Source: Rhizobacter sp. Root1221 (lineage in GTDB: Bacteria; Pseudomonadota; Gammaproteobacteria; Burkholderiales; Burkholderiaceae_C). From it: a stretch of DNA of 64,000 bases. Within the stretch, counting starts at the first letter, position 1. Every line of letters starts with the position of its first letter. Made by a program: the position numbers and the translations under genes. The stretch lies in NCBI RefSeq assembly GCF_001425785.1, contig NZ_LMDI01000009.1, positions 1 to 64,000 on the forward strand, given 5' to 3'. The notes under the pieces are model-generated. The model saw only the letters and a list, made by a program, of their open reading frames with translations, made no database searches and was not told the DNA's origin. Of the stretch, positions 1 to 64,000 are shown piece by piece.

Positions 1-117
1 TTGAGTTGGCGCTCTGGGATTTATCCCAAACAGCGAGTGCTCGCAACAACTTACGTGACCTCGGTCCAATTTATTCCGGACAGTAGTGGGCGAACGCCGG
101 GAGGACATCAATGGGCC

Positions 118-849
118 TCAGCCCTTCCAGCGGCTCCAGGCGCCTTCGGGTTGGGCGAGGCGGTCAGCGACGACCGAAATCACCTTCGGGTTCCACGGCA
201 AACCCAGGTGGCTGCCGTCCACCTCGATGTTTTCCGCCCGGCGGCCAGCCCGCAGCATGCAGGCCTCCCAGGACACGACCCCATCGGAGCGGGAGTACAC
301 CGACGTGGTGGGAACATCGGGGGTGGTGCTCAGCCGAACCGACAAGGTGATGTCGCTGGCGCTGGGTTGCACGTTGAGGGCACCATACAGCCAGCCCACG
401 TTGCTGTTGTTGCCAGTGCCCCCGAAAGGCGTGCCCAACGTGACCACCTGGCGCACGGCATCGGGCACGAGCTTGGCGATTTCCCGGGCGTAGACACCCC
501 CGAGGCTCCAGCCCACGAGGCTGGCGCGGCGCCCATGCGCGTCCGACACCGCCTGCACGTGATCCGCCAGGCCGGCGAGCCAGTCCCCGATGTGCCCTTG
601 CGGGCCGGTGTTCAGGCCGAGCTCCCAATCATGCACGCTGTAGCCGAGCCTCTCGCAGCAGTTGCGCAGCGGCGCAATGGCACGCTGGTCGGTTGCAAGG
701 CCCGGGAAAAAAACCACGGGATGGCCGTCGCCGGCCGGGAGGCTCGAGCGGTCCATCAGGTGCATGCCGGCGAACTCGAACGCCGCGCGCAGCGGTTCGA
801 TGCCCAGCAGACCGAGGAACGGGGGGAAAGGCATCGCGGCGGTGGACAT
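118..849 (-). CDS. alpha/beta-fold hydrolase (esterase/lipase-like)
   Basis: A 243-residue soluble hydrolase of the alpha/beta superfamily. The nucleophile elbow GWSLGG places the catalytic serine at about residue 115. An Asp in SRSDG (about 189) and a His in DGSHLGL (about 214) complete a plausible triad. The oxyanion strand VVFFPGLATDQ lies near residue 45. No signal peptide is evident, so the enzyme is probably cytoplasmic. An ATG further upstream is in frame, but the chosen ATG has a GAGG Shine-Dalgarno 7 bases before it and begins the conserved part. The substrate cannot be read from sequence; poly/oligo-hydroxyalkanoate, ester or lipid are all possible. It stands alone, 81 bases downstream of the convergently placed GH3 gene region, with no operon partner. 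Confidence 0.8.
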   Translation of the reverse strand: MSTAAMPFPPFLGLLGIEPLRAAFEFAGMHLMDRSSLPAGDGHPVVFFPGLATDQRAIAPLRNCCERLGYSVHDWELGLNTGPQGHIGDWLAGLADHVQAVSDAHGRRASLVGWSLGGVYAREIAKLVPDAVRQVVTLGTPFGGTGNNSNVGWLYGALNVQPSASDITLSVRLSTTPDVPTTSVYSRSDGVVSWEACMLRAGRRAENIEVDGSHLGLPWNPKVISVVADRLAQPEGAWSRWKG

Positions 850-930
850 GGGGAAACCTCTTGGACAGTATGGGTGCATCATGAGGCCGCGCGAGGATTT
901 TCCGCGCCCACTGTCGAGATGATTCCCGGG

Positions 931-3168
931 TCAGCGTTGGCCTACGTGATGCTGCGTAGACAGTTCCAGCAGGAAGCTTGCCGGCGCCCCTTCACCCGCC
1001 GATGGGGCGGTCCAGACGTCGAAATCGCCCGGCTCCACGGTGGGGCGACCGTCCCTCCCCACGAACCCGAGGTCGTGCCGAGTGAGCGTGAACGTGACGG
1101 ATTCGGAAGCGCCGGGGGGCAGGTGCACCTGGCGGAAGCCCTTGAGCTCGCGCACCGGCCGCGTGACCGACGCGACACGGTCACGCACGTACAGCTGCAC
1201 CACCTCGGTCGTGTCGCGCGTGCCGCGGTTCGTGACCCGGGCGGTCACCCGCAGCGTGCCGTTCCAGGGCAGCCGGGTGTGGCTCAGCACGGGCGGGCCG
1301 TAGTGCACGTCGCCGTACCCGAGGCCATGGCCGAACGGGTACAGCGCCTCGTTCGGGCTGTCGAGATACCGGGCCTTGTAGAACGAGTCGGGCTGCGACG
1401 CCGGCACGGGACGGCCCGTGGGCGGGTGGGCGTAGTAGTACGGCACCTGGCCGGGCTCCCGCGGGAAACTCACCGGAAGCCGCCCGCTCGGGCTGGTGTC
1501 GCCGAACAGCACGTCGGCCACCGCGTGGCCGGTTTCGCTGCCGAGGAACCAGGTGACGAGCAAGGCGGGCGCATCGCGCACCGCACCCTTGAGGGCCAGT
1601 GCCCGGCCGTTGCGCAGCAGCACCACGACCGGCTTGCCCGTGGCAGCCACGGCCTCGGCCAACGCCTGCTGGGCTGCCGGCAGCGAGATGTCGGTGCGCG
1701 AGCGGGCCTCGCCCGACATGGCCTCGCCTTCGCCCACCGCGAGGAGCACCACGTCGGCGGCACGCGCTGCGGCCACCGCGGCCGACAGCCCGCCGCGCAG
1801 CGGAGTGTCGATGCCACTGCCCCGCACCACGGTGAGCCGTGATGGGTCGGTGAGGGCCGCCCGCACGCCGTCCTCGAGCGTCACGGGTGGGCGGGCGCCG
1901 GGGAACAAGGTCCAGGGGCCGAGAAGGTCTCCGGCCCCGGCGAACGGCCCGATCAGCGCGATGCGCTGGCCGGCCTTCGGCAGCGGCAGCAGCGCACCGT
2001 CGTTCTTCAACATCACGATGGACCGCTGTGCGGCTTCGCGTGCGAGCGCGCGGTGTTCGGGCCAATCGGTTCGATCCGCACCGTCGAGCCCGCGCATCGG
2101 GGCATCGAAGAGGCCGAGGCGCTGCTTGATCCGCAGCACGCGCCGCACCGCGTCGTCGAGCCGGACCATCGGCACCTCGCCACTGGCGACCAGCGCCGGC
2201 AGGTGGTCTCGGTACAGGCCGCTCTGCATGCTGATGTCGGTGCCGGCGAGGAACGACAGCCTGGTGGCATCGCGCGCGTCCGCCGCCACGCCGTGCGCGA
2301 TGAGTTCCTCGTCGGCGGTGTAGTCGGACACGACCACGCCGTCGAAACCCCATTCGCCACGCAGCACGGTGTCGAGCAGCCACGGGTTTGCGTTCGACGG
2401 CACGCCGGCGATGTCGTTGAACGACGTCATCACGGCCGCGCCTCCCGCGCCGAGCGCGGCCTGGAACGGCGGCAGGTACACCTCGCGCAGCTGGCGTTCG
2501 GAGAGGTCCACCGTGTTGTAGTCGAGCCCCCCTTCGGCCGCGCCGTACGCGGCGAAGTGCTTGGCGGTGGCGAGCATCGTGTCGGCGTGCGCGAGGTCGG
2601 TGCCCTGGAACCCGCGCACGCGGGCCGCGGCGAACTGCCGGCCGAGGAACACGTCCTCGCCGCTGCCTTCCACGCTGCGGCCCCAGCGGGCGTCACGGGC
2701 GATGTCCACCATGGGCGCGAATGTCCAGCGGAACCCGTCGGCGGTGGCCTCCACCGCTGCCGCGCGGGCGGTGCGTTCGGCCAGGGCCGGATCCCAGCTC
2801 GCGGCCTCGGCCAGCGGCACCGGAAACACGGTGCGAAAGCCATGGATCACGTCGGCCGCGAACAGCAGCGGAATGCCGAGGCGGGACTCGTTCACCGCGA
2901 TGCGCTGGGCCTCGCGCTTGATGGCCAACCCCTGGCCGTTGAAGAAACCGGTGATGCGGCCCGCGCGGAGGTCGTCGCGCTGTTCAGCCGCGCTGGGCTG
3001 GCGCGTGGCGGGATTGCCCACGGTGCCCGCCGAGACGGGTGCGAACAGGCTCAACTGGCCCACCTTCTCCTCGACGGTCATGCGCGCGATCAGGGTGTCG
3101 AAGGACGGCGGGGCCGCCGCGGCGGAAGCGGCCACGAGGGCCAGGGTGGCAAGGGGCTTGAATCGCAT
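931..3168 (-). CDS. bglX: secreted glycoside hydrolase family 3 beta-glucosidase/exo-glycosidase
   Basis: A 745-residue GH3 enzyme that removes beta-linked glycosyl units from the non-reducing end of oligosaccharides. A cleavable signal peptide (MRFKPLATLALVAASAAAA) implies periplasmic or external location. The catalytic (beta/alpha)8 domain carries KHFAAYGAAEGG and the nucleophile motif VVSDYTADEEL, with Asp near residue 280. It is followed by the alpha/beta sandwich and a C-terminal fibronectin-like domain (residues about 640-745), the BglX order. The start was moved inside a longer open frame to the ATG that opens the signal peptide. The upstream hybrid kinase gene is codirectional and ends 31 bases away, so the two may be cotranscribed. 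BglX is the closest well-known relative, but xylosidase or mixed specificity cannot be excluded. Confidence 0.9.
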   Translation of the reverse strand: MRFKPLATLALVAASAAAAPPSFDTLIARMTVEEKVGQLSLFAPVSAGTVGNPATRQPSAAEQRDDLRAGRITGFFNGQGLAIKREAQRIAVNESRLGIPLLFAADVIHGFRTVFPVPLAEAASWDPALAERTARAAAVEATADGFRWTFAPMVDIARDARWGRSVEGSGEDVFLGRQFAAARVRGFQGTDLAHADTMLATAKHFAAYGAAEGGLDYNTVDLSERQLREVYLPPFQAALGAGGAAVMTSFNDIAGVPSNANPWLLDTVLRGEWGFDGVVVSDYTADEELIAHGVAADARDATRLSFLAGTDISMQSGLYRDHLPALVASGEVPMVRLDDAVRRVLRIKQRLGLFDAPMRGLDGADRTDWPEHRALAREAAQRSIVMLKNDGALLPLPKAGQRIALIGPFAGAGDLLGPWTLFPGARPPVTLEDGVRAALTDPSRLTVVRGSGIDTPLRGGLSAAVAAARAADVVLLAVGEGEAMSGEARSRTDISLPAAQQALAEAVAATGKPVVVLLRNGRALALKGAVRDAPALLVTWFLGSETGHAVADVLFGDTSPSGRLPVSFPREPGQVPYYYAHPPTGRPVPASQPDSFYKARYLDSPNEALYPFGHGLGYGDVHYGPPVLSHTRLPWNGTLRVTARVTNRGTRDTTEVVQLYVRDRVASVTRPVRELKGFRQVHLPPGASESVTFTLTRHDLGFVGRDGRPTVEPGDFDVWTAPSAGEGAPASFLLELSTQHHVGQR

Positions 3169-3199
3169 CGGCCCGATTCTCACGGTGGCGGCGGAGGCC

Positions 3200-5485
3200 C
3201 TACGCCGTGCCCGGGCTCGCGGCGTCGCGGATGGCCTGCGAGAGCAGCCTCGCCACTTCCTCGATGGCATACGGCTTGGCGATGGTGCGCACCGGCAGGT
3301 TGGTGTCGAGCACCGCGGCGTACCCGCTCACGAGGATCACCGGCAGCCCGGGGCGCTGGTGGCGCAGCGCGTGCACCAGGTCGACGCCGCTCATGCCTCC
3401 GGGCATCACCACGTCGGACAGCACGGCGTGGATGTCCTGGCGCGAGCCGGCGATGGCCAACGCGTCCGGGGCGCTCGAGGCCACCAACACCGAGAAGCCG
3501 CAGTCCTCGAGCGCCTGGGCGGTGAGGCCACGGACCAGGGCGTCGTCCTCGACCAGCAGCACCGTGCCGCTGTGGCCGTGCGCGGGCGAGGCCTGCTGCA
3601 CCGGCGCATCCACGGTGGGCGCGCGGCTGGAAGCCGGCACGAACAGCGTCACCGTGGTGCCGCGGCCGGGTTCGCTGCGCACGGTGGCCAGGCCGCCGCT
3701 CTGCGTGGCAAACGCATACACCTGGGCCAAGCCGAGCCCGGTGCCTTCGCCCACCGGCTTGGTGGTGAAAAACGGTTCGAACACGCGGGGCAGCAGGTCC
3801 GCCTCGATGCCGTGGCCGGTGTCGGTGACCCCCACGGCCACGTAGTTCCCGTCAGCGAGGCCGGGAATCTCGTTGTCGCGCACGCGGCAGTTGAACGCAT
3901 GGACGGCAATCTTGCCACCGCGCCCCTTCATCGCGTCGCGGGCGTTCAGCACGAGGTTGAGCACCGCCAGTTCGAGCTGCACGGGGTCGAGCAGCACGGG
4001 GGAGGTGCCGGCTTCCGTGTGGAGCTCGACCGTGATGCCTTCGCGCACCGCGCCGCGCAGCAGTTCGGCCAAACCTTCGAACTGGCGGGCCAGGTCGACC
4101 ACCTCGCGGTGGCCCGGCTGGGCGCGGCCGAAGCTCATCAGCTGGCGCGTGAGCTTCACGGCCTTGCCGATGGCACGTTCGCAGGCACCGAGCGCCTTGT
4201 TCGCGCGCGGGTCGGTGGCCAGCTTGCCGGCCAGCTGCACGCCGGACGCCATGGTCTGAAGCAGGTTGTTGAAGTCGTGCGCGATGCCGCCGGTGAGGCG
4301 GCCGAGCGCCTCGAGCTTCTGCGTGCTCAGCGCCGCACGCTGCGCCCGTTCGGCCTCGGCCACGGCCGACTTGACGCGCTTCTGCAGGTTGGCTTCGGCG
4401 TCGCGCAGGTCGCGGCTCGCGTTGGCCAGCAACTGCTGCACCACGTCGGTTTCGGCCAGCCCGGTGGGCTTGGGGCGCACCACGTTGCCGGCGCCCAGCG
4501 CCTCGGCGTCCGACTGCAGTAGCGCCACCGGCCCTGCGATCGACCGGCCGAGCCACATGGCCGCCAGCGCCGCGACCCCCCACATCGCCACCGAGATCAG
4601 CAGCATGGTGCGCAGCGCGTCGAGCGCGGGGCGGGTGAGTTCGGCACGAGGCAGCCCGATCAGCACGGTCCAGCCCGAGTCGGGGGCGCGGTTGAACACG
4701 GTGAACACCGGCGTGCCGTCGACCGTGGTGGTCTCGTGCACGCCGCGGGCATCCAGGGCGATGCGCGCGAGCATGTCGGGCGGGGCCGACCGGCCGATCA
4801 GCTGCTCGGCATCGACGCTGCGCGCGAGCACGCGGCCCTTGGCATCGACCAGCGTGCCCGTCCAGCCGGCCGGCAACTGCTGCTGGTCGAAGATGCGCTG
4901 CAATTGCGACGCCACGCTGCCCATGGACACGTGCAGCCGCACCTGGCCGTCGCGGATGACCGGGATCCACACCGCGAAGCTGTACTGCTTCGCGAGCGGC
5001 GACATGTACAGGTCGGACACGACCGGCCGGCCGTCGATCCTGCCCAGCTCGGCAGGCGCGCTGATGGTGGCCGGCGGCACCACCAGCAGCGAGAACGGTG
5101 CACGGGTGTTGATGAGCGTGCGGCCTTCGAGGTCGGTCAGCATCACGGCGTTGTCGGCACCCGGTGACACTGCCTTGGCCTGCTCGTAGAACGCCCGCAT
5201 GTCGCCACGGTCGAGGGCGGGGGACGTGGCCAGGGTCTTCAGGATGCCGGCGCGGTAGGCCACCTCGCGGTCGGCCACGAGGCTCAGTGCGCGGGCGGTT
5301 TCGGACGCGGCCGACGTCAGCGACTTGCGGGCCTCGACGTGGATCGTGTAGGCCGCGTACAGCGAGATGCCGCTGGTGGGCAGCAGCACCCCGAGGGTGA
5401 GCAGCATGAGCCGGCGGCGCACCGATGGCGACCGGCTCCGCGGAAGCGGAGCGATCGGCACGGTGTCGGGGCCCTGGGAACGCAT
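3200..5485 (-). CDS. hybrid sensor histidine kinase with C-terminal receiver domain
   Basis: A 761-residue inner-membrane sensor. Residues 25-47 form the first transmembrane segment. An extracytoplasmic double-Cache-like sensing region follows, and a second transmembrane segment lies near residues 290-312. After a HAMP-like linker and coiled coil comes the dimerisation box GGIAHDFNNLLQ with the phospho-accepting His near 402. The HATPase domain has N box NLVLNARDAM and G boxes VTDTGHG and GEGTGLGL. The C-terminal receiver domain (about 640-755) has VLLVEDDAL and a phospho-acceptor Asp in LSDVVMPGG near 689. No separate DNA-binding regulator is adjacent, so output is unknown. Family knowledge links HDFNNLL kinases to self-contained phosphorelay with receiver feedback. 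The ligand is not identifiable. Confidence 0.88.
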   Translation of the reverse strand: MRSQGPDTVPIAPLPRSRSPSVRRRLMLLTLGVLLPTSGISLYAAYTIHVEARKSLTSAASETARALSLVADREVAYRAGILKTLATSPALDRGDMRAFYEQAKAVSPGADNAVMLTDLEGRTLINTRAPFSLLVVPPATISAPAELGRIDGRPVVSDLYMSPLAKQYSFAVWIPVIRDGQVRLHVSMGSVASQLQRIFDQQQLPAGWTGTLVDAKGRVLARSVDAEQLIGRSAPPDMLARIALDARGVHETTTVDGTPVFTVFNRAPDSGWTVLIGLPRAELTRPALDALRTMLLISVAMWGVAALAAMWLGRSIAGPVALLQSDAEALGAGNVVRPKPTGLAETDVVQQLLANASRDLRDAEANLQKRVKSAVAEAERAQRAALSTQKLEALGRLTGGIAHDFNNLLQTMASGVQLAGKLATDPRANKALGACERAIGKAVKLTRQLMSFGRAQPGHREVVDLARQFEGLAELLRGAVREGITVELHTEAGTSPVLLDPVQLELAVLNLVLNARDAMKGRGGKIAVHAFNCRVRDNEIPGLADGNYVAVGVTDTGHGIEADLLPRVFEPFFTTKPVGEGTGLGLAQVYAFATQSGGLATVRSEPGRGTTVTLFVPASSRAPTVDAPVQQASPAHGHSGTVLLVEDDALVRGLTAQALEDCGFSVLVASSAPDALAIAGSRQDIHAVLSDVVMPGGMSGVDLVHALRHQRPGLPVILVSGYAAVLDTNLPVRTIAKPYAIEEVARLLSQAIRDAASPGTA

Positions 5486-5538
5486 GGGCTGATTCTAGAA
5501 GCCCCCGGATGTTGGCCTGCCGGGCGTGATGCGGGACA

Positions 5539-6612
5539 ATGGCGCCCAACATGAAGCGCGTTCGTTCGATGATGTGGGGTGGGGCGGTCCTGGCCGTTGC
5601 CGTGGTGGTGTTCCTGGTGTTCCAGGTGGCCGTGCGCCAGTTGCGTGCGGGCATCGAGCAGGCGCTCGGTCCGCGGGCGTCGGTGGACTCGCTCGAGGTG
5701 GGGTGGTCTGGCGTCGTGCTGACCGGCCTGCGCGTGCGCGCTGAACGCCCCGGCTGGCCTGCCGACGACGAACTGCGTGCCGACCGCGTGCGGGTGGTGC
5801 CCGCCTTGTCCAGCCTGTTTTCCGATGCGTGGCGCGTGAACCTCGTGCGGGTCGAGGGCGCGTACGTGTCCGTGCTGCGCCGCCGCGACGGCGGGCTCCA
5901 GGTGGTGCCGGGGCTCGTGCGGCCGTCGGCCAAACCGGCGGCCGCCACCGGCCGGCCCGTGCACATCGGCCGCATCGAGCTGGTCGACGCCACCGTGGCG
6001 TTCTACGACGCCAGCGTGCGGCAGCCCGCCCACCGCATGCGCCTCGAACGGCTCAATGCCGAACTCGAAGACATCGCGCTGCCCGCGCTCGACCGCCCGG
6101 TGTCCGTCGCACTGCAGGCCGTCTTCAAGGGCCCGAAGCGTGATGGCGACATTTCCATCCAGGGCCAGGTCACACCGGCCACGCGCGATGCCGACATCGC
6201 CGCCCGGCTCACCGGCGTGGACCTGATCGCGCTCGAGCCGTACCTCCTCAAGGTGAGCGAAGCCGGCGTGCGGCGCGGCACGCTCGACCTGAGCCTCGAC
6301 GCCAAGGTCGCGCGCCAGCACCTGCACGCGCCAGGTGTGCTGGTGCTGAAAGACCTCGAACTCGGTGCCGGTGGCGGCATGTTCGGCACCTTCGCAGGGG
6401 TGCCGCGGCAGGCCGTGCTGGCCAGCCTGAGCCGCGACGGCCGCATCGACATGAAGTTCACCCTAGAAGGCCGGCTCGACGATCCCAAGTTCTCGCTGAA
6501 CGAGACGCTGTCGCTGCGCATTGCCGCCGGCCTCGCCGAATCGCTGGGCGTGAGCATCGGCGGTGTGGTCGACGGCGTGGGCGGGGTCATCAAGGGCCTG
6601 CTCGGGCACTGA
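5539..6612 (+). CDS. AsmA-like / DUF748 envelope protein
   Basis: A 357-residue protein with one N-terminal membrane anchor (residues 13-31, AVLAVAVVVFLVFQVAV) and a long beta-rich periplasmic region typical of AsmA/DUF748 repeats. Recognisable blocks are GLRVRAERPGWPADDELRADRVRV, the IGRIELVDATVAFYD strand, and a C-terminal FTLEGRLDDPKFSLNETL block, which is the usual end of the AsmA C-terminal domain. Family members bridge inner and outer membranes or affect lipid transport and outer-membrane assembly. Start 5539 is preceded by GCGGGAC; a second ATG at 5551 has no ribosome site. It is transcribed divergently from the sensor kinase with only 53 bases between starts. The specific function is unknown. 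Confidence 0.75.
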   Translation: MAPNMKRVRSMMWGGAVLAVAVVVFLVFQVAVRQLRAGIEQALGPRASVDSLEVGWSGVVLTGLRVRAERPGWPADDELRADRVRVVPALSSLFSDAWRVNLVRVEGAYVSVLRRRDGGLQVVPGLVRPSAKPAAATGRPVHIGRIELVDATVAFYDASVRQPAHRMRLERLNAELEDIALPALDRPVSVALQAVFKGPKRDGDISIQGQVTPATRDADIAARLTGVDLIALEPYLLKVSEAGVRRGTLDLSLDAKVARQHLHAPGVLVLKDLELGAGGGMFGTFAGVPRQAVLASLSRDGRIDMKFTLEGRLDDPKFSLNETLSLRIAAGLAESLGVSIGGVVDGVGGVIKGLLGH

Positions 6613-6673
6613 CCCTCTCGAACGCCGGGCCGCCTCGCGCAGCGAGAAAGCGCTACCCGCAGCGACCCGTGGG

Positions 6674-6691
6674 CCCCGACGTCCGTCGGGG
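6674..6691 (+). terminator. GC hairpin after the AsmA-like gene
   Basis: CCCCGAC-GTCC-GTCGGGG forms a 7-bp stem with a 4-base loop 62 bases past the AsmA-like stop. There is no T tract, so intrinsic termination is only possible, not clear. Confidence 0.3.
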
Positions 6692-6732
6692 TGACGGGTG
6701 ACGGGGTATTTATCCCGGACAGTGGGGGCCTC

Positions 6733-8043
6733 TCAGGACTTGCGCACCCCCTTCACCGGTGCCTTGGCGGCACCGGGCAGCGCGCTGCGTATCGCCGCGG
6801 CGGCGTTGTCGAATGCCTCTTTCGGCGATCGCTCGTCGGCGTTGATGTCCCCGAGCGCGGCGCTGAAGTGTTTCCAGAACAGCGTCATCTCCGGGTTGTT
6901 CGGCATCGGGCGGCCGTTGTAGATGGTGTCCATCGACGTGCGGATCTTCTCGTCGCTGTACATCGTCCAGAACATCGCCTTCGAGGCCGGCACCCCGATG
7001 GGCTTGTCGGCGTTCATCAGCGCCAGGCCTTCGCGCTTGAGCAGGTGGTTCTTCAGGAAGTCGTTCGCGGCGTCCTTGTTCGGCGACCTGCTGGTGATCA
7101 TGGCCCCCAGCACCCCCACGAATGGCTTCGGTGTCTTTCCGGCCACGGTGGGCAGCATCGCCACGCCGTAGTTGACCTTGGCCTTCGCCAGCGCCTCCCA
7201 TGCCCAGGGCCCGGTGATCCACATCGCCTGCTTGCCGGTCTTCATCGCTTCTTCGGCGTCGCCGTAGCTCATGCCGCCCTCGGGGATGGCACCGCCCTTG
7301 ATGAGTTGCTGCAGCAGGTTGCCGCCCACGGCGGCGCCGGGGTGGTTGATGCCGGTGTCGGTGGCGTCGTAGGTGCCGTCGATCTTGCGCTGGAACACGT
7401 ATGCGCCGCCGGCCGACATCAACGGCCACGTGAAGTAGGGGCTCGCGGTTTCCCAGCCGATCGCCCGCACGCCCTTGGCCTTGAGCTTGTTGTGCAGCGG
7501 CAGCAGCTCCTCGAAGGTCTTCGGCGGGTTCGGCACGAGGTCCTTGTTGTAGATCAGCGCGACGGACTCCACGGCGATCGGGTAGGCCCACACCTGGCCG
7601 CCGAGCGTGAAGGCGTCCCACGCGATCTGCACCACGTCGCGGCGGAACTCGTTGCCCGGCACCACCGGCGACAGCCATCCGGCCTGGACCCAGCCACCCA
7701 GGCGGTCGTGCGGCCAGATCCAGATGTCGGGCCCCTTGCCGGCCTTCATCGCCGCCTCGAAACCGCCCGGGGCATCGGTGTTGTGCGCATCGTTGTCGGC
7801 GGCGGCCTTCGTGCCCGACATGTCCTCGAAGCGGCCTGTCGTGCCGTTGAACGGCATCACGCGCACCTTCGTGCCGGTCTGGCGGGTGTAGTCGTCGGCG
7901 ACCTTCTTCAGGCCCTTGTAGCCCTTGTCGTTGTTGATCCAGATGGTCAACACGCCCGGGTCTGCCGCGTGCGCGCCGCTGGCCAGCAGCAGGCCGAGGA
8001 GTGTGGACACCGCGGCGCGGCGAGTGAGGCTCGGGTACTTCAT
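6733..8043 (-). CDS. malE: maltose/maltodextrin ABC transporter substrate-binding protein (orphan MalE paralogue)
   Basis: A 436-residue periplasmic binding protein with a signal peptide (MKYPSLTRRAAVSTLLGLLLASGAHA by segments). The MalE signatures [47 protein letters not shown] and AMWITGPWAWEAL are all present. It resembles the MalE at 46748-47950 along its whole length, but carries a roughly 25-residue Asp/Asn-rich insertion near residues 65-95 and a basic C-terminal tail. It lies 85 bases downstream of the pullulanase gene, beyond a terminator, and has no permease or ATPase next to it. By inference it feeds the MalFGK system 36 kb away with branched or pullulanase-derived maltodextrins. 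It has its own GGAGAG ribosome site. Confidence 0.9.
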   Translation of the reverse strand: MKYPSLTRRAAVSTLLGLLLASGAHAADPGVLTIWINNDKGYKGLKKVADDYTRQTGTKVRVMPFNGTTGRFEDMSGTKAAADNDAHNTDAPGGFEAAMKAGKGPDIWIWPHDRLGGWVQAGWLSPVVPGNEFRRDVVQIAWDAFTLGGQVWAYPIAVESVALIYNKDLVPNPPKTFEELLPLHNKLKAKGVRAIGWETASPYFTWPLMSAGGAYVFQRKIDGTYDATDTGINHPGAAVGGNLLQQLIKGGAIPEGGMSYGDAEEAMKTGKQAMWITGPWAWEALAKAKVNYGVAMLPTVAGKTPKPFVGVLGAMITSRSPNKDAANDFLKNHLLKREGLALMNADKPIGVPASKAMFWTMYSDEKIRTSMDTIYNGRPMPNNPEMTLFWKHFSAALGDINADERSPKEAFDNAAAAIRSALPGAAKAPVKGVRKS

Positions 8044-8070
8044 GAAAATCTCTCTCCGTGGATGAAACGA

Positions 8071-8101
8071 AAAAAAGGCCCCGCCGGATGGGCAGGGCCT
8101 T
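8071..8101 (-). terminator. Rho-independent terminator after pulA
   Basis: Read on the minus strand, AAGGCCC pairs with GGGCCTT (8095-8101 with 8075-8081). Further pairs extend towards the loop, and a run of T residues follows at once (complement of 8071-8076). It sits between the pullulanase stop (8129) and the malE start (8043), so it should uncouple or reduce malE transcription from the pulA promoter. Confidence 0.8.
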
Positions 8102-8128
8102 CAGGGTGTCGGCTGTGTCGCCGCTCGT

Positions 8129-11365
<3,237 letters not shown>

Positions 11366-11566
11366 TCGTCTTCCTCGATCGTTTGGCGAGGGCCCCGGAG
11401 GGCCCCGTTGATGCCGGATCGAGGGGGACGAACCTGTGTGTCGCCATGCGAACGCTTTATCGATCCAGCCCTGCGGATTCTGAATCGGTAAAGAATTCGG
11501 TCAAGTCCTCAGGTGCGAGGACTTTCCCTGATGGCGTGCCCATCCCGGGCACGAAGTGCCGGAAGG
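11366..11566. other. pulA upstream noncoding region
   Basis: A 201-base gap between the pullulanase start and the stop of the Liv-type binding protein, so it should hold the pulA promoter. GCGAACGCTTTATC near 11448-11461 resembles a LacI-family half-site arrangement, but it is not a clean palindrome. No other convincing element was seen. Confidence 0.35.
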
Positions 11567-12700
11567 TCAGTGCACGATCTTGCCGTCGGCACCGAACATC
11601 GCGAAGTCGACGTACTGCGAACCGGTGCGGTTCTTCTGCGTGAAGTCGAGGACGTAGCCGCCCACGTCGATGGAACGGGCCGAGTCGAGGGCCGAGGTCA
11701 CCGTGGCCGCGGTGGGGTTGGAGATGCCTTCCAGGGCTTTCACCAGCGCCTTCGCAGCGATGTAGCCCTCGATGGAACGGGCCGACAGGTTGGGGTCCTT
11801 CGAGGCCTGGCGCAGTGCGAGGTACTCGCGCACCACCGGGCGGTTGGTTTCCTGCGCGAGGGGCAGCACCACCGAGAACGCATAGCCGCGGGCACCCTTC
11901 GGGCCCAGGGCCTTCAGCAGCGCCTCGGTGTCGATGATCGACATGCCGTACAGCGTGGCGGTGCCGCCGGCGGTGTTGTACTGCTTGACGAATTCGACGG
12001 CCGCGGCAGTGGTGGCACCGAGCAGCACCACCTGGGGCTTCGCCTTGAGCATGTCCGACACGCTCGTTTCAACCGCGATCGTGTTGCGCGCATACGCCGT
12101 CTTGGCGGTCAGCTCGATGCCGGTCTTTCTCGCGGCTTCTTCGGCGCCCTTCAGCACGTCCTTGCCCAGGCCGTCGTCCTGGTACACCAGGCCCACGTTC
12201 TTGATGCCGAGCTGGTTGAGCTGGGTGAACAGGCGCGCCACTTCGTCGTGGTAGCTGGCCTTCACGACGTGCATGCCGTCGGCTTGTGCCACGGACGCGG
12301 CGCCGGACACGGCACCCACCATCGACACCTTGCGTTGGGCCAGGATGCCGTCCTTCACGAGGGCCTCGAGGTTCGCGGTGCCCACGGTGCTGATCATCGC
12401 GACCGGGGCCGAGCTGGCGATCAGCTCCTTCGTGAGGCGCACGGTCTCCACCGGGTTCTGCGCGTCGTCGCGGGTGACCAGCGTGATCGGACGGCCGCGC
12501 ACGCCGCCCTTGGCGTTGATCGAGTCGAAGTACAGCTTGGCGCCTGCGTTCATCGCACGGCCGGTGACGCCTTGCGGGCCGGTCATCGGCGCCACCTGGC
12601 CAATCACGATGGGTTCACCGGAAGCCCAGGCGGGCAGGGCAGCGGCCACGCAAAGGCCGAGGGCCCATCGGCGTGAAACGGAAATCAGGGGGTGGTTCAT
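11567..12700 (-). CDS. Liv-type (branched-chain amino acid family) ABC substrate-binding protein, orphan
   Basis: A 377-residue periplasmic binding protein of the type I fold LivJ/LivK family. A signal peptide (ending near PAWASG) is followed by the family opening PIVIGQVAPMTGPQGVTGRAMNAGAKLYFD, and later FINQ-type elements such as NVGLVYQDDGLGKDVLKG. The start is the ATG at 12700, which opens the signal peptide; an in-frame upstream start lacks support. No permease or ATPase is adjacent, so it probably docks on one of the Liv systems in the window or elsewhere. Ligand is unknown: family members bind amino acids, aromatic acids, amides or urea. A CACTAGGGTTAACCC element (minus strand, 12767-12781) lies 67 bases upstream of the start. 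Confidence 0.85.
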   Translation of the reverse strand: MNHPLISVSRRWALGLCVAAALPAWASGEPIVIGQVAPMTGPQGVTGRAMNAGAKLYFDSINAKGGVRGRPITLVTRDDAQNPVETVRLTKELIASSAPVAMISTVGTANLEALVKDGILAQRKVSMVGAVSGAASVAQADGMHVVKASYHDEVARLFTQLNQLGIKNVGLVYQDDGLGKDVLKGAEEAARKTGIELTAKTAYARNTIAVETSVSDMLKAKPQVVLLGATTAAAVEFVKQYNTAGGTATLYGMSIIDTEALLKALGPKGARGYAFSVVLPLAQETNRPVVREYLALRQASKDPNLSARSIEGYIAAKALVKALEGISNPTAATVTSALDSARSIDVGGYVLDFTQKNRTGSQYVDFAMFGADGKIVH

Positions 12701-13037
12701 CGGTACTCCAAAAGGGTGTCGGGCGGTGCGCTCGCGCACCAATCGCGGGATGTTAGCGATAAACACGGGTTAACCCTAGTGTCTGAATGTAGGTCCCTGG
12801 CCCGAACGCACTGTCTGTCACGGAAATCGCGCCGACCCCCAAGGTGTGCTGCTGAGCGTGGGAGGGCGCGTGCATGAACTCGCATGGCACAAGCAGCAGG
12901 GCGACAGGCTGGCGGTGGCCGGCCGCTTGGGCGGCGCCCGATTTCCCCGAGGCGAGGGAGAGTCCCAATTCCCCGGGACACCCACGGGCGGGCCAGCCGC
13001 AGTATCGTCCGAGGATGTTTCTGTCCGAGGACCCGCG
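12701..13037. promoter_or_regulatory. divergent promoter region, Liv-type SBP / gdhA
   Basis: A 337-base region between divergently transcribed genes. On the minus strand it holds CACTAGGGTTAACCC (12767-12781), whose core GGGTTAACCC is a perfect palindrome and whose pattern recurs at other promoters in this window. Nothing else coding-like was seen. The gdhA ribosome site is GAGG 7 bases before 13038. Confidence 0.5.
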
Positions 13038-14324
13038 ATGATTCCTGAAACCACCACGCCACTGTCGTTCGTCAGTGATTCCCCCGAGAGCCCCTGGGCC
13101 ACCTACCTGTCCCAGGTGGACCGTGTGGTGCCCTACCTGGGCAAATATGCGCGCTGGGCCGAAACCCTGAAGCGCCCGAAGCGGGCGCTGATCGTCGATG
13201 TGCCCATCGAGATGGACGATGGTTCGGTGCGGCACTTCGAGGGGTACCGGGTGCAGCACAACCTGTCGCGCGGCCCGGGCAAGGGGGGGGTGCGCTACCA
13301 CCCCGACGTCACACTCGAGGAAGTGATGGCCCTGTCGGCGTGGATGACCGTCAAGACCGCGGCCGTGGGCCTGCCGTTCGGCGGGGCCAAGGGTGGCATC
13401 CGGCTCGAGCCGAAGGAACTGTCGCTCAAGGAACTCGAGCGCGTGACCCGCCGCTACACGAGCGAGATCGGCATCATCATCGGCCCGCAGCGTGACATCC
13501 CGGCGCCCGACGTGAACACCAACGGCCAGATCATGGCGTGGATGATGGACACGTACTCGATGAACACCGGCTCCACCTCCACCGGCGTGGTGACTGGCAA
13601 GCCGATCCACCTGGGTGGATCGCTCGGCCGGATCAAGGCCACCGGCCGCGGTGTGTTCGTGACCGGACGTGAGGCGGCCCGGCGCCTGGGCCTCAAGCTG
13701 GAGGGTGCGCGCATCGCCGTGCAAGGCATGGGCAACGTGGGCGGCACGGCGGCCGAGCTGTTCGTGCAGGCGGGCGGCAAGCTCGTGGCCATGCAGGACC
13801 ACACCGGCACGGTCGTCAACAACGAGGGCTTCGACATCAAGTCCACGCTCGAACTGGTGAAACGTGAAGGGGGCGTGGCTGGCCATCCGAAGGGCCAGCG
13901 GGTGGACAACGAGGCCTTCTGGGACGTCGACTGCGACATCCTGATCCCCGCCGCGCTGGAAGGCCAGATCACCCCGGCCCGCGCGCGCCGCATCAACGCG
14001 AAGCTGGTGCTCGAAGGCGCCAACGGCCCCACGCTGCCCGAGGCCGACGACGTGTTCCGTGACCGCGACATCCTCGTGGTGCCCGACGTGATCTGCAACG
14101 CCGGCGGCGTGACCGTCAGCTACTTCGAGTGGGTGCAGGACTTCAGCAGCTTCTTCTGGACCGAAGACGAGATCAACGTGCGGCTCGACAAGATCATGGT
14201 CGATGCGTTGAACAACATCTGGGAGACAGCGGACCGGCACAAGGTGACGTTGCGGACCGGGACATTCGCGGTGGCTTGCGAGCGCATTCTCATTGCCCGC
14301 GAAGAGCGGGGGCTGTATCCGTAG
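13038..14324 (+). CDS. gdhA: glutamate dehydrogenase
   Basis: A 428-residue enzyme interconverting glutamate with 2-oxoglutarate and ammonium, matching the roughly 410-450-residue hexameric GDH class. The substrate region has [13 protein letters not shown] and [11 protein letters not shown], with catalytic Lys at 118. The dinucleotide fold has VQGMGNVGG followed by an acidic residue in AMQDHTG, which favours NAD(H), though this is an inference. GANGPT and [16 protein letters not shown] are family hallmarks. ATG 13038 is preceded by GAGG at good spacing; an open frame extends upstream but without homology. With the nearby exported asparaginase and amino-acid importers, it fits use of amino acids as carbon and nitrogen sources. 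Confidence 0.95.
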
Positions 14325-14576
14325 GCCCCGGCATCGCGCCGGTCTGGTTCCCTGACGGGGGCACTGCGCCACGCTGTTCTGCCAGCAACGCGCGGCCAGC
14401 CAGACCGCGAGAGCTCTTTTCTGAAGGAGCGCTTCCGCTCGCCGGTGCTTGGTCAGCACATGGGCTCTTGCCCCGTGTGCTCGTCCAAGCAATTCCCCTG
14501 GCAACTGCATTGCGCCAGCCTGTGGGCGGCTGGCGCATGCAGGGCCAGACGAGGTCTACAACTTCACGCGACTGGC
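14325..14576. other. noncoding gap between gdhA and the pectin lyase, with a hairpin
   Basis: 252 bases between two convergent genes. A strong hairpin is present: TGCGCCAGCC (14511-14520) pairs with GGCTGGCGCA (14528-14537) around a 7-base loop, with four more pairs outside a one-base bulge. No T tract follows on either strand. It may act as a transcript end for one or both genes. Nothing else recognisable. Confidence 0.4.
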
Positions 14577-15956
14577 CTAGATTTTCCCCACGCCTGCATT
14601 GGCCCTCACCGACTGTTCGACGCTGGACGCGGAGTAAGGCTTGGCCATGCCACTCCTGATCTTCTTCGCGGCTGCGAGGGCAGCCGAATCCTGGCGCATT
14701 GCATCGGGCTGTGGCATCGGGTCGGCAATGTTGCCACTGCACAGTCGTCCCAGGGCGTCAGTGCATAGAGCGCGTGTTGCAGCGGTTTGCTTCCACAGGC
14801 CAAAGAATGGGGACGGCCCCCCCACGGGGGCGTTCACGCTCTTGAAGTAATTGCCCTCGATGAGTGTGTTGAGTTTTTCTTCCGGGCCATGACCGATCTC
14901 GAATGCATGCCCATTCGAGGGCGTCCGTTCGAACAGGTTGTTGGCGAAGTGATAGAAGGCGTTGCCGCCCAAGCTCGGCGCACGACCGGAGAAGTCGTGG
15001 ATCCAGTTGCCGGCCATCGTCACACGACCCGTCGGAGCCGTCAGCAGGAAGTTCCAGTAGTGGCTGCCGTCACAACGATACTCGGTGCGACCGTCGAATT
15101 CGTTGTTCGAGAGGGTCACCTTGTCGACGTCTCCAAAGCCGGTCACGATCATCTGGCGGCCGATTCGAGCAAAGTAGTTGTGGTCGATCCAGACGCCGGA
15201 TGCCCCCCATATCGTGATGGCATCACCGCCGAAGACCTGCCCGTAGTTGATGTCCGTGATCGACAGGTTCCGGATGATGATGTTCTGGACGCCTTTGTCC
15301 AGTTTGAAACCGAGTCCTTTGACCCCAGCCTTGCTTCCCACCCCGACGATGGTCTTGTTCGAACCCACCAGCAGGCCGGTCGAATCCTTGTATGAATAGC
15401 GTTTCGTGGTGGGGTTGCCCGCACAGCGGTGCGCCTCGTTCTCGCTGACAATCAGCATCACCTCTGGCTTGTAGGGACGCGAGCAGGTGGCCGGCTTCGC
15501 GTCCGTGCACCCATTCGCATAAAGAAGTGGCTTGTCGGCGACCATGTCGATGGTGGAGTCGATCTCGATCACGCGCGGCTCGTTGTCCGTGCATCCAACC
15601 CATCTGGTCCGGCAGAGCTGATACTCGAGATCCTTGGCGGTCCTGACGCGAACTACCTCGCCTCCGGCGCCACCCGTGACACCGGCCGCAAAGCCGATGG
15701 GCTTGTTGCTGGCCTTGACCACGGCGAGCGTGCTCTTGAAAGACGACTCGGATTCATCATCCGGGGTTTGGGCGAGATCGACTTCAGACGCTTGTTCCGG
15801 TTCGCCGGCAGTCGCCGATTGAGATTGAGCCGACACATTCTCTGCCGTACCACCGCCGCAGGCGGAAAGCATGACCAGCGCCGCCCCCGCAACCGCCAAC
15901 TGGCCGAAGCGTACGAGCGCGGGAGGCCGCGAAGATGACTGAAGGAGTTGTCTCAT
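14577..15956 (-). CDS. lipoprotein pectin lyase (polysaccharide lyase family 1)
   Basis: A 459-residue exported enzyme. The start at 15956 opens a lipoprotein signal with lipobox LSAC at Cys33 and a CGGG tether, followed by an acidic linker to about residue 75. The rest is a right-handed beta-helix. GGDAITIWGASGVWIDH near 250-260 and ARIGRQMIV are PL1 signatures. The active-site stretch reads SGRAPSLGGNAFYHFANN near 325, where fungal pectin lyases have SGRSPKxxGN. Pectate lyases instead carry RxPxxR and Ca-binding aspartates. GHAFEIGHG also matches pectin lyases. I therefore infer beta-elimination of methyl-esterified pectin (EC 4.2.2.10-like). It is a single gene, with convergent gdhA downstream. 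Confidence 0.85.
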   Translation of the reverse strand: MRQLLQSSSRPPALVRFGQLAVAGAALVMLSACGGGTAENVSAQSQSATAGEPEQASEVDLAQTPDDESESSFKSTLAVVKASNKPIGFAAGVTGGAGGEVVRVRTAKDLEYQLCRTRWVGCTDNEPRVIEIDSTIDMVADKPLLYANGCTDAKPATCSRPYKPEVMLIVSENEAHRCAGNPTTKRYSYKDSTGLLVGSNKTIVGVGSKAGVKGLGFKLDKGVQNIIIRNLSITDINYGQVFGGDAITIWGASGVWIDHNYFARIGRQMIVTGFGDVDKVTLSNNEFDGRTEYRCDGSHYWNFLLTAPTGRVTMAGNWIHDFSGRAPSLGGNAFYHFANNLFERTPSNGHAFEIGHGPEEKLNTLIEGNYFKSVNAPVGGPSPFFGLWKQTAATRALCTDALGRLCSGNIADPMPQPDAMRQDSAALAAAKKIRSGMAKPYSASSVEQSVRANAGVGKI

Positions 15957-16209
15957 GCGCTGGTGCCGGAATGTGAATTCGCCATCGTATGTAGCGGCGC
16001 ATGGTCCGTCATGATGGAGCGCTGACGACGATCTCCTCAATTTGTAAGGGATTGACACCAATGTCGACTGATGGCAGGCTTTCTGCCGATTCGGGCGTTG
16101 TGCCACAACCCAGTCGGGCAGCACGAAGCCGCCGATGACGAGCGACGATTGCACGATCTGCGTTGCTCGTAGCGCGTCACTCGCCCCACTTCTGGCCTCA
16201 CCCAAGTAG

Positions 16210-16237
16210 AAAAGGGCGGCCTGTCGGCCGCCCTTTT
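16210..16237. terminator. bidirectional Rho-independent terminator downstream of asparaginase
   Basis: A perfect 12-bp stem (AAAAGGGCGGCC with GGCCGCCCTTTT) around the loop TGTC, with A and T runs at either end so that it can work on both strands. On the minus strand it follows the asparaginase stop (16272) by about 35 bases. A second smaller hairpin (AGCCCGC/GCGGGCT, 16242-16260) lies between. Confidence 0.85.
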
Positions 16238-16271
16238 CGTCAAGCCCGCGGGATGCGGGCTGTTCTGTCGC

Positions 16272-17620
<1,349 letters not shown>

Positions 17621-18616
17621 TCAACGTCCCTTGCGCCGTTCCTGCCACGCCAGCAACTCGCCGACGATGCCCTTGCGGAAGGCGATCACGCAGACGACGA
17701 AGATGCCGCCGATGATGACGTTGATCCACGAGCCCACCCGGTCGGCGAGGAAGTTCTGAAGGCCGATGATCGAAAATGCACCGATCACGGGCCCCGCGAA
17801 CGTGCCCATGCCCCCGAGCAGGGTCATCAGCACCACTTCACCCGAGAGTGACCAGTGCACGTCGGACAAGGTGGCGAAGCCGAGCACCAGGGTCTTCAAC
17901 GAACCGGCCAGGCCGGCGATGGCGGTGGAGAGCACGAAGGCGAGCAGCTTGTAGCGATCCACGTCGTAGCCCAGGGACACGGCACGCGGCTCGTTTTCAC
18001 GGATGGCCTTGAGCACCTGGCCGTAGGGCGAGTGGACGATGCGCACGATGGCCAGGAACACCGCTGCGAACACCGCCAGCACGAAGAAGTACATGGTCAG
18101 GTCGCTGCCGAGCGGGATGAGCCCGAAGAGCTTGCCGCGGGGAACCCCCTGCAAGCCATCCTCGCCACCGGTGAACGGTGCCTGCAGGCACACAAAATAC
18201 ACCATCTGCGCCATCGCGAGCGTGATCATCGCGAAGTAGATGCCCTGGCGCCGGATGGCGATGAGGCCCACCACCAGCCCCAGCGCGGCCCCCACGGCGA
18301 GGCCGGCGAGCAGTCCCAGCTCGGGGCTCCACCCGGCGGTGCGCACGAGCCAGCCCGTGGCGTACGCCGCCGCGCCCATGAACGCGGCGTGGCCGAACGA
18401 GAGCAGGCCGGTGTAGCCGAGCAGCAGGTTGAAGGCACACGCGAAGATCGCGAAGCACAGCGCCTTCATCATGAACACCGGGTACAACCCGATGAAGGGT
18501 GCCACGAGCAGCAGCACGAACACGGCTGCCCACATGCGGGGTCCGGTGAACATCGACAGGCTGGATTTCATGGCGGGCGGCGGCTTGGGGGCGGAGGAGG
18601 CGGTGGCTTGCGTCAT
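17621..18616 (-). CDS. livM: branched-chain amino acid ABC transporter permease LivM (system 1)
   Basis: A 331-residue inner-membrane permease of the LivM family, with about eight to ten hydrophobic helices. Family marks are LLGYTGLLSFGHAAFMGAAAY near residues 60-80, a FTGGEDGLQGVPRGKLFG periplasmic loop, and the EAA-like ATPase-contact region AIRENEPRAVSLGYDVDRYKLLAF. It ends with a basic cytoplasmic tail. It is the last gene of a five-gene operon (livG, livF, SBP, livH, livM) and starts one base after the livH stop, so translation is probably coupled. Confidence 0.92.
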   Translation of the reverse strand: MTQATASSAPKPPPAMKSSLSMFTGPRMWAAVFVLLLVAPFIGLYPVFMMKALCFAIFACAFNLLLGYTGLLSFGHAAFMGAAAYATGWLVRTAGWSPELGLLAGLAVGAALGLVVGLIAIRRQGIYFAMITLAMAQMVYFVCLQAPFTGGEDGLQGVPRGKLFGLIPLGSDLTMYFFVLAVFAAVFLAIVRIVHSPYGQVLKAIRENEPRAVSLGYDVDRYKLLAFVLSTAIAGLAGSLKTLVLGFATLSDVHWSLSGEVVLMTLLGGMGTFAGPVIGAFSIIGLQNFLADRVGSWINVIIGGIFVVCVIAFRKGIVGELLAWQERRKGR

Positions 18617-18617
18617 G

Positions 18618-19505
18618 TCATTTTTCCTTGCCGAAGAGGCCGGCCGGGCGAATCATCAGCACGATGGCCATGATGACAAAGACGACGATGCTCGACGCCT
18701 CCGGATAGAACACCTTGGTGAGGCCCTCGATCACGCCGAGCACCACACCGGTCAGGATGGATCCGAGGATGGAGCCCATGCCGCCGATCACGACCACCGC
18801 GAACACGACGATGATCAGGTTCGAGCCCATCAGCGGGGTGATCTGGATCACCGGCGCGGCGAGCACACCGGCGAGGGCGGCCAGCGCGGCCCCGGCGGCA
18901 TAGGTGAGGGTGACCATCACCGGCACGTTGATGCCGAACGCCTGCACGAGTGCCGGGTTTTCAGTGCCGGCGCGCAGCGTGGAGCCGAGGCGGGTCTTTT
19001 CGACGAGGAACCAGGTGCCGAGGCACACGGACAACGACGCCACGACCACCCACGCGCGGTAGTTGGGCAGCACCATGAACCCGAGGTCGGTGGCGCCCTG
19101 CAGCAGTTCGGGCACCGCGTACTGCTGGCCCGATACGCCAAACTGTTCGCGGAACACCCCTTCGGCGATGAGCGCGAGGCCGAACGTGAGCAGCAGGCCG
19201 TAGAGCGGGTCGAGTTTGTAGAGGTGGCGCAGCAGCGTGCGTTCGATGAGCACCCCGAGGGCGCCCACGACCAGCGGCGACAGCACCAGCGCGGCCCAGT
19301 AGTTGAGTCCGAATTTCTCGAAGCTCAGCCAGGCGACGTACGCGCCGATCATGTACAGCGCGCCGTGCGCGAAGTTCACGATGCCGAGCAGGCCGAAGAT
19401 CACCGCCAGGCCGAGGCTCAGCATGGCGTAGAAGGAACCGTTGACGAGGCCGAGGAGCAATTGCCCCAGGAAGGCCTGCACGGGAATGCCGAAGATGTCG
19501 TCCAT
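18618..19505 (-). CDS. livH: branched-chain amino acid ABC transporter permease LivH (system 1)
   Basis: A 295-residue permease with the LivH pattern LLLGLVNGSFYAMLSLGLAVIFGLLGIVNFAHGALYMIGAY at the N terminus, the coupling helix FGINVPVMVTLTYAAGAALAALAGVLAAP, and a conserved C-terminal RPAGLFGKEK. It pairs with LivM to form the membrane channel of the first Liv system. It lies 74 bases after the binding-protein gene. Confidence 0.92.
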   Translation of the reverse strand: MDDIFGIPVQAFLGQLLLGLVNGSFYAMLSLGLAVIFGLLGIVNFAHGALYMIGAYVAWLSFEKFGLNYWAALVLSPLVVGALGVLIERTLLRHLYKLDPLYGLLLTFGLALIAEGVFREQFGVSGQQYAVPELLQGATDLGFMVLPNYRAWVVVASLSVCLGTWFLVEKTRLGSTLRAGTENPALVQAFGINVPVMVTLTYAAGAALAALAGVLAAPVIQITPLMGSNLIIVVFAVVVIGGMGSILGSILTGVVLGVIEGLTKVFYPEASSIVVFVIMAIVLMIRPAGLFGKEK

Positions 19506-19579
19506 GGGCGCGCCGGGAAGAATGGGAGAAGGCCGCGGCGCACGGCCCGGTTGGGGCCATGCGCCAGCGGGTCAGCGGA

Positions 19580-20800
19580 TCACTTCCAGAGTTCGCACTT
19601 CGATTCGGCCTTGGTGGTCCACGCCGCCTCGCCCTTGATGGTCTCGACGACGTTGTAGTAGTCCCAGGGTTCCTTGGACTGCTCGGGCGTCTTGACCTGC
19701 ATCAGGTACATGTCGTGCACCATGCGGCCGTCGGGACGGATGGTGCCGTTCTTGGCGAAGATGTCGTTGACGGGCGTCTTGCGGAGTTGCGCGAGCACCT
19801 TGTCGCCGTCGTCCGAGCCGGCGGCCTTCACGGCCTTCAGGTAGCTGGCGGCGACGGAGTAGTCGGCGGCCTGCAACGACGACGGCATGCGCTTGAACTT
19901 GTCGAAGAACTTGCGGCTCCAGGCGCGCGTTTCGGCGTTCTGGTTCCAGTACCAGCTGTCGGTCAGGTACATGCCCTGCGTGGCCTTCAGGCCGAGCGAG
20001 TGCACGTCGTTGATGAACATCAGCAGGCCGGCGAGTTTCATCTTCTTGGTGATGCCGAACTCGTTGGCGGCCTTGACGGCGTTGATGGTGTCGCCGCCGG
20101 CGTTCGCGAGGCCGAGGATCTCGGCCTTGCTCGCCTGCGCCTGCAGCAGGAACGACGAGAAATCGCTCGCGGACAGCGGGTGGCGCACCGAACCGGCGAC
20201 GGTGCCGCCGGACGCCTTCACCACCGTGGCGGTGTCGTTCTGCAGTGCGGCGCCGAATGCGTAGTCGGCCGTCAGGAAGTACCAGCTCTTGCCACCGGCC
20301 TTCACGACCGCGCCGCCGGTGCCCTTGGCCAGCGCGACGGTGTCGTAGGCCCAGTGCACGGTGTAGGGCGAGCAGCGTTCGTTCGTGAGCGCCGATCCGC
20401 CGGCGCCCACGGCGATGAACGGCTTCTTCTTTTCAGCGGCCACCCCGGCCATGGCCAGGCTGGCGCCCGTGTTGGTGCCGCCGATCAGCAGGTCGAGGCC
20501 TTGCTGGTCGAACCATTCGCGGGCCTTGGAGGCGGCCACGTCGGGCTTGTTCTGGTGGTCGGCGAACACCACCTCGATCTTCTTGCCGTTGATGTTGCCA
20601 CCGGCATCGGCCACGGCCATGCGGATGGCTTCGACGCCGCCAGGCCCGTCGATGTCGGAATACAGGCCCGACATGTCGGTGATGATGCCGATGCGGATCA
20701 CGTCGCCCGAGATCTGGGCCTGGGCACCACCTGCCGCCAAGGCCGTGGTCGCGGCAACGGCACAGGCCGAGGCGATGCGGGTCAGTTTGTTGAAGGTCAT
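19580..20800 (-). CDS. Liv-type ABC substrate-binding protein (system 1)
   Basis: A 406-residue periplasmic binding protein. ATG 20800 opens a signal peptide cleaved near AQAQISG. The mature part has IRIGIITDMSGLYSDIDGPGG, VVFADHQNKPDVAASKAREW and WYFLTADYAFGAALQND, as in the large (about 400-residue) SBP subfamily of Burkholderiales and Bradyrhizobia. These often bind amides, aromatic acids or other non-leucine ligands, so the substrate is left open. Its central place between livF and livH makes it the dedicated partner of this operon. Confidence 0.88.
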   Translation of the reverse strand: MTFNKLTRIASACAVAATTALAAGGAQAQISGDVIRIGIITDMSGLYSDIDGPGGVEAIRMAVADAGGNINGKKIEVVFADHQNKPDVAASKAREWFDQQGLDLLIGGTNTGASLAMAGVAAEKKKPFIAVGAGGSALTNERCSPYTVHWAYDTVALAKGTGGAVVKAGGKSWYFLTADYAFGAALQNDTATVVKASGGTVAGSVRHPLSASDFSSFLLQAQASKAEILGLANAGGDTINAVKAANEFGITKKMKLAGLLMFINDVHSLGLKATQGMYLTDSWYWNQNAETRAWSRKFFDKFKRMPSSLQAADYSVAASYLKAVKAAGSDDGDKVLAQLRKTPVNDIFAKNGTIRPDGRMVHDMYLMQVKTPEQSKEPWDYYNVVETIKGEAAWTTKAESKCELWK

Positions 20801-20849
20801 CACTGTTTCTCCTGGTGGATGAGGCAGAGCGGGGAGCAAGCGGCGCCGG

Positions 20850-21551
20850 TCAGACGCCGAGGTATTCGTGGAGGCTGTCGAGCCTGGACGGCAATTCGGC
20901 TTGCGTGAAGGCCTGCTGGATGCGGCCGTGTTCCATCACGAGGAAGCGGTCGGCGAGCGGTGCGGCGAAGCGGAAGTTCTGCTCGACCATCAGGATCGTG
21001 TAGCCCTTCTTGCGCAGCGTGGTGATCATCAGTGCGAGCTTCTGCACGATGACCGGGGCGAGGCCCTCGGAGATCTCGTCGAGCAGCAGCAGCCGTGCGC
21101 CGGTGCGCAGGATGCGTGCGACCGCGAGCATCTGCTGTTCACCGCCGGACAGGCGCGTGCCCTGGCTGCTGGCGCGCTCCTTCAGGTTCGGGAACATCTC
21201 GTAGATCTCGGACACCGCCATGCCGCCCTGCGACAGCACCGGCGGCAGCATCAGGTTTTCCTCGGCCGACAGGCTCGAGAAAATGCCGCGTTCCTCGGGG
21301 CAGTAGCCGAGGCCCAGGCGGGCGATGCGGTGGGGGGCGAGGCCGATGGTTTCGGTGCCACGCACCTTGACCGATCCCTTGCGGGCACCCACCAGGCCCA
21401 TGATGGCGCGCATGGTGCTGGTGCGCCCGGCACCGTTGCGGCCGAGCAGCGTGACGACCTCGCCTTCCTGGACGTCGAGGTCGACGCCGTGCAGCACGTG
21501 CGATTCGCCGTACCAGGCTTCCAGGTTGCGGATCTCGAGGAATGCGGCCAT
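20850..21551 (-). CDS. livF: branched-chain amino acid ABC transporter ATPase LivF (system 1), Walker A with Arg
   Basis: A 233-residue ATPase subunit. The signature LSGGEQQMLAVARIL, Walker B LLLLDEISEGLAP and switch region MVEQN are normal. The Walker A reads LLGRNGAGRTSTM, so the usual invariant Lys is Arg; the codon is CGC on the coding strand, not a reading error of an AAG context. Some Liv-family ATPases of this order appear to share this change, so it may be a lineage feature and activity is still likely. LivF starts one base after the livG stop. Confidence 0.9.
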   Translation of the reverse strand: MAAFLEIRNLEAWYGESHVLHGVDLDVQEGEVVTLLGRNGAGRTSTMRAIMGLVGARKGSVKVRGTETIGLAPHRIARLGLGYCPEERGIFSSLSAEENLMLPPVLSQGGMAVSEIYEMFPNLKERASSQGTRLSGGEQQMLAVARILRTGARLLLLDEISEGLAPVIVQKLALMITTLRKKGYTILMVEQNFRFAAPLADRFLVMEHGRIQQAFTQAELPSRLDSLHEYLGV

Positions 21552-21552
21552 C

Positions 21553-22317
21553 TCAGTGTCCCTTCAGTTGGGCGTCGGCGCTGCCCATGTACGCTTCCAT
21601 CACGGCGGGGTTCTTCGACACCTCGGCGTACGGCCCCTCGGCCAGCGTGGCTCCGCGCTGCAGCACGGTGATGGTGTCGGCGATGCTGGAGACCACGCTC
21701 ATGTTGTGTTCCACCATCAGCACGGTGCGGTTGGCCGACACCTTCTTGATCAGCTGGCGGATGCGGTCGACGTCTTCGAGGCCCATGCCCTGGGTGGGTT
21801 CATCGAGCAGCATCAGCTCGGGGTCCATCGCGAGCGTGGTGGCGATCTCGAGCGCCCGCTTGCGGCCGTAGCTCAGCTCCACGGTGGGCAGCGCGGCATA
21901 CCCTTCGAGGTCCACCGCGCGCAGCAGTTCGAGGGCGCGTGCATTCAGCGGCTCGAGGCTGCGTTCGGAGCGCCAGAAGTGGAACGACGTGCCGAGCTTG
22001 CGCTGCAGCGCGATGCGCACGTTCTCGAGCACCGTGAGGTGCGGGAACACCGCCGAGATCTGGAACGAGCGGATCACGCCGCGCCGCGCGATGTGGGCCG
22101 AGGACTCGTTGGTGATGTCGGCCCCGTTGAAGAGGATGTGCCCGCGGGTGGGGATCAGGAACTTGGTCAGCAGGTTGAAGCAGGTGGTCTTGCCGGCGCC
22201 GTTGGGGCCGATCAGCGCGTGGATGTGGCCGCGCTGCACCTTCAGGTCGACCTGGTTGACCGCGACGAAGCCCTTGAACTCCTTCGTGAGGCCCCGGGTT
22301 TCGAGAATGGTGTCCAT
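21553..22317 (-). CDS. livG: branched-chain amino acid ABC transporter ATPase LivG (system 1)
   Basis: A 254-residue ATPase with Walker A GPNGAGKTT, signature LSYGRKRALEIATTLAMDP, Walker B LMLLDEPTQGM and VEHNM switch. The LivG-specific RSFQISAVFPHLTVLENV block is present. It is the first gene of the operon. The start at 22317 was chosen where the ATPase homology begins (MDTILETRGL); an open frame continues upstream without homology. A CCTTAGGGTGTTCCC element at 22462-22476 lies 145 bases upstream. Confidence 0.92.
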   Translation of the reverse strand: MDTILETRGLTKEFKGFVAVNQVDLKVQRGHIHALIGPNGAGKTTCFNLLTKFLIPTRGHILFNGADITNESSAHIARRGVIRSFQISAVFPHLTVLENVRIALQRKLGTSFHFWRSERSLEPLNARALELLRAVDLEGYAALPTVELSYGRKRALEIATTLAMDPELMLLDEPTQGMGLEDVDRIRQLIKKVSANRTVLMVEHNMSVVSSIADTITVLQRGATLAEGPYAEVSKNPAVMEAYMGSADAQLKGH

Positions 22318-22536
22318 CGGATCTTTCTCACTCAGCAACAGGTGGCAGGACGCCGGGCAGTGGCCGGCGGTGGACGAACGACGGAAAGGGGTGCCGGCGG
22401 GCGATCTCCGGACGCAGCGAAGAATACGAACCCGCATGTCTACCAGCAATGCGCAAAATTACCTTAGGGTGTTCCCTCGCACCACCTTCCGGGGTGATGC
22501 CCCGGAAGGTGGCGAGGGTGCTGTCGCCGACTGGCG

Positions 22537-24735
22537 TCAGTTCGGCACGGTGATGCTGCCTGCGGCCACGGCGATGGCGTCACCGGCCACCGGCACCGTG
22601 GCGATGTCGGGCACGTTGCTGGTGGTGATGGCCGGTGCCGCGCCCGCGGTGCCGCCGCGTGGCACGGTGCGCACCAGCTGGCTCGGTGGCAGCACGGCCT
22701 GCTGCTTCAGGTGGGCCCACATCAGGTCGAGCGCCTGGTTCATGTAGTGGTGCATGGGCACGAACAGCGTGTCGTAGCCCAGGACACCACCCGCCGCCGC
22801 GTTGAACCCGTCGAAGTGCTGGCCGTTCGTGACCTCGTAGTAGTGCAGCTTGCTCGCCGCGCCCTCCACCAGCTTGTTGTAGGCGGTGTAGGCGCGGGCC
22901 GTGTGGTTCGGCGGCAGCAGCGTGTCGCTGCGGCCGGCCACGATGACGGTGGGCTTGCCACGCAGGTTGCCGGTGAGCAGCACGTCCTGGAGGCCGGCCT
23001 GCACCCGCGCGCTCTGGGCCAGGAGGGTGCCGGTGAGCGGGAGGCCGGTGACCGTGTCCACCCCCTTGACGAGGTCGTGCAGGCACAGCAGGCCGTCGAG
23101 CGAGCCGTCGATGCGGTTCGTGGATGGCGAGACCCCCACGTGATACAGCCGCGCGCCGCCCGCCGACTCGTTGTAGATGACGTCGCCGCCGGTGTTCAAC
23201 CCGTTGCCGGTGGCAAACAGGATGGCCTGCGTGGCAGGCACCTGGGCCGCCACGTTGCCGCTGGCGTCGACGTTGGCAAGGCTGAAGCCGCACACGTTGT
23301 CGCCCACCGAGAACTTGCCGTAGGCGGCCACGTAGCTCAGCGCGACGTAGACGTCGGCCAGCCGGTAGTGCGACGCATGCAGCGCGTTGTGGTTCGCGTC
23401 GGTCCAGCCGTAGTCGCGCATCTTGGCGAGCGCCGCGTCGGCCTGGTCGGCGGTGGTGGCTCCGGTGATGAGGTTCTTGTCGGCCAGGCTTTGGCAGCGG
23501 TTCGTGGCGATGGTCTCGAGCTCGACGCCGGCCACGCGGTTGGCCGGCGCGGGCCCGGTGCCGAGGCCGAGCCAGCCGGGCCGCACGAGGGTGGGCGCCT
23601 GCGCCGACGCGGAGATGGCGGCACAGGGCTCATAGATCATGCGGTAGGTGAAGTAGTCGGCCAGCGGGCGGCCGGCCACCGGCACCGCGGTGACCCCTTC
23701 GGTGACGGTGACCCCGGTCATCGAGGCCGGCTGGGCGTTGGGTTCGGACACCGCGACCCCGTCGATCAGGCCCTCGGTGTCCTGCTCGGCAGCCTGCAGC
23801 GATTCACCGCCACCGTTCGACACCGACGAGGCGATCACCGTGGTGTTGCCGGCCCCGTAGGTGCGCAGGCGGCGGCCCGTGCCGGCGTCCACCGCCGCAT
23901 GGGTTTCGTTGATGGCCCAGAGCGCGAAGCGGATGCTGTCGAGCACGTTCTTGCCCCAGTCCTTCTCTGGGTTCTGCTGCGAGTGGGCGTGTTTGTACGC
24001 GAAGCGGTTCGGGTACTGGGCCTTGTAGGCCGCGAGGCCCGCGCCGGCCAGGTCGGACGCGAAATGAGCCTGGGTGCCGGCGGTGGCCCGGTCGACGAGC
24101 CGGCCGTCGATCAGGTCCACCTTGTCGGCTTCCAGGTCGTGGTACCCGATGCCCTTGCCGGCATCGGTGTAGGCCACCGCGCAGCCGCGCTTGAGGCCCC
24201 ACTCGCCCGACGTGCCGATGGCGCCGTAGATGCCGCGCGAGCCGGACGACGGTGCGGTCACGATGCAGGCGGCCGCGGGGTCGAAGGTGTCGGGGATCTG
24301 CACCATCATGCCCACGTTCTTGCGGCCCGTGCCATCGTCGGCGAAGGCGATGAATTCCCGGCCGGCGATCCGGCCTTCGTCCACCGTGACGGTGCCGTCG
24401 GCCGCGACGTTGGGGCCGTACAGCGAACCGTAGCCGCCGGGGACGGAGAAGTCGACGAGCGCGCGGTAGTTGGTGTAGATGGCGCGGCGGCGCAACTCGG
24501 CGGCCGTGGGATTGGCCGCGTCGGTGAACCCGGGCGCGGACGCGCTGCCGATGCCGGTCTTGCCGAGGCCCGCGGTGAGCAGGTCGTCGGTGGTACCGTC
24601 GTACGTGGTGCGCACCGGGGTGTTGAACCCGGCGGGCAGGCTGTTGAAGTCGGGGTCGGGGTCGTCACCGCACGCGGCGACGACCAGCGGGAGGCACAGG
24701 CACAGGGCGCCGAGGCGCAGGGGGGAGTGGGTCAT
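22537..24735 (-). CDS. lipoprotein D-(-)-3-hydroxybutyrate oligomer hydrolase
   Basis: A 732-residue esterase of the 3HB-oligomer hydrolase family, which cleaves soluble 3-hydroxybutyrate oligomers from poly-3-hydroxybutyrate breakdown to monomer. The start at 24735 opens a lipoprotein signal (lipobox VVAAC, then GDDPDPD). Family blocks include GYGSLYGPNVAADG, IVTAPSSGSRGIYGAIGTSGEWGL, AVAYTDAGKG and the catalytic serine motif VIASSVSNGGGES near residue 305. A later HGS-like SDTLLPPNHTARAY and NGQHFD region could supply Asp and His. Lipid anchoring implies attack on extracellular or periplasmic oligomers rather than the cell's own granules. It is a single gene, divergent from the PAS-LuxR regulator. 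Confidence 0.87.
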   Translation of the reverse strand: MTHSPLRLGALCLCLPLVVAACGDDPDPDFNSLPAGFNTPVRTTYDGTTDDLLTAGLGKTGIGSASAPGFTDAANPTAAELRRRAIYTNYRALVDFSVPGGYGSLYGPNVAADGTVTVDEGRIAGREFIAFADDGTGRKNVGMMVQIPDTFDPAAACIVTAPSSGSRGIYGAIGTSGEWGLKRGCAVAYTDAGKGIGYHDLEADKVDLIDGRLVDRATAGTQAHFASDLAGAGLAAYKAQYPNRFAYKHAHSQQNPEKDWGKNVLDSIRFALWAINETHAAVDAGTGRRLRTYGAGNTTVIASSVSNGGGESLQAAEQDTEGLIDGVAVSEPNAQPASMTGVTVTEGVTAVPVAGRPLADYFTYRMIYEPCAAISASAQAPTLVRPGWLGLGTGPAPANRVAGVELETIATNRCQSLADKNLITGATTADQADAALAKMRDYGWTDANHNALHASHYRLADVYVALSYVAAYGKFSVGDNVCGFSLANVDASGNVAAQVPATQAILFATGNGLNTGGDVIYNESAGGARLYHVGVSPSTNRIDGSLDGLLCLHDLVKGVDTVTGLPLTGTLLAQSARVQAGLQDVLLTGNLRGKPTVIVAGRSDTLLPPNHTARAYTAYNKLVEGAASKLHYYEVTNGQHFDGFNAAAGGVLGYDTLFVPMHHYMNQALDLMWAHLKQQAVLPPSQLVRTVPRGGTAGAAPAITTSNVPDIATVPVAGDAIAVAAGSITVPN

Positions 24736-24940
24736 CGGAATCTCGCTGAGAAGGTTGATGAACATCCGGCTGCGCCTTGTGAGGGCGCGCACTTCCTACG
24801 GATCGACCGTGGGCGCGGTTCGTTTTCGTGGCATGAAAACTACCGGTTTCCCACAGTTGCAGTCAGGGTCTTTGCCGTCAGACTCGCGCCGTGGGCCACG
24901 AGCGTACGAGCGCGCCCGGGCCGGCACAACCCGAAAATCT

Positions 24941-24956
24941 TCCCTAGGGGTTCCCC
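24941..24956 (+). promoter_or_regulatory. TAGGGG/TTCCCC promoter motif before the PAS-LuxR gene
   Basis: TCCCTAGGGGTTCCCC lies 16 bases before the regulator start, inside the 237-base gap between two divergent genes. It resembles elements at 12767-12781, 22462-22476 and 52530-52544 and could be an autoregulatory site or a -10-like element. Function is inferred only. Confidence 0.4.
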
Positions 24957-24972
24957 GGGGGCCTCTGCCTTC

Positions 24973-25542
24973 ATGCTGACCGATCCGCTCATCACCGACC
25001 CGCGCATGGCGCTCGTTTTCGACATGGCCCCCGTGGGGCTGTGTGTCTCCGAGCACCGCGTCATCCGCCGTTGCAACCAGAAATTCGCCGCGATCTTCGG
25101 CTACACGGTCCACGAGATCGAGGGCCAGTCGTTCGCGATGCTGTACCCGTCGGTCAGCGAATTCGAGCGCATCGGCGAACGCAGCCAGCAGAGCATGCGT
25201 ACCTCGGGTCTCTATTCGGACGACCGCATCATGCGGCGCAAGAACGGGCAGTTGTCGTGGTTCCACTCGGTGGGCCAGTCGATGGACCCCGAGGTGCCGT
25301 TCGCGGTGGTGGTGTGGATGTTCGAGGACCTGGAGGCCACGCGGGCGGTCACGGTGGAACTCACGGCGCGCGAGCGCGACGTGGCGAGCCTGATCGTCAC
25401 CGGGGCCAGCGCGAAGACCATCGCCCGCACGCTCGGGCTGTCCCCGCGCACGGTGGAGCACTACCGCACGAAGCTCATCAACAAGTACGACGTGCGCACC
25501 ACCAGCGAGCTGATCTCGCGGCTGGTGGGGCCGGTGCGATAG
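24973..25542 (+). CDS. PAS domain LuxR-type transcriptional regulator
   Basis: A 189-residue cytoplasmic regulator. An N-terminal PAS sensor domain (residues about 10-120) contains MAPVGLCVSEHRVIRRCNQKFAAIFGY by segments and the C-terminal half FAVVVWMFEDLEATR. A LuxR/GerE helix-turn-helix follows (residues about 128-185) with LTARERDVASLIVTG, AKTIARTLGLSPRTVEHYR and the closing LISRLVG. No receiver Asp is present, so it is probably ligand- or redox-gated through PAS rather than phosphorylated. The start at 24973 was taken as the ATG where PAS homology begins. It is divergent from the 3HB-oligomer hydrolase and may regulate it, the Liv operon, or both. Confidence 0.85.
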   Translation: MLTDPLITDPRMALVFDMAPVGLCVSEHRVIRRCNQKFAAIFGYTVHEIEGQSFAMLYPSVSEFERIGERSQQSMRTSGLYSDDRIMRRKNGQLSWFHSVGQSMDPEVPFAVVVWMFEDLEATRAVTVELTARERDVASLIVTGASAKTIARTLGLSPRTVEHYRTKLINKYDVRTTSELISRLVGPVR

Positions 25543-25549
25543 GTGCCTG

Positions 25550-26185
25550 TCAGGCGGCCGCGCGTTTGCGCCACGCCGTCACGAATGCATGCGCGCTCGC
25601 GGCCACGTCCTTCAGGCTCATGCCCGGCTTGAAGAGCTGCGAGCCGATGCCGAAGCCGGTGGCCCCGGCATCCACCCACGACCCGAGGCTCGGGGCCGTC
25701 ACGCCGCCCACGGGCCACAGCGGGGTGCCGGCCGGCAGCACTGATTTCATCGCCTTCAGGCCGGCGATGCCCACCGCCTCAGCCGGGAACAGCTTGAGCG
25801 CGTGAGCGCCGTAGCGAAGTGCGAGGAAGGCCTCGGTGGGGGTGGCCACGCCGGGCGCGCACAACATGCCGGTGGCCCGCGCATGGGAGATCACCTCGGG
25901 GTCGCAGTTGGGCGACACCATCAGGCGCCCGCCGGCGTGCCGCACGTCGGCCACGTCGTGCACCGTGAGCATGGTGCCGCCACCCACCCAGACCTCCGGG
26001 GGCGCCATGTCGGCCAGCAGCCGGATGCACGCCAGCGCGCCGGGGCGGTTGAGCGGCACCTCGAGCAGGCGGAAGCCCGCATCGATCAGCACACGGCCCA
26101 CGGCCGGGGCTTCCTCGGGCGTGAGGCCGCGCAGGATGGCGACGAGGGGCGGGTCGACGGTGGCGAGGTAGTCGGACGGGTTCAT
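25550..26185 (-). CDS. dgoA: 2-dehydro-3-deoxy-6-phosphogalactonate aldolase
   Basis: A 211-residue class I aldolase splitting 2-keto-3-deoxy-6-phosphogalactonate into pyruvate and glyceraldehyde 3-phosphate, the last step of the De Ley-Doudoroff pathway. It has PLVAILRGLTPEEA with the catalytic Glu, FRLLEVPLNRPGA, WVGGGTML, and the Schiff-base Lys in HALKLFPAEAVG near residue 128, then WPVGGV. It overlaps the upstream dgoK by four bases (ATGA), so the two are translationally coupled. No galactonate dehydratase (dgoD) or transporter lies beside it. Confidence 0.93.
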   Translation of the reverse strand: MNPSDYLATVDPPLVAILRGLTPEEAPAVGRVLIDAGFRLLEVPLNRPGALACIRLLADMAPPEVWVGGGTMLTVHDVADVRHAGGRLMVSPNCDPEVISHARATGMLCAPGVATPTEAFLALRYGAHALKLFPAEAVGIAGLKAMKSVLPAGTPLWPVGGVTAPSLGSWVDAGATGFGIGSQLFKPGMSLKDVAASAHAFVTAWRKRAAA

Positions 26186-27105
26186 GCGAGGGCCTGGCGG
26201 ATGTGAGAGGCGAAGAAGCGCAGTGCCGCGAGGTGCACCTCGCGCGGGTCGAGGATGTGCAGGCGCCGCCGCATCAGCGCGGCGGCCGTGGCGTGGCCTT
26301 CGGCGAGCGACGGCGAACCGATCGCGTGCACCAGCTCCGGCGGGTGGTCGCCCCAGACACGTGCACGGTCATGCCACTCGGCACCCATCAGCACCCCGCT
26401 CAGGAACGAGGCCGCGTGCGCGGCCGGCATGTCCCCCCCCACCACGCGGGCGCGGGTGCTGAAGAGGGCGTTGGACAAGGCCGTGTCGCGGGCCGCGGCC
26501 ACGCCGGCCTCGAAGGCCGCGGGCGAGGCTATGGGATCGCGGCTCGCCGCAGCCAGCGTGCCCTGGGTGGACAGCAGTGCGTACAGCTCGCCCGTCATGA
26601 AGGTCTGGAACGACACGAGGCGGCCGTCGCGCACCTCGGCCCACTTGCTGTGCGTGCCGGGCAGCACGAACCAGCCGTCGCGCACACCGAGCGCCACGGC
26701 ACCGAGCAGCTGGGTCTCCTCGCCGCGCATCACGTCCACCCGGTCCTGGCTGCGCCAGCGGCAGCCCGGCACGATGGCACAGTGGCGTCCGAGCGAGGGG
26801 GCGTCCACGGTCACCAACTGGTGGCCCAGCGCCTCGAGCGGACCACCGGCGTCCACGTACGGCACCTCGCGCCAGCCCATCGCGCTGCCCACCATGCCGG
26901 ACATCACCACCGGGGTGTCCGGCGCCAGGCCGGGCAGGCGCGCCAGCAGTTCGCCGAGGGATGCTTCGAAACGGCCGCGGGCCGCGATGACGCCCTGGTC
27001 GTCCGAGATCTCGGCGGCGCAGGTGCCATCAGGGGCCAGCAGCCAGGCTCGGCGGTTCGTGGTGCCCCAGTCGATGCCGACCAGGGCAGAGGCGGGAGAG
27101 TTCAT
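26182..27105 (-). CDS. dgoK: 2-dehydro-3-deoxygalactonokinase
   Basis: A 307-residue sugar-acid kinase phosphorylating 2-keto-3-deoxygalactonate with ATP. The N terminus LVGIDWGTTNRRAWLL is the family phosphate loop, GMVGSAMGWREVPYVD and FVLPGTHSKWAEV follow, and SGVLMGAEW lies near the end. Start 27105 was chosen where this loop begins; longer upstream frames have no homology. It is the first gene of the dgoKA pair and is divergent from the GntR regulator, which probably represses it. Confidence 0.93.
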   Translation of the reverse strand: MNSPASALVGIDWGTTNRRAWLLAPDGTCAAEISDDQGVIAARGRFEASLGELLARLPGLAPDTPVVMSGMVGSAMGWREVPYVDAGGPLEALGHQLVTVDAPSLGRHCAIVPGCRWRSQDRVDVMRGEETQLLGAVALGVRDGWFVLPGTHSKWAEVRDGRLVSFQTFMTGELYALLSTQGTLAAASRDPIASPAAFEAGVAAARDTALSNALFSTRARVVGGDMPAAHAASFLSGVLMGAEWHDRARVWGDHPPELVHAIGSPSLAEGHATAAALMRRRLHILDPREVHLAALRFFASHIRQALA

Positions 27106-27220
27106 GGGCAAAATCCAGCAACGCGCATTAGTAATACAATATCGCAAAACCTGGCCCGGTGGGGACGTGTTTGCCCGATAGACTCGGTCATTCCAACGCC
27201 CGTTCGATTGCCACCTCGCC
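27106..27220. promoter_or_regulatory. dgoK/dgoR divergent control region with FadR-type operator
   Basis: 115 bases between divergent genes. TAGTAATACAA at 27129-27139 fits the FadR-subfamily consensus TNGTNNNACNA exactly. It sits about 24 bases upstream of the dgoK start in a short AT-rich patch. This is a good candidate site for the neighbouring GntR/FadR-type regulator. Confidence 0.6.
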
Positions 27221-27949
27221 ATGCCCATGCCCCGTCCGCCGTCCGCGTCCACCTACACCGGCCGGAACCTGCATGGGCAGGTGGTCAACGAGCTGGGCAG
27301 GCGCATCGTCGGCGGCGACTACCCGCCTGGCATTGCGCTGCCGGTGGAAGAGACACTCTGCGTGCAGCTCAGCGTCAGCCGCACGGCGCTCCGCGAGGCC
27401 GTCAAGGTGCTGGCCGCCAAGGGCCTCGTCGAATCGCGTCCCCGCGTGGGCACCCGCGTGCGGGCCCCTGGCACCTGGAACATGCTCGACCCTGACGTGC
27501 TGGCATGGCGCTGTGCCGCCGGACCCGATCCGGCCTTCCTGCTGCACCTCGCCGAGATGCGGGAGATCTTCGAGCCCGCCGCGGCCTCGCTTGCGGCGTG
27601 CAACCGCGACGACACCCAACTGGCGGCCATCCGCGGCGCGTTCGACGCGATGGCCGAGGCGGCCGACGTGACCGCGTGGGTGCGTGCCGATCTCGAATTC
27701 CACAACGCCGTGCTGCAGGCCACCGGCAACCCGCTGCTGACGCCGCTCGCGGCCATGATCGGCTCGGCCCTCGAAAGCCTGCTCGGCATCACCGCCCGCC
27801 GCGCCGGCCACTTCAACGCCAGCCTGCCGGACCACCGTGCCGTGCTCGAGGCCATCGAGCAGGGCGACCGCGAGGCCGCCCGGCGGCGCATGGCGCACCT
27901 GCTCGCCGAGGCGCGCGCGATGGTGCCGGCGCCGCCCGCCGGCGCATAG
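27221..27949 (+). CDS. dgoR: GntR/FadR-family regulator of galactonate catabolism
   Basis: A 242-residue repressor-type protein. The N-terminal winged helix (residues about 15-82) has LGRRIVGGDYPPGIALPVEE and VSRTALREAVKVLAAKGLVESRPRVGT by segments. The all-helical FCD ligand domain (residues about 100-235) has the metal/ligand motif DLEFHNAVLQATGN and the later H in LPDHRAVLEAIEQGD. Divergence from dgoKA and the operator between them support a DgoR role, with galactonate or ketodeoxygalactonate as likely inducer. A second ATG two codons in is equally possible. Confidence 0.85.
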   Translation: MPMPRPPSASTYTGRNLHGQVVNELGRRIVGGDYPPGIALPVEETLCVQLSVSRTALREAVKVLAAKGLVESRPRVGTRVRAPGTWNMLDPDVLAWRCAAGPDPAFLLHLAEMREIFEPAAASLAACNRDDTQLAAIRGAFDAMAEAADVTAWVRADLEFHNAVLQATGNPLLTPLAAMIGSALESLLGITARRAGHFNASLPDHRAVLEAIEQGDREAARRRMAHLLAEARAMVPAPPAGA

Positions 27950-28065
27950 CCATGGAAAGCAAGCGAAGCTAAGCGTCAGATCAAGCCACCCGCGAGGACC
28001 GGCTCCGCCGGCTTGACGTCGAACACAGTTGCTTGGGGGCAGGAGGCGATAGCCGACTGGGGGGC

Positions 28066-29166
28066 CTAAGCTACCGCAAGGTGGACTGGCGGTTGCGCGC
28101 TCACGCGCGCCTCGGTGGAGGCATCGAACAAGTGGACGTCGGCCGGTTGCCACGCGAGGTGGACCGTCTCACCCACCTGCGCGGTCACCTTGCCCGGCAC
28201 ACGTACCACGAGCGGGCCCGCGGCGGTGTCGACGAAGGCGTAGCTTTCCGGGCCCGTGGGCTCGATCATGGTCAGCTCCCCGGCGAGGCCCGTGCCGGCA
28301 GGCACGAAGCGGATCGATTCGGGGCGCAGGCCGTAGATCATGTCCTGGGTCGGGTGTCCCTGCAGCGTGGCACCCAGCTGCGGCGTAACCGGCAGCTCGA
28401 TGCCCTTGGCCACGAGGCCGTTGCGATCGCGCTTGGCGTGGATCATGTTCATCGCGGGCGAGCCGATGAACTCGGCCACGAACTTGGTGGCCGGGTGGCT
28501 GTAGATCTCGTCCGGTGTGCCGAACTGCTGCAGGATGCCGTCGCGCATGACCGCGATGCGGTCACCGAGGGTCATGGCCTCCACCTGGTCGTGGGTCACG
28601 TACACGGTGGTGGTTTTCGTGCGCTGGTGCAGCAGCTTGATCTCGGCGCGCATCTCCACGCGCAGCTTGGCGTCCAGGTTCGACAGCGGTTCGTCGAACA
28701 GGAACAGCGACGGCTGGCGGGCGAGGGCGCGCCCCATGGCCACGCGCTGGCGCTGGCCGCCGGACAGCTGGCCCGGCTTGCGGTCGAGCAGGTGGCCGAG
28801 CTGGAGCATCTTCGACACCTTGTCGACCAGCACCTTGCGCTCGTCCTTCGGGACCTTGCGCATCTCGAGCGCGAACGCGATGTTCTGCTCGACGGTCATG
28901 TTCGGGTACAGCGCGTAGCTCTGGAACACCATCGCGATGTCGCGGTCCTTCGGGGCCACGTACGTGATGTCGCGGTCGCCGAGGATGATGTTGCCGGACG
29001 TGGGCGAATCGAGGCCGGCGATCATCGACAGCAGCGTCGATTTTCCGCACCCCGACGGGCCCACGAGGATCACGAATTCGCCTTCGGCGATCTCGAGGTC
29101 GACCGACTTGAGGATGTGATGCGAGCCGTAGCTCTTCTTCACCTGGCGGATGGACAAGGCACCCAT
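28066..29166 (-). CDS. gtsD: sugar ABC transporter ATP-binding protein (glucose system, UgpC/MalK type)
   Basis: A 366-residue ATPase. Walker A is GPSGCGKST, the signature is LSGGQRQRVAMGRALA, Walker B is LFLFDEPLSNLDA and the switch is VTHDQ. A C-terminal TOBE/MalK regulatory domain starts near residue 235 (FIGSPAMNMI, YGLRPESIRF). It is the last gene of the gts operon, 10 bases after the second permease. The residue pattern matches MalK/UgpC ATPases used by carbohydrate importers. The start at 29166 has a plausible GGAG region (GGAGAACAAC) upstream. It could also energise other sugar permeases. Confidence 0.9.
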   Translation of the reverse strand: MGALSIRQVKKSYGSHHILKSVDLEIAEGEFVILVGPSGCGKSTLLSMIAGLDSPTSGNIILGDRDITYVAPKDRDIAMVFQSYALYPNMTVEQNIAFALEMRKVPKDERKVLVDKVSKMLQLGHLLDRKPGQLSGGQRQRVAMGRALARQPSLFLFDEPLSNLDAKLRVEMRAEIKLLHQRTKTTTVYVTHDQVEAMTLGDRIAVMRDGILQQFGTPDEIYSHPATKFVAEFIGSPAMNMIHAKRDRNGLVAKGIELPVTPQLGATLQGHPTQDMIYGLRPESIRFVPAGTGLAGELTMIEPTGPESYAFVDTAAGPLVVRVPGKVTAQVGETVHLAWQPADVHLFDASTEARVSAQPPVHLAVA

Positions 29167-29176
29167 GTTGTTCTCC

Positions 29177-30085
29177 TTAACCTTTGACTGCGCCGGCCGT
29201 GAGGCCACGCACGAAATACTGACCCGCCACGATGTACACGAACAGCGTGGGCAGGCCGGCGATCAGCGCGGCGGCCATGTCGACGTTGTATTCCTTGACA
29301 CTGCTGGTGGTGTTGGCGAGGTTGTTCAGGCCCACGGTGACCGGCTTCGAATCCGCGCCGGAGAACACGACGCCGAACAGGAAGTCGTTCCAGATCTGCG
29401 TGAACTGCCAGATCAGGCACACCACGATGATGGGCGTGGACAGCGGCAGCACGATGCGCACGAAGATGCGCCAGAAGCCCGCGCCGTCCAGCATGGCGGC
29501 CTTGATGAGTTCGTCGGGCAGCGCCGCGTAGTAGTTGCGGAAGAACAGCGTGGTGCCGGGCAGGCCGCACAGCAAGTGCACGAGGATCAGGCCCCACACG
29601 GAACTGGCGATGCCCAGCCAGCCGAGCACCTGCGACATGGGCAGCAGCACCACTTGCAGCGGCATGAACACGCCGAACAGCAGCATCGCGAACATCGTCT
29701 CGCTGCCGCGGAACTTCCACTTGCTCAGCACGTAGCCGTTGATGCCGCCGAGGATGGTGGACACCAGCACGGCCGGGATCACGATCATCACCGAGTTCCA
29801 GAAGTACGGCTGCAGGCCCTGGCAGTCGGCGCCGGTGCAGGCGGTGGACCAGGCCTTGCCCCACGACGAGAAGTCGAGTGCGCTGGGCAACGCGAGCAGC
29901 GTGCCGCCGCGGATCTCGTCCATCGACTTGATGGACGTCACGACCATCACGTACAGCGGCGCGAGGAAAAAGCCGGCGAAGGCGATCAGCACGGCCCACA
30001 GCAGCCAGCGCTGCCAGGTGAGCGACCGGCTGGGCGCCGCCGCGGAAGCGACACGCGGGGTATCGAGGGTGGTCGCGCTGCTCAT
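29177..30085 (-). CDS. gtsC: glucose/mannose ABC transporter permease 2
   Basis: A 302-residue inner-membrane permease with six predicted helices and the MalG-type EAA loop AALPDELIKAAMLDGAGFWRIFVRIVLPLSTP (in two segments). TSIKSMDEIRGGTLLALP and a Cys-containing external loop TACTGADCQGLQPYFWNS match the GtsC group. Its start overlaps the gtsB stop by four bases. The protein ends with GQYFVRGLTAGAVKG, the common end of MalG-like permeases. Confidence 0.9.
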   Translation of the reverse strand: MSSATTLDTPRVASAAAPSRSLTWQRWLLWAVLIAFAGFFLAPLYVMVVTSIKSMDEIRGGTLLALPSALDFSSWGKAWSTACTGADCQGLQPYFWNSVMIVIPAVLVSTILGGINGYVLSKWKFRGSETMFAMLLFGVFMPLQVVLLPMSQVLGWLGIASSVWGLILVHLLCGLPGTTLFFRNYYAALPDELIKAAMLDGAGFWRIFVRIVLPLSTPIIVVCLIWQFTQIWNDFLFGVVFSGADSKPVTVGLNNLANTTSSVKEYNVDMAAALIAGLPTLFVYIVAGQYFVRGLTAGAVKG

Positions 30086-30975
30086 CGCTTCGTGCTCCGG
30101 AGTTCGCTGTAGAGGTACGGCACGACGATGGCCGCGACGGTGGCGAGCATCACGGTGGCCGACGCGGCGCCGAGGTTGATCTGGCCGCGGGTGAAGGCCA
30201 TCGAGTACATGTACGTGGCGGGCATGTCGGTGGCAAAGCCTGGGCCGCCGGACGTGAGGGCCATCACGAGGTCGAAGCTCTTGATGGCGATGTGCGACAG
30301 CACCATGATGGTGGAGAAGAACACCGGGCGCAGGCTCGGGATCAGGATGCGCCAGTAGATGCGGGGCAACGAGGCGCCGTCCACCTGGGCCGCCTTGATG
30401 ATCGACTCGTCGATGCCACGCAGGCCGGCGAGGAACAGCGCCATCACGAAGCCCGCGCTCTGCCAGATGCCCGCGATGGCCACGCAGTAGATGGCCTTGT
30501 CGGGGTCCACGAGCCAGTCGAACGTGAAGCTGGTGAAACCCCAGCCCTGCACGGTGTGTTCGATGCCGAGGCCCGGGTTCAGGATCCACTTCCACGCGGT
30601 GCCCGTGACGATGAAGCTCAGCGCCATCGGGTACAGGTAGATGGTGCGGAGCACCCCTTCGTTGCGGATCTTCTGGTCGAGCAGCACGGCCAGCAACAGG
30701 CCGAGCGCGAGCGAACCGCCGATGAAGAGGGTGGCGAAGATGGCGAGGTTCCACGAGGCCACCTGGAAGCGGTCGCTCGCGAAGAGGTTCAGGTAAGGCT
30801 CGATGCCGGCGAACTCGTAGTTCGGCAACAGGCGCGAGGCCGACACCGAGAAATACGCGTTCCACAGGATCAGCCCGTAGATGAAAAGGAAGCCGAGGAC
30901 GAACGACGGCGCCACGACCAGCTTGGGCAGCCAGTCGATGCGCGCCCGGGCCGGGGCGTGAGTGGGGTGGCTCAT
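30082..30975 (-). CDS. gtsB: glucose/mannose ABC transporter permease 1
   Basis: A 297-residue permease of the MalF/UgpA class with IYGLILWNAYFSVSASRLLPNYEFAG at the N terminus and the EAA loop GIDESIIKAAQVDGASLPRIYWRILIPSLRP (in segments). No Shine-Dalgarno is visible: the eight bases before the ATG directly follow a strong hairpin (30984-31018). Translation initiation may therefore be weak or structure-dependent, giving fewer permeases than binding protein. Confidence 0.9.
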   Translation of the reverse strand: MSHPTHAPARARIDWLPKLVVAPSFVLGFLFIYGLILWNAYFSVSASRLLPNYEFAGIEPYLNLFASDRFQVASWNLAIFATLFIGGSLALGLLLAVLLDQKIRNEGVLRTIYLYPMALSFIVTGTAWKWILNPGLGIEHTVQGWGFTSFTFDWLVDPDKAIYCVAIAGIWQSAGFVMALFLAGLRGIDESIIKAAQVDGASLPRIYWRILIPSLRPVFFSTIMVLSHIAIKSFDLVMALTSGGPGFATDMPATYMYSMAFTRGQINLGAASATVMLATVAAIVVPYLYSELRSTKR

Positions 30976-30983
30976 AAATTGGT

Positions 30984-31018
30984 GGCCCGGGGCAGACGCT
31001 GGTGGTCTGCCCCGGGCC
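30984..31018 (-). terminator. strong intercistronic hairpin between gtsA and gtsB
   Basis: A perfect 14-bp stem (30984-30997 with 31005-31018) and a 7-base loop, without a T tract. It follows the binding-protein gene by 36 bases and ends 8 bases before the gtsB start. This is most likely a partial terminator and/or an mRNA 3'-end stabiliser that keeps gtsA expression above that of the permeases. Confidence 0.75.
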
Positions 31019-31054
31019 GGTCTCCTGCTGACTAGCTAACGACGGACGGACCGA

Positions 31055-32314
31055 TCACTTCGTCTTGGCGGCGGACACGAGCTTGTCCATCGTCTGGTCG
31101 GCGGTGTCCTTGTCGCTGTTCCAGAACTGCGACACGACGTCCTTGATGGCGCCTTCGGCAGCGCTCGAGACGGCCATGCCGTGGGCGATGGACGGCACCA
31201 GGGTGCCCGACTTCGAGGTGTCGACGAAGTCCTTGGCCGACTGCTTGGCGCAGACGTCGAACTTGTCGAGGTTCATGTTCAGGCGAACCGGGATCGAGCC
31301 CTTGTTCAGGTTGAACAGTTCCTGGAACGCCGGCGACATCAGGGCCGTGGCCAGGTTCTTCTGGGCCTTGATGTTGGCTTCGTTCTTCAGCTGGAACATC
31401 GCGAAGCTGTCGACGTTGTAGGTGAAGGACTTGGCGGTGCCGGGTGCGGCGACGCACTCGAAGTCCTTGCCCGGGGTCTTGCCGGCGGCGATGAATTCGC
31501 CCTTGGCCCAGTCGCCCATCAGCTGCATGCCGGCTTCACCACGGATGACCATCGCCGTGGCGAGGTTCCAGTCGCGGCCCGGGGCGTTCTTGTCGGTGTA
31601 GTCCTTGACCTTCTTGAAGGTGGTCAGCACTTCCTTCATCTTGGCGCTCTTGAGGGCGGCCGGGTCGAGTTGCACGAGGGCCTTCTTGTAGAAGTCCGCG
31701 CCACCCACGCCGAGGGTCACGCTTTCGAAGATGGTGAAGTCTTGCCAGCTCTGGCCACCGTGGGCGAGCGGGATCACGCCGGCCTTCTTCAGGGCTTCGG
31801 CGGTGGTGAAGAACTCGGGCCAGGTGGTCGGGGCCTTGGCGCCGGCCTTCTTCAGGGCTTCGGGGTTGACCCACAGCCAGTTCACACGGTGCACGTTGAC
31901 CGGTGCGGCGATGTAGTGGCCCTTGTACTTCAGGCCTTCGGAGATGGCCTTCGGCAGGTTGGCGTCCCAGTTGTCGGCCTTCGCCACGTCGTCGAGGTTG
32001 GCGAGCACCCCTTCCTTCGCCCAGTCCTGCAGCGACGGGCCCTTGATCTGGGCGGCCGACGGCGGGTTGCCGGACACGACACGCGACTTGAGCACGGTCA
32101 TCGCGGAGTCACCGCCGCCACCGGCCACGGCGAAGTCTTTCCACGTGTCGCCCTTGGCCTGCAGCGTGGAGGCCAGCGCCTTGACGGCCTTCGCTTCGCC
32201 ACCCGAGGTCCACCAGTGCAGCACTTCCACTTCACCCGCGTGGGCCAGCACCATCGTCGAACCCAGAGCCAGGGCTGCAGCGGCTTGCAGCGGTTTCAGG
32301 GAAAACTTGCGCAT
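31055..32314 (-). CDS. gtsA: glucose/mannose ABC transporter substrate-binding protein
   Basis: A 419-residue periplasmic binding protein with a signal peptide ending near VLAHAGE. Its mature start VEVLHWWTSGGEAKAV, then GGGGDSAMTVLKSRVVSGNPPSAAQIKG (in segments), NVHRVNWLWVNPEALKKAG and a late IPVRLNMNLDKFD, are typical of GtsA glucose-binding proteins of Pseudomonas and relatives. It is the first gene of the gts operon. Ligand assignment rests on family resemblance; glucose and perhaps mannose are expected. Confidence 0.9.
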   Translation of the reverse strand: MRKFSLKPLQAAAALALGSTMVLAHAGEVEVLHWWTSGGEAKAVKALASTLQAKGDTWKDFAVAGGGGDSAMTVLKSRVVSGNPPSAAQIKGPSLQDWAKEGVLANLDDVAKADNWDANLPKAISEGLKYKGHYIAAPVNVHRVNWLWVNPEALKKAGAKAPTTWPEFFTTAEALKKAGVIPLAHGGQSWQDFTIFESVTLGVGGADFYKKALVQLDPAALKSAKMKEVLTTFKKVKDYTDKNAPGRDWNLATAMVIRGEAGMQLMGDWAKGEFIAAGKTPGKDFECVAAPGTAKSFTYNVDSFAMFQLKNEANIKAQKNLATALMSPAFQELFNLNKGSIPVRLNMNLDKFDVCAKQSAKDFVDTSKSGTLVPSIAHGMAVSSAAEGAIKDVVSQFWNSDKDTADQTMDKLVSAAKTK

Positions 32315-32528
32315 GTTTTTCTCGCTTTCAGTAGGGCGGGGCTGCCTGCCCCGAGAGGGTCATGGAAAGAGGCTCGCCGGGGACAGCCGAGGGGCTGTTC
32401 GTCGAGGCACCGGCCATCCATTTGGCCGATCCCGGAATATTAATGAATCATTAAAAGATCATTAATAAGGGATAACCCAGCCCCCGCACGGCCGTGCGGG
32501 GCCACGCCATGCCGCCTGTTCTACGCCG
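32315..32528. promoter_or_regulatory. gtsA upstream region with AT-rich inverted repeats and a GC palindrome
   Basis: An unusually AT-rich patch for this genome. TAATGA-A-TCATTA (32441-32453) is a perfect odd-length palindrome, and a related ATCATTAAT follows at 32458-32466. GGGATAACCC at 32469-32478 repeats the core seen before lamB. CCCCGCACGGCCGTGCGGGG (32482-32501) is a perfect 20-base palindrome that probably marks the end of the kinase transcript from the other side. The AT repeats are candidates for an operator controlling gtsABCD. Confidence 0.55.
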
Positions 32529-33989
32529 TCAGCTGGCGAGACGCAACTGAATGTGAACGCGCAGGCCGCGGGGCGCGCGGGTGTGCAGTTCGACCCGGCC
32601 GTCGTGGCGCTCCACGATTTCCTTGACGATGGCGAGGCCCAGCCCGCAGCCGCTGCCTTCGTGGGTGGCACGGAAGAAGCGTTCGAACACCGCCTGGTGG
32701 TGTTCCGGGAGGATGCCGGGGCCGGAATCCTCGACCTCGACGATGGCACGCTGGTCCTGTGCCACCACACGCACCGTGACGTCGGCACCTCGCCCGGCGT
32801 AGCGGATCGCGTTGTCGATCACGTTGGCCACGGCCTCGCGGATCAGCAGCGGGTTGGCGTCCACCGGCACCGGCGGCGGTGGCGTGGGGCCGCTGTCGGC
32901 CATGCCGAGGTCGATGCCGGCGGCCAGGGCCCGCGGCACCATCTCGGCCGTGACGTCCTCGATGGCCCGGCGCAGGTCGAAACGGCTGCGGCCGATGCTG
33001 TTGGTGGACTCGGGTTCGGCGCGGGCCAGCGTGAGCAGCTGGCTCACGAGGTGGGCGCTGCGGGTGGCGCTGTCGTGCACGCGCTGCAGGCGCTGCTTGA
33101 GCTCGGGGTCGGCGGTTTCCTTCAGCGCGAGTTCGGTCTGGCTCTTGAGCCCGGCGAGTGGCGTGCGCAGCTGATGGGCCGCGTCGCTGATGAAACGGCG
33201 CTGCCCGGCCACGCTGTGCCGCACCGCATGCAGCAGCTCGTTCAGCGCGCTGACCAGCACCCGCACCTCCTCGGGCGCGGTGGTCAGCTGGATGGGGGTG
33301 AGGTTGTCGGGGGCGCGGTCCACCACCGCGTCGCGCAGGCGGGCGAGGGGGGCCAGGCCGGCGCGGATGCCGGCCCACACGATCACGGACATCAGCAGCA
33401 CAAGGCCGCTGAGCGGCAGGGCCATGTCGATCAGGATCTGGCCGGCGAGTGCGTCGCGGCTTGCGCGGCTCTTGGCGATCTGCACGAGCATCGTCTGTGG
33501 CAGGTCGTCTTCGCCCCATCCCACGTACAGCGCGGCGATGCGCACGGCCACCGGCTTGCCGTCCTGCTCGACCGTGGCGTTGTAGAACACCGGGCGGTCG
33601 TACGGCGGCGCGGCGCTGGTGGCGGCCGGCGGCTGTGGCAGCTTGCGGTTGCCGAGGATGAACTCACCGGGTGGCGAACTCACCATGTAGTAGACCTTGT
33701 CGTCGGGGTCCGATTCGATGATGTCGCGCGCCGCGCGTGGAAAGTCGACGAGCAGCCCGTTGCCGAGCGGCTTGACCTGCCGGCCGAGTGCCTGCGAGGC
33801 CTGGTACAGGCTGCGGTCGATGGCGAGGTTGGCGTAGCGCGCCGCCACGTTGTAGGTGATGACGGCGGCGGCGGCCCACAGCACGAGCTGTGGCAGCAGA
33901 AGCCACACCAGCAGGTGGGTGCGCAGCGAACGGGAGCCTGGCGTGAGCCATGGCACGTTGCGCAGCAGGCCGGTGGGCACGTCCGTCAT
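32529..33989 (-). CDS. sensor histidine kinase (TctE-like)
   Basis: A 486-residue membrane sensor. A first transmembrane helix near 26-46 is followed by a periplasmic 2CSK_N-type domain (YQASQALGRQVKP to about residue 175), then a second helix near 190-212, and a HAMP linker. The H box FISDAAHQLRTPLAGLKSQ carries the phospho-His near residue 258. The ATPase domain has N box REAVANVIDNAIRYA, G1 VEDSGPGI and G2 GSGCGLGLAIVKEI. TctE relatives sense tricarboxylates, but no tctCBA transporter is present here, so the stimulus is unknown. It is codirectional with the response regulator, 190 bases downstream of it, with a palindromic repeat between. Confidence 0.88.
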   Translation of the reverse strand: MTDVPTGLLRNVPWLTPGSRSLRTHLLVWLLLPQLVLWAAAAVITYNVAARYANLAIDRSLYQASQALGRQVKPLGNGLLVDFPRAARDIIESDPDDKVYYMVSSPPGEFILGNRKLPQPPAATSAAPPYDRPVFYNATVEQDGKPVAVRIAALYVGWGEDDLPQTMLVQIAKSRASRDALAGQILIDMALPLSGLVLLMSVIVWAGIRAGLAPLARLRDAVVDRAPDNLTPIQLTTAPEEVRVLVSALNELLHAVRHSVAGQRRFISDAAHQLRTPLAGLKSQTELALKETADPELKQRLQRVHDSATRSAHLVSQLLTLARAEPESTNSIGRSRFDLRRAIEDVTAEMVPRALAAGIDLGMADSGPTPPPPVPVDANPLLIREAVANVIDNAIRYAGRGADVTVRVVAQDQRAIVEVEDSGPGILPEHHQAVFERFFRATHEGSGCGLGLAIVKEIVERHDGRVELHTRAPRGLRVHIQLRLAS

Positions 33990-34051
33990 CCCGGCGAACG
34001 CGCGCTGCTGTCGGTGCTCACCGTGCGCCCCCCGTCATCCCGCGTGCCCCC

Positions 34052-34144
34052 CGTCATCCCGGCGCAGGCCGGGATCTCCACCGTTTCGCTGAACACCGGC
34101 TTGACTGGCCGAGGCGGCAGATCCCGGCCTGCGCCGGGATGACG
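34052..34144. repeat. 26-bp perfect inverted repeat (PAQAGIS-type palindromic element)
   Basis: The arms 34052-34077 and 34119-34144 are exact reverse complements (26 of 26), separated by 41 bases. The arm begins CGTCATCCCGGCGCAGG and one frame reads VIPAQAGIST, the hallmark of dispersed palindromic repeats common in proteobacterial genomes. Partial copies of the outer part (GTCATCCCG) occur near 33987 and 34034. It lies between the regulator and kinase genes and could fold as a large hairpin in their transcript. Confidence 0.8.
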
Positions 34145-34179
34145 GAGTCCGTTGGTGGGATGACGGCGTCGGTGGGTGG

Positions 34180-34866
34180 TCATTCCCCCGCTTCCAGCAG
34201 GTAGCCGAGCCCCCGCACGGTGCGGATGCTCAGCCCCGAGCCTTCGAGCTTGCGCCGCAGCCGGTGGATGTACACCTCGAGCGCGCCGGCCACCGTGCCG
34301 GGTTCGTTGCCCTCTCCGGCCCAGGCCTGGCCGATCTGGTCTTTCGTGACCACCTTGCCTTGGTGCGTGAGCAGCAGGTCGAGCAGCAGCCACTCGCGGG
34401 GCGACAGGTCCACCGGCGCACCGCCGATCGCCGCGCGGCGGCCCTCGCGGTCGAAACTCATCAGGCCGCTGGTCTGCACCGGCTGGCGCGCAGGGGTCCC
34501 GGTGAGGCGCGCGCGGCGCAGCAGGGCGCCGATGCGGGCTTCCAGTTCGGGGAAGTCGAACGGCTTGGTGAGGTAGTCGTCGGCCCCGGCGTTGAGGCCG
34601 GCCACCCGGCTCTCCAGGCTGTCGAGCGCGGTCAGGATCAGCAGCGGCAGGGCGGGGCGGGCCGCATGGGCGCGCTTGAGCACGGTCAGGCCGTCCACCA
34701 TGGGCAGGCCCAGGTCGATGATGCCCAGGTCGAACGGCTGGTTGAGCAGCAGGTACTCCGCCACCGCGCCGTTGTCGGCATGCACGACCTCGAAACCTGC
34801 CTGGCGCAGGTTGGCCGACAGCGCGTCGGCGAGCGTGGGGTCGTCTTCGGCGAGGAGTAGGCGCAT
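34180..34866 (-). CDS. OmpR/PhoB-family response regulator (TctD-like)
   Basis: A 228-residue two-domain regulator. The receiver domain starts MRLLLAEDDPTLADAL with phospho-acceptor Asp in LGIIDLGLPMVDG near 51 and Lys in LTKPFDFPEL near 101. The C-terminal winged helix (residues about 125-225) has LSPREWLLLDLLLTHQGKVV, the recognition region VAGALEVYIHRLRRKLEGSGL and IRTVRGLGYLLE. The start at 34866 is where the receiver begins. It partners with the kinase that follows. Target genes cannot be read from this window. Confidence 0.9.
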   Translation of the reverse strand: MRLLLAEDDPTLADALSANLRQAGFEVVHADNGAVAEYLLLNQPFDLGIIDLGLPMVDGLTVLKRAHAARPALPLLILTALDSLESRVAGLNAGADDYLTKPFDFPELEARIGALLRRARLTGTPARQPVQTSGLMSFDREGRRAAIGGAPVDLSPREWLLLDLLLTHQGKVVTKDQIGQAWAGEGNEPGTVAGALEVYIHRLRRKLEGSGLSIRTVRGLGYLLEAGE

Positions 34867-34924
34867 GGGTGGGGGGGGCGTTCCGCGGGCGATTGTGGCA
34901 TGGGGCCCTGGTAGGCTCCCGCCC

Positions 34925-35557
34925 ATGAACACCGCCCGTACCCCCTGGTTGCTCGCCACTCTCGCCCTGTCGCTCGTGCTGCTCGCCTGGTCCGGGTGGC
35001 ACCCCTACGAACGTGGCACCTGGGCCATGGAGGTGTTCCCCGTCGTCATCGTGGTGCCGTTGCTGTGGGCCACCTACGGGCGGTTCCCGCTGACGACGCT
35101 GCTGTACGCGCTGGTCTTCGCCCACGCCCTGGTGCTGATGCTCGGCGGGGCGTACACGTACGCGCGGGTGCCCCTCGGGTTCCAGATCGCGGACGTGCTG
35201 GGCCTCACCCGCAACCCGTACGACAAGATCGGCCATTTCTTCCAGGGGTTCGTGCCGGCGATCGCCGCCCGGGAGATCCTCGTGCGCGGCCGGTACGTGC
35301 AGGGCCGCAAGATGCTGGCGTTCGTGGTCGTGTGCATCGTGCTGGCCATCAGCGCCACGTACGAATTCATCGAGTGGGCCGCGGCCCTGGCGCTGGGGCA
35401 GGGCGCCGACGAATTCCTCGGCACCCAGGGCGACCCGTGGGACACGCAGTCCGACATGTTCTGCGCGCTGATCGGGTCGGTGGTGTCGCTTGCGCTGCTG
35501 TCGCGCTGGCACGACCGTCAGATGGCGGGCCTGCCCGCCTCCGGTTCAGCGCGCTGA
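34925..35557 (+). CDS. DUF2238 (YjdF-like) inner-membrane protein
   Basis: A 210-residue polytopic membrane protein of the DUF2238 family, related to E. coli YjdF. Hydrophobic helices fall near residues 8-22, 37-52, 58-76, 135-153 and 182-197. Family motifs are NPYDKIGHFFQGFVPAIAAREIL, the ATYEFIEWAAAL segment, and the acidic QGDPWDTQSDMFCALIG block. Function is unknown. It starts 58 bases from the divergently transcribed response regulator. Its 3' end overlaps the convergent hemerythrin gene by 12 bases. Confidence 0.85.
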   Translation: MNTARTPWLLATLALSLVLLAWSGWHPYERGTWAMEVFPVVIVVPLLWATYGRFPLTTLLYALVFAHALVLMLGGAYTYARVPLGFQIADVLGLTRNPYDKIGHFFQGFVPAIAAREILVRGRYVQGRKMLAFVVVCIVLAISATYEFIEWAAALALGQGADEFLGTQGDPWDTQSDMFCALIGSVVSLALLSRWHDRQMAGLPASGSAR

Positions 35558-36133
35558 GGCGTCCGGATCGGCCGTGACCGATTCGGGCGGTTGCCAGTCA
35601 TCGATGACGTGGCAGGTTGCGGGCCAGGACGGGACGTCGTTCGCGCCCGGATGGTGATCACCGGCCACGATGTTCGCTCGCAACTCGCGCTGGCGGAGCA
35701 CCATGGCGCGGCCGATCAGGGCCGTGTCCATGCCCGCCAGGCGTGAGAAGAGGAACGACTCTTCCTCGTCGATGTGGCCCGACACGCACGCGCCCAGCGC
35801 TGCCACCGTGGCGTCATGGCCCGGGTCACCGGGTTCCATCTCGTCAAGCCGTGCGATGAGCGACCGCACGCGGGTGTGCCCCGACGTGATGTGCCGGATG
35901 GCCGAGGCATTGCCACACGCGGCCAGCACGGCCGGGAAAAAGACCTCGTCTTCCGTCTGTTCGTGCAGGCTCAGGCCGAGGCAGATCTGGCCCACGAGGC
36001 CGGCCTCCCGGTCTCGTCCGCCGGGCCGGTGTTCGAGCCGGGAAAAGGCGTGGAACAGCTGTTTCAGGATCGTGTGCTCTTGGCGCAGCATGTCGATGGC
36101 ATCGGGCAGGATCGTTGGCAGACGGTGTTTCAT
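35546..36133 (-). CDS. hemerythrin HHE-domain protein
   Basis: A 195-residue four-helix protein with the HHE cation-binding pattern: EH in MLRQEHTILKQLFHAF, HEQTEDEVFFP, SGHTRVR, and HIDEEESFLFSRL. These His/Glu residues can bind a di-iron centre, as in O2- or NO-responsive hemerythrins. The C-terminal 40 residues are polar and not conserved-looking. It lies downstream of a Crp-family regulator on the same strand, which fits an oxygen or nitric-oxide related role, but this is inference. Its 3' end overlaps the DUF2238 gene. Confidence 0.82.
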   Translation of the reverse strand: MKHRLPTILPDAIDMLRQEHTILKQLFHAFSRLEHRPGGRDREAGLVGQICLGLSLHEQTEDEVFFPAVLAACGNASAIRHITSGHTRVRSLIARLDEMEPGDPGHDATVAALGACVSGHIDEEESFLFSRLAGMDTALIGRAMVLRQRELRANIVAGDHHPGANDVPSWPATCHVIDDWQPPESVTADPDASAR

Positions 36134-36148
36134 GGCGTGGCCCGCAGG

Positions 36149-36316
36149 TCAACGGCGGGGCTCCGTGCGAGGATGGCCGTCGCGCACGGCGGCGGCGAGC
36201 AGGGTCATCGCCGGCGCGGACCGGCGAACCGGCGGCCCCTGCGGGCAGGCGAGGGCAAACCGCCCCGGCGCCGGCGGCGTGGGCTGGCACAGGGCGGGAA
36301 CGTCGGGGCGCAACAT
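36149..36316 (-). CDS. possible small Pro/Arg-rich protein upstream of the hemerythrin gene
   Basis: A 55-codon frame beginning MLRPDVPALCQPTPPAP with a GGAG 7 bases before the ATG. It lies just upstream of and codirectional with the hemerythrin gene, 15 bases before it. No recognisable family. The composition (Pro, Arg, Ala) is what any GC-rich noncoding frame could give, so it may be spurious. Otherwise the 274-base gap 36134-36407 shows nothing. Confidence 0.25.
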   Translation of the reverse strand: MLRPDVPALCQPTPPAPGRFALACPQGPPVRRSAPAMTLLAAAVRDGHPRTEPRR

Positions 36317-36407
36317 GGGACATCTCCAGCGCGATCGGGGGACCGCGCACTCTGGTTCTAGCCCCTTATGGCCCTTCCGGCTGTGCGGTAGCGCACGCAC
36401 GCCGCCC

Positions 36408-37103
36408 TCAGGGCAGCAGGCGGTCGTACTCCCGTTTGACCACCGAGTAGCACTCGCACGTGCGCTGCTCGAGGCCGGGGCGGTCCAGCACGGCGATGTG
36501 GCCGCGGGCATAGCTGATCAGCCCGGCCTTCTGCAACTTCAAGGCGGCCTCGGTCACGCCCTCCCGGCGCACGCCCAGCATGTTGGCGATGAGCTCCTGC
36601 GTCATCACGAGTTCGGTGCCTTGCAGCCGGTCCAGGCTCAGCAGCAGCCAGCGGCACAACTGCTGGTCGAGCGAGTGGTGCCGGTTGCACACCGCCGTCT
36701 GCGCCATCTGGGTGATCAGGGCCTGCGTGTACCGCAGCAGCAGGCGCAACACGGTGCCGCCGCGGTTGAACTCGGCGCTCATGGCGCTCGCCTTGAGCCG
36801 CAGGCCGCGGCCTGCGCTCTGCACCACGGCGCGGCTTGGCGTGCTGCCGCCCCCCATGAACAGCGAGATGCCCACGAGCCCTTCGTTGCCCACGACGGCG
36901 ATTTCCGCCGACGCACCGTCTTCCAGCACGTACAGCAGCGACACGATGGCCGTGGTGGGAAAGTACACGTGGGTGAGCGTGCCTCCCGATTCGTACAGCA
37001 CCTCGCCGAGTGGCATGTCCACGGCTTCGAGGTCAGGTTGCCAGCGCGCCAGCGCGTCGGGCGGGAGCGCGGCGAGCAGGTGGTTCTCTGGTGAAACGTC
37101 CAT
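36408..37103 (-). CDS. Crp/Fnr-family transcriptional regulator
   Basis: A 231-residue regulator. The N-terminal cyclic-nucleotide-binding fold (residues about 10-125) has LGEVLYESGGTLTHVYFPTTAIVSLL and GNEGLVGISLFMGG (segments). The C-terminal Crp-type helix-turn-helix has LVMTQELIANMLGVRREGVTEAA and LQKAGLISYARGHIAVLDR. The N terminus lacks the cysteine cluster of true Fnr, and the cAMP-contact Arg-Ser pattern is not evident, so the effector is unknown. It ends with the CECY motif common in this subfamily (YeiL/FixK-like Crp proteins found near hemerythrins). The start at 37103 opens the conserved region. Confidence 0.88.
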   Translation of the reverse strand: MDVSPENHLLAALPPDALARWQPDLEAVDMPLGEVLYESGGTLTHVYFPTTAIVSLLYVLEDGASAEIAVVGNEGLVGISLFMGGGSTPSRAVVQSAGRGLRLKASAMSAEFNRGGTVLRLLLRYTQALITQMAQTAVCNRHHSLDQQLCRWLLLSLDRLQGTELVMTQELIANMLGVRREGVTEAALKLQKAGLISYARGHIAVLDRPGLEQRTCECYSVVKREYDRLLP

Positions 37104-37206
37104 GTCGAGGGGCTCCAGGAAGGCCGGTAGGACGGGCCGGCCTGTATCCGAGTGTAGTTCCCTTACAGTGCGCGTTTTCGCCTCCGCAGAACCCCCTTCG
37201 CCCGTC

Positions 37207-37488
37207 ATGCCAAAAGCTTCCGTTGTCTCCGTCCTGGCCGTTGCCGCCATGGTGGGCCTGGCCTTCCTCTCGAACCCGTCCGCCGAGAAACACCGCGCCA
37301 AGATCCGCGAGCAGGTGGCCGAGCGCAGTCCGCTCGCCGGGCTGCTCGGGGTGGGGCAGCTCACCGCGTTCGCGTCCACGTACCACCCGCTGGGCATGGC
37401 CTCGTACACCACGGCCAGCGGCAAGGTGGTGTCGGTGGGCGCGTTCGGTGTGGTGGTGGTGATGCTGCCGTGGGAGGAAAAGCGGTGA
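37207..37488 (+). CDS. small DUF4359-like exported or membrane-anchored protein
   Basis: A 93-residue protein with an N-terminal hydrophobic helix (VVSVLAVAAMVGLAFL) that may be a signal anchor. It is followed by NPSAEKHRAKIREQ, LGVGQLTAFASTYHPLGMASYT and a Gly/Val-rich C terminus. The NPS...H pattern resembles small DUF4359-type proteins; function unknown. It overlaps the next gene in a GTGA arrangement and so is translationally coupled to it. Confidence 0.65.
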   Translation: MPKASVVSVLAVAAMVGLAFLSNPSAEKHRAKIREQVAERSPLAGLLGVGQLTAFASTYHPLGMASYTTASGKVVSVGAFGVVVVMLPWEEKR

Positions 37489-37964
37489 GCACCGTCCATA
37501 CCCGCCTGGCCCTGCTCGGTGACGTGGGCCGCGTCGCGCCGCTGTTCGATGCGTACCGGCAGTTCTACGCACAGCCGGCGGATCTCGCGCGGGCGACGCA
37601 GTTCCTGCACGACCGCCTGTCCCGGCGTGAATCGCTGATCCTGCTGGCCACGCTCGACGACGGTGCCGTGGCGGGCTTTTGCCAGCTGTACCCTACCTTC
37701 TGCTCCATCGAAGCCGCCCCCATCTACACGCTGTCGGACCTGTTCGTGTCGCCTTCCGCACGCCGGCTCGGGGTGGGCCGGGTGCTGCTGCGGGCGGCCG
37801 AGCGGCTCGCGGCGGACCGCGGCGTGGTGCGCCTGGAACTCACCACCGCCCACACGAATCAGACCGCGCAGGCGCTGTACGAGTCGCTCGGATGGTGCCG
37901 GGACGAGGTTTACCGCACGTACACCCTGGCGGTGCGGAGCCAGGCGGGTACGGCCATTGCCTGA
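37485..37964 (+). CDS. GNAT-family N-acetyltransferase
   Basis: A 159-residue acetyl-CoA-dependent transferase. The start is GTG 37485, preceded by GGGAGGAAAA and overlapping the previous stop; an ATG a few codons upstream lies inside the neighbour and has no ribosome site. The acetyl-CoA motif A is LSDLFVSPSARRLGVGRVLLRAAERLA (segments), with RRLGVGR matching the Q/RxxGxG/A loop. The C-terminal AQALYESLGWCRDEVYRTYTL matches motif B. The acceptor substrate is unknown. Confidence 0.88.
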   Translation: MSTVHTRLALLGDVGRVAPLFDAYRQFYAQPADLARATQFLHDRLSRRESLILLATLDDGAVAGFCQLYPTFCSIEAAPIYTLSDLFVSPSARRLGVGRVLLRAAERLAADRGVVRLELTTAHTNQTAQALYESLGWCRDEVYRTYTLAVRSQAGTAIA

Positions 37965-38075
37965 GCACCCGAAGACCAGCGGAACGCGGTCCGGGCCACC
38001 CTATCCTGTCGGACCGGGTGGAATACTGTCGTTCCTGCTTCCGCCTTGATACAAGACTCGCACGAAATGTCACCC

Positions 38076-39878
38076 ATGACCCGTTGCCCCACTACCCCGC
38101 GCTCAGCCCAGGTTCTGGCCTTGTTCTCCATGGTCGCGGCCCTGGCGGCCTGCGGCGGTGGTGGCGGCGGAGGTGGTGACGACAGTCCGGCGCCAGCCGC
38201 GGCCGGCCCGGCGGCCAGTGCCCCCGCGGCAGGGTCGCCGCCGTCCCAGCCCGTCACGTCGGCCGCACGGGTGGCCGGTGTCGACCTGGTCCAGGGTTTC
38301 GTGTTCCCCAGCACCGACAGTTCGCTGCTGCTGGTGTCCAACCGCGACGTGATCGTGAAGGTCAACGTCACCACCACCAACACGGCCGAGGCCCGCCCCA
38401 CCGGCACCTTGCGCATCGAGGACGGCAACGGCACGCTGATCGAACAGCGCGCGCTCACGGTGCCGACTGCGGCGCTGCAGTCCACGGTGCCGGTGGTACC
38501 CGATTTCACGCACTTCTACACCGCCACCGTGCCGGCCAGCGCGGTCAAGGCCGGCCTGCGCCTCACGGTGCAGCTGGCGAACGGCCAGCCGGCCACCGTG
38601 GTGACCCCGCGGGTGGGCGGCAGCAACGCCATCACGTTCGTGGCGGTGCCGGTCAGGATCCAGGGCACGGCCGCGCAGGTGTTCGCCGGCGCGGCGTCCT
38701 ACCTGGCGGCCCAGATGCCGGTGTCCACCGTCACAGCGGTCACGCACGCGGTGTTCCCGTCGCAGAAGGTGACCACGCTGCCCACCACCGATGACCAGTG
38801 GGAGGCGGCCATGCGTGAGGTGCTCGGGGAGATGGCCGAGTTGCACAATCTCGAGAACGCGACCGACCGCACCTTCTACTATGGCTTCTTGCCCAAGCGC
38901 ACCTACGGCATCACCGGCCTCGGGTACATGCCGGGCCCGGCGGCCGTGGGCATCGATTTCCCGACACAACCCGATGCCGTGGTGACCACGCTCGTGCACG
39001 AGGTGGGCCACAACTTCAGCCTGCCGCACGCGCCGTGTGGCGTGGCCAGCAGCGAAGACCCCAACTACCCGTACGCCAACGCCACGCTCGGCGCCGGCTC
39101 GCGGTTCATCTGGGGCTACGACAAACGCCGCAACGCGTTCGTCGACCCGCGTCCCACCACCGTGCACGACTTGATGAGCTACTGCGATGGCGACACGTTC
39201 TCCGACTTCAACTACCGGCGCATGCAGTCCTACCTGACCCCGGCCGACCGCCTGTCCGCCACCGGCGGGGTGAGCATCAAGTCCGTCACCGACTCGGTGG
39301 AAACCGGTCCCCAGGAGTTGCTGCTGGTCAGCGGCCGCATCGAGGGTGACCGCGCCGAACTCGGGAACGTCAAGTCGTTCACCGGCATCCCGCGCAACAT
39401 CCCCGCCGGCGCCTACGTGCTGCGGGTGGTGACGGCGGCCGGCACGGTCGATCACCCGTTCGCCCCCATGGCACTCGATCACTCCTCTGCCTTCCTGCCG
39501 TTCCACCTGGCCATCCCGAACCCCGGCCAGGTGGTGTCGATGCAGGTGCTGGCGGCCGATGGCAAGGTGCTGGCCGAACGCCGCGCCGGTTCTCCCGTCA
39601 CCACCGATCGCACGAAGGCGGTGGCGGCGGCGGCCACCACGGTTTCGGAAACGGGCGGGGTGCTGCACCTGCGCTGGGACGCGGCGGCCCAGCGGTCGCT
39701 CACCGTGATCCATGTGGGCGACACCCGCACCGTGCTCGCCCAGGACCTGGCCAGTGGCACGGCCGAGTTGCCCACGGCGGCGCTGCCGTCCGGCGGCAGC
39801 TTCGAGCTGATCTTCTCGGACGGGCTGAACTCCGTGCGGGTCACCGCACCGCGGGGCGCCGGCGGCTCGGTGAAGTGA
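38076..39878 (+). CDS. lipoprotein metzincin-type zinc metalloprotease
   Basis: A 600-residue secreted protein. The start opens a lipoprotein signal (lipobox LAAC followed by eight Gly); an alternative ATG lies three codons upstream. After a Pro/Ala linker comes a beta-rich region, then the zinc site VTTLVHEVGHNFSLPHAPCG near residue 308, which fits HExxHxxxxxH. A Met-turn candidate LMSYCDG lies near 367. Cys residues in PHAPCG and MSYC could form a disulfide. The C-terminal 200 residues are beta-sandwich-like. The spacing resembles M66/StcE- or M12-type enzymes, but the family is not certain. It is a single gene between the GNAT gene and the convergent pseudokinase-regulator gene. Confidence 0.8.
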   Translation: MTRCPTTPRSAQVLALFSMVAALAACGGGGGGGGDDSPAPAAAGPAASAPAAGSPPSQPVTSAARVAGVDLVQGFVFPSTDSSLLLVSNRDVIVKVNVTTTNTAEARPTGTLRIEDGNGTLIEQRALTVPTAALQSTVPVVPDFTHFYTATVPASAVKAGLRLTVQLANGQPATVVTPRVGGSNAITFVAVPVRIQGTAAQVFAGAASYLAAQMPVSTVTAVTHAVFPSQKVTTLPTTDDQWEAAMREVLGEMAELHNLENATDRTFYYGFLPKRTYGITGLGYMPGPAAVGIDFPTQPDAVVTTLVHEVGHNFSLPHAPCGVASSEDPNYPYANATLGAGSRFIWGYDKRRNAFVDPRPTTVHDLMSYCDGDTFSDFNYRRMQSYLTPADRLSATGGVSIKSVTDSVETGPQELLLVSGRIEGDRAELGNVKSFTGIPRNIPAGAYVLRVVTAAGTVDHPFAPMALDHSSAFLPFHLAIPNPGQVVSMQVLAADGKVLAERRAGSPVTTDRTKAVAAAATTVSETGGVLHLRWDAAAQRSLTVIHVGDTRTVLAQDLASGTAELPTAALPSGGSFELIFSDGLNSVRVTAPRGAGGSVK

Positions 39879-39977
39879 TGTCGTGGCGCGTGCGGCTCGG
39901 TCGCACGCGTCGCTGATCTCCACCACCAGCCCGCCTTGGCCGTTGAACCAGGGCGGCCGGCAGGCAGAGAAGGTGTC

Positions 39978-41870
39978 TCATCCGATGTGGGAGATCCAGA
40001 TGCCGGGGGCGGGTTGGGCCGGCACGTCCGGTGTGCCGGCGGTGGCCGCGGGCACGTCGGGCATGCGCCGCACCGCGAGCCCCACCGACACCATGTCGAT
40101 GACCAGCAGGTGCAGGATGCGCGAGATCATCGCCACGAACGTGGAGCTGTCCTCGTCGTGGTCCACCGCCAGGCACACGTCGGCCTTGCGGGCGAGCGGC
40201 GACTGGGTGGACGTGATGGCCACGATGGCGGCGCCGCGGTCCTTCGCGGCGTCGGCGGCGCGCACCAGTTCCGGCGTCTGCCCTGAACTCGAGATGAACA
40301 CCGCCACGTCGGCCGGCCCCAGCACCTCGGCCGCGATGGCGAACACCGACGGGTCGGTGCGTGCCACCACCGGGATGCGGAAGCGAAAGAGCTTGTGCTG
40401 CGCGTCGAGCGCCACCATCGCGGAGTTGCCCACCGCGTAGAGCTCCACCCGCGCCGCGTCGCGCAGCAGCACGATGGCCCGTTCGATGGCGTCCACGTTG
40501 ATGGATTCGCGGAACTGCACGATGGACGAAATGGTGTTGTCGAGCACCTTCGCGCACAGGTCGGACGTGGCGTCCTGCCGGTGCACCTGGGTGCGCTGCA
40601 GCGGGATGGTGCCGGTGAGGCCCGAGCCGAGCTTGAGCTTGAAGTCGGCGAGGCCCTCGAAGCCGAGCGAGCGGCAGAAGCGGATCACCGTGGGCTGGCT
40701 CACCTCGGCGCGTTTGGAGATCACGCCCACCGCGTCGTTCAGCACCGCCCGGGGGTTCTCGAGCACCACGTTGGCCACGCGCCGTTCGGCCGGTGACAGC
40801 TGCTCGCGGGCGTTGCGGATGCGTTCGAGCAGCGGGTTGCCGCCGTCGCGCGTGGGCACGTGGTCCACCAGCAGCGTGGACACCCCGTGGAACGCGAGGT
40901 TGTCGGCCGTCAGCACGTAGGTGGGGATGCGCGAGAGGTACGCGGAGAACCGCCCCTTCGCCTCGAACCGCTGGCGGAACGGCGACCGCAGGAACAGGTC
41001 ACCGAGCCGCGGCACGATGCCGCCGCCCACGAAGATGCCGCCGGTGGCGCCGAGCGTGATGGCCAGGTCGGCCGCCACGGTGCCCAGCATGGCGCAGAAG
41101 CAGTCCAGCGTGTCCACGCAGGCGGCGTCGTCGCCGCGCTGGGCGCGGCGCACGATCTCGGCCGTGGGCAGTGGCGTGAGGTTCGTGCCGTTCAGCGCCT
41201 CGTGGATCAGCTCGATGCCCGGCCCCGACACCAGCCGCTCAGCCGACACGTGCGGCAGCGTCTGCCACATGTGGCGCAACACGCGCAGCTCGCGTTCATC
41301 GCCGGGGGCAAAACTCGTGTGGCCACCTTCGCTCGCGAGGCTGATCCAGCGGTCGTTGGCGGGGATCAGCGCGGACACCCCGAGCCCCGTGCCCGGGCCC
41401 AGCAGCCCGATCACGCCGTCGGTGGCCGGTACACCCCCGCCCACCTGCACGCGCCCGGCCTCGCCCACGCCGGGCAACGCCATCGCGAGGGCGGTGAAGT
41501 TGTTGACGACCAGCAGCGTGGACAGGCCCAGCTGCTGCTGCACGTCCTGGATGGAGAACTCCCAGGCGCGGTTGGTCATGCGTACCCAGTCGCCGTCGAT
41601 CGGGTAGGCGATGGCAAACGCACCGTGCCTGGGGCGCAGGTCGGGCACCGTGTCGAGGTAGGCCTGCACGAGCGGCACGAACGCGGCGTGTTCGTCGCAC
41701 GGCAGCACCGCCACCCGTTCGAACCGGCCGCGCACGCGCTCGATGCAGAAACGCGCGTAGGTGGCACCGATGTCGGCGAGCAGGCGCGGTTCGGCCTCGC
41801 CCTGGTCCGCGGGATCGGTGGCCATCAGCTGGGCCAGTTGCGGGTCGGTGGAGACGACGGAGGGGGGCAT
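39978..41870 (-). CDS. glk: glucokinase-like domain fused to RpiR-type regulator; kinase residues altered
   Basis: A 630-residue fusion. Residues about 28-340 are a glucokinase fold. About 350-415 is an RpiR/HexR helix-turn-helix (LSPAERRVANVVLENP, SKRAEVSQPTVIRFCRSLGF). About 450-590 is a SIS sugar-phosphate domain (VELYAVGNSAMVALDA, VAVFISSSGQTPELV). This architecture is known as bifunctional glucokinase/regulator in Burkholderiales. Here the phosphate loop is DIGATYAR (33-40) instead of DIGGTNAR. The catalytic base, Asp100 of E. coli Glk in INDFTA, is Asn124 in VVNNFTA. Glucose contacts N123, E181, H184 and E211 are kept. I infer a glucose-sensing pseudokinase that regulates sugar genes. 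It lies downstream of the MalS-like gene with a 61-base gap. Confidence 0.9.
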   Translation of the reverse strand: MPPSVVSTDPQLAQLMATDPADQGEAEPRLLADIGATYARFCIERVRGRFERVAVLPCDEHAAFVPLVQAYLDTVPDLRPRHGAFAIAYPIDGDWVRMTNRAWEFSIQDVQQQLGLSTLLVVNNFTALAMALPGVGEAGRVQVGGGVPATDGVIGLLGPGTGLGVSALIPANDRWISLASEGGHTSFAPGDERELRVLRHMWQTLPHVSAERLVSGPGIELIHEALNGTNLTPLPTAEIVRRAQRGDDAACVDTLDCFCAMLGTVAADLAITLGATGGIFVGGGIVPRLGDLFLRSPFRQRFEAKGRFSAYLSRIPTYVLTADNLAFHGVSTLLVDHVPTRDGGNPLLERIRNAREQLSPAERRVANVVLENPRAVLNDAVGVISKRAEVSQPTVIRFCRSLGFEGLADFKLKLGSGLTGTIPLQRTQVHRQDATSDLCAKVLDNTISSIVQFRESINVDAIERAIVLLRDAARVELYAVGNSAMVALDAQHKLFRFRIPVVARTDPSVFAIAAEVLGPADVAVFISSSGQTPELVRAADAAKDRGAAIVAITSTQSPLARKADVCLAVDHDEDSSTFVAMISRILHLLVIDMVSVGLAVRRMPDVPAATAGTPDVPAQPAPGIWISHIG

Positions 41871-41931
41871 GCAGGGGGAGGTGAAAGCCTCCGCCTACTG
41901 TACCCAACAAACGCGGGGCCCATGCGCGGGG

Positions 41932-43725
41932 TCAGGGCGCGCGCTCGAGCAGCACGTAGCGTTGCGCGGCCAGGGCCACGCGGCCGCCCTTCACCACGCC
42001 GGTGGCACCCGAGTACGCGTCGCGCACCGTGGTGCCGTCGGCGAACGTGGTGCCCACTGCGATCTCGCCCTGGCCTGCGGCGTTCATCGCCACCACCACC
42101 GTGTCGCCCGTGGTGCGGTCGGTGCGGCTGAAGGTGTACGGGGTGTCGGCGATGCGGCGGTGTTCGCCGCGGGCGAGCGCCACGTGGCGCGCGCGGAACG
42201 TGCCGAGCTTGCGCCAGTGGGCCAGCAGCGCCGCGTCCATCGATCCCCAGTTCATGTCGGAGCGGGTGGCCTGCTGCGGGTCTGAGTCGGGCACCGGGCC
42301 CAGCGGGCGGCCGGTTTCGTCGCCGTAGAAGATCTGCACACCGCCCGGAGACAGCATCAGCGCCGCGCCACCTTCCTCGAGCTTCTGGCGGTCGAACAGC
42401 GAGGTGTCGTGGGACGACAGGTAGCTCAGCGTGGAGTAGCCGGGGCGGCCGGACAGCAGCTTGCCGTAGCGGTCGAACAGGCCGTCGGGCTGGCCGAACT
42501 GGGCGCCGCTGCCCTGGAACTCGAAGTTGATCAGGGCGTCGAAGCCGCTGCTGTGCAGCGCGTCGCGTTCGGGGCCCTTGCCCCAGTACTCGCCCACCAT
42601 CCAGAACGGCTCGTCGTCGATCTTCCTGGTGGGGTTCTTCTGCTTCCACTCGGTGAGCGCCTGGCCGGCGGCCGCCTTCAGGTCGGCCCAGGCGGCCGGT
42701 TCCACATGCTTGACCGTGTCGGCACGGAAGCCGTCGATGCCGTACTCGCGCACCCAGTCGGTGAGCCACGTGACGAGGTAGCCGCGCACCGTGGTGTCCG
42801 GCAGGTCGCGTGCGTTGGTGTCGGGTTTGCCGGGCTGGGCCACGGGGGCCGGCATCGCCGCGCCCTGGGCGGCCTTGAGGCCCTTTTTCGCGGGGGCGGC
42901 GGGCGGCGGAGAGACCGGTGCACGCTTCTGCAGGAACGCCGGCAGCTTCACGAACGCCGTGCTGTCGGTGCGGAAGTCGGGCAGGTACGCGAGCTGCATC
43001 GTCTGGTCGTCGCGCCCACCCTCGAGGTAGCCGGGCAGGCCGGCGCGCACCCAGTCGCGGCCCCACCACTGGCCGAACGCGAAGTTGTTGTAGTCGATGT
43101 ACGAGTGGTAGTCGGCGAGCGTCGCCTTCTCCGAATCTGGCCACAGCACCTTCAGGCCCAGGTCCTTGGCGGACTGGATGTCGAGGTAGCCCGGGTGGTT
43201 CATCACCACGTCGAACAGGATGCGGATGCCCTGCGCATGCGCGGTGTCCACCATCTCGCGCAGTTCGGCGGGAGTGCCCATCGACTGGTCGAGCGTGGTG
43301 AAGTCGAGCGCGTAGTAGCCGTGGTACGCGTAGTGCTTGAACTCCTTGTTGCCGCCCACCACCCAGCCGTGGATCTGCTCGTACGGCGCGGTGATCCAGA
43401 TGGCGTTGACCCCGAGCTGCCTGAACCAGCCTTCCTTCAGCTTGTCGGTCACGCCCTTCAGGTCACCGCCATGGAAGGTGCCGATCTCGTCCTTGCCGTC
43501 CTTCTGGCGGCCGTAGGCGTTGTCGTTCGACGGGTTGCCGTTGGCGAACCGGTCGGTGATCAGGAAGTAGACGATCGGGTTGTCGGCGAAGCGGCCCGGC
43601 ACCGCCGCGGGGGCGGTGGGGGTGGCCTTCGTGGCCGGCGCCGTGGGTGCCGAGGTGGAACACGCCGTGGCCATCAGCGACAGCACGGCCGCGGCAACGA
43701 GCCGCTTGGGGAGGAAGTGGTTCAC
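41932..43725 (-). CDS. malS: lipoprotein MalS-like alpha-amylase (GH13_19)
   Basis: A 597-residue alpha-amylase resembling E. coli periplasmic MalS: VYFLITDRFANGNPSNDNAYG, IGTFHGGDLKGVTDKL, WITAPYEQIHGWVVGG, YHGYYALDFTTLD and IFYGDETGRPLGP. The catalytic Asp is in GIDGFRADTVKH near 336, the Glu in WMVGEYWG near 378, and SSHD lies near 438. GTG 43725 is the start; it has GGAAG upstream and opens a lipoprotein signal (LMATAC). MalS of E. coli is a soluble periplasmic protein with a longer N-terminal domain. This one is lipid-anchored, lacks that domain and carries a Pro/Ala-rich insertion near 275-305. It lies 19 bases after the PUD protein gene. It would release short maltodextrins for LamB and MalE. 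Confidence 0.9.
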   Translation of the reverse strand: MNHFLPKRLVAAAVLSLMATACSTSAPTAPATKATPTAPAAVPGRFADNPIVYFLITDRFANGNPSNDNAYGRQKDGKDEIGTFHGGDLKGVTDKLKEGWFRQLGVNAIWITAPYEQIHGWVVGGNKEFKHYAYHGYYALDFTTLDQSMGTPAELREMVDTAHAQGIRILFDVVMNHPGYLDIQSAKDLGLKVLWPDSEKATLADYHSYIDYNNFAFGQWWGRDWVRAGLPGYLEGGRDDQTMQLAYLPDFRTDSTAFVKLPAFLQKRAPVSPPPAAPAKKGLKAAQGAAMPAPVAQPGKPDTNARDLPDTTVRGYLVTWLTDWVREYGIDGFRADTVKHVEPAAWADLKAAAGQALTEWKQKNPTRKIDDEPFWMVGEYWGKGPERDALHSSGFDALINFEFQGSGAQFGQPDGLFDRYGKLLSGRPGYSTLSYLSSHDTSLFDRQKLEEGGAALMLSPGGVQIFYGDETGRPLGPVPDSDPQQATRSDMNWGSMDAALLAHWRKLGTFRARHVALARGEHRRIADTPYTFSRTDRTTGDTVVVAMNAAGQGEIAVGTTFADGTTVRDAYSGATGVVKGGRVALAAQRYVLLERAP

Positions 43726-43744
43726 GGCGTGTTCTTCCGGCGGA

Positions 43745-44167
43745 TCAGCTGCAGGGCTTGGCTTCGCGGGCCTTCCTGGCGTCGTCGAGCGACGTGTAGA
43801 TCTTGCGGTCGCCGCTGTTGACCCAGATCTCCTTCGTGGCCGACCCGTCGAACGCCATGTCGCGTCCGCCCTGTTCCTTCGAGTCACCCTTGTGGATGAT
43901 GTAGTTCACGCGGCCCTTCGTGAATTCGTCGAGCTTGATGGTCCAGAACACCCCGAAGTCGTTCTTGCCGCTCGGTTGCAGCGGTTTTTGCCATTCGACG
44001 CCGGTCACCGGAATGCCACCGTCCTTCCACAGGTGTGCGCCCCAGCCGTCGTACGTGCTGTCGCAGCGGTTGTAGTTGATCGTGGCGGTCTGCGCCTGGG
44101 CGCCCAGGGCGCCGGCAGCCAGCGCGGCGGCCACGGCGAACTTCAGGGACGAACGGAACTCGGTCAT
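43745..44167 (-). CDS. secreted stand-alone pullulanase-associated (PUD/CBM41-like) starch-binding protein
   Basis: A 140-residue protein with a cleavable signal (ending GALGAQAQT) and essentially one domain. ATINYNRCDSTYDGWGAHLWKDGG matches the PUD start seen in PulA of this window (LRVHYRRTDGNYAGWGLHLW), followed by WTIKLDE, VNYIIHKGDSKE and the late IWVNSGDRKIYTS. There is no catalytic domain. Two Cys (near 34 and 139) could form a disulfide. It lies between malG and the malS-like gene, 19 bases before the latter's GTG. I infer that it binds starch or maltodextrin in the periplasm or outside and helps the amylase that follows. ATG 44167 opens the signal peptide. Confidence 0.85.
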   Translation of the reverse strand: MTEFRSSLKFAVAAALAAGALGAQAQTATINYNRCDSTYDGWGAHLWKDGGIPVTGVEWQKPLQPSGKNDFGVFWTIKLDEFTKGRVNYIIHKGDSKEQGGRDMAFDGSATKEIWVNSGDRKIYTSLDDARKAREAKPCS

Positions 44168-44242
44168 GGTGAGGAACCTCTCGGGCAACGTGAAGGGAAG
44201 GGGTCGCATGGGGGCGGCCCCGGTTGGGGGAAGCGGCGAGGC

Positions 44243-45133
44243 TCAGCCCTTGATGCCGCCGGCCGTGAGGCCGGAGATCATCCATTTCTGCGCCAGGATG
44301 AAGACGAGCGTGATGGGCAGGCCGGACAGGATGGCCGCGGCCGCGAAGTCGCCCCACAGGTACTTCTGCTCGTAGAGGAAGAGCTTGGAGCCCACGGCCA
44401 GCGTGAGCTTGGCTTCCTCGTGCAGCAGGATGGAGGCCACCGGGTACTCGATGATGGCGCCGATGAAGGCCAGCAGGAACACCACCATCAGGATGGGCAC
44501 CGCCATGGGCAGCAGCACCATGCGGAAGGCCTGCCACGGGGAGGCGCCGTCCACCTTCGCCGCCTCCTCGATCTCCACCGGGATGGTGTCGAAGTAGCCC
44601 TTGATGGTCCACACGTGCAGCGCGATGCCGCCCGAGTAGGCGAGCAGCAGCGACCAGTGGCTGTCGATGCCGAAGGCCGGGAACACGTTGCCGATGCGGT
44701 CGAAGATCGCGTAGATGGCCACGAGGGCCAGCACCGACGGGAACATCTGCATCAGCATCAGGCCGGCGAGCGAGGCCTGCTTGCCGCGGAACTTCATGCG
44801 CGCGAACGCGTAGGCGGCGGTGGTGGACAGGAACAGCGTGATGACGGCGGTGAGCCCCGCCACCTTGACCGAGTTCCACAGCCACACGAGCACCGGGAAG
44901 TCGGGTTTCACGAGGCGCCCGTCATCGGCCGTGTACGACATGCCGAGCGCGAGCTTCCAGTGTTCGAGGCTGATCTGTTCGGGGATCAGGCTGCCGGCGG
45001 CGAAGTTGCCGGGCCGCAGCGAGATCGACAGGATCATCAGGAACGGGAAGATCACGAGCAGCACGAGGCCGATCAGGAAGAGGTGCGCCAGCACGACGCG
45101 CCAGCGGTGGGATTTGTCGACGACGATGGCCAT
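44243..45133 (-). CDS. malG: maltose ABC transporter permease MalG
   Basis: A 296-residue inner-membrane permease with six helices. The EAA loop [29 protein letters not shown] (segments), [31 protein letters not shown] and the end [13 protein letters not shown] match MalG closely. It follows malF by 12 bases. Together with MalF and the MalK dimer it forms the maltodextrin importer. Confidence 0.95.
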
Positions 45134-45145
45134 GTGGGTGGTTCC

Positions 45146-46681
<1,536 letters not shown>

Positions 46682-46705
46682 GGCGGACAGGGGAAAAGTC
46701 GGAAG

Positions 46706-46732
46706 CCCGCCGGGGCCTCGGGCTCCGGCGGG
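46706..46732 (-). terminator. strong intercistronic hairpin between malE and malF
   Basis: CCCGCCGG (46706-46713) pairs with CCGGCGGG (46725-46732), and the stem continues through one mismatch to a 3-base loop, giving 11 of 12 pairs. There is no adjacent T tract. It has the same position as the gtsA-gtsB hairpin: after the binding-protein gene and before the permeases. It is probably a partial terminator or RNA-stabilising element. Confidence 0.7.
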
Positions 46733-46747
46733 GGATTCACGGCAGGT

Positions 46748-47950
46748 TTAGTTCGAGGTGATGCGCTTGGCCGCGCCGTCGAGCGCTTCCTTCGGCGTCT
46801 GGCGGCCTTCGGTCATGTTCTGCAGCGCGGACTGCATCGACGACCAGAAGCGGCCCATCTCCTTGATGTTGGGCATCGGTGCGCCGTCTTGCGCGCTGGC
46901 CATCGTGACCTGGATGTTCGGGTTGCTCTTGAGCTCCGAGAACAGGGCCTTGCTGGCCGGCGTGCCGAGCGGCACGTCGTCGTTGATCTGCTTCAGGCCG
47001 TTGACGCTGAGCATGTAGTTCTCGATGAACTCCACGGCCACGTCGCGGTTGGGCGACGCTTTCGAGATCATCGCGCCCAGCACGCCGACAAACGGGGCCG
47101 CCTTCTTGCCGGCCACGGTGGGGATCTTGGCAACGCCGTAGTCGACCTTGGCCTTCTTCAGGTTGTCCCACGACCACGGGCCGTTGATCATCATCGCGAC
47201 CTTGCCCTGGGCCATGCCGGCTTCCATCTCGGCGTAGCCTGCACCCTTGGTCATCACGCCGTCCTTGACGAACTTGGACAGCAGTTCGGCGCCCTTGAGC
47301 GAGCCGGCGTTGTTGACACCGGTGTCGGCCGGGTCGTAGGTGCCATCAGGCTTGAGCTTGAACACGTAGCCACCATTGGCGGCCAGGAGCGGCCAGGTGA
47401 AGAACGTGTTGTTGTAGTCCCAGAGGATGGCCTTCTTGCCGGAGGCGGACAGCTTCTTGTCCAGCGCGGCGATTTCCTCGAAGGTTTTCGGCGGGTTGGG
47501 CACGAGGGCCTTGTTGTAGACGAGTGCGACGGCTTCGATCGAGATCGGGTAGCCCCAGGTCTTGCCACCCACCGTGAAGGCCTTCCAGGCCAGCGGGTCG
47601 ATGTCGGCCTGCACCTTCTTGCCCGGGGTCACGGTCTGCAGCAGGCCGCCGCCGATCCACTCGCCGATGCGGTCGTGCGGCCAGATCCAGATGTCGGGGC
47701 CCTTGCCGGCCGCGGCGGCCTGCTGGAACTTGCCCGGGGCGTCTTCCGGGTGCTCCACGATGACCTGCACGCCGGTCTTCTTGGTGAACTCTTCGCCGAC
47801 CTTGGCCAGGCCGTTGTAACCCTTGTCACCGTTGATCCAGATCAACAGCTTGCCCGGCTCGGCCGCCTGGGCGTGCAGCGCGAAGCCGCCACCGAGGGCC
47901 AGGGCTGCCGCAGCGGCCAGCAGTTGAATCTTTTGGCGTTGGACTTTCAT
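46748..47950 (-). CDS. malE: maltose/maltodextrin ABC transporter substrate-binding protein MalE
   Basis: A 400-residue periplasmic binding protein (E. coli MalE precursor is 396). The signal peptide ends near [76 protein letters not shown] and [12 protein letters not shown] are all MalE-like. Unlike the paralogue at 6733 it has no insertion near residue 70. It sits between malK and malF in the operon. Confidence 0.95.
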
Positions 47951-47978
47951 CTTCAGTTCTCCTTCAGTGGATGCCGAG

Positions 47979-49055
<1,077 letters not shown>

Positions 49056-49074
49056 GTGTCAGTCGTCCGCGGTG

Positions 49075-50745
49075 TCAGGCGGCCATCTCGCCGAAGTAGA
49101 AGCCGTGCCCGGGCAGCGTGAAGCGGTTGCCGGCGCGTCGGCCTTGTTGCGCCGGGTCCAGGTGGGTGGCCGTGGCCACGGTGGTGGCCACGTCGAGCGT
49201 GATGTCGACCGGGGTGGCGCCGAGGTTGAACACACACAGCAGTGTCTTCCCGCCGGCGCCCGCCTCGGGCGATCGCACCAGTGCCAGCACGGGTTCCGGC
49301 GCGTCGATGAAGCGGATGTCGCCGGTGAGCAGCGCGGGCTGGGTCTTGCGCCAGGCGAGCAGGCGGCGCATGAAGTTCAGCGGCGAGGCGGGGTCGGCCT
49401 CCAGCACGTCGACCGCACGGGCGCGGTGTTCGGCCGGCACCGGGAGCCACGGCGCCACGTCGAGGCCGTTGCTGAAGCCCCCGTGCGGCTGGTGCTGCGC
49501 CCAGGGCATCGGGGTGCGGCAGCCGTCGCGGCCCTTGAATTCGGGCCAGAACGTGATGCCGTACGGGTCCTGCAGCTTCTCGAACGGGATGTCGGCTTCC
49601 GTCAGGCCCAGCTCGTCGCCCTGCCACCAGCACACGCTGCCGCGCAACGACACGAGCATGGCCATCGCGACCTTGCTGTAGGCGAGGGGCGCGTCGGCGC
49701 CGCCCCAGCGGGTCTGCACGCGGGCCACGTCGTGGTTGCCGTAAGACCAGCTGGCCCAGCCGTCGTGCATCTGCGCCTCGAGCTCCTCCACCTCGCCGCG
49801 GATGTGGGCGGCCGAGTTGTCGGTGGTGAGCAGGTTGAAGCTGTACGCCATGTGGAGCCGGTCGCCGCCCTTGGTGTACTCGGCCATGACCTTCAGCGAA
49901 TCGTCGTCGCCGATCTCGCCCACGCTGGCCGCGCCGTACTCGTTGAGCAGCGCGCGGATGCGCTTGAGGTACGGCACGTTCTCGGGCTGGGTCTTGTCGT
50001 ACAGGTGGCGCTGCATGCCGTACGGGTTGCTTTCACCCACGCTGCGGGTGTCGCGTTTCTCGGCCGGCGGGTTGTTGCGCAGCTGGCGGTCGTGGAAGTG
50101 GAAGATGCAGGCGTCGAACCGGAAGCCGTCCACGCCCCGTTCGAGCCAGAAGCGGATGTCGGCGAGCACCTGGTCCTGCACTTCCGGGTTGTGGAAGTTC
50201 AGGTCGGGCTGGCTGGCCAGGAAGTTGTGCAGGTAGAACTGCCGGCGGCGGGCATCCCACTGCCAGGCGGAACCGCCGAACACGCTGAGCCAGTTGTTGG
50301 GCGGGGTGCCGTCGGGCTGCGGGTCGGCCCACACGTACCAGTCGGCCTTCGGGTTCGTGCGGCTCGTGCGGCTTTCGGTGAACCAGGCATGCTGGTCGGA
50401 CGTGTGCGACAGCACCTGGTCGATCATGATCTTCAGGCCGAGCACGTGGGCTTCGGTGATCAGGCGGTCCAGGTCGGCCAGCGTGCCGAACAGCGGGTCG
50501 ACGTCGCGGTAGTCGGCGATGTCGTAGCCGAAGTCCTTCATCGGGGAGCGGAAGAACGGCGAGATCCAGATGGCATCCACCCCGAGGCTCGCGATGTACG
50601 GCAGGCGGTCGATGATGCCGGGCAGGTCGCCCACGCCGTCGCCGTTGTGGTCGGCAAAGCTGCGCGGGTAGACCTGGTAGATCACGGCGCCACGCCACCA
50701 GGACGTGTCGGCAGGGATGGGTCGGGGGGATGCGGAAGTATTCAC
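49075..50745 (-). CDS. cytoplasmic alpha-glucosidase (GH13_23-like)
   Basis: A 556-residue exo-acting alpha-glucosidase releasing glucose from imported maltose and maltodextrins. YQVYPRSFADHNGDGVGDLPGI (segments), DQVLSHTSDQHAWF, nucleophile GFRFDAC near 211, acid/base SVGEIGDDDS near 276 and SYGNHD near 338 are visible. DQVLSHTSDQH and the GEIGDDDS form point to subfamily 23 rather than oligo-1,6-glucosidase. There is no signal peptide. The start is uncertain: GTG 50745 gives the usual N terminus but has only a weak ribosome site, and an in-frame ATG at 50796 adds 17 residues. It lies between lamB and malK. Confidence 0.9.
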   Translation of the reverse strand: MNTSASPRPIPADTSWWRGAVIYQVYPRSFADHNGDGVGDLPGIIDRLPYIASLGVDAIWISPFFRSPMKDFGYDIADYRDVDPLFGTLADLDRLITEAHVLGLKIMIDQVLSHTSDQHAWFTESRTSRTNPKADWYVWADPQPDGTPPNNWLSVFGGSAWQWDARRRQFYLHNFLASQPDLNFHNPEVQDQVLADIRFWLERGVDGFRFDACIFHFHDRQLRNNPPAEKRDTRSVGESNPYGMQRHLYDKTQPENVPYLKRIRALLNEYGAASVGEIGDDDSLKVMAEYTKGGDRLHMAYSFNLLTTDNSAAHIRGEVEELEAQMHDGWASWSYGNHDVARVQTRWGGADAPLAYSKVAMAMLVSLRGSVCWWQGDELGLTEADIPFEKLQDPYGITFWPEFKGRDGCRTPMPWAQHQPHGGFSNGLDVAPWLPVPAEHRARAVDVLEADPASPLNFMRRLLAWRKTQPALLTGDIRFIDAPEPVLALVRSPEAGAGGKTLLCVFNLGATPVDITLDVATTVATATHLDPAQQGRRAGNRFTLPGHGFYFGEMAA

Positions 50746-50970
50746 GGGACGAGGCTCGGCGTCGGGCAGTTCAATGGCAGGGCAAGAACAGGGCAAGAAC
50801 AGGGCTTCAAGGCCATGGGCACCACCGGGGTGATGGCCATGGCGCTGAAGGCAAGCCCACCGGCTCGTGGCCAGCGGACCTGCCGGAAACAGGTGCGCAT
50901 AGGGTCTCCGAAATGGCGGCGGGGTTCCTTGTGGGATTCCCTGCCAACCATTTGCGTCAACCCCGGTGGA
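50746..50970. repeat. lamB-alpha-glucosidase gap with an 11-bp tandem repeat
   Basis: A 225-base intercistronic gap. CAGGGCAAGAA is repeated 2.5 times at 50778-50805, 33 bases upstream of the GTG start of the alpha-glucosidase. No clear terminator with a T tract was seen, so readthrough from lamB is likely. Confidence 0.5.
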
Positions 50971-52700
<1,730 letters not shown>

Positions 52701-53672
52701 TTGAACCAGGAATCCACCTTCCCCCGGCTGCTCGGCGACATCGGCGGCACCAATGCCCGCTTCGCCTGGCAGGCTTCGCCCGGTGCCGCCCTGACCGACA
52801 TCGCGACGTACCCGGCGGCGGACTACGCCACCGTGCTCGACGCCATCCGCGAATACCTGCGCGCCCACGCCAAGCCCACGCCGCGCTGGTGTGCCATCGG
52901 CATCGCGAACCCGATCACCGGCGACCGGGTGCAGATGACGAACCACCACTGGTCGTTCTCGATCTCCGAAGTCCAGCGTGCGGTCGGGCTCGACCGCTTC
53001 CTGCTCATCAACGACTTCACCGCGCTGGCGCTGTCGTTGCCGGCGCTCGAGGCCGGCCAGCTGCGCCAGGTGGGCGGTGGGCAGGTGGTCGACGGTGGGC
53101 CGGTGGCGTTGGTGGGGCCGGGCACCGGCCTCGGGGTGTCGGGGCTGCTGCACACCGGAGGTGGGGTGAGCGTGCCCCTCAATGGCGAAGGGGGTCACGT
53201 CACGCTGGGTGGCACGAACGACCGCGAAGATGCCGTGATTGCATCGCTTCGTCGCCGTTTCGGGCATGCGTCCGCGGAGCGTGCGCTCTCCGGCCCGGGG
53301 CTCGTGAACCTGTACGAGGCGCTGTGCGAGCTGGACGGGGTGCTGGCAAAACCCATGACGGCAGCGGCACTCACCGCCGCATCGGTGGCCGGCAGCGACC
53401 CGCAGGCGGCCGAAACCGAGGCGCTTTTCTTCTCGTTCCTCGGCACGGTGGCCGGCAACCTGGCCCTGTCGCTCGGAGCGCGGGGTGGGGTTTACATCGG
53501 GGGGGGTATCGTGCCGCGCCTGGGTGACCGTATCCTTGCGTCCGCCTTCCGCAACCGTTTCGAGCAGAAGGGGCGTTTCCAGCCCTACCTGGCCTCGATC
53601 CCGGTGTTTGTCGTGTCGGCCGAGGTGTCCCCGGCGCTGATCGGGGCTGCCCGCGCCCTCGACGTTCTTTGA
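52701..53672 (+). CDS. glk: glucokinase (catalytically intact)
   Basis: A 323-residue kinase (E. coli Glk is 321) making glucose 6-phosphate from glucose and ATP. The start is TTG 52701 with AGAGGT 9 bases upstream; no ATG lies at a suitable place. LLGDIGGTNARF (phosphate loop, residues 11-22), LLINDFTALALSLP with catalytic Asp105, GPGTGLGVSG, EGGHVTL and SAERALSGPGL are all canonical. It is divergent from lamB and would handle glucose released by the alpha-glucosidase. It contrasts with the altered glucokinase domain at 39978-41870. Confidence 0.95.
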   Translation: MNQESTFPRLLGDIGGTNARFAWQASPGAALTDIATYPAADYATVLDAIREYLRAHAKPTPRWCAIGIANPITGDRVQMTNHHWSFSISEVQRAVGLDRFLLINDFTALALSLPALEAGQLRQVGGGQVVDGGPVALVGPGTGLGVSGLLHTGGGVSVPLNGEGGHVTLGGTNDREDAVIASLRRRFGHASAERALSGPGLVNLYEALCELDGVLAKPMTAAALTAASVAGSDPQAAETEALFFSFLGTVAGNLALSLGARGGVYIGGGIVPRLGDRILASAFRNRFEQKGRFQPYLASIPVFVVSAEVSPALIGAARALDVL

Positions 53673-53703
53673 TGTACCGCTCGTCTTTCCTGGAGACCGA
53701 CAG

Positions 53704-54573
53704 ATGTTCAACCTGACTGCACTCAGCCGAGGCACCGCTGGCGTCGTGATGGGCCTGGCCCTGGCCATGCCCGTGTTCGCCCAAAAGCCGCTCGACTTCG
53801 TGCTGGGCGGCATGCCGCCGAAAGAATCCGCTGGCGAAAAGCTCGTGTTCCGCATCAACGAACTGAGCGCCATCCAGCTTGTGCCGCGCGAAGGTGGCGT
53901 GCCCAACCAGCACCCCCGCGTCGTGGAACCGGAGGTGATCCGCCAGCAGCTGTCGGCCCTGCGCCTCACGCCGCCAAAGGGGGCGGTGGAGCCGCTGTTC
54001 GGGGAAGCCGAATCGGCCGACCTGGCCGAACCCATCGCCCGTGCGCTGGCCGCCGCGAAGCCCGACCAGGACTTGCTGCTGCTCTCCACGTCGCGCCGCG
54101 ACGGTTCGTACTTTTCGCCACCGGTGGGGCTCACGGCGCGCCTGTTCGTGGCCAACGACCGCCTCAACGTGATCGTGCACGACGCCCGCAACGAGTACTA
54201 CAGCCGCTGGCGCGGCACCAGCATCCGCCCCGATTTCACGTTCGGCTCGCGCACCGCGGCGAGCAAGACGAACCTGCTCGCGCAGGCCGGTGTGTTGCAG
54301 CGTCCGGACTGGGCGGCCCTGCCGCTCGTGCCGCTGGCGGCCGACCCGGCCAAGCCGGCGGTGGCGCCGGCACCGGTGGTGGTGCAGGTGGCCCCGTACG
54401 TTGCGCCCGCGGCGGCCCCTGCGGCGGTGGCGCCTGCGCCTGCCGCTGCGCCGGCCGTTGCGCCCTCCGAGGCCGAGAACCGGTTGCGCACGCTCAAGCG
54501 GCTGCGTGACGGCGGGTTGATCTCGGAAGAGGAGTTTCAGCAGAAACGGGCCGAGGTGCTGAAGGCGCTCTGA
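53704..54573 (+). CDS. secreted protein with C-terminal SHOCT domain
   Basis: A 289-residue protein with a signal peptide cleaved near MPVFAQK. A middle region of mixed alpha/beta (residues 30-210, e.g. RDGSYFSPPVGLTARLFVANDRLNVIVHDARNEYY by segments) has no family I recognise. A Pro/Ala/Val-rich linker (about 212-255) leads to a 30-residue SHOCT domain, LRTLKRLRDGGLISEEEFQQ, typical of short C-terminal oligomerisation modules. It starts 31 bases after the glucokinase stop on the same strand and may be cotranscribed. Function unknown. Confidence 0.78.
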   Translation: MFNLTALSRGTAGVVMGLALAMPVFAQKPLDFVLGGMPPKESAGEKLVFRINELSAIQLVPREGGVPNQHPRVVEPEVIRQQLSALRLTPPKGAVEPLFGEAESADLAEPIARALAAAKPDQDLLLLSTSRRDGSYFSPPVGLTARLFVANDRLNVIVHDARNEYYSRWRGTSIRPDFTFGSRTAASKTNLLAQAGVLQRPDWAALPLVPLAADPAKPAVAPAPVVVQVAPYVAPAAAPAAVAPAPAAAPAVAPSEAENRLRTLKRLRDGGLISEEEFQQKRAEVLKAL

Positions 54574-54701
54574 CGCTGGGCCTTTTGGCTCGCAACGCAG
54601 TCACCCCGGCCACCCGCCGGGGCCGGGTGGCTGCGTGCAGCGCTTGTTCCCTGGCGAGGCCGCGCCGGGTCTCGTCCCGGCAGCCGACCCGCAGGTGCTC
54701 G

Positions 54702-55436
54702 TTACTTGCGAGGCTCCGATGCCTGTCCCGGTGACTGCGCAAGCGACAGCCAGCGGTCGAGTGTCTGCGGGTTGGCCATCAGCGCCTCGCTGTCGCCCCG
54801 GTGCACCACCGCGCCTCGGTCGAGTACCACCGCGAACTGCGTGATCGGCAGGATCATGCGCGGGTTCTGCTCGACGATGATCGCGCTCATGCCCTCGTCG
54901 CGCACCACCCGCGCGATCGAGCGCAGCAGCTCCTCGACGATGATCGGCGCGAGGCCCTCGAGCGGCTCGTCCAGCAGCAGCAGCTTCGGGTTCAGCACCA
55001 GCGCACGCGCCACGGCGAGCATCTGCTGCTCGCCGCCCGAGAGCTGGTTGCCCATGTTGGCCTGGCGCTCCGCCAGGCGCGGGAACATCTCGTAGGCGCG
55101 CGCCACCGTCCATGGTCCGGGCCGCGCGACCGCTGTCAGGTTCTCGTGCACCGTCAACGACTTGAAGATGTTGCGCTCCTGCGGCACCCAGCCGATGCCA
55201 GCCGCGGCGCGTTTGTACGATGGCAGCGTGCTGATGTCCTGGCCGTCCAGCACGATGCGGCCCGCATGCCGGCGCGTCTCGCCAACCAGCGTGTTCAGCA
55301 GCGTTGTCTTGCCGGTCCCGTTGCGGCCGAGGAGCGCGAGCGATCGGCCTTTCTCCAGCACGAGGTCGATGCCTTGGACGACCACGGCCTCGCCGTAACC
55401 CGACTTCAAACCCTCGACGCGCAGCAGCTCAGCCAT
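54702..55436 (-). CDS. livF: branched-chain amino acid ABC transporter ATPase LivF (system 2)
   Basis: A 244-residue ATPase with normal Walker A GRNGTGKTT, signature LSGGEQQMLAVARALV, Walker B LLLLDEPLEGLAP and IVEQN. It has a Ser/Glu-rich C-terminal tail. It is the last gene of the second Liv operon and overlaps livG by 8 bases. Unlike the LivF at 20850 its Walker Lys is present. Confidence 0.93.
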   Translation of the reverse strand: MAELLRVEGLKSGYGEAVVVQGIDLVLEKGRSLALLGRNGTGKTTLLNTLVGETRRHAGRIVLDGQDISTLPSYKRAAAGIGWVPQERNIFKSLTVHENLTAVARPGPWTVARAYEMFPRLAERQANMGNQLSGGEQQMLAVARALVLNPKLLLLDEPLEGLAPIIVEELLRSIARVVRDEGMSAIIVEQNPRMILPITQFAVVLDRGAVVHRGDSEALMANPQTLDRWLSLAQSPGQASEPRK

Positions 55437-56181
55437 GTTGGCTCTCTCCGAGGTACACGGACTTCACGCGCGGGTCGGTCGAGATGCTCTTGACGTCACC
55501 TTCGGCGAACAGCGCGCCATCGACCAGCACCGAGACCGTCCGCGCGAAGTTGAAGACCAGGTCCATGTCGTGTTCGATCAGCAGCACGGTCACGTCAGCC
55601 GGAAGCGCGTTGACGATGTCGAAGATCGCCTGCCGCTCGCCCTCGGGCACGCCAGCGACCGGCTCGTCCAGCAGCAGCACGCTCGGCTGGCAGGCCAGGG
55701 CGGTCGCGATCTCGAGTTGGCGCCGCTTGCCGTAGGAGAGGTATGCCACCTTCTGGTCCATCACGTCGTCGAGATTGAACTGCCGGAGCAACGATTCGCA
55801 TCGTTCGGCCACCCTTGCATCGCGCCCGAGCGGTTGCCAGAGCCGCTGGCTGATACCGATCTGGTTGGAGACCGTCATGGCCAGCGACTGAAGCGGTGTC
55901 ATCTCGGCGAAGAGTTGGTTGATCTGGAAGGTGCGGACGATGCCACGCCGGACACGCCGGTGCGAGGGCAGCCGCGTGATGTCCTCGCCGTTGAGAATCA
56001 CCGTGCCAGAGGTCGGCTCGAGCACGCCGGTGAGCAGGTTGATCAGCGTCGTCTTGCCGGCGCCGTTGGGGCCGATCAGCGCCTGGCGTGCGCCCTTCTC
56101 GATCTTGAGGGAGACGTCGTTGGTCGCTGCGAAGCCACCGAAGCGCTTGACGAGGTTCCTGGTTTCCAGAACGACGGTCAT
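55429..56181 (-). CDS. livG: branched-chain amino acid ABC transporter ATPase LivG (system 2)
   Basis: A 250-residue ATPase: GPNGAGKTT, RTFQINQLFAEMTPLQSL, signature LSYGKRRQLEIATALA, Walker B VLLLDEPVAGVPEGER and LIEHDMD. The start at 56181 overlaps the livM stop by four bases, so it is translationally coupled. A longer open frame upstream is inside livM and was discarded. Confidence 0.92.
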   Translation of the reverse strand: MTVVLETRNLVKRFGGFAATNDVSLKIEKGARQALIGPNGAGKTTLINLLTGVLEPTSGTVILNGEDITRLPSHRRVRRGIVRTFQINQLFAEMTPLQSLAMTVSNQIGISQRLWQPLGRDARVAERCESLLRQFNLDDVMDQKVAYLSYGKRRQLEIATALACQPSVLLLDEPVAGVPEGERQAIFDIVNALPADVTVLLIEHDMDLVFNFARTVSVLVDGALFAEGDVKSISTDPRVKSVYLGESQHG

Positions 56182-57155
56182 GACTTCTTCCACCACGTCC
56201 ACGGTTTGAAGAGGCGGTCGCGCCCGACCATGACCAGCACGACGAGGAACAGGCCCAGCCAGAAGGTCCAGTACTGCGGCGTCCAGGCCGACAGCAGGTC
56301 GTGCATCAGCTTGAGGGCAATCGCGCCAAGCACGCCGCCCCACAGCCAGCCGGTGCCGCCGATCACGACGACCAGCAGCACGTCGGCGCTGCGATGGAAA
56401 TCGAGTCCGTCGAGCGAGGCGAAACCGGTCGTCTGCGCGAGCGCCGCGCCGGCCGCGCCGGCCATCGCGGCCGAGATCGTGTAGATCACACCCAGCCGCA
56501 GGTCGACGTTCAGGCCGATCGCCGCGGCGCGCAGGCGGTTGTCGCGGATGGCTCGCAGTGACCACCCGAACGGCGAGGCGACGATGCGGCGCGCGACAAG
56601 CAGGCCGACGACGAGCAGCACAAGGGAATACGCATAGGCTGTGCGGCCGTAGAGGTCGAACTCGAACCGGCCGAGCAATGGGCCGATCGTCACACCCTGC
56701 AAGCCGTCGGCGCCGCCGGTGAACTCGAGCTTGTTGGCGAGCTCGAACAAGATCGCCGCGACGCCCAGCGTGATCATCAGCCGCGCCAGGTCGGAGCCGC
56801 GCATCACCAGCACGCTGCTGACCGCGCCGAGCAACGCGGCGGCGGCGATGGCGACACCCAGGCCCACGAGAGGATCCGGCATCACGTGCTTCGCGAACAG
56901 CGCCGCGACGTAGGCGCCTGTGCCGAAGAAGGCCGCGTGCCCGAGCGAGATGACCCCGGCATAGCCGAGGATCAGGTCGAGCGACAGCGCGAACAACGCG
57001 AGTATCGCGATCTCGTTGGCGAGCAGGGCGTGTTCACCGACGAAGAACCAGGAGACCGACAGTGCGGCCAGAAGGACCAACTCCCATGGTTTCCAACGCG
57101 AGGTGGCGTTGAGCGAGGCGAGGGTGGTGCCGAGGTCTGCGTGTGTGGCGCTCAT
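56178..57155 (-). CDS. livM: branched-chain amino acid ABC transporter permease LivM (system 2)
   Basis: A 325-residue permease with LILGYAGVISLGHAAFFGTGAYVA, FTGGADGLQGVTIGPLLG, AIRDNRLRAAAIGLNV and about nine hydrophobic helices. The start at 57155 overlaps the livH stop by four bases. Its C terminus ends WKKS. It is clearly paralogous to, but not closely identical with, the LivM at 17621. Confidence 0.92.
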   Translation of the reverse strand: MSATHADLGTTLASLNATSRWKPWELVLLAALSVSWFFVGEHALLANEIAILALFALSLDLILGYAGVISLGHAAFFGTGAYVAALFAKHVMPDPLVGLGVAIAAAALLGAVSSVLVMRGSDLARLMITLGVAAILFELANKLEFTGGADGLQGVTIGPLLGRFEFDLYGRTAYAYSLVLLVVGLLVARRIVASPFGWSLRAIRDNRLRAAAIGLNVDLRLGVIYTISAAMAGAAGAALAQTTGFASLDGLDFHRSADVLLVVVIGGTGWLWGGVLGAIALKLMHDLLSAWTPQYWTFWLGLFLVVLVMVGRDRLFKPWTWWKKS

Positions 57156-58012
57156 CGCGTTGTCCCCCGGCCGACCAGCCCCTGCGGGCGCCAGAACAGG
57201 ATGGCCACCATCAGCAGGTAGACGATGAAGGCGCCGAGCTTCGGGACGTAGTACTTGCCGAACACATCCGCGATGCCCAGCAGCAACGCGGCAAGCAGCG
57301 GCCCGGTGAGGGTGGTGGTTCCGCCGACCGAGACGACGATCAGGAAATAGATCATGAACTTGAGCGGGAAGCTGGGGTCCAGCCCCACCATTTCGGCACC
57401 CAGCGCGCCGCCCAGCCCGGCCAGGCCGGAACCGACCGCGAAGGTCACGCTGAACATGGCACTCACGTTGATGCCCAGGCCGCGTGCGACACGCTGGTCG
57501 TCCACCGCCGCACGCAACCGGCTGCCGAAGCGCGTTCGCGCCAGTGTCCGCTGCAGAAGCGCCGTCAGTGCCAGGCAGACGACCACGATGAAGAGCCGGT
57601 ATCTTCCGATGCCGACGCCACCGATGTCGTAGCGGCCCTGCAGCCAGGCCGGCAGCTTGATGATCTGCTGCTGCGAGCCGATGCCGTAGTCGACCGCTGC
57701 GACCGCCATGAAGACCAGGCCGATCGACAGCAGGACATGATCGAGATGCGGCCGCTTGTAGAGTGGGCGATAGAGCGTGGCTTCGGCCAAGCCGCCGATC
57801 ACCGCAGGCACCAGGAACGCGAGTGGCAGCGTCCACAGGAAGGGCACGCCGGCGCGGTCCATCAGCAGTACCGTCACGTAGCCTCCGGCCATCGCGAACG
57901 CACCGTGCGCGAGGTTCACGAAGTTCATCAACCCGAGCGTCACGGCAAGCCCGATGGCGAGCACGAAAAGCAGCATGCCGTAGGCGATGCCGTCGAAAAG
58001 CAAGGTCAGCAT
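57152..58012 (-). CDS. livH: branched-chain amino acid ABC transporter permease LivH (system 2)
   Basis: A 286-residue permease with LFDGIAYGMLLFVLAIGLAVTLGLMNFVNLAHGAFAMAGGY (segments), GLGINVSAMFSVTFAVGSGLAGLGGALG and the end FWRPQGLVGRGTTR. It lies 27 bases after the binding-protein gene, second in the operon. Confidence 0.92.
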   Translation of the reverse strand: MLTLLFDGIAYGMLLFVLAIGLAVTLGLMNFVNLAHGAFAMAGGYVTVLLMDRAGVPFLWTLPLAFLVPAVIGGLAEATLYRPLYKRPHLDHVLLSIGLVFMAVAAVDYGIGSQQQIIKLPAWLQGRYDIGGVGIGRYRLFIVVVCLALTALLQRTLARTRFGSRLRAAVDDQRVARGLGINVSAMFSVTFAVGSGLAGLGGALGAEMVGLDPSFPLKFMIYFLIVVSVGGTTTLTGPLLAALLLGIADVFGKYYVPKLGAFIVYLLMVAILFWRPQGLVGRGTTR

Positions 58013-58039
58013 GTTTGATGGACGCGCAGGGGCGTCGAC

Positions 58040-59221
58040 CTATTTGGTCTTGCCGGGGTCCTTGACGGCTTTCTGCACATCAAACTCGACGTTGTGCAGT
58101 TCGCCACCGACCCTCTCGACTTTTCGGATGTAGACGTCCTGCACGATGTCGCGGGTCTGGCCGTCGATCAGCACCGGGCCGCGCGGGCTCTCGAAGAGCT
58201 GCCCCTTCATCCCGGCGAGAAGCGCTTCGCCGCCTTGACCCTTGCTCGCCTTCAGGCCCTCGACGATCACGCGGATGCCGTCGTAGCCGCCCACGCTCAT
58301 GAAGTTCGGCCGCATGCCGTTGTTGGCCTTCTTGAAGGCTTCCACGAACTTCTGGTTTGCCGCGGACTTGTGGTTGGCCGAGTAGTGGTGCGAGGTGACG
58401 ACGCCGAGCGCAACGTCGCCCATGTCGTTGAGCTGGTCGTCGTCGGTGACGTCGCCGGTGGCGATCAGGCGGATGCCGGCCTTGTCGAGACCGCGCTCCG
58501 CGAACTGCTTCATGAACAGCGCGCCCTGGCCCGAGGGCAGGAAGACGAACAGCGCCTCGGGCGCGGCGTCTCGCACCTTCTGCAGCACGGGCGCGAAGTC
58601 AGGCGCGCGCAGTGGCGTGCGCAGCTTGTCGATGACCTGGCCGCCGTTCAGCACCATGCGGTTGGCGAAGTATTTCTCGGCGTCGATGCCGGGCCCGTAG
58701 TCGCTCACGAGCGTGACGACCTTCTTGATGTTGTTCTTGGCCGCCCATTCAGCGATCGAGACCGAAACCTGAGGCAGCGTGAAACTGGTCCGGATCACGA
58801 ACGGCGAGGCCTCGGTGATCGCCGAGGTGGCAGCGGCCATCACGACCATGGGGGTCTTCGACTGGGTTGCGATCGGCGCGGTGGCCATCGCCGACGGCGT
58901 GATGCCGAACCCTGCCAGCGCGACGACCTTGTCGTTGACGACCAATTCCTGAGCGAGGCGGCGCGTCGTGTCCGGTGTGCCAGCGTCGTCCTTGACGATC
59001 ACCTCGACCTTGCGGCCGTTGATCGTCGGGTGGTTCTGCGCCATGTAGAGTTTGACGGCCGCATCGATCTGGCGGCCGGTGGAGGATTGCTGGCCCGTCA
59101 TCGGCAGGATCAGGCCGATCTTCAGTGGATCGGTATCGGCGGCAACCGCGTGCCCGCCCAGTCCAAGGCCAAGCGTCAGGGTCACGGCACAGAGGTGGTG
59201 CGAGAGGCTGCGGTAGTGCAT
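58040..59221 (-). CDS. livK: Liv-type ABC substrate-binding protein (system 2)
   Basis: A 393-residue periplasmic binding protein. ATG 59221 opens a signal peptide cleaved near GHAVAADT. The mature part has LKIGLILPMTGQQSSTGRQIDAAVKLY, VEVIVKDDAGTPDTTRRLAQELV and VVTLVSDYGPGIDAEKYF. It is the first gene of the second Liv operon. The ligand is not determined; similar proteins often bind amino acids or aromatic acids. Confidence 0.9.
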   Translation of the reverse strand: MHYRSLSHHLCAVTLTLGLGLGGHAVAADTDPLKIGLILPMTGQQSSTGRQIDAAVKLYMAQNHPTINGRKVEVIVKDDAGTPDTTRRLAQELVVNDKVVALAGFGITPSAMATAPIATQSKTPMVVMAAATSAITEASPFVIRTSFTLPQVSVSIAEWAAKNNIKKVVTLVSDYGPGIDAEKYFANRMVLNGGQVIDKLRTPLRAPDFAPVLQKVRDAAPEALFVFLPSGQGALFMKQFAERGLDKAGIRLIATGDVTDDDQLNDMGDVALGVVTSHHYSANHKSAANQKFVEAFKKANNGMRPNFMSVGGYDGIRVIVEGLKASKGQGGEALLAGMKGQLFESPRGPVLIDGQTRDIVQDVYIRKVERVGGELHNVEFDVQKAVKDPGKTK

Positions 59222-59598
59222 GAAGTTGTGTCCAGGAAGATGGAGGGGATCCGGGCCGAGACAGGCGGATGTGGGGTCCGCCGATGCTATCGGAATTGCG
59301 GCGTGCGGCGCCCGGGTGCGGGGCGGTATGCAACCACCTCGCGCGCGGCCAGGTGCGAGGCCGCGGTGGCCGAGATGCCGGTCGGCCACGAGGGAGGCGG
59401 CAGGCACGCGGCCCCGCGCGACGCGCCGAACGATGCAGATCAGAAGTAGGTGGCGCCGGCGCGCGTGGTCACGACTTGGGCAGCGGCGCCGCTGCGGCTG
59501 GCTTCGACCTGCCCGAGGCCGTAGTTGACCTCGACGATGCAGCGGCCGGGCCGATCGCGCAGGCCAGCGCGGTTGTTGCAAACGTCGTGGGCCCTTGT
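59222..59598. other. gap upstream of livK2, with a coding-like C-terminal remnant
   Basis: 377 bases. The livK promoter should lie near 59222-59300. In 59440-59598 the minus strand reads an open stretch ending VVTTRAGATYF then TGA, in the same frame as and directly after the DUF1993 stop. Its composition (CIVEVNYGLGQVEASRSG) looks protein-like, so it may be debris of a lost gene or a former C-terminal extension. No start codon or family was identified. Confidence 0.25.
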
Positions 59599-60108
59599 TC
59601 AATACGTGCCGATGTAGTCCTTCTTGCCCACCTCGACGCCGTTGTGGCGCAGGATTGAATAAGCGGTAGTCACGTGGAAGAAGAAGTGCGGCAGTCCGTA
59701 GTTCAGCAGGTACGAATGGCCGCTGAAGCGCTTCTCTTTCGGCGTGCCGGCCTGAGTCACGATTTCGCGCGTGTCGCTGCCCTGGAACTGTTGCGGCGTC
59801 AGGCTGTTGACGAAGGCGAGCGTCTTCGCGATACGTGCCTGCAGGTCGACGATCGTCAGCTCCGTGTCCTCGAAGCTTGGCACCTCCACACCGGCCAGCC
59901 GCGCCGACACGCTTTTCGCAAAATCGCAGGCAACCTGAACTTGGCGCAGCAAGGGGAACATGTCTGGGAAGAGACGTGCTTGCAGCAGCGCGTTCGGTTC
60001 GATCTTCTTGGCAACAGCGTGCGCATCGGCTTTCGCCAGCACGCTGTTCAAGCCGCCGAGCATTTGATTGAAAACGGAGGTCGAGGTGATGTGTAGCGAG
60101 GAGGTCAT
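59599..60108 (-). CDS. DUF1993 family protein
   Basis: A 169-residue soluble protein of the DUF1993 family (DinB-like helical fold by family description). It has SVFNQMLGGLNSVLAKADAHA, LFPDMFPLLRQVQVACDFAKSV, FVNSLTPQQFQG, and the His-rich end GLPHFFFHVTTAYSILRHNGVEVGKKDYIG (segments). Length matches the usual 165-175 residues. Function is unknown. The start at 60108 is preceded by AAGCACGC, a weak ribosome site. It is the last gene before the plant-polysaccharide genes. Confidence 0.85.
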   Translation of the reverse strand: MTSSLHITSTSVFNQMLGGLNSVLAKADAHAVAKKIEPNALLQARLFPDMFPLLRQVQVACDFAKSVSARLAGVEVPSFEDTELTIVDLQARIAKTLAFVNSLTPQQFQGSDTREIVTQAGTPKEKRFSGHSYLLNYGLPHFFFHVTTAYSILRHNGVEVGKKDYIGTY

Positions 60109-60558
60109 GCGTGCTTTCAAATGGTTGGGGCGAACTGCGTGAAGGTACCGGGCCGCCAGGGGGCTACTGTACGCCCGCGACCCAGGGGCACTGAACTCCA
60201 CTTCCGTTCCCGGGCCGCTGCGCACCGTGAGCTTGCAGTCTCGTCGCGCATCAGCGGATGCAGGGTTTGCGGCGTGCCTTGCACTTCGACATGCACCGAG
60301 GCCACATGACCGTTGTCGTTCGCGAGAACCTCGGCGAGCGCGCGCGGCGCGTCCGCAAGAGTCAATCGATTCGGGGTGAATTTGCATCCTGTTGCATGGC
60401 GTCTCGCCGCGCCAACGCTGCACGTGGCTTTCGTCGGTTCGTCACAGTTTGATCATTCGCGCCCCATGTCGCGCCCCACAGAATCGCGCCGGGAATTGAG
60501 AGCGTGGCACGTCGAACGACGTGTACGCGCCGCACTTTGACGCAACAGGAACTTCACG
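60109..60558. other. 450-base gap with a possible gene remnant
   Basis: On the minus strand, 60200-60400 holds an open, protein-like stretch (RLTLADAPRALAEVLANDNG, then HVASVHVEVQGTPQTLHPLM) without a convincing start. It may be a decayed gene. The 3' part should carry the promoter of the GH62 gene, whose ribosome site is CAGGAAC. No clear promoter elements were recognised. Confidence 0.3.
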
Positions 60559-61758
<1,200 letters not shown>

Positions 61759-61896
61759 ACGCCCGCCCTGGCGCAGTAGCAGTGCGCGTCAAGCCGGTAC
61801 AGCTCATGGAGACATCGATGTGGGTGCTGCAGCCATAGCCTGCCCCGTGATCAGCGTCGCCACGTCAAGCCATCAACGAACCAGACCCCGTCCCAC
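61759..61896. other. GH62-GH74 intergenic gap
   Basis: 138 bases with no clear terminator. A promoter for the GH74 gene is possible but not recognised. Confidence 0.3.

Positions 61897-64000
<2,104 letters not shown>

Follow-up and report, generated by a model that had tools for sequence, protein, structure and literature searches.

Does a glucokinase domain that has been joined to a sugar-responsive regulator still phosphorylate glucose, or does it now only read it? The question is raised by a gene in a 64,000-nucleotide stretch of DNA from Rhizobacter sp. Root1221 (hereafter the window), which encodes a 630-residue Glk-HTH_6-SIS fusion (39978-41870, minus strand) behind an amylase gene. Judging from sequence comparisons, we consider it reasonably probable that this proposed glucose-responsive regulator is kinase-dead and acts as a repressor of the maltodextrin genes and of glk, with glucose as its probable ligand.

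Pfam places all three domains on one chain: Glucokinase (PF02685; residues 30-334; 40869-41783, minus strand), an RpiR-type HTH_6 (residues 347-415; 40626-40832, minus strand) and SIS (residues 469-589; 40104-40466, minus strand), as the initial annotation had it when it placed RpiR DNA-binding and SIS domains beside the kinase half. ROK (PF00480) gave no match among the fusion's four Pfam families. The standard glucokinase models are satisfied, with 322.6 bits for PF02685 (cut-off 22.1) and 281.1 bits for TIGR00749, the NCBIfam glucokinase (cut-off 225.45). The fusion shares its domain order with PRK14101 / NF010701 (bifunctional transcriptional regulator/glucokinase) and is homologous to it over residues 14-603; a Paraburkholderia xenovorans protein is named as a bifunctional glucokinase - HexR transcriptional regulator in the part of the source available (PMC12568896). 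The window's fusion scores below the PRK14101 cut-off (778.9 against 920 bits), but this cut-off does not part dead from canonical proteins. Of two canonical fusions that are the sole Glk of their genomes, one reaches 1220 bits (L140) and the other only 856.5 (L141); we therefore regard the cut-off as strict and rejected the shortfall as a sign of lost activity. What does set the window's fusion apart from PRK14101 / NF010701 is the replacement of the catalytic Asp and of residues in the phosphate loop.

These replacements were located by alignment to E. coli Glk (PDB 1q18). Asp100, which we take to be the catalytic residue of that enzyme, corresponds to Asn124 (codon AAC; 41499-41501, minus strand), D9 to D33, G12 to A36 and N14 to Y38. 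Asn124 and DIGATY stand where the catalytic Asp and the DxGG[TS]N loop would be expected; the phosphate-1 loop as a whole reads DIGATYAR (canonical DxGGTNAR; 41751-41774, minus strand), with A36 and Y38 in the places of Gly12 and Asn14. The glucose contacts N99, E157, H160 and E187 are kept as N123 (codon at 41502-41504, minus strand), E181, H184 and E211 (the last three within 41238-41330, minus strand). Both the exchange of Asp100 for Asn, by an AAC codon, and the retention of the four contacts had been put forward in the initial annotation, and both hold in this alignment. Its broader claim, that phosphotransfer had been removed and the ligand pocket kept, stands in part: by its residues the fusion is likely kinase-dead, but Asp100 itself contacts glucose and the pocket is touched too. 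In E. coli Glk, Asp100 moves towards the O3 of glucose on binding and contacts it, as described in the part of the source available (PMC13133996). Asp100Asn therefore bears on both catalysis and the glucose pocket and, Asp100 being an O3 contact, may reduce the affinity of the fusion for glucose.

Few other conserved positions have changed. Across 63 kinase-only rows, 62 positions reach at least 95% conservation, and at only four of them does the majority of the Asn-carrying clade differ (G12A, N14Y, D100N and L111V). Three of these fall among ten phosphotransfer positions taken from hexokinase-fold motifs and one among the 52 others (p=0.012, a guide only, the ten having been picked after the changes were seen). 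The altered loop is indeed present, as the initial annotation claimed, but it extends well beyond the Asn proteins: a non-canonical loop is present in 109 of 116 fusions. D-x-G-G-[TS]-N-x-R is intact in only 7/116 fusions, compared with 60/63 kinase-only rows; Massilia-type fusions have DIGATH and the remaining family members mostly DIGGTY or DIGGTF, Asp100 being retained in all of these. Because His stands at N14 in two kinase-only rows, a substitution at that position is by itself not necessarily fatal to activity. Asp100Asn, the additional change of the Asn clade, looks like one further step of a family-wide drift of the loop. Throughout this drift N99, E157, H160 and E187 are intact in 116/116 fusions; a partial fusion outside the tree (L143) has Gln at the E157 position. 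As a separate observation, four fusions that keep Asp100 have a wrecked or altered loop (L124, AIDGSE; L125, DIDGAR; L126, EIDGEF; L113, DIGRTF), each apparently an independent path towards a kinase domain that is weak or dead.

To place Asp100Asn among relatives, fusions were gathered from the genus (11 genomes), a collection of named genomes (36 loci), a family sample (299 genomes, 68 of which matched at E 1e-120) and an order sample (300 genomes, 27 with a match); in a class sample of 321 genomes (E 1e-110), the window's own genome was the single match, and no fusion came from outside the order. We kept 116 distinct fusions, 115 with frames longer than 500 aa and one added for the tree. Left out of the 116-row tree were repeats (L006, L007, L046, L051, L075, L076, L112 and L157), two rows with a stop in the aligned stretch (L098 and L118), two partials at contig ends (L127 and L143), two broken rows (L061 and L149) and seven loci in which glk and hexR-like frames adjoin (L142, L145, L146, L148, L150, L152 and L153); a partial match in G169 also lies outside the 116 rows. 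Where the Asp100 position is covered, the left-out rows have Asp, except for Asn in L006, L007, L075 and L076, which are repeats from the clade.

In the resulting quick maximum-likelihood tree, which carries long-branch warnings that include L077 (an Asn row) and L154 (beside the Asn and Massilia-type groups), Asn occupies the Asp100 position in 20/20 members of one clade of Rhizobacter and relatives (100% SH-aLRT), encoded by AAC in each, and Asp occupies it in all 96 other fusions and in 63/63 kinase-only rows (one of which, L149, is a truncated fusion). On this tree the Asp-to-Asn change is of single origin and is kept in every member of the clade. The possibility named at the outset, that Asn is common here in active or other fusions, was scored and is rejected, with none found among the 96. 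Sequencing error or a private mutation is likewise rejected, because 20 distinct sequences carry the Asn. Median pairwise dN/dS values for the kinase and regulator halves are 0.40 and 0.33 in the Asn clade and 0.24 and 0.19 in the Asp-keeping Massilia-type fusions, absolute values that codon bias makes unreliable and of which only the comparison of halves is used. The kinase-to-regulator ratio is similar in the two groups, and thus no faster relative decay of the dead domain is seen.

A kinase-dead fusion would leave glucose phosphorylation to another enzyme. The canonical glucokinase that had been noted about 11 kb away is there: a stand-alone gene divergent from lamB (52701-53672, plus strand), which has its start 10.8 kb away from that of the fusion, reads DIGGTN and LINDFTA and is the one stand-alone Glk match in its own genome. 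We used this Glk as the query for further copies (E 1e-30; 72 + 57 genomes), counting only Glk-type matches, with ROK and polyphosphate glucokinases outside the counts. At least two matches were found in all 72 family genomes searched; each of the 68 matched family genomes has one fusion, so the further match there is not a second full fusion. The genomes of the Asn clade have two or three matches in 20/20 cases, that is, a further Glk in each. Among the matches listed, 109/109 non-canonical fusions share their genome with a further Glk match, in Massilia-type genomes sometimes a second fusion, and the fusion is the sole match in four genomes (G312, G422, G490 and G583), where its loop and Asp are canonical. 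Statistical proof that the loop change follows a second Glk was attempted and dropped, because only three independent pairs are available and the sign test is void.

The regulator half has kept features of a sugar-phosphate sensor. Among solved structures, HTH_6 and SIS are closest to RccR of Pseudomonas aeruginosa (8ju9 and 8k3b, the latter solved with KDPG), a KDPG-responsive member, like HexR, of the RpiR family. The RccR-aligned SIS serines, which presumably bind sugar phosphate, are kept in the fusion in the motifs GNS483 and ISSSG (526-530). GxS and ISxSG, simple patterns drawn from the window's protein, respectively match 19 and 20 of 20 clade members, 24 and 31 of 34 Massilia-type fusions, 6 and 6 of 7 canonical fusions and 2 and 25 of 55 others; the misses may be failures of the pattern or real loss. 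The retention of these motifs suggests that the SIS half of the clade could still read a sugar phosphate, and hence that the protein may have two inputs. An AlphaFold2 model of the fusion (26 sequences; mean pLDDT 70.9, pTM 0.58) has 1sz2, E. coli Glk with glucose, as its first Foldseek match and RccR with KDPG as its fourth. Its pLDDT falls below 50 at 161-163, 170-175 and 179-186, and because these loops around the glucose site are among its least certain parts, the model says nothing on ligand geometry.

Which ligand would a dead kinase domain bind? We think it unlikely, although the strongest of the alternatives, that the pocket binds glucose 6-phosphate or a different sugar, such as maltose, in place of free glucose. 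The neighbouring genes handle maltodextrins, and in E. coli Glk a phosphate occupies an anion pocket beside glucose, as the available part of the source describes (PMC13133996). The pocket residues H160, S185, R188 and R286 are kept in 20/20 clade members, and with most of the pocket in place, glucose 6-phosphate or another sugar is possible as a ligand. However, H183 of the same pocket is kept in only 12/20 members and is Arg in the other 8/20, whereas every other row compared has His, and a site of the sugar-phosphate type is already provided by the SIS half. It is very unlikely, in our estimation, that the kinase domain has kept a slow but still useful glucokinase activity, which would make the protein the bifunctional enzyme-regulator of its family name: the ATP-side motifs GTGLG and GGGIVPR are kept and the TIGR00749 score is well clear of its cut-off (281 against 225 bits), but 20/20 clade members have lost the catalytic Asp together with Gly12 and Asn14, and every one of their genomes has a further Glk match. 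Just as improbable is a ligand-free dimerization scaffold with all sensing done by the SIS domain, because, even with a dimer interface described for E. coli Glk in part of the same source (PMC13133996) and with the ligand of the kinase half deduced from its residues, a mere scaffold would not need the four glucose contacts kept in 116/116 fusions while the loop was altered in 109. We favour free glucose as the ligand of the dead domain.

The genes around the fusion indicate what such a sensor could control. On the minus strand of the window run, in order, the maltoporin gene lamB (50971-52248; PF02264), the first proposed target; a GH13 alpha-amylase-family gene (49075-50796; PF00128); the maltodextrin ABC transporter genes malK, malE, malF and malG (44243-49055); a gene for a protein with a pullulanase-associated (PUD) domain (43745-44209; PF03714); an alpha-amylase gene (41932-43887; PF00128), 61 nt upstream of the fusion; and the fusion itself. 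The next gene downstream encodes a Peptidase M66-like protein and is convergent with the fusion gene (38046-39878, plus strand). An amylase or GH13 gene directly precedes the fusion in 16/20 clade members. The exceptions are L077, whose fusion lies behind glk (as seen in L171), and L033, L034 and L060, without such a gene directly before the fusion; a GH13 gene also directly precedes a fusion in 8/10 Massilia-type loci compared (not in L036 and L037). L034 has, divergent from its fusion, a TonB-receptor plug-domain gene that is followed by a tryptophan-halogenase-like gene. The genome of the window also encodes a second MalF-like protein (G000:C23:140214-141674), 53% identical to the MalF of the window.

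Four genomes of the same genus have no fusion (G002, G006, G008 and G009), and in these the order GH13-malK-malE-malF-malG-amylase is kept at 63-88% identity. A homologue of a LacI-type regulator lies upstream of the GH13 gene in 4/4 (identified by Pfam in L195, 4067-5275, plus strand, with homologues in L194, L196 and L197). This homologue was not found in the window or in the fusion-bearing loci compared; one weak LacI-like match occurs elsewhere in the window's own genome (L187). The early suggestion that the fusion controls sugar genes is borne out, as far as sequence can tell, and extended by its gene position, by these fusion-less congeners and by a conserved box.

The proposed operator, GTAGCTTGACTAC, lies between lamB and glk (52455-52467, unstranded). 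It is the window's only match to GTAGTNNNACTAC at no more than one mismatch in 64 kb, where 0.11 are expected and 11/100 shuffles contain at least one; a single box in the window alone is no strong surprise. Across relatives, the same search gave 29 sites in 12 lamB-glk regions from the clade, none of them without a site, and eight control palindromes together gave 2 matches in the same 12 regions. Three of these regions (G003, G004 and G010) share one and the same pair of box sequences and lie on contigs other than the fusion's, the contig of G003 carrying the glk side only. In each of two further clade loci, three boxes lie upstream of lamB; L171 has two upstream of glk and the fusion, and L033, L034 and L060 have one each upstream of the fusion. 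Among the clade loci that extend far enough upstream to be read, which L031 and L032 do not, the box is present in 18/18, a count that is not independent, because the motif was discovered in the regions counted.

Evidence independent of that count comes from the half-sites of RccR, from recurrence at other fusions and from fusion-less genomes without the box. The half-sites of the box, TGTAGT-N3-ACTACA, equal the RccR consensus half-sites TGTAGT/ACTACA, which were confirmed by SPR and footprinting and whose short form is 15 bp, according to the part of the source available (PMC5489143). The box occurs somewhere in 19/28 Massilia-type loci and within 700 nt upstream of 20/33 other family fusions with long enough flanks. 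It was found neither in the 20 kb mal regions nor in the 4 kb around glk of G002, G006, G008 and G009. A HexR-like protein is encoded further along the window's contig, and an RccR/HexR-type box lies between edd and pgl-hexR in the same genome (G000:C9:84221-84233; L193). Ownership of the box is therefore not exclusive to the fusion, and the HexR-like protein may share boxes with it. HexR-like genes remain in the four fusion-less genomes, the mal and glk regions of which have no box. A genome-wide count of the box was set aside as uninformative: it gave 51 places at no more than one mismatch in the window's own genome, and the reversed control, with 730, is a codon-like pattern. Only intergenic box counts were used, because codon-like palindromes also score high over whole loci.

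We propose that the fusion originated as an enzyme-regulator fusion of the glk-hexR type, the kinase half of which would have become a catalytically dead, sugar-binding sensor, making the whole a one-component transcriptional regulator. The alpha-glucosidase-type enzymes of the maltodextrin genes would free glucose inside the cell, and this glucose would close the dead kinase domain. The RpiR half, which we infer to sit on the TGTAGT-N3-ACTACA boxes between lamB and glk, would then alter its grip on DNA, so that the genes for maltodextrin uptake and breakdown, together with glk, would respond to intracellular glucose, presumably by repression rather than activation. The SIS domain probably senses a further, phosphorylated ligand, for which KDPG is the candidate by relation to RccR. 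More tentatively, and with less than even confidence, we can picture a two-input flux sensor in which one polypeptide reads both glucose, the substrate of Glk, through its dead domain and KDPG, a later product, through SIS, and sets maltodextrin uptake and glk by the balance of glucose supply and use. The conversion of enzyme to sensor would then be under way across most of the fusion family (109/116 with an altered loop), with Asp100Asn an especially complete step.

Sugar kinases turned sensors are known from the ROK family, in which the repressors NagC, Mlc and XylR act without phosphotransfer. Those repressors also use a sugar-kinase fold with a DNA-binding domain as a sensor, but the window's fusion derives from the Glk (PF02685) family, carries the DNA-binding part C-terminal to the kinase fold and has a SIS domain in addition. 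With RccR and HexR it has in common the half-sites of the proposed box and the aligned SIS serines, but it carries a kinase-fold domain in front, and its proposed targets are the maltodextrin genes and glk. A parallel exists in the plant hexokinase HXK1, a catalytically inactive mutant of which still takes up glucose in its structure, as the available part of the source describes (PMC8256278). Such mutants sense glucose without catalysis, as is proposed for the fusion; however, they are laboratory mutants of a plant enzyme, whereas the fusion is bacterial, naturally occurring and fixed, and brings a DNA-binding domain of its own. No kinase-dead Glk-RpiR protein was found in the open literature by title and the start of the abstract (subscription papers may hold more), and the matches listed for glucokinase and pseudokinase in the open literature include no bacterial regulator. 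On this survey, the loss of the catalytic Asp is specific to the clade.

If correct, this reading also exposes a likely annotation error, because the fusion clears the usual glucokinase threshold and on that basis would be entered as an enzyme that phosphorylates glucose. The proposed sensor can now be given named target genes and an operator. A Glk-type (PF02685) pseudokinase joined to a phosphosugar regulator would open the path from enzyme to sensor to stepwise testing, with likely intermediates still represented among relatives: adjacent glk and hexR frames, canonical fusions, fusions with an altered loop and fusions that lack the Asp. The adjacent frames occur in seven single-match genomes (the glk/hexR-like neighbour loci L142, L145, L146, L148, L150, L152 and L153), where a glk frame and a hexR-like frame adjoin, with one or two stops in the match and canonical loops; they probably represent the pre-fusion state. 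Some genomes hold two fusions. In four Massilia loci (L036, L038, L047 and L059), two Glk-RpiR fusions are separated by about 6.5 to 7.7 kb; G520 has one canonical fusion and a partial second that does not cover the loop (L158 and L143); and G578 has one canonical fusion and a second with a DIGGTY loop (L178 and L136).
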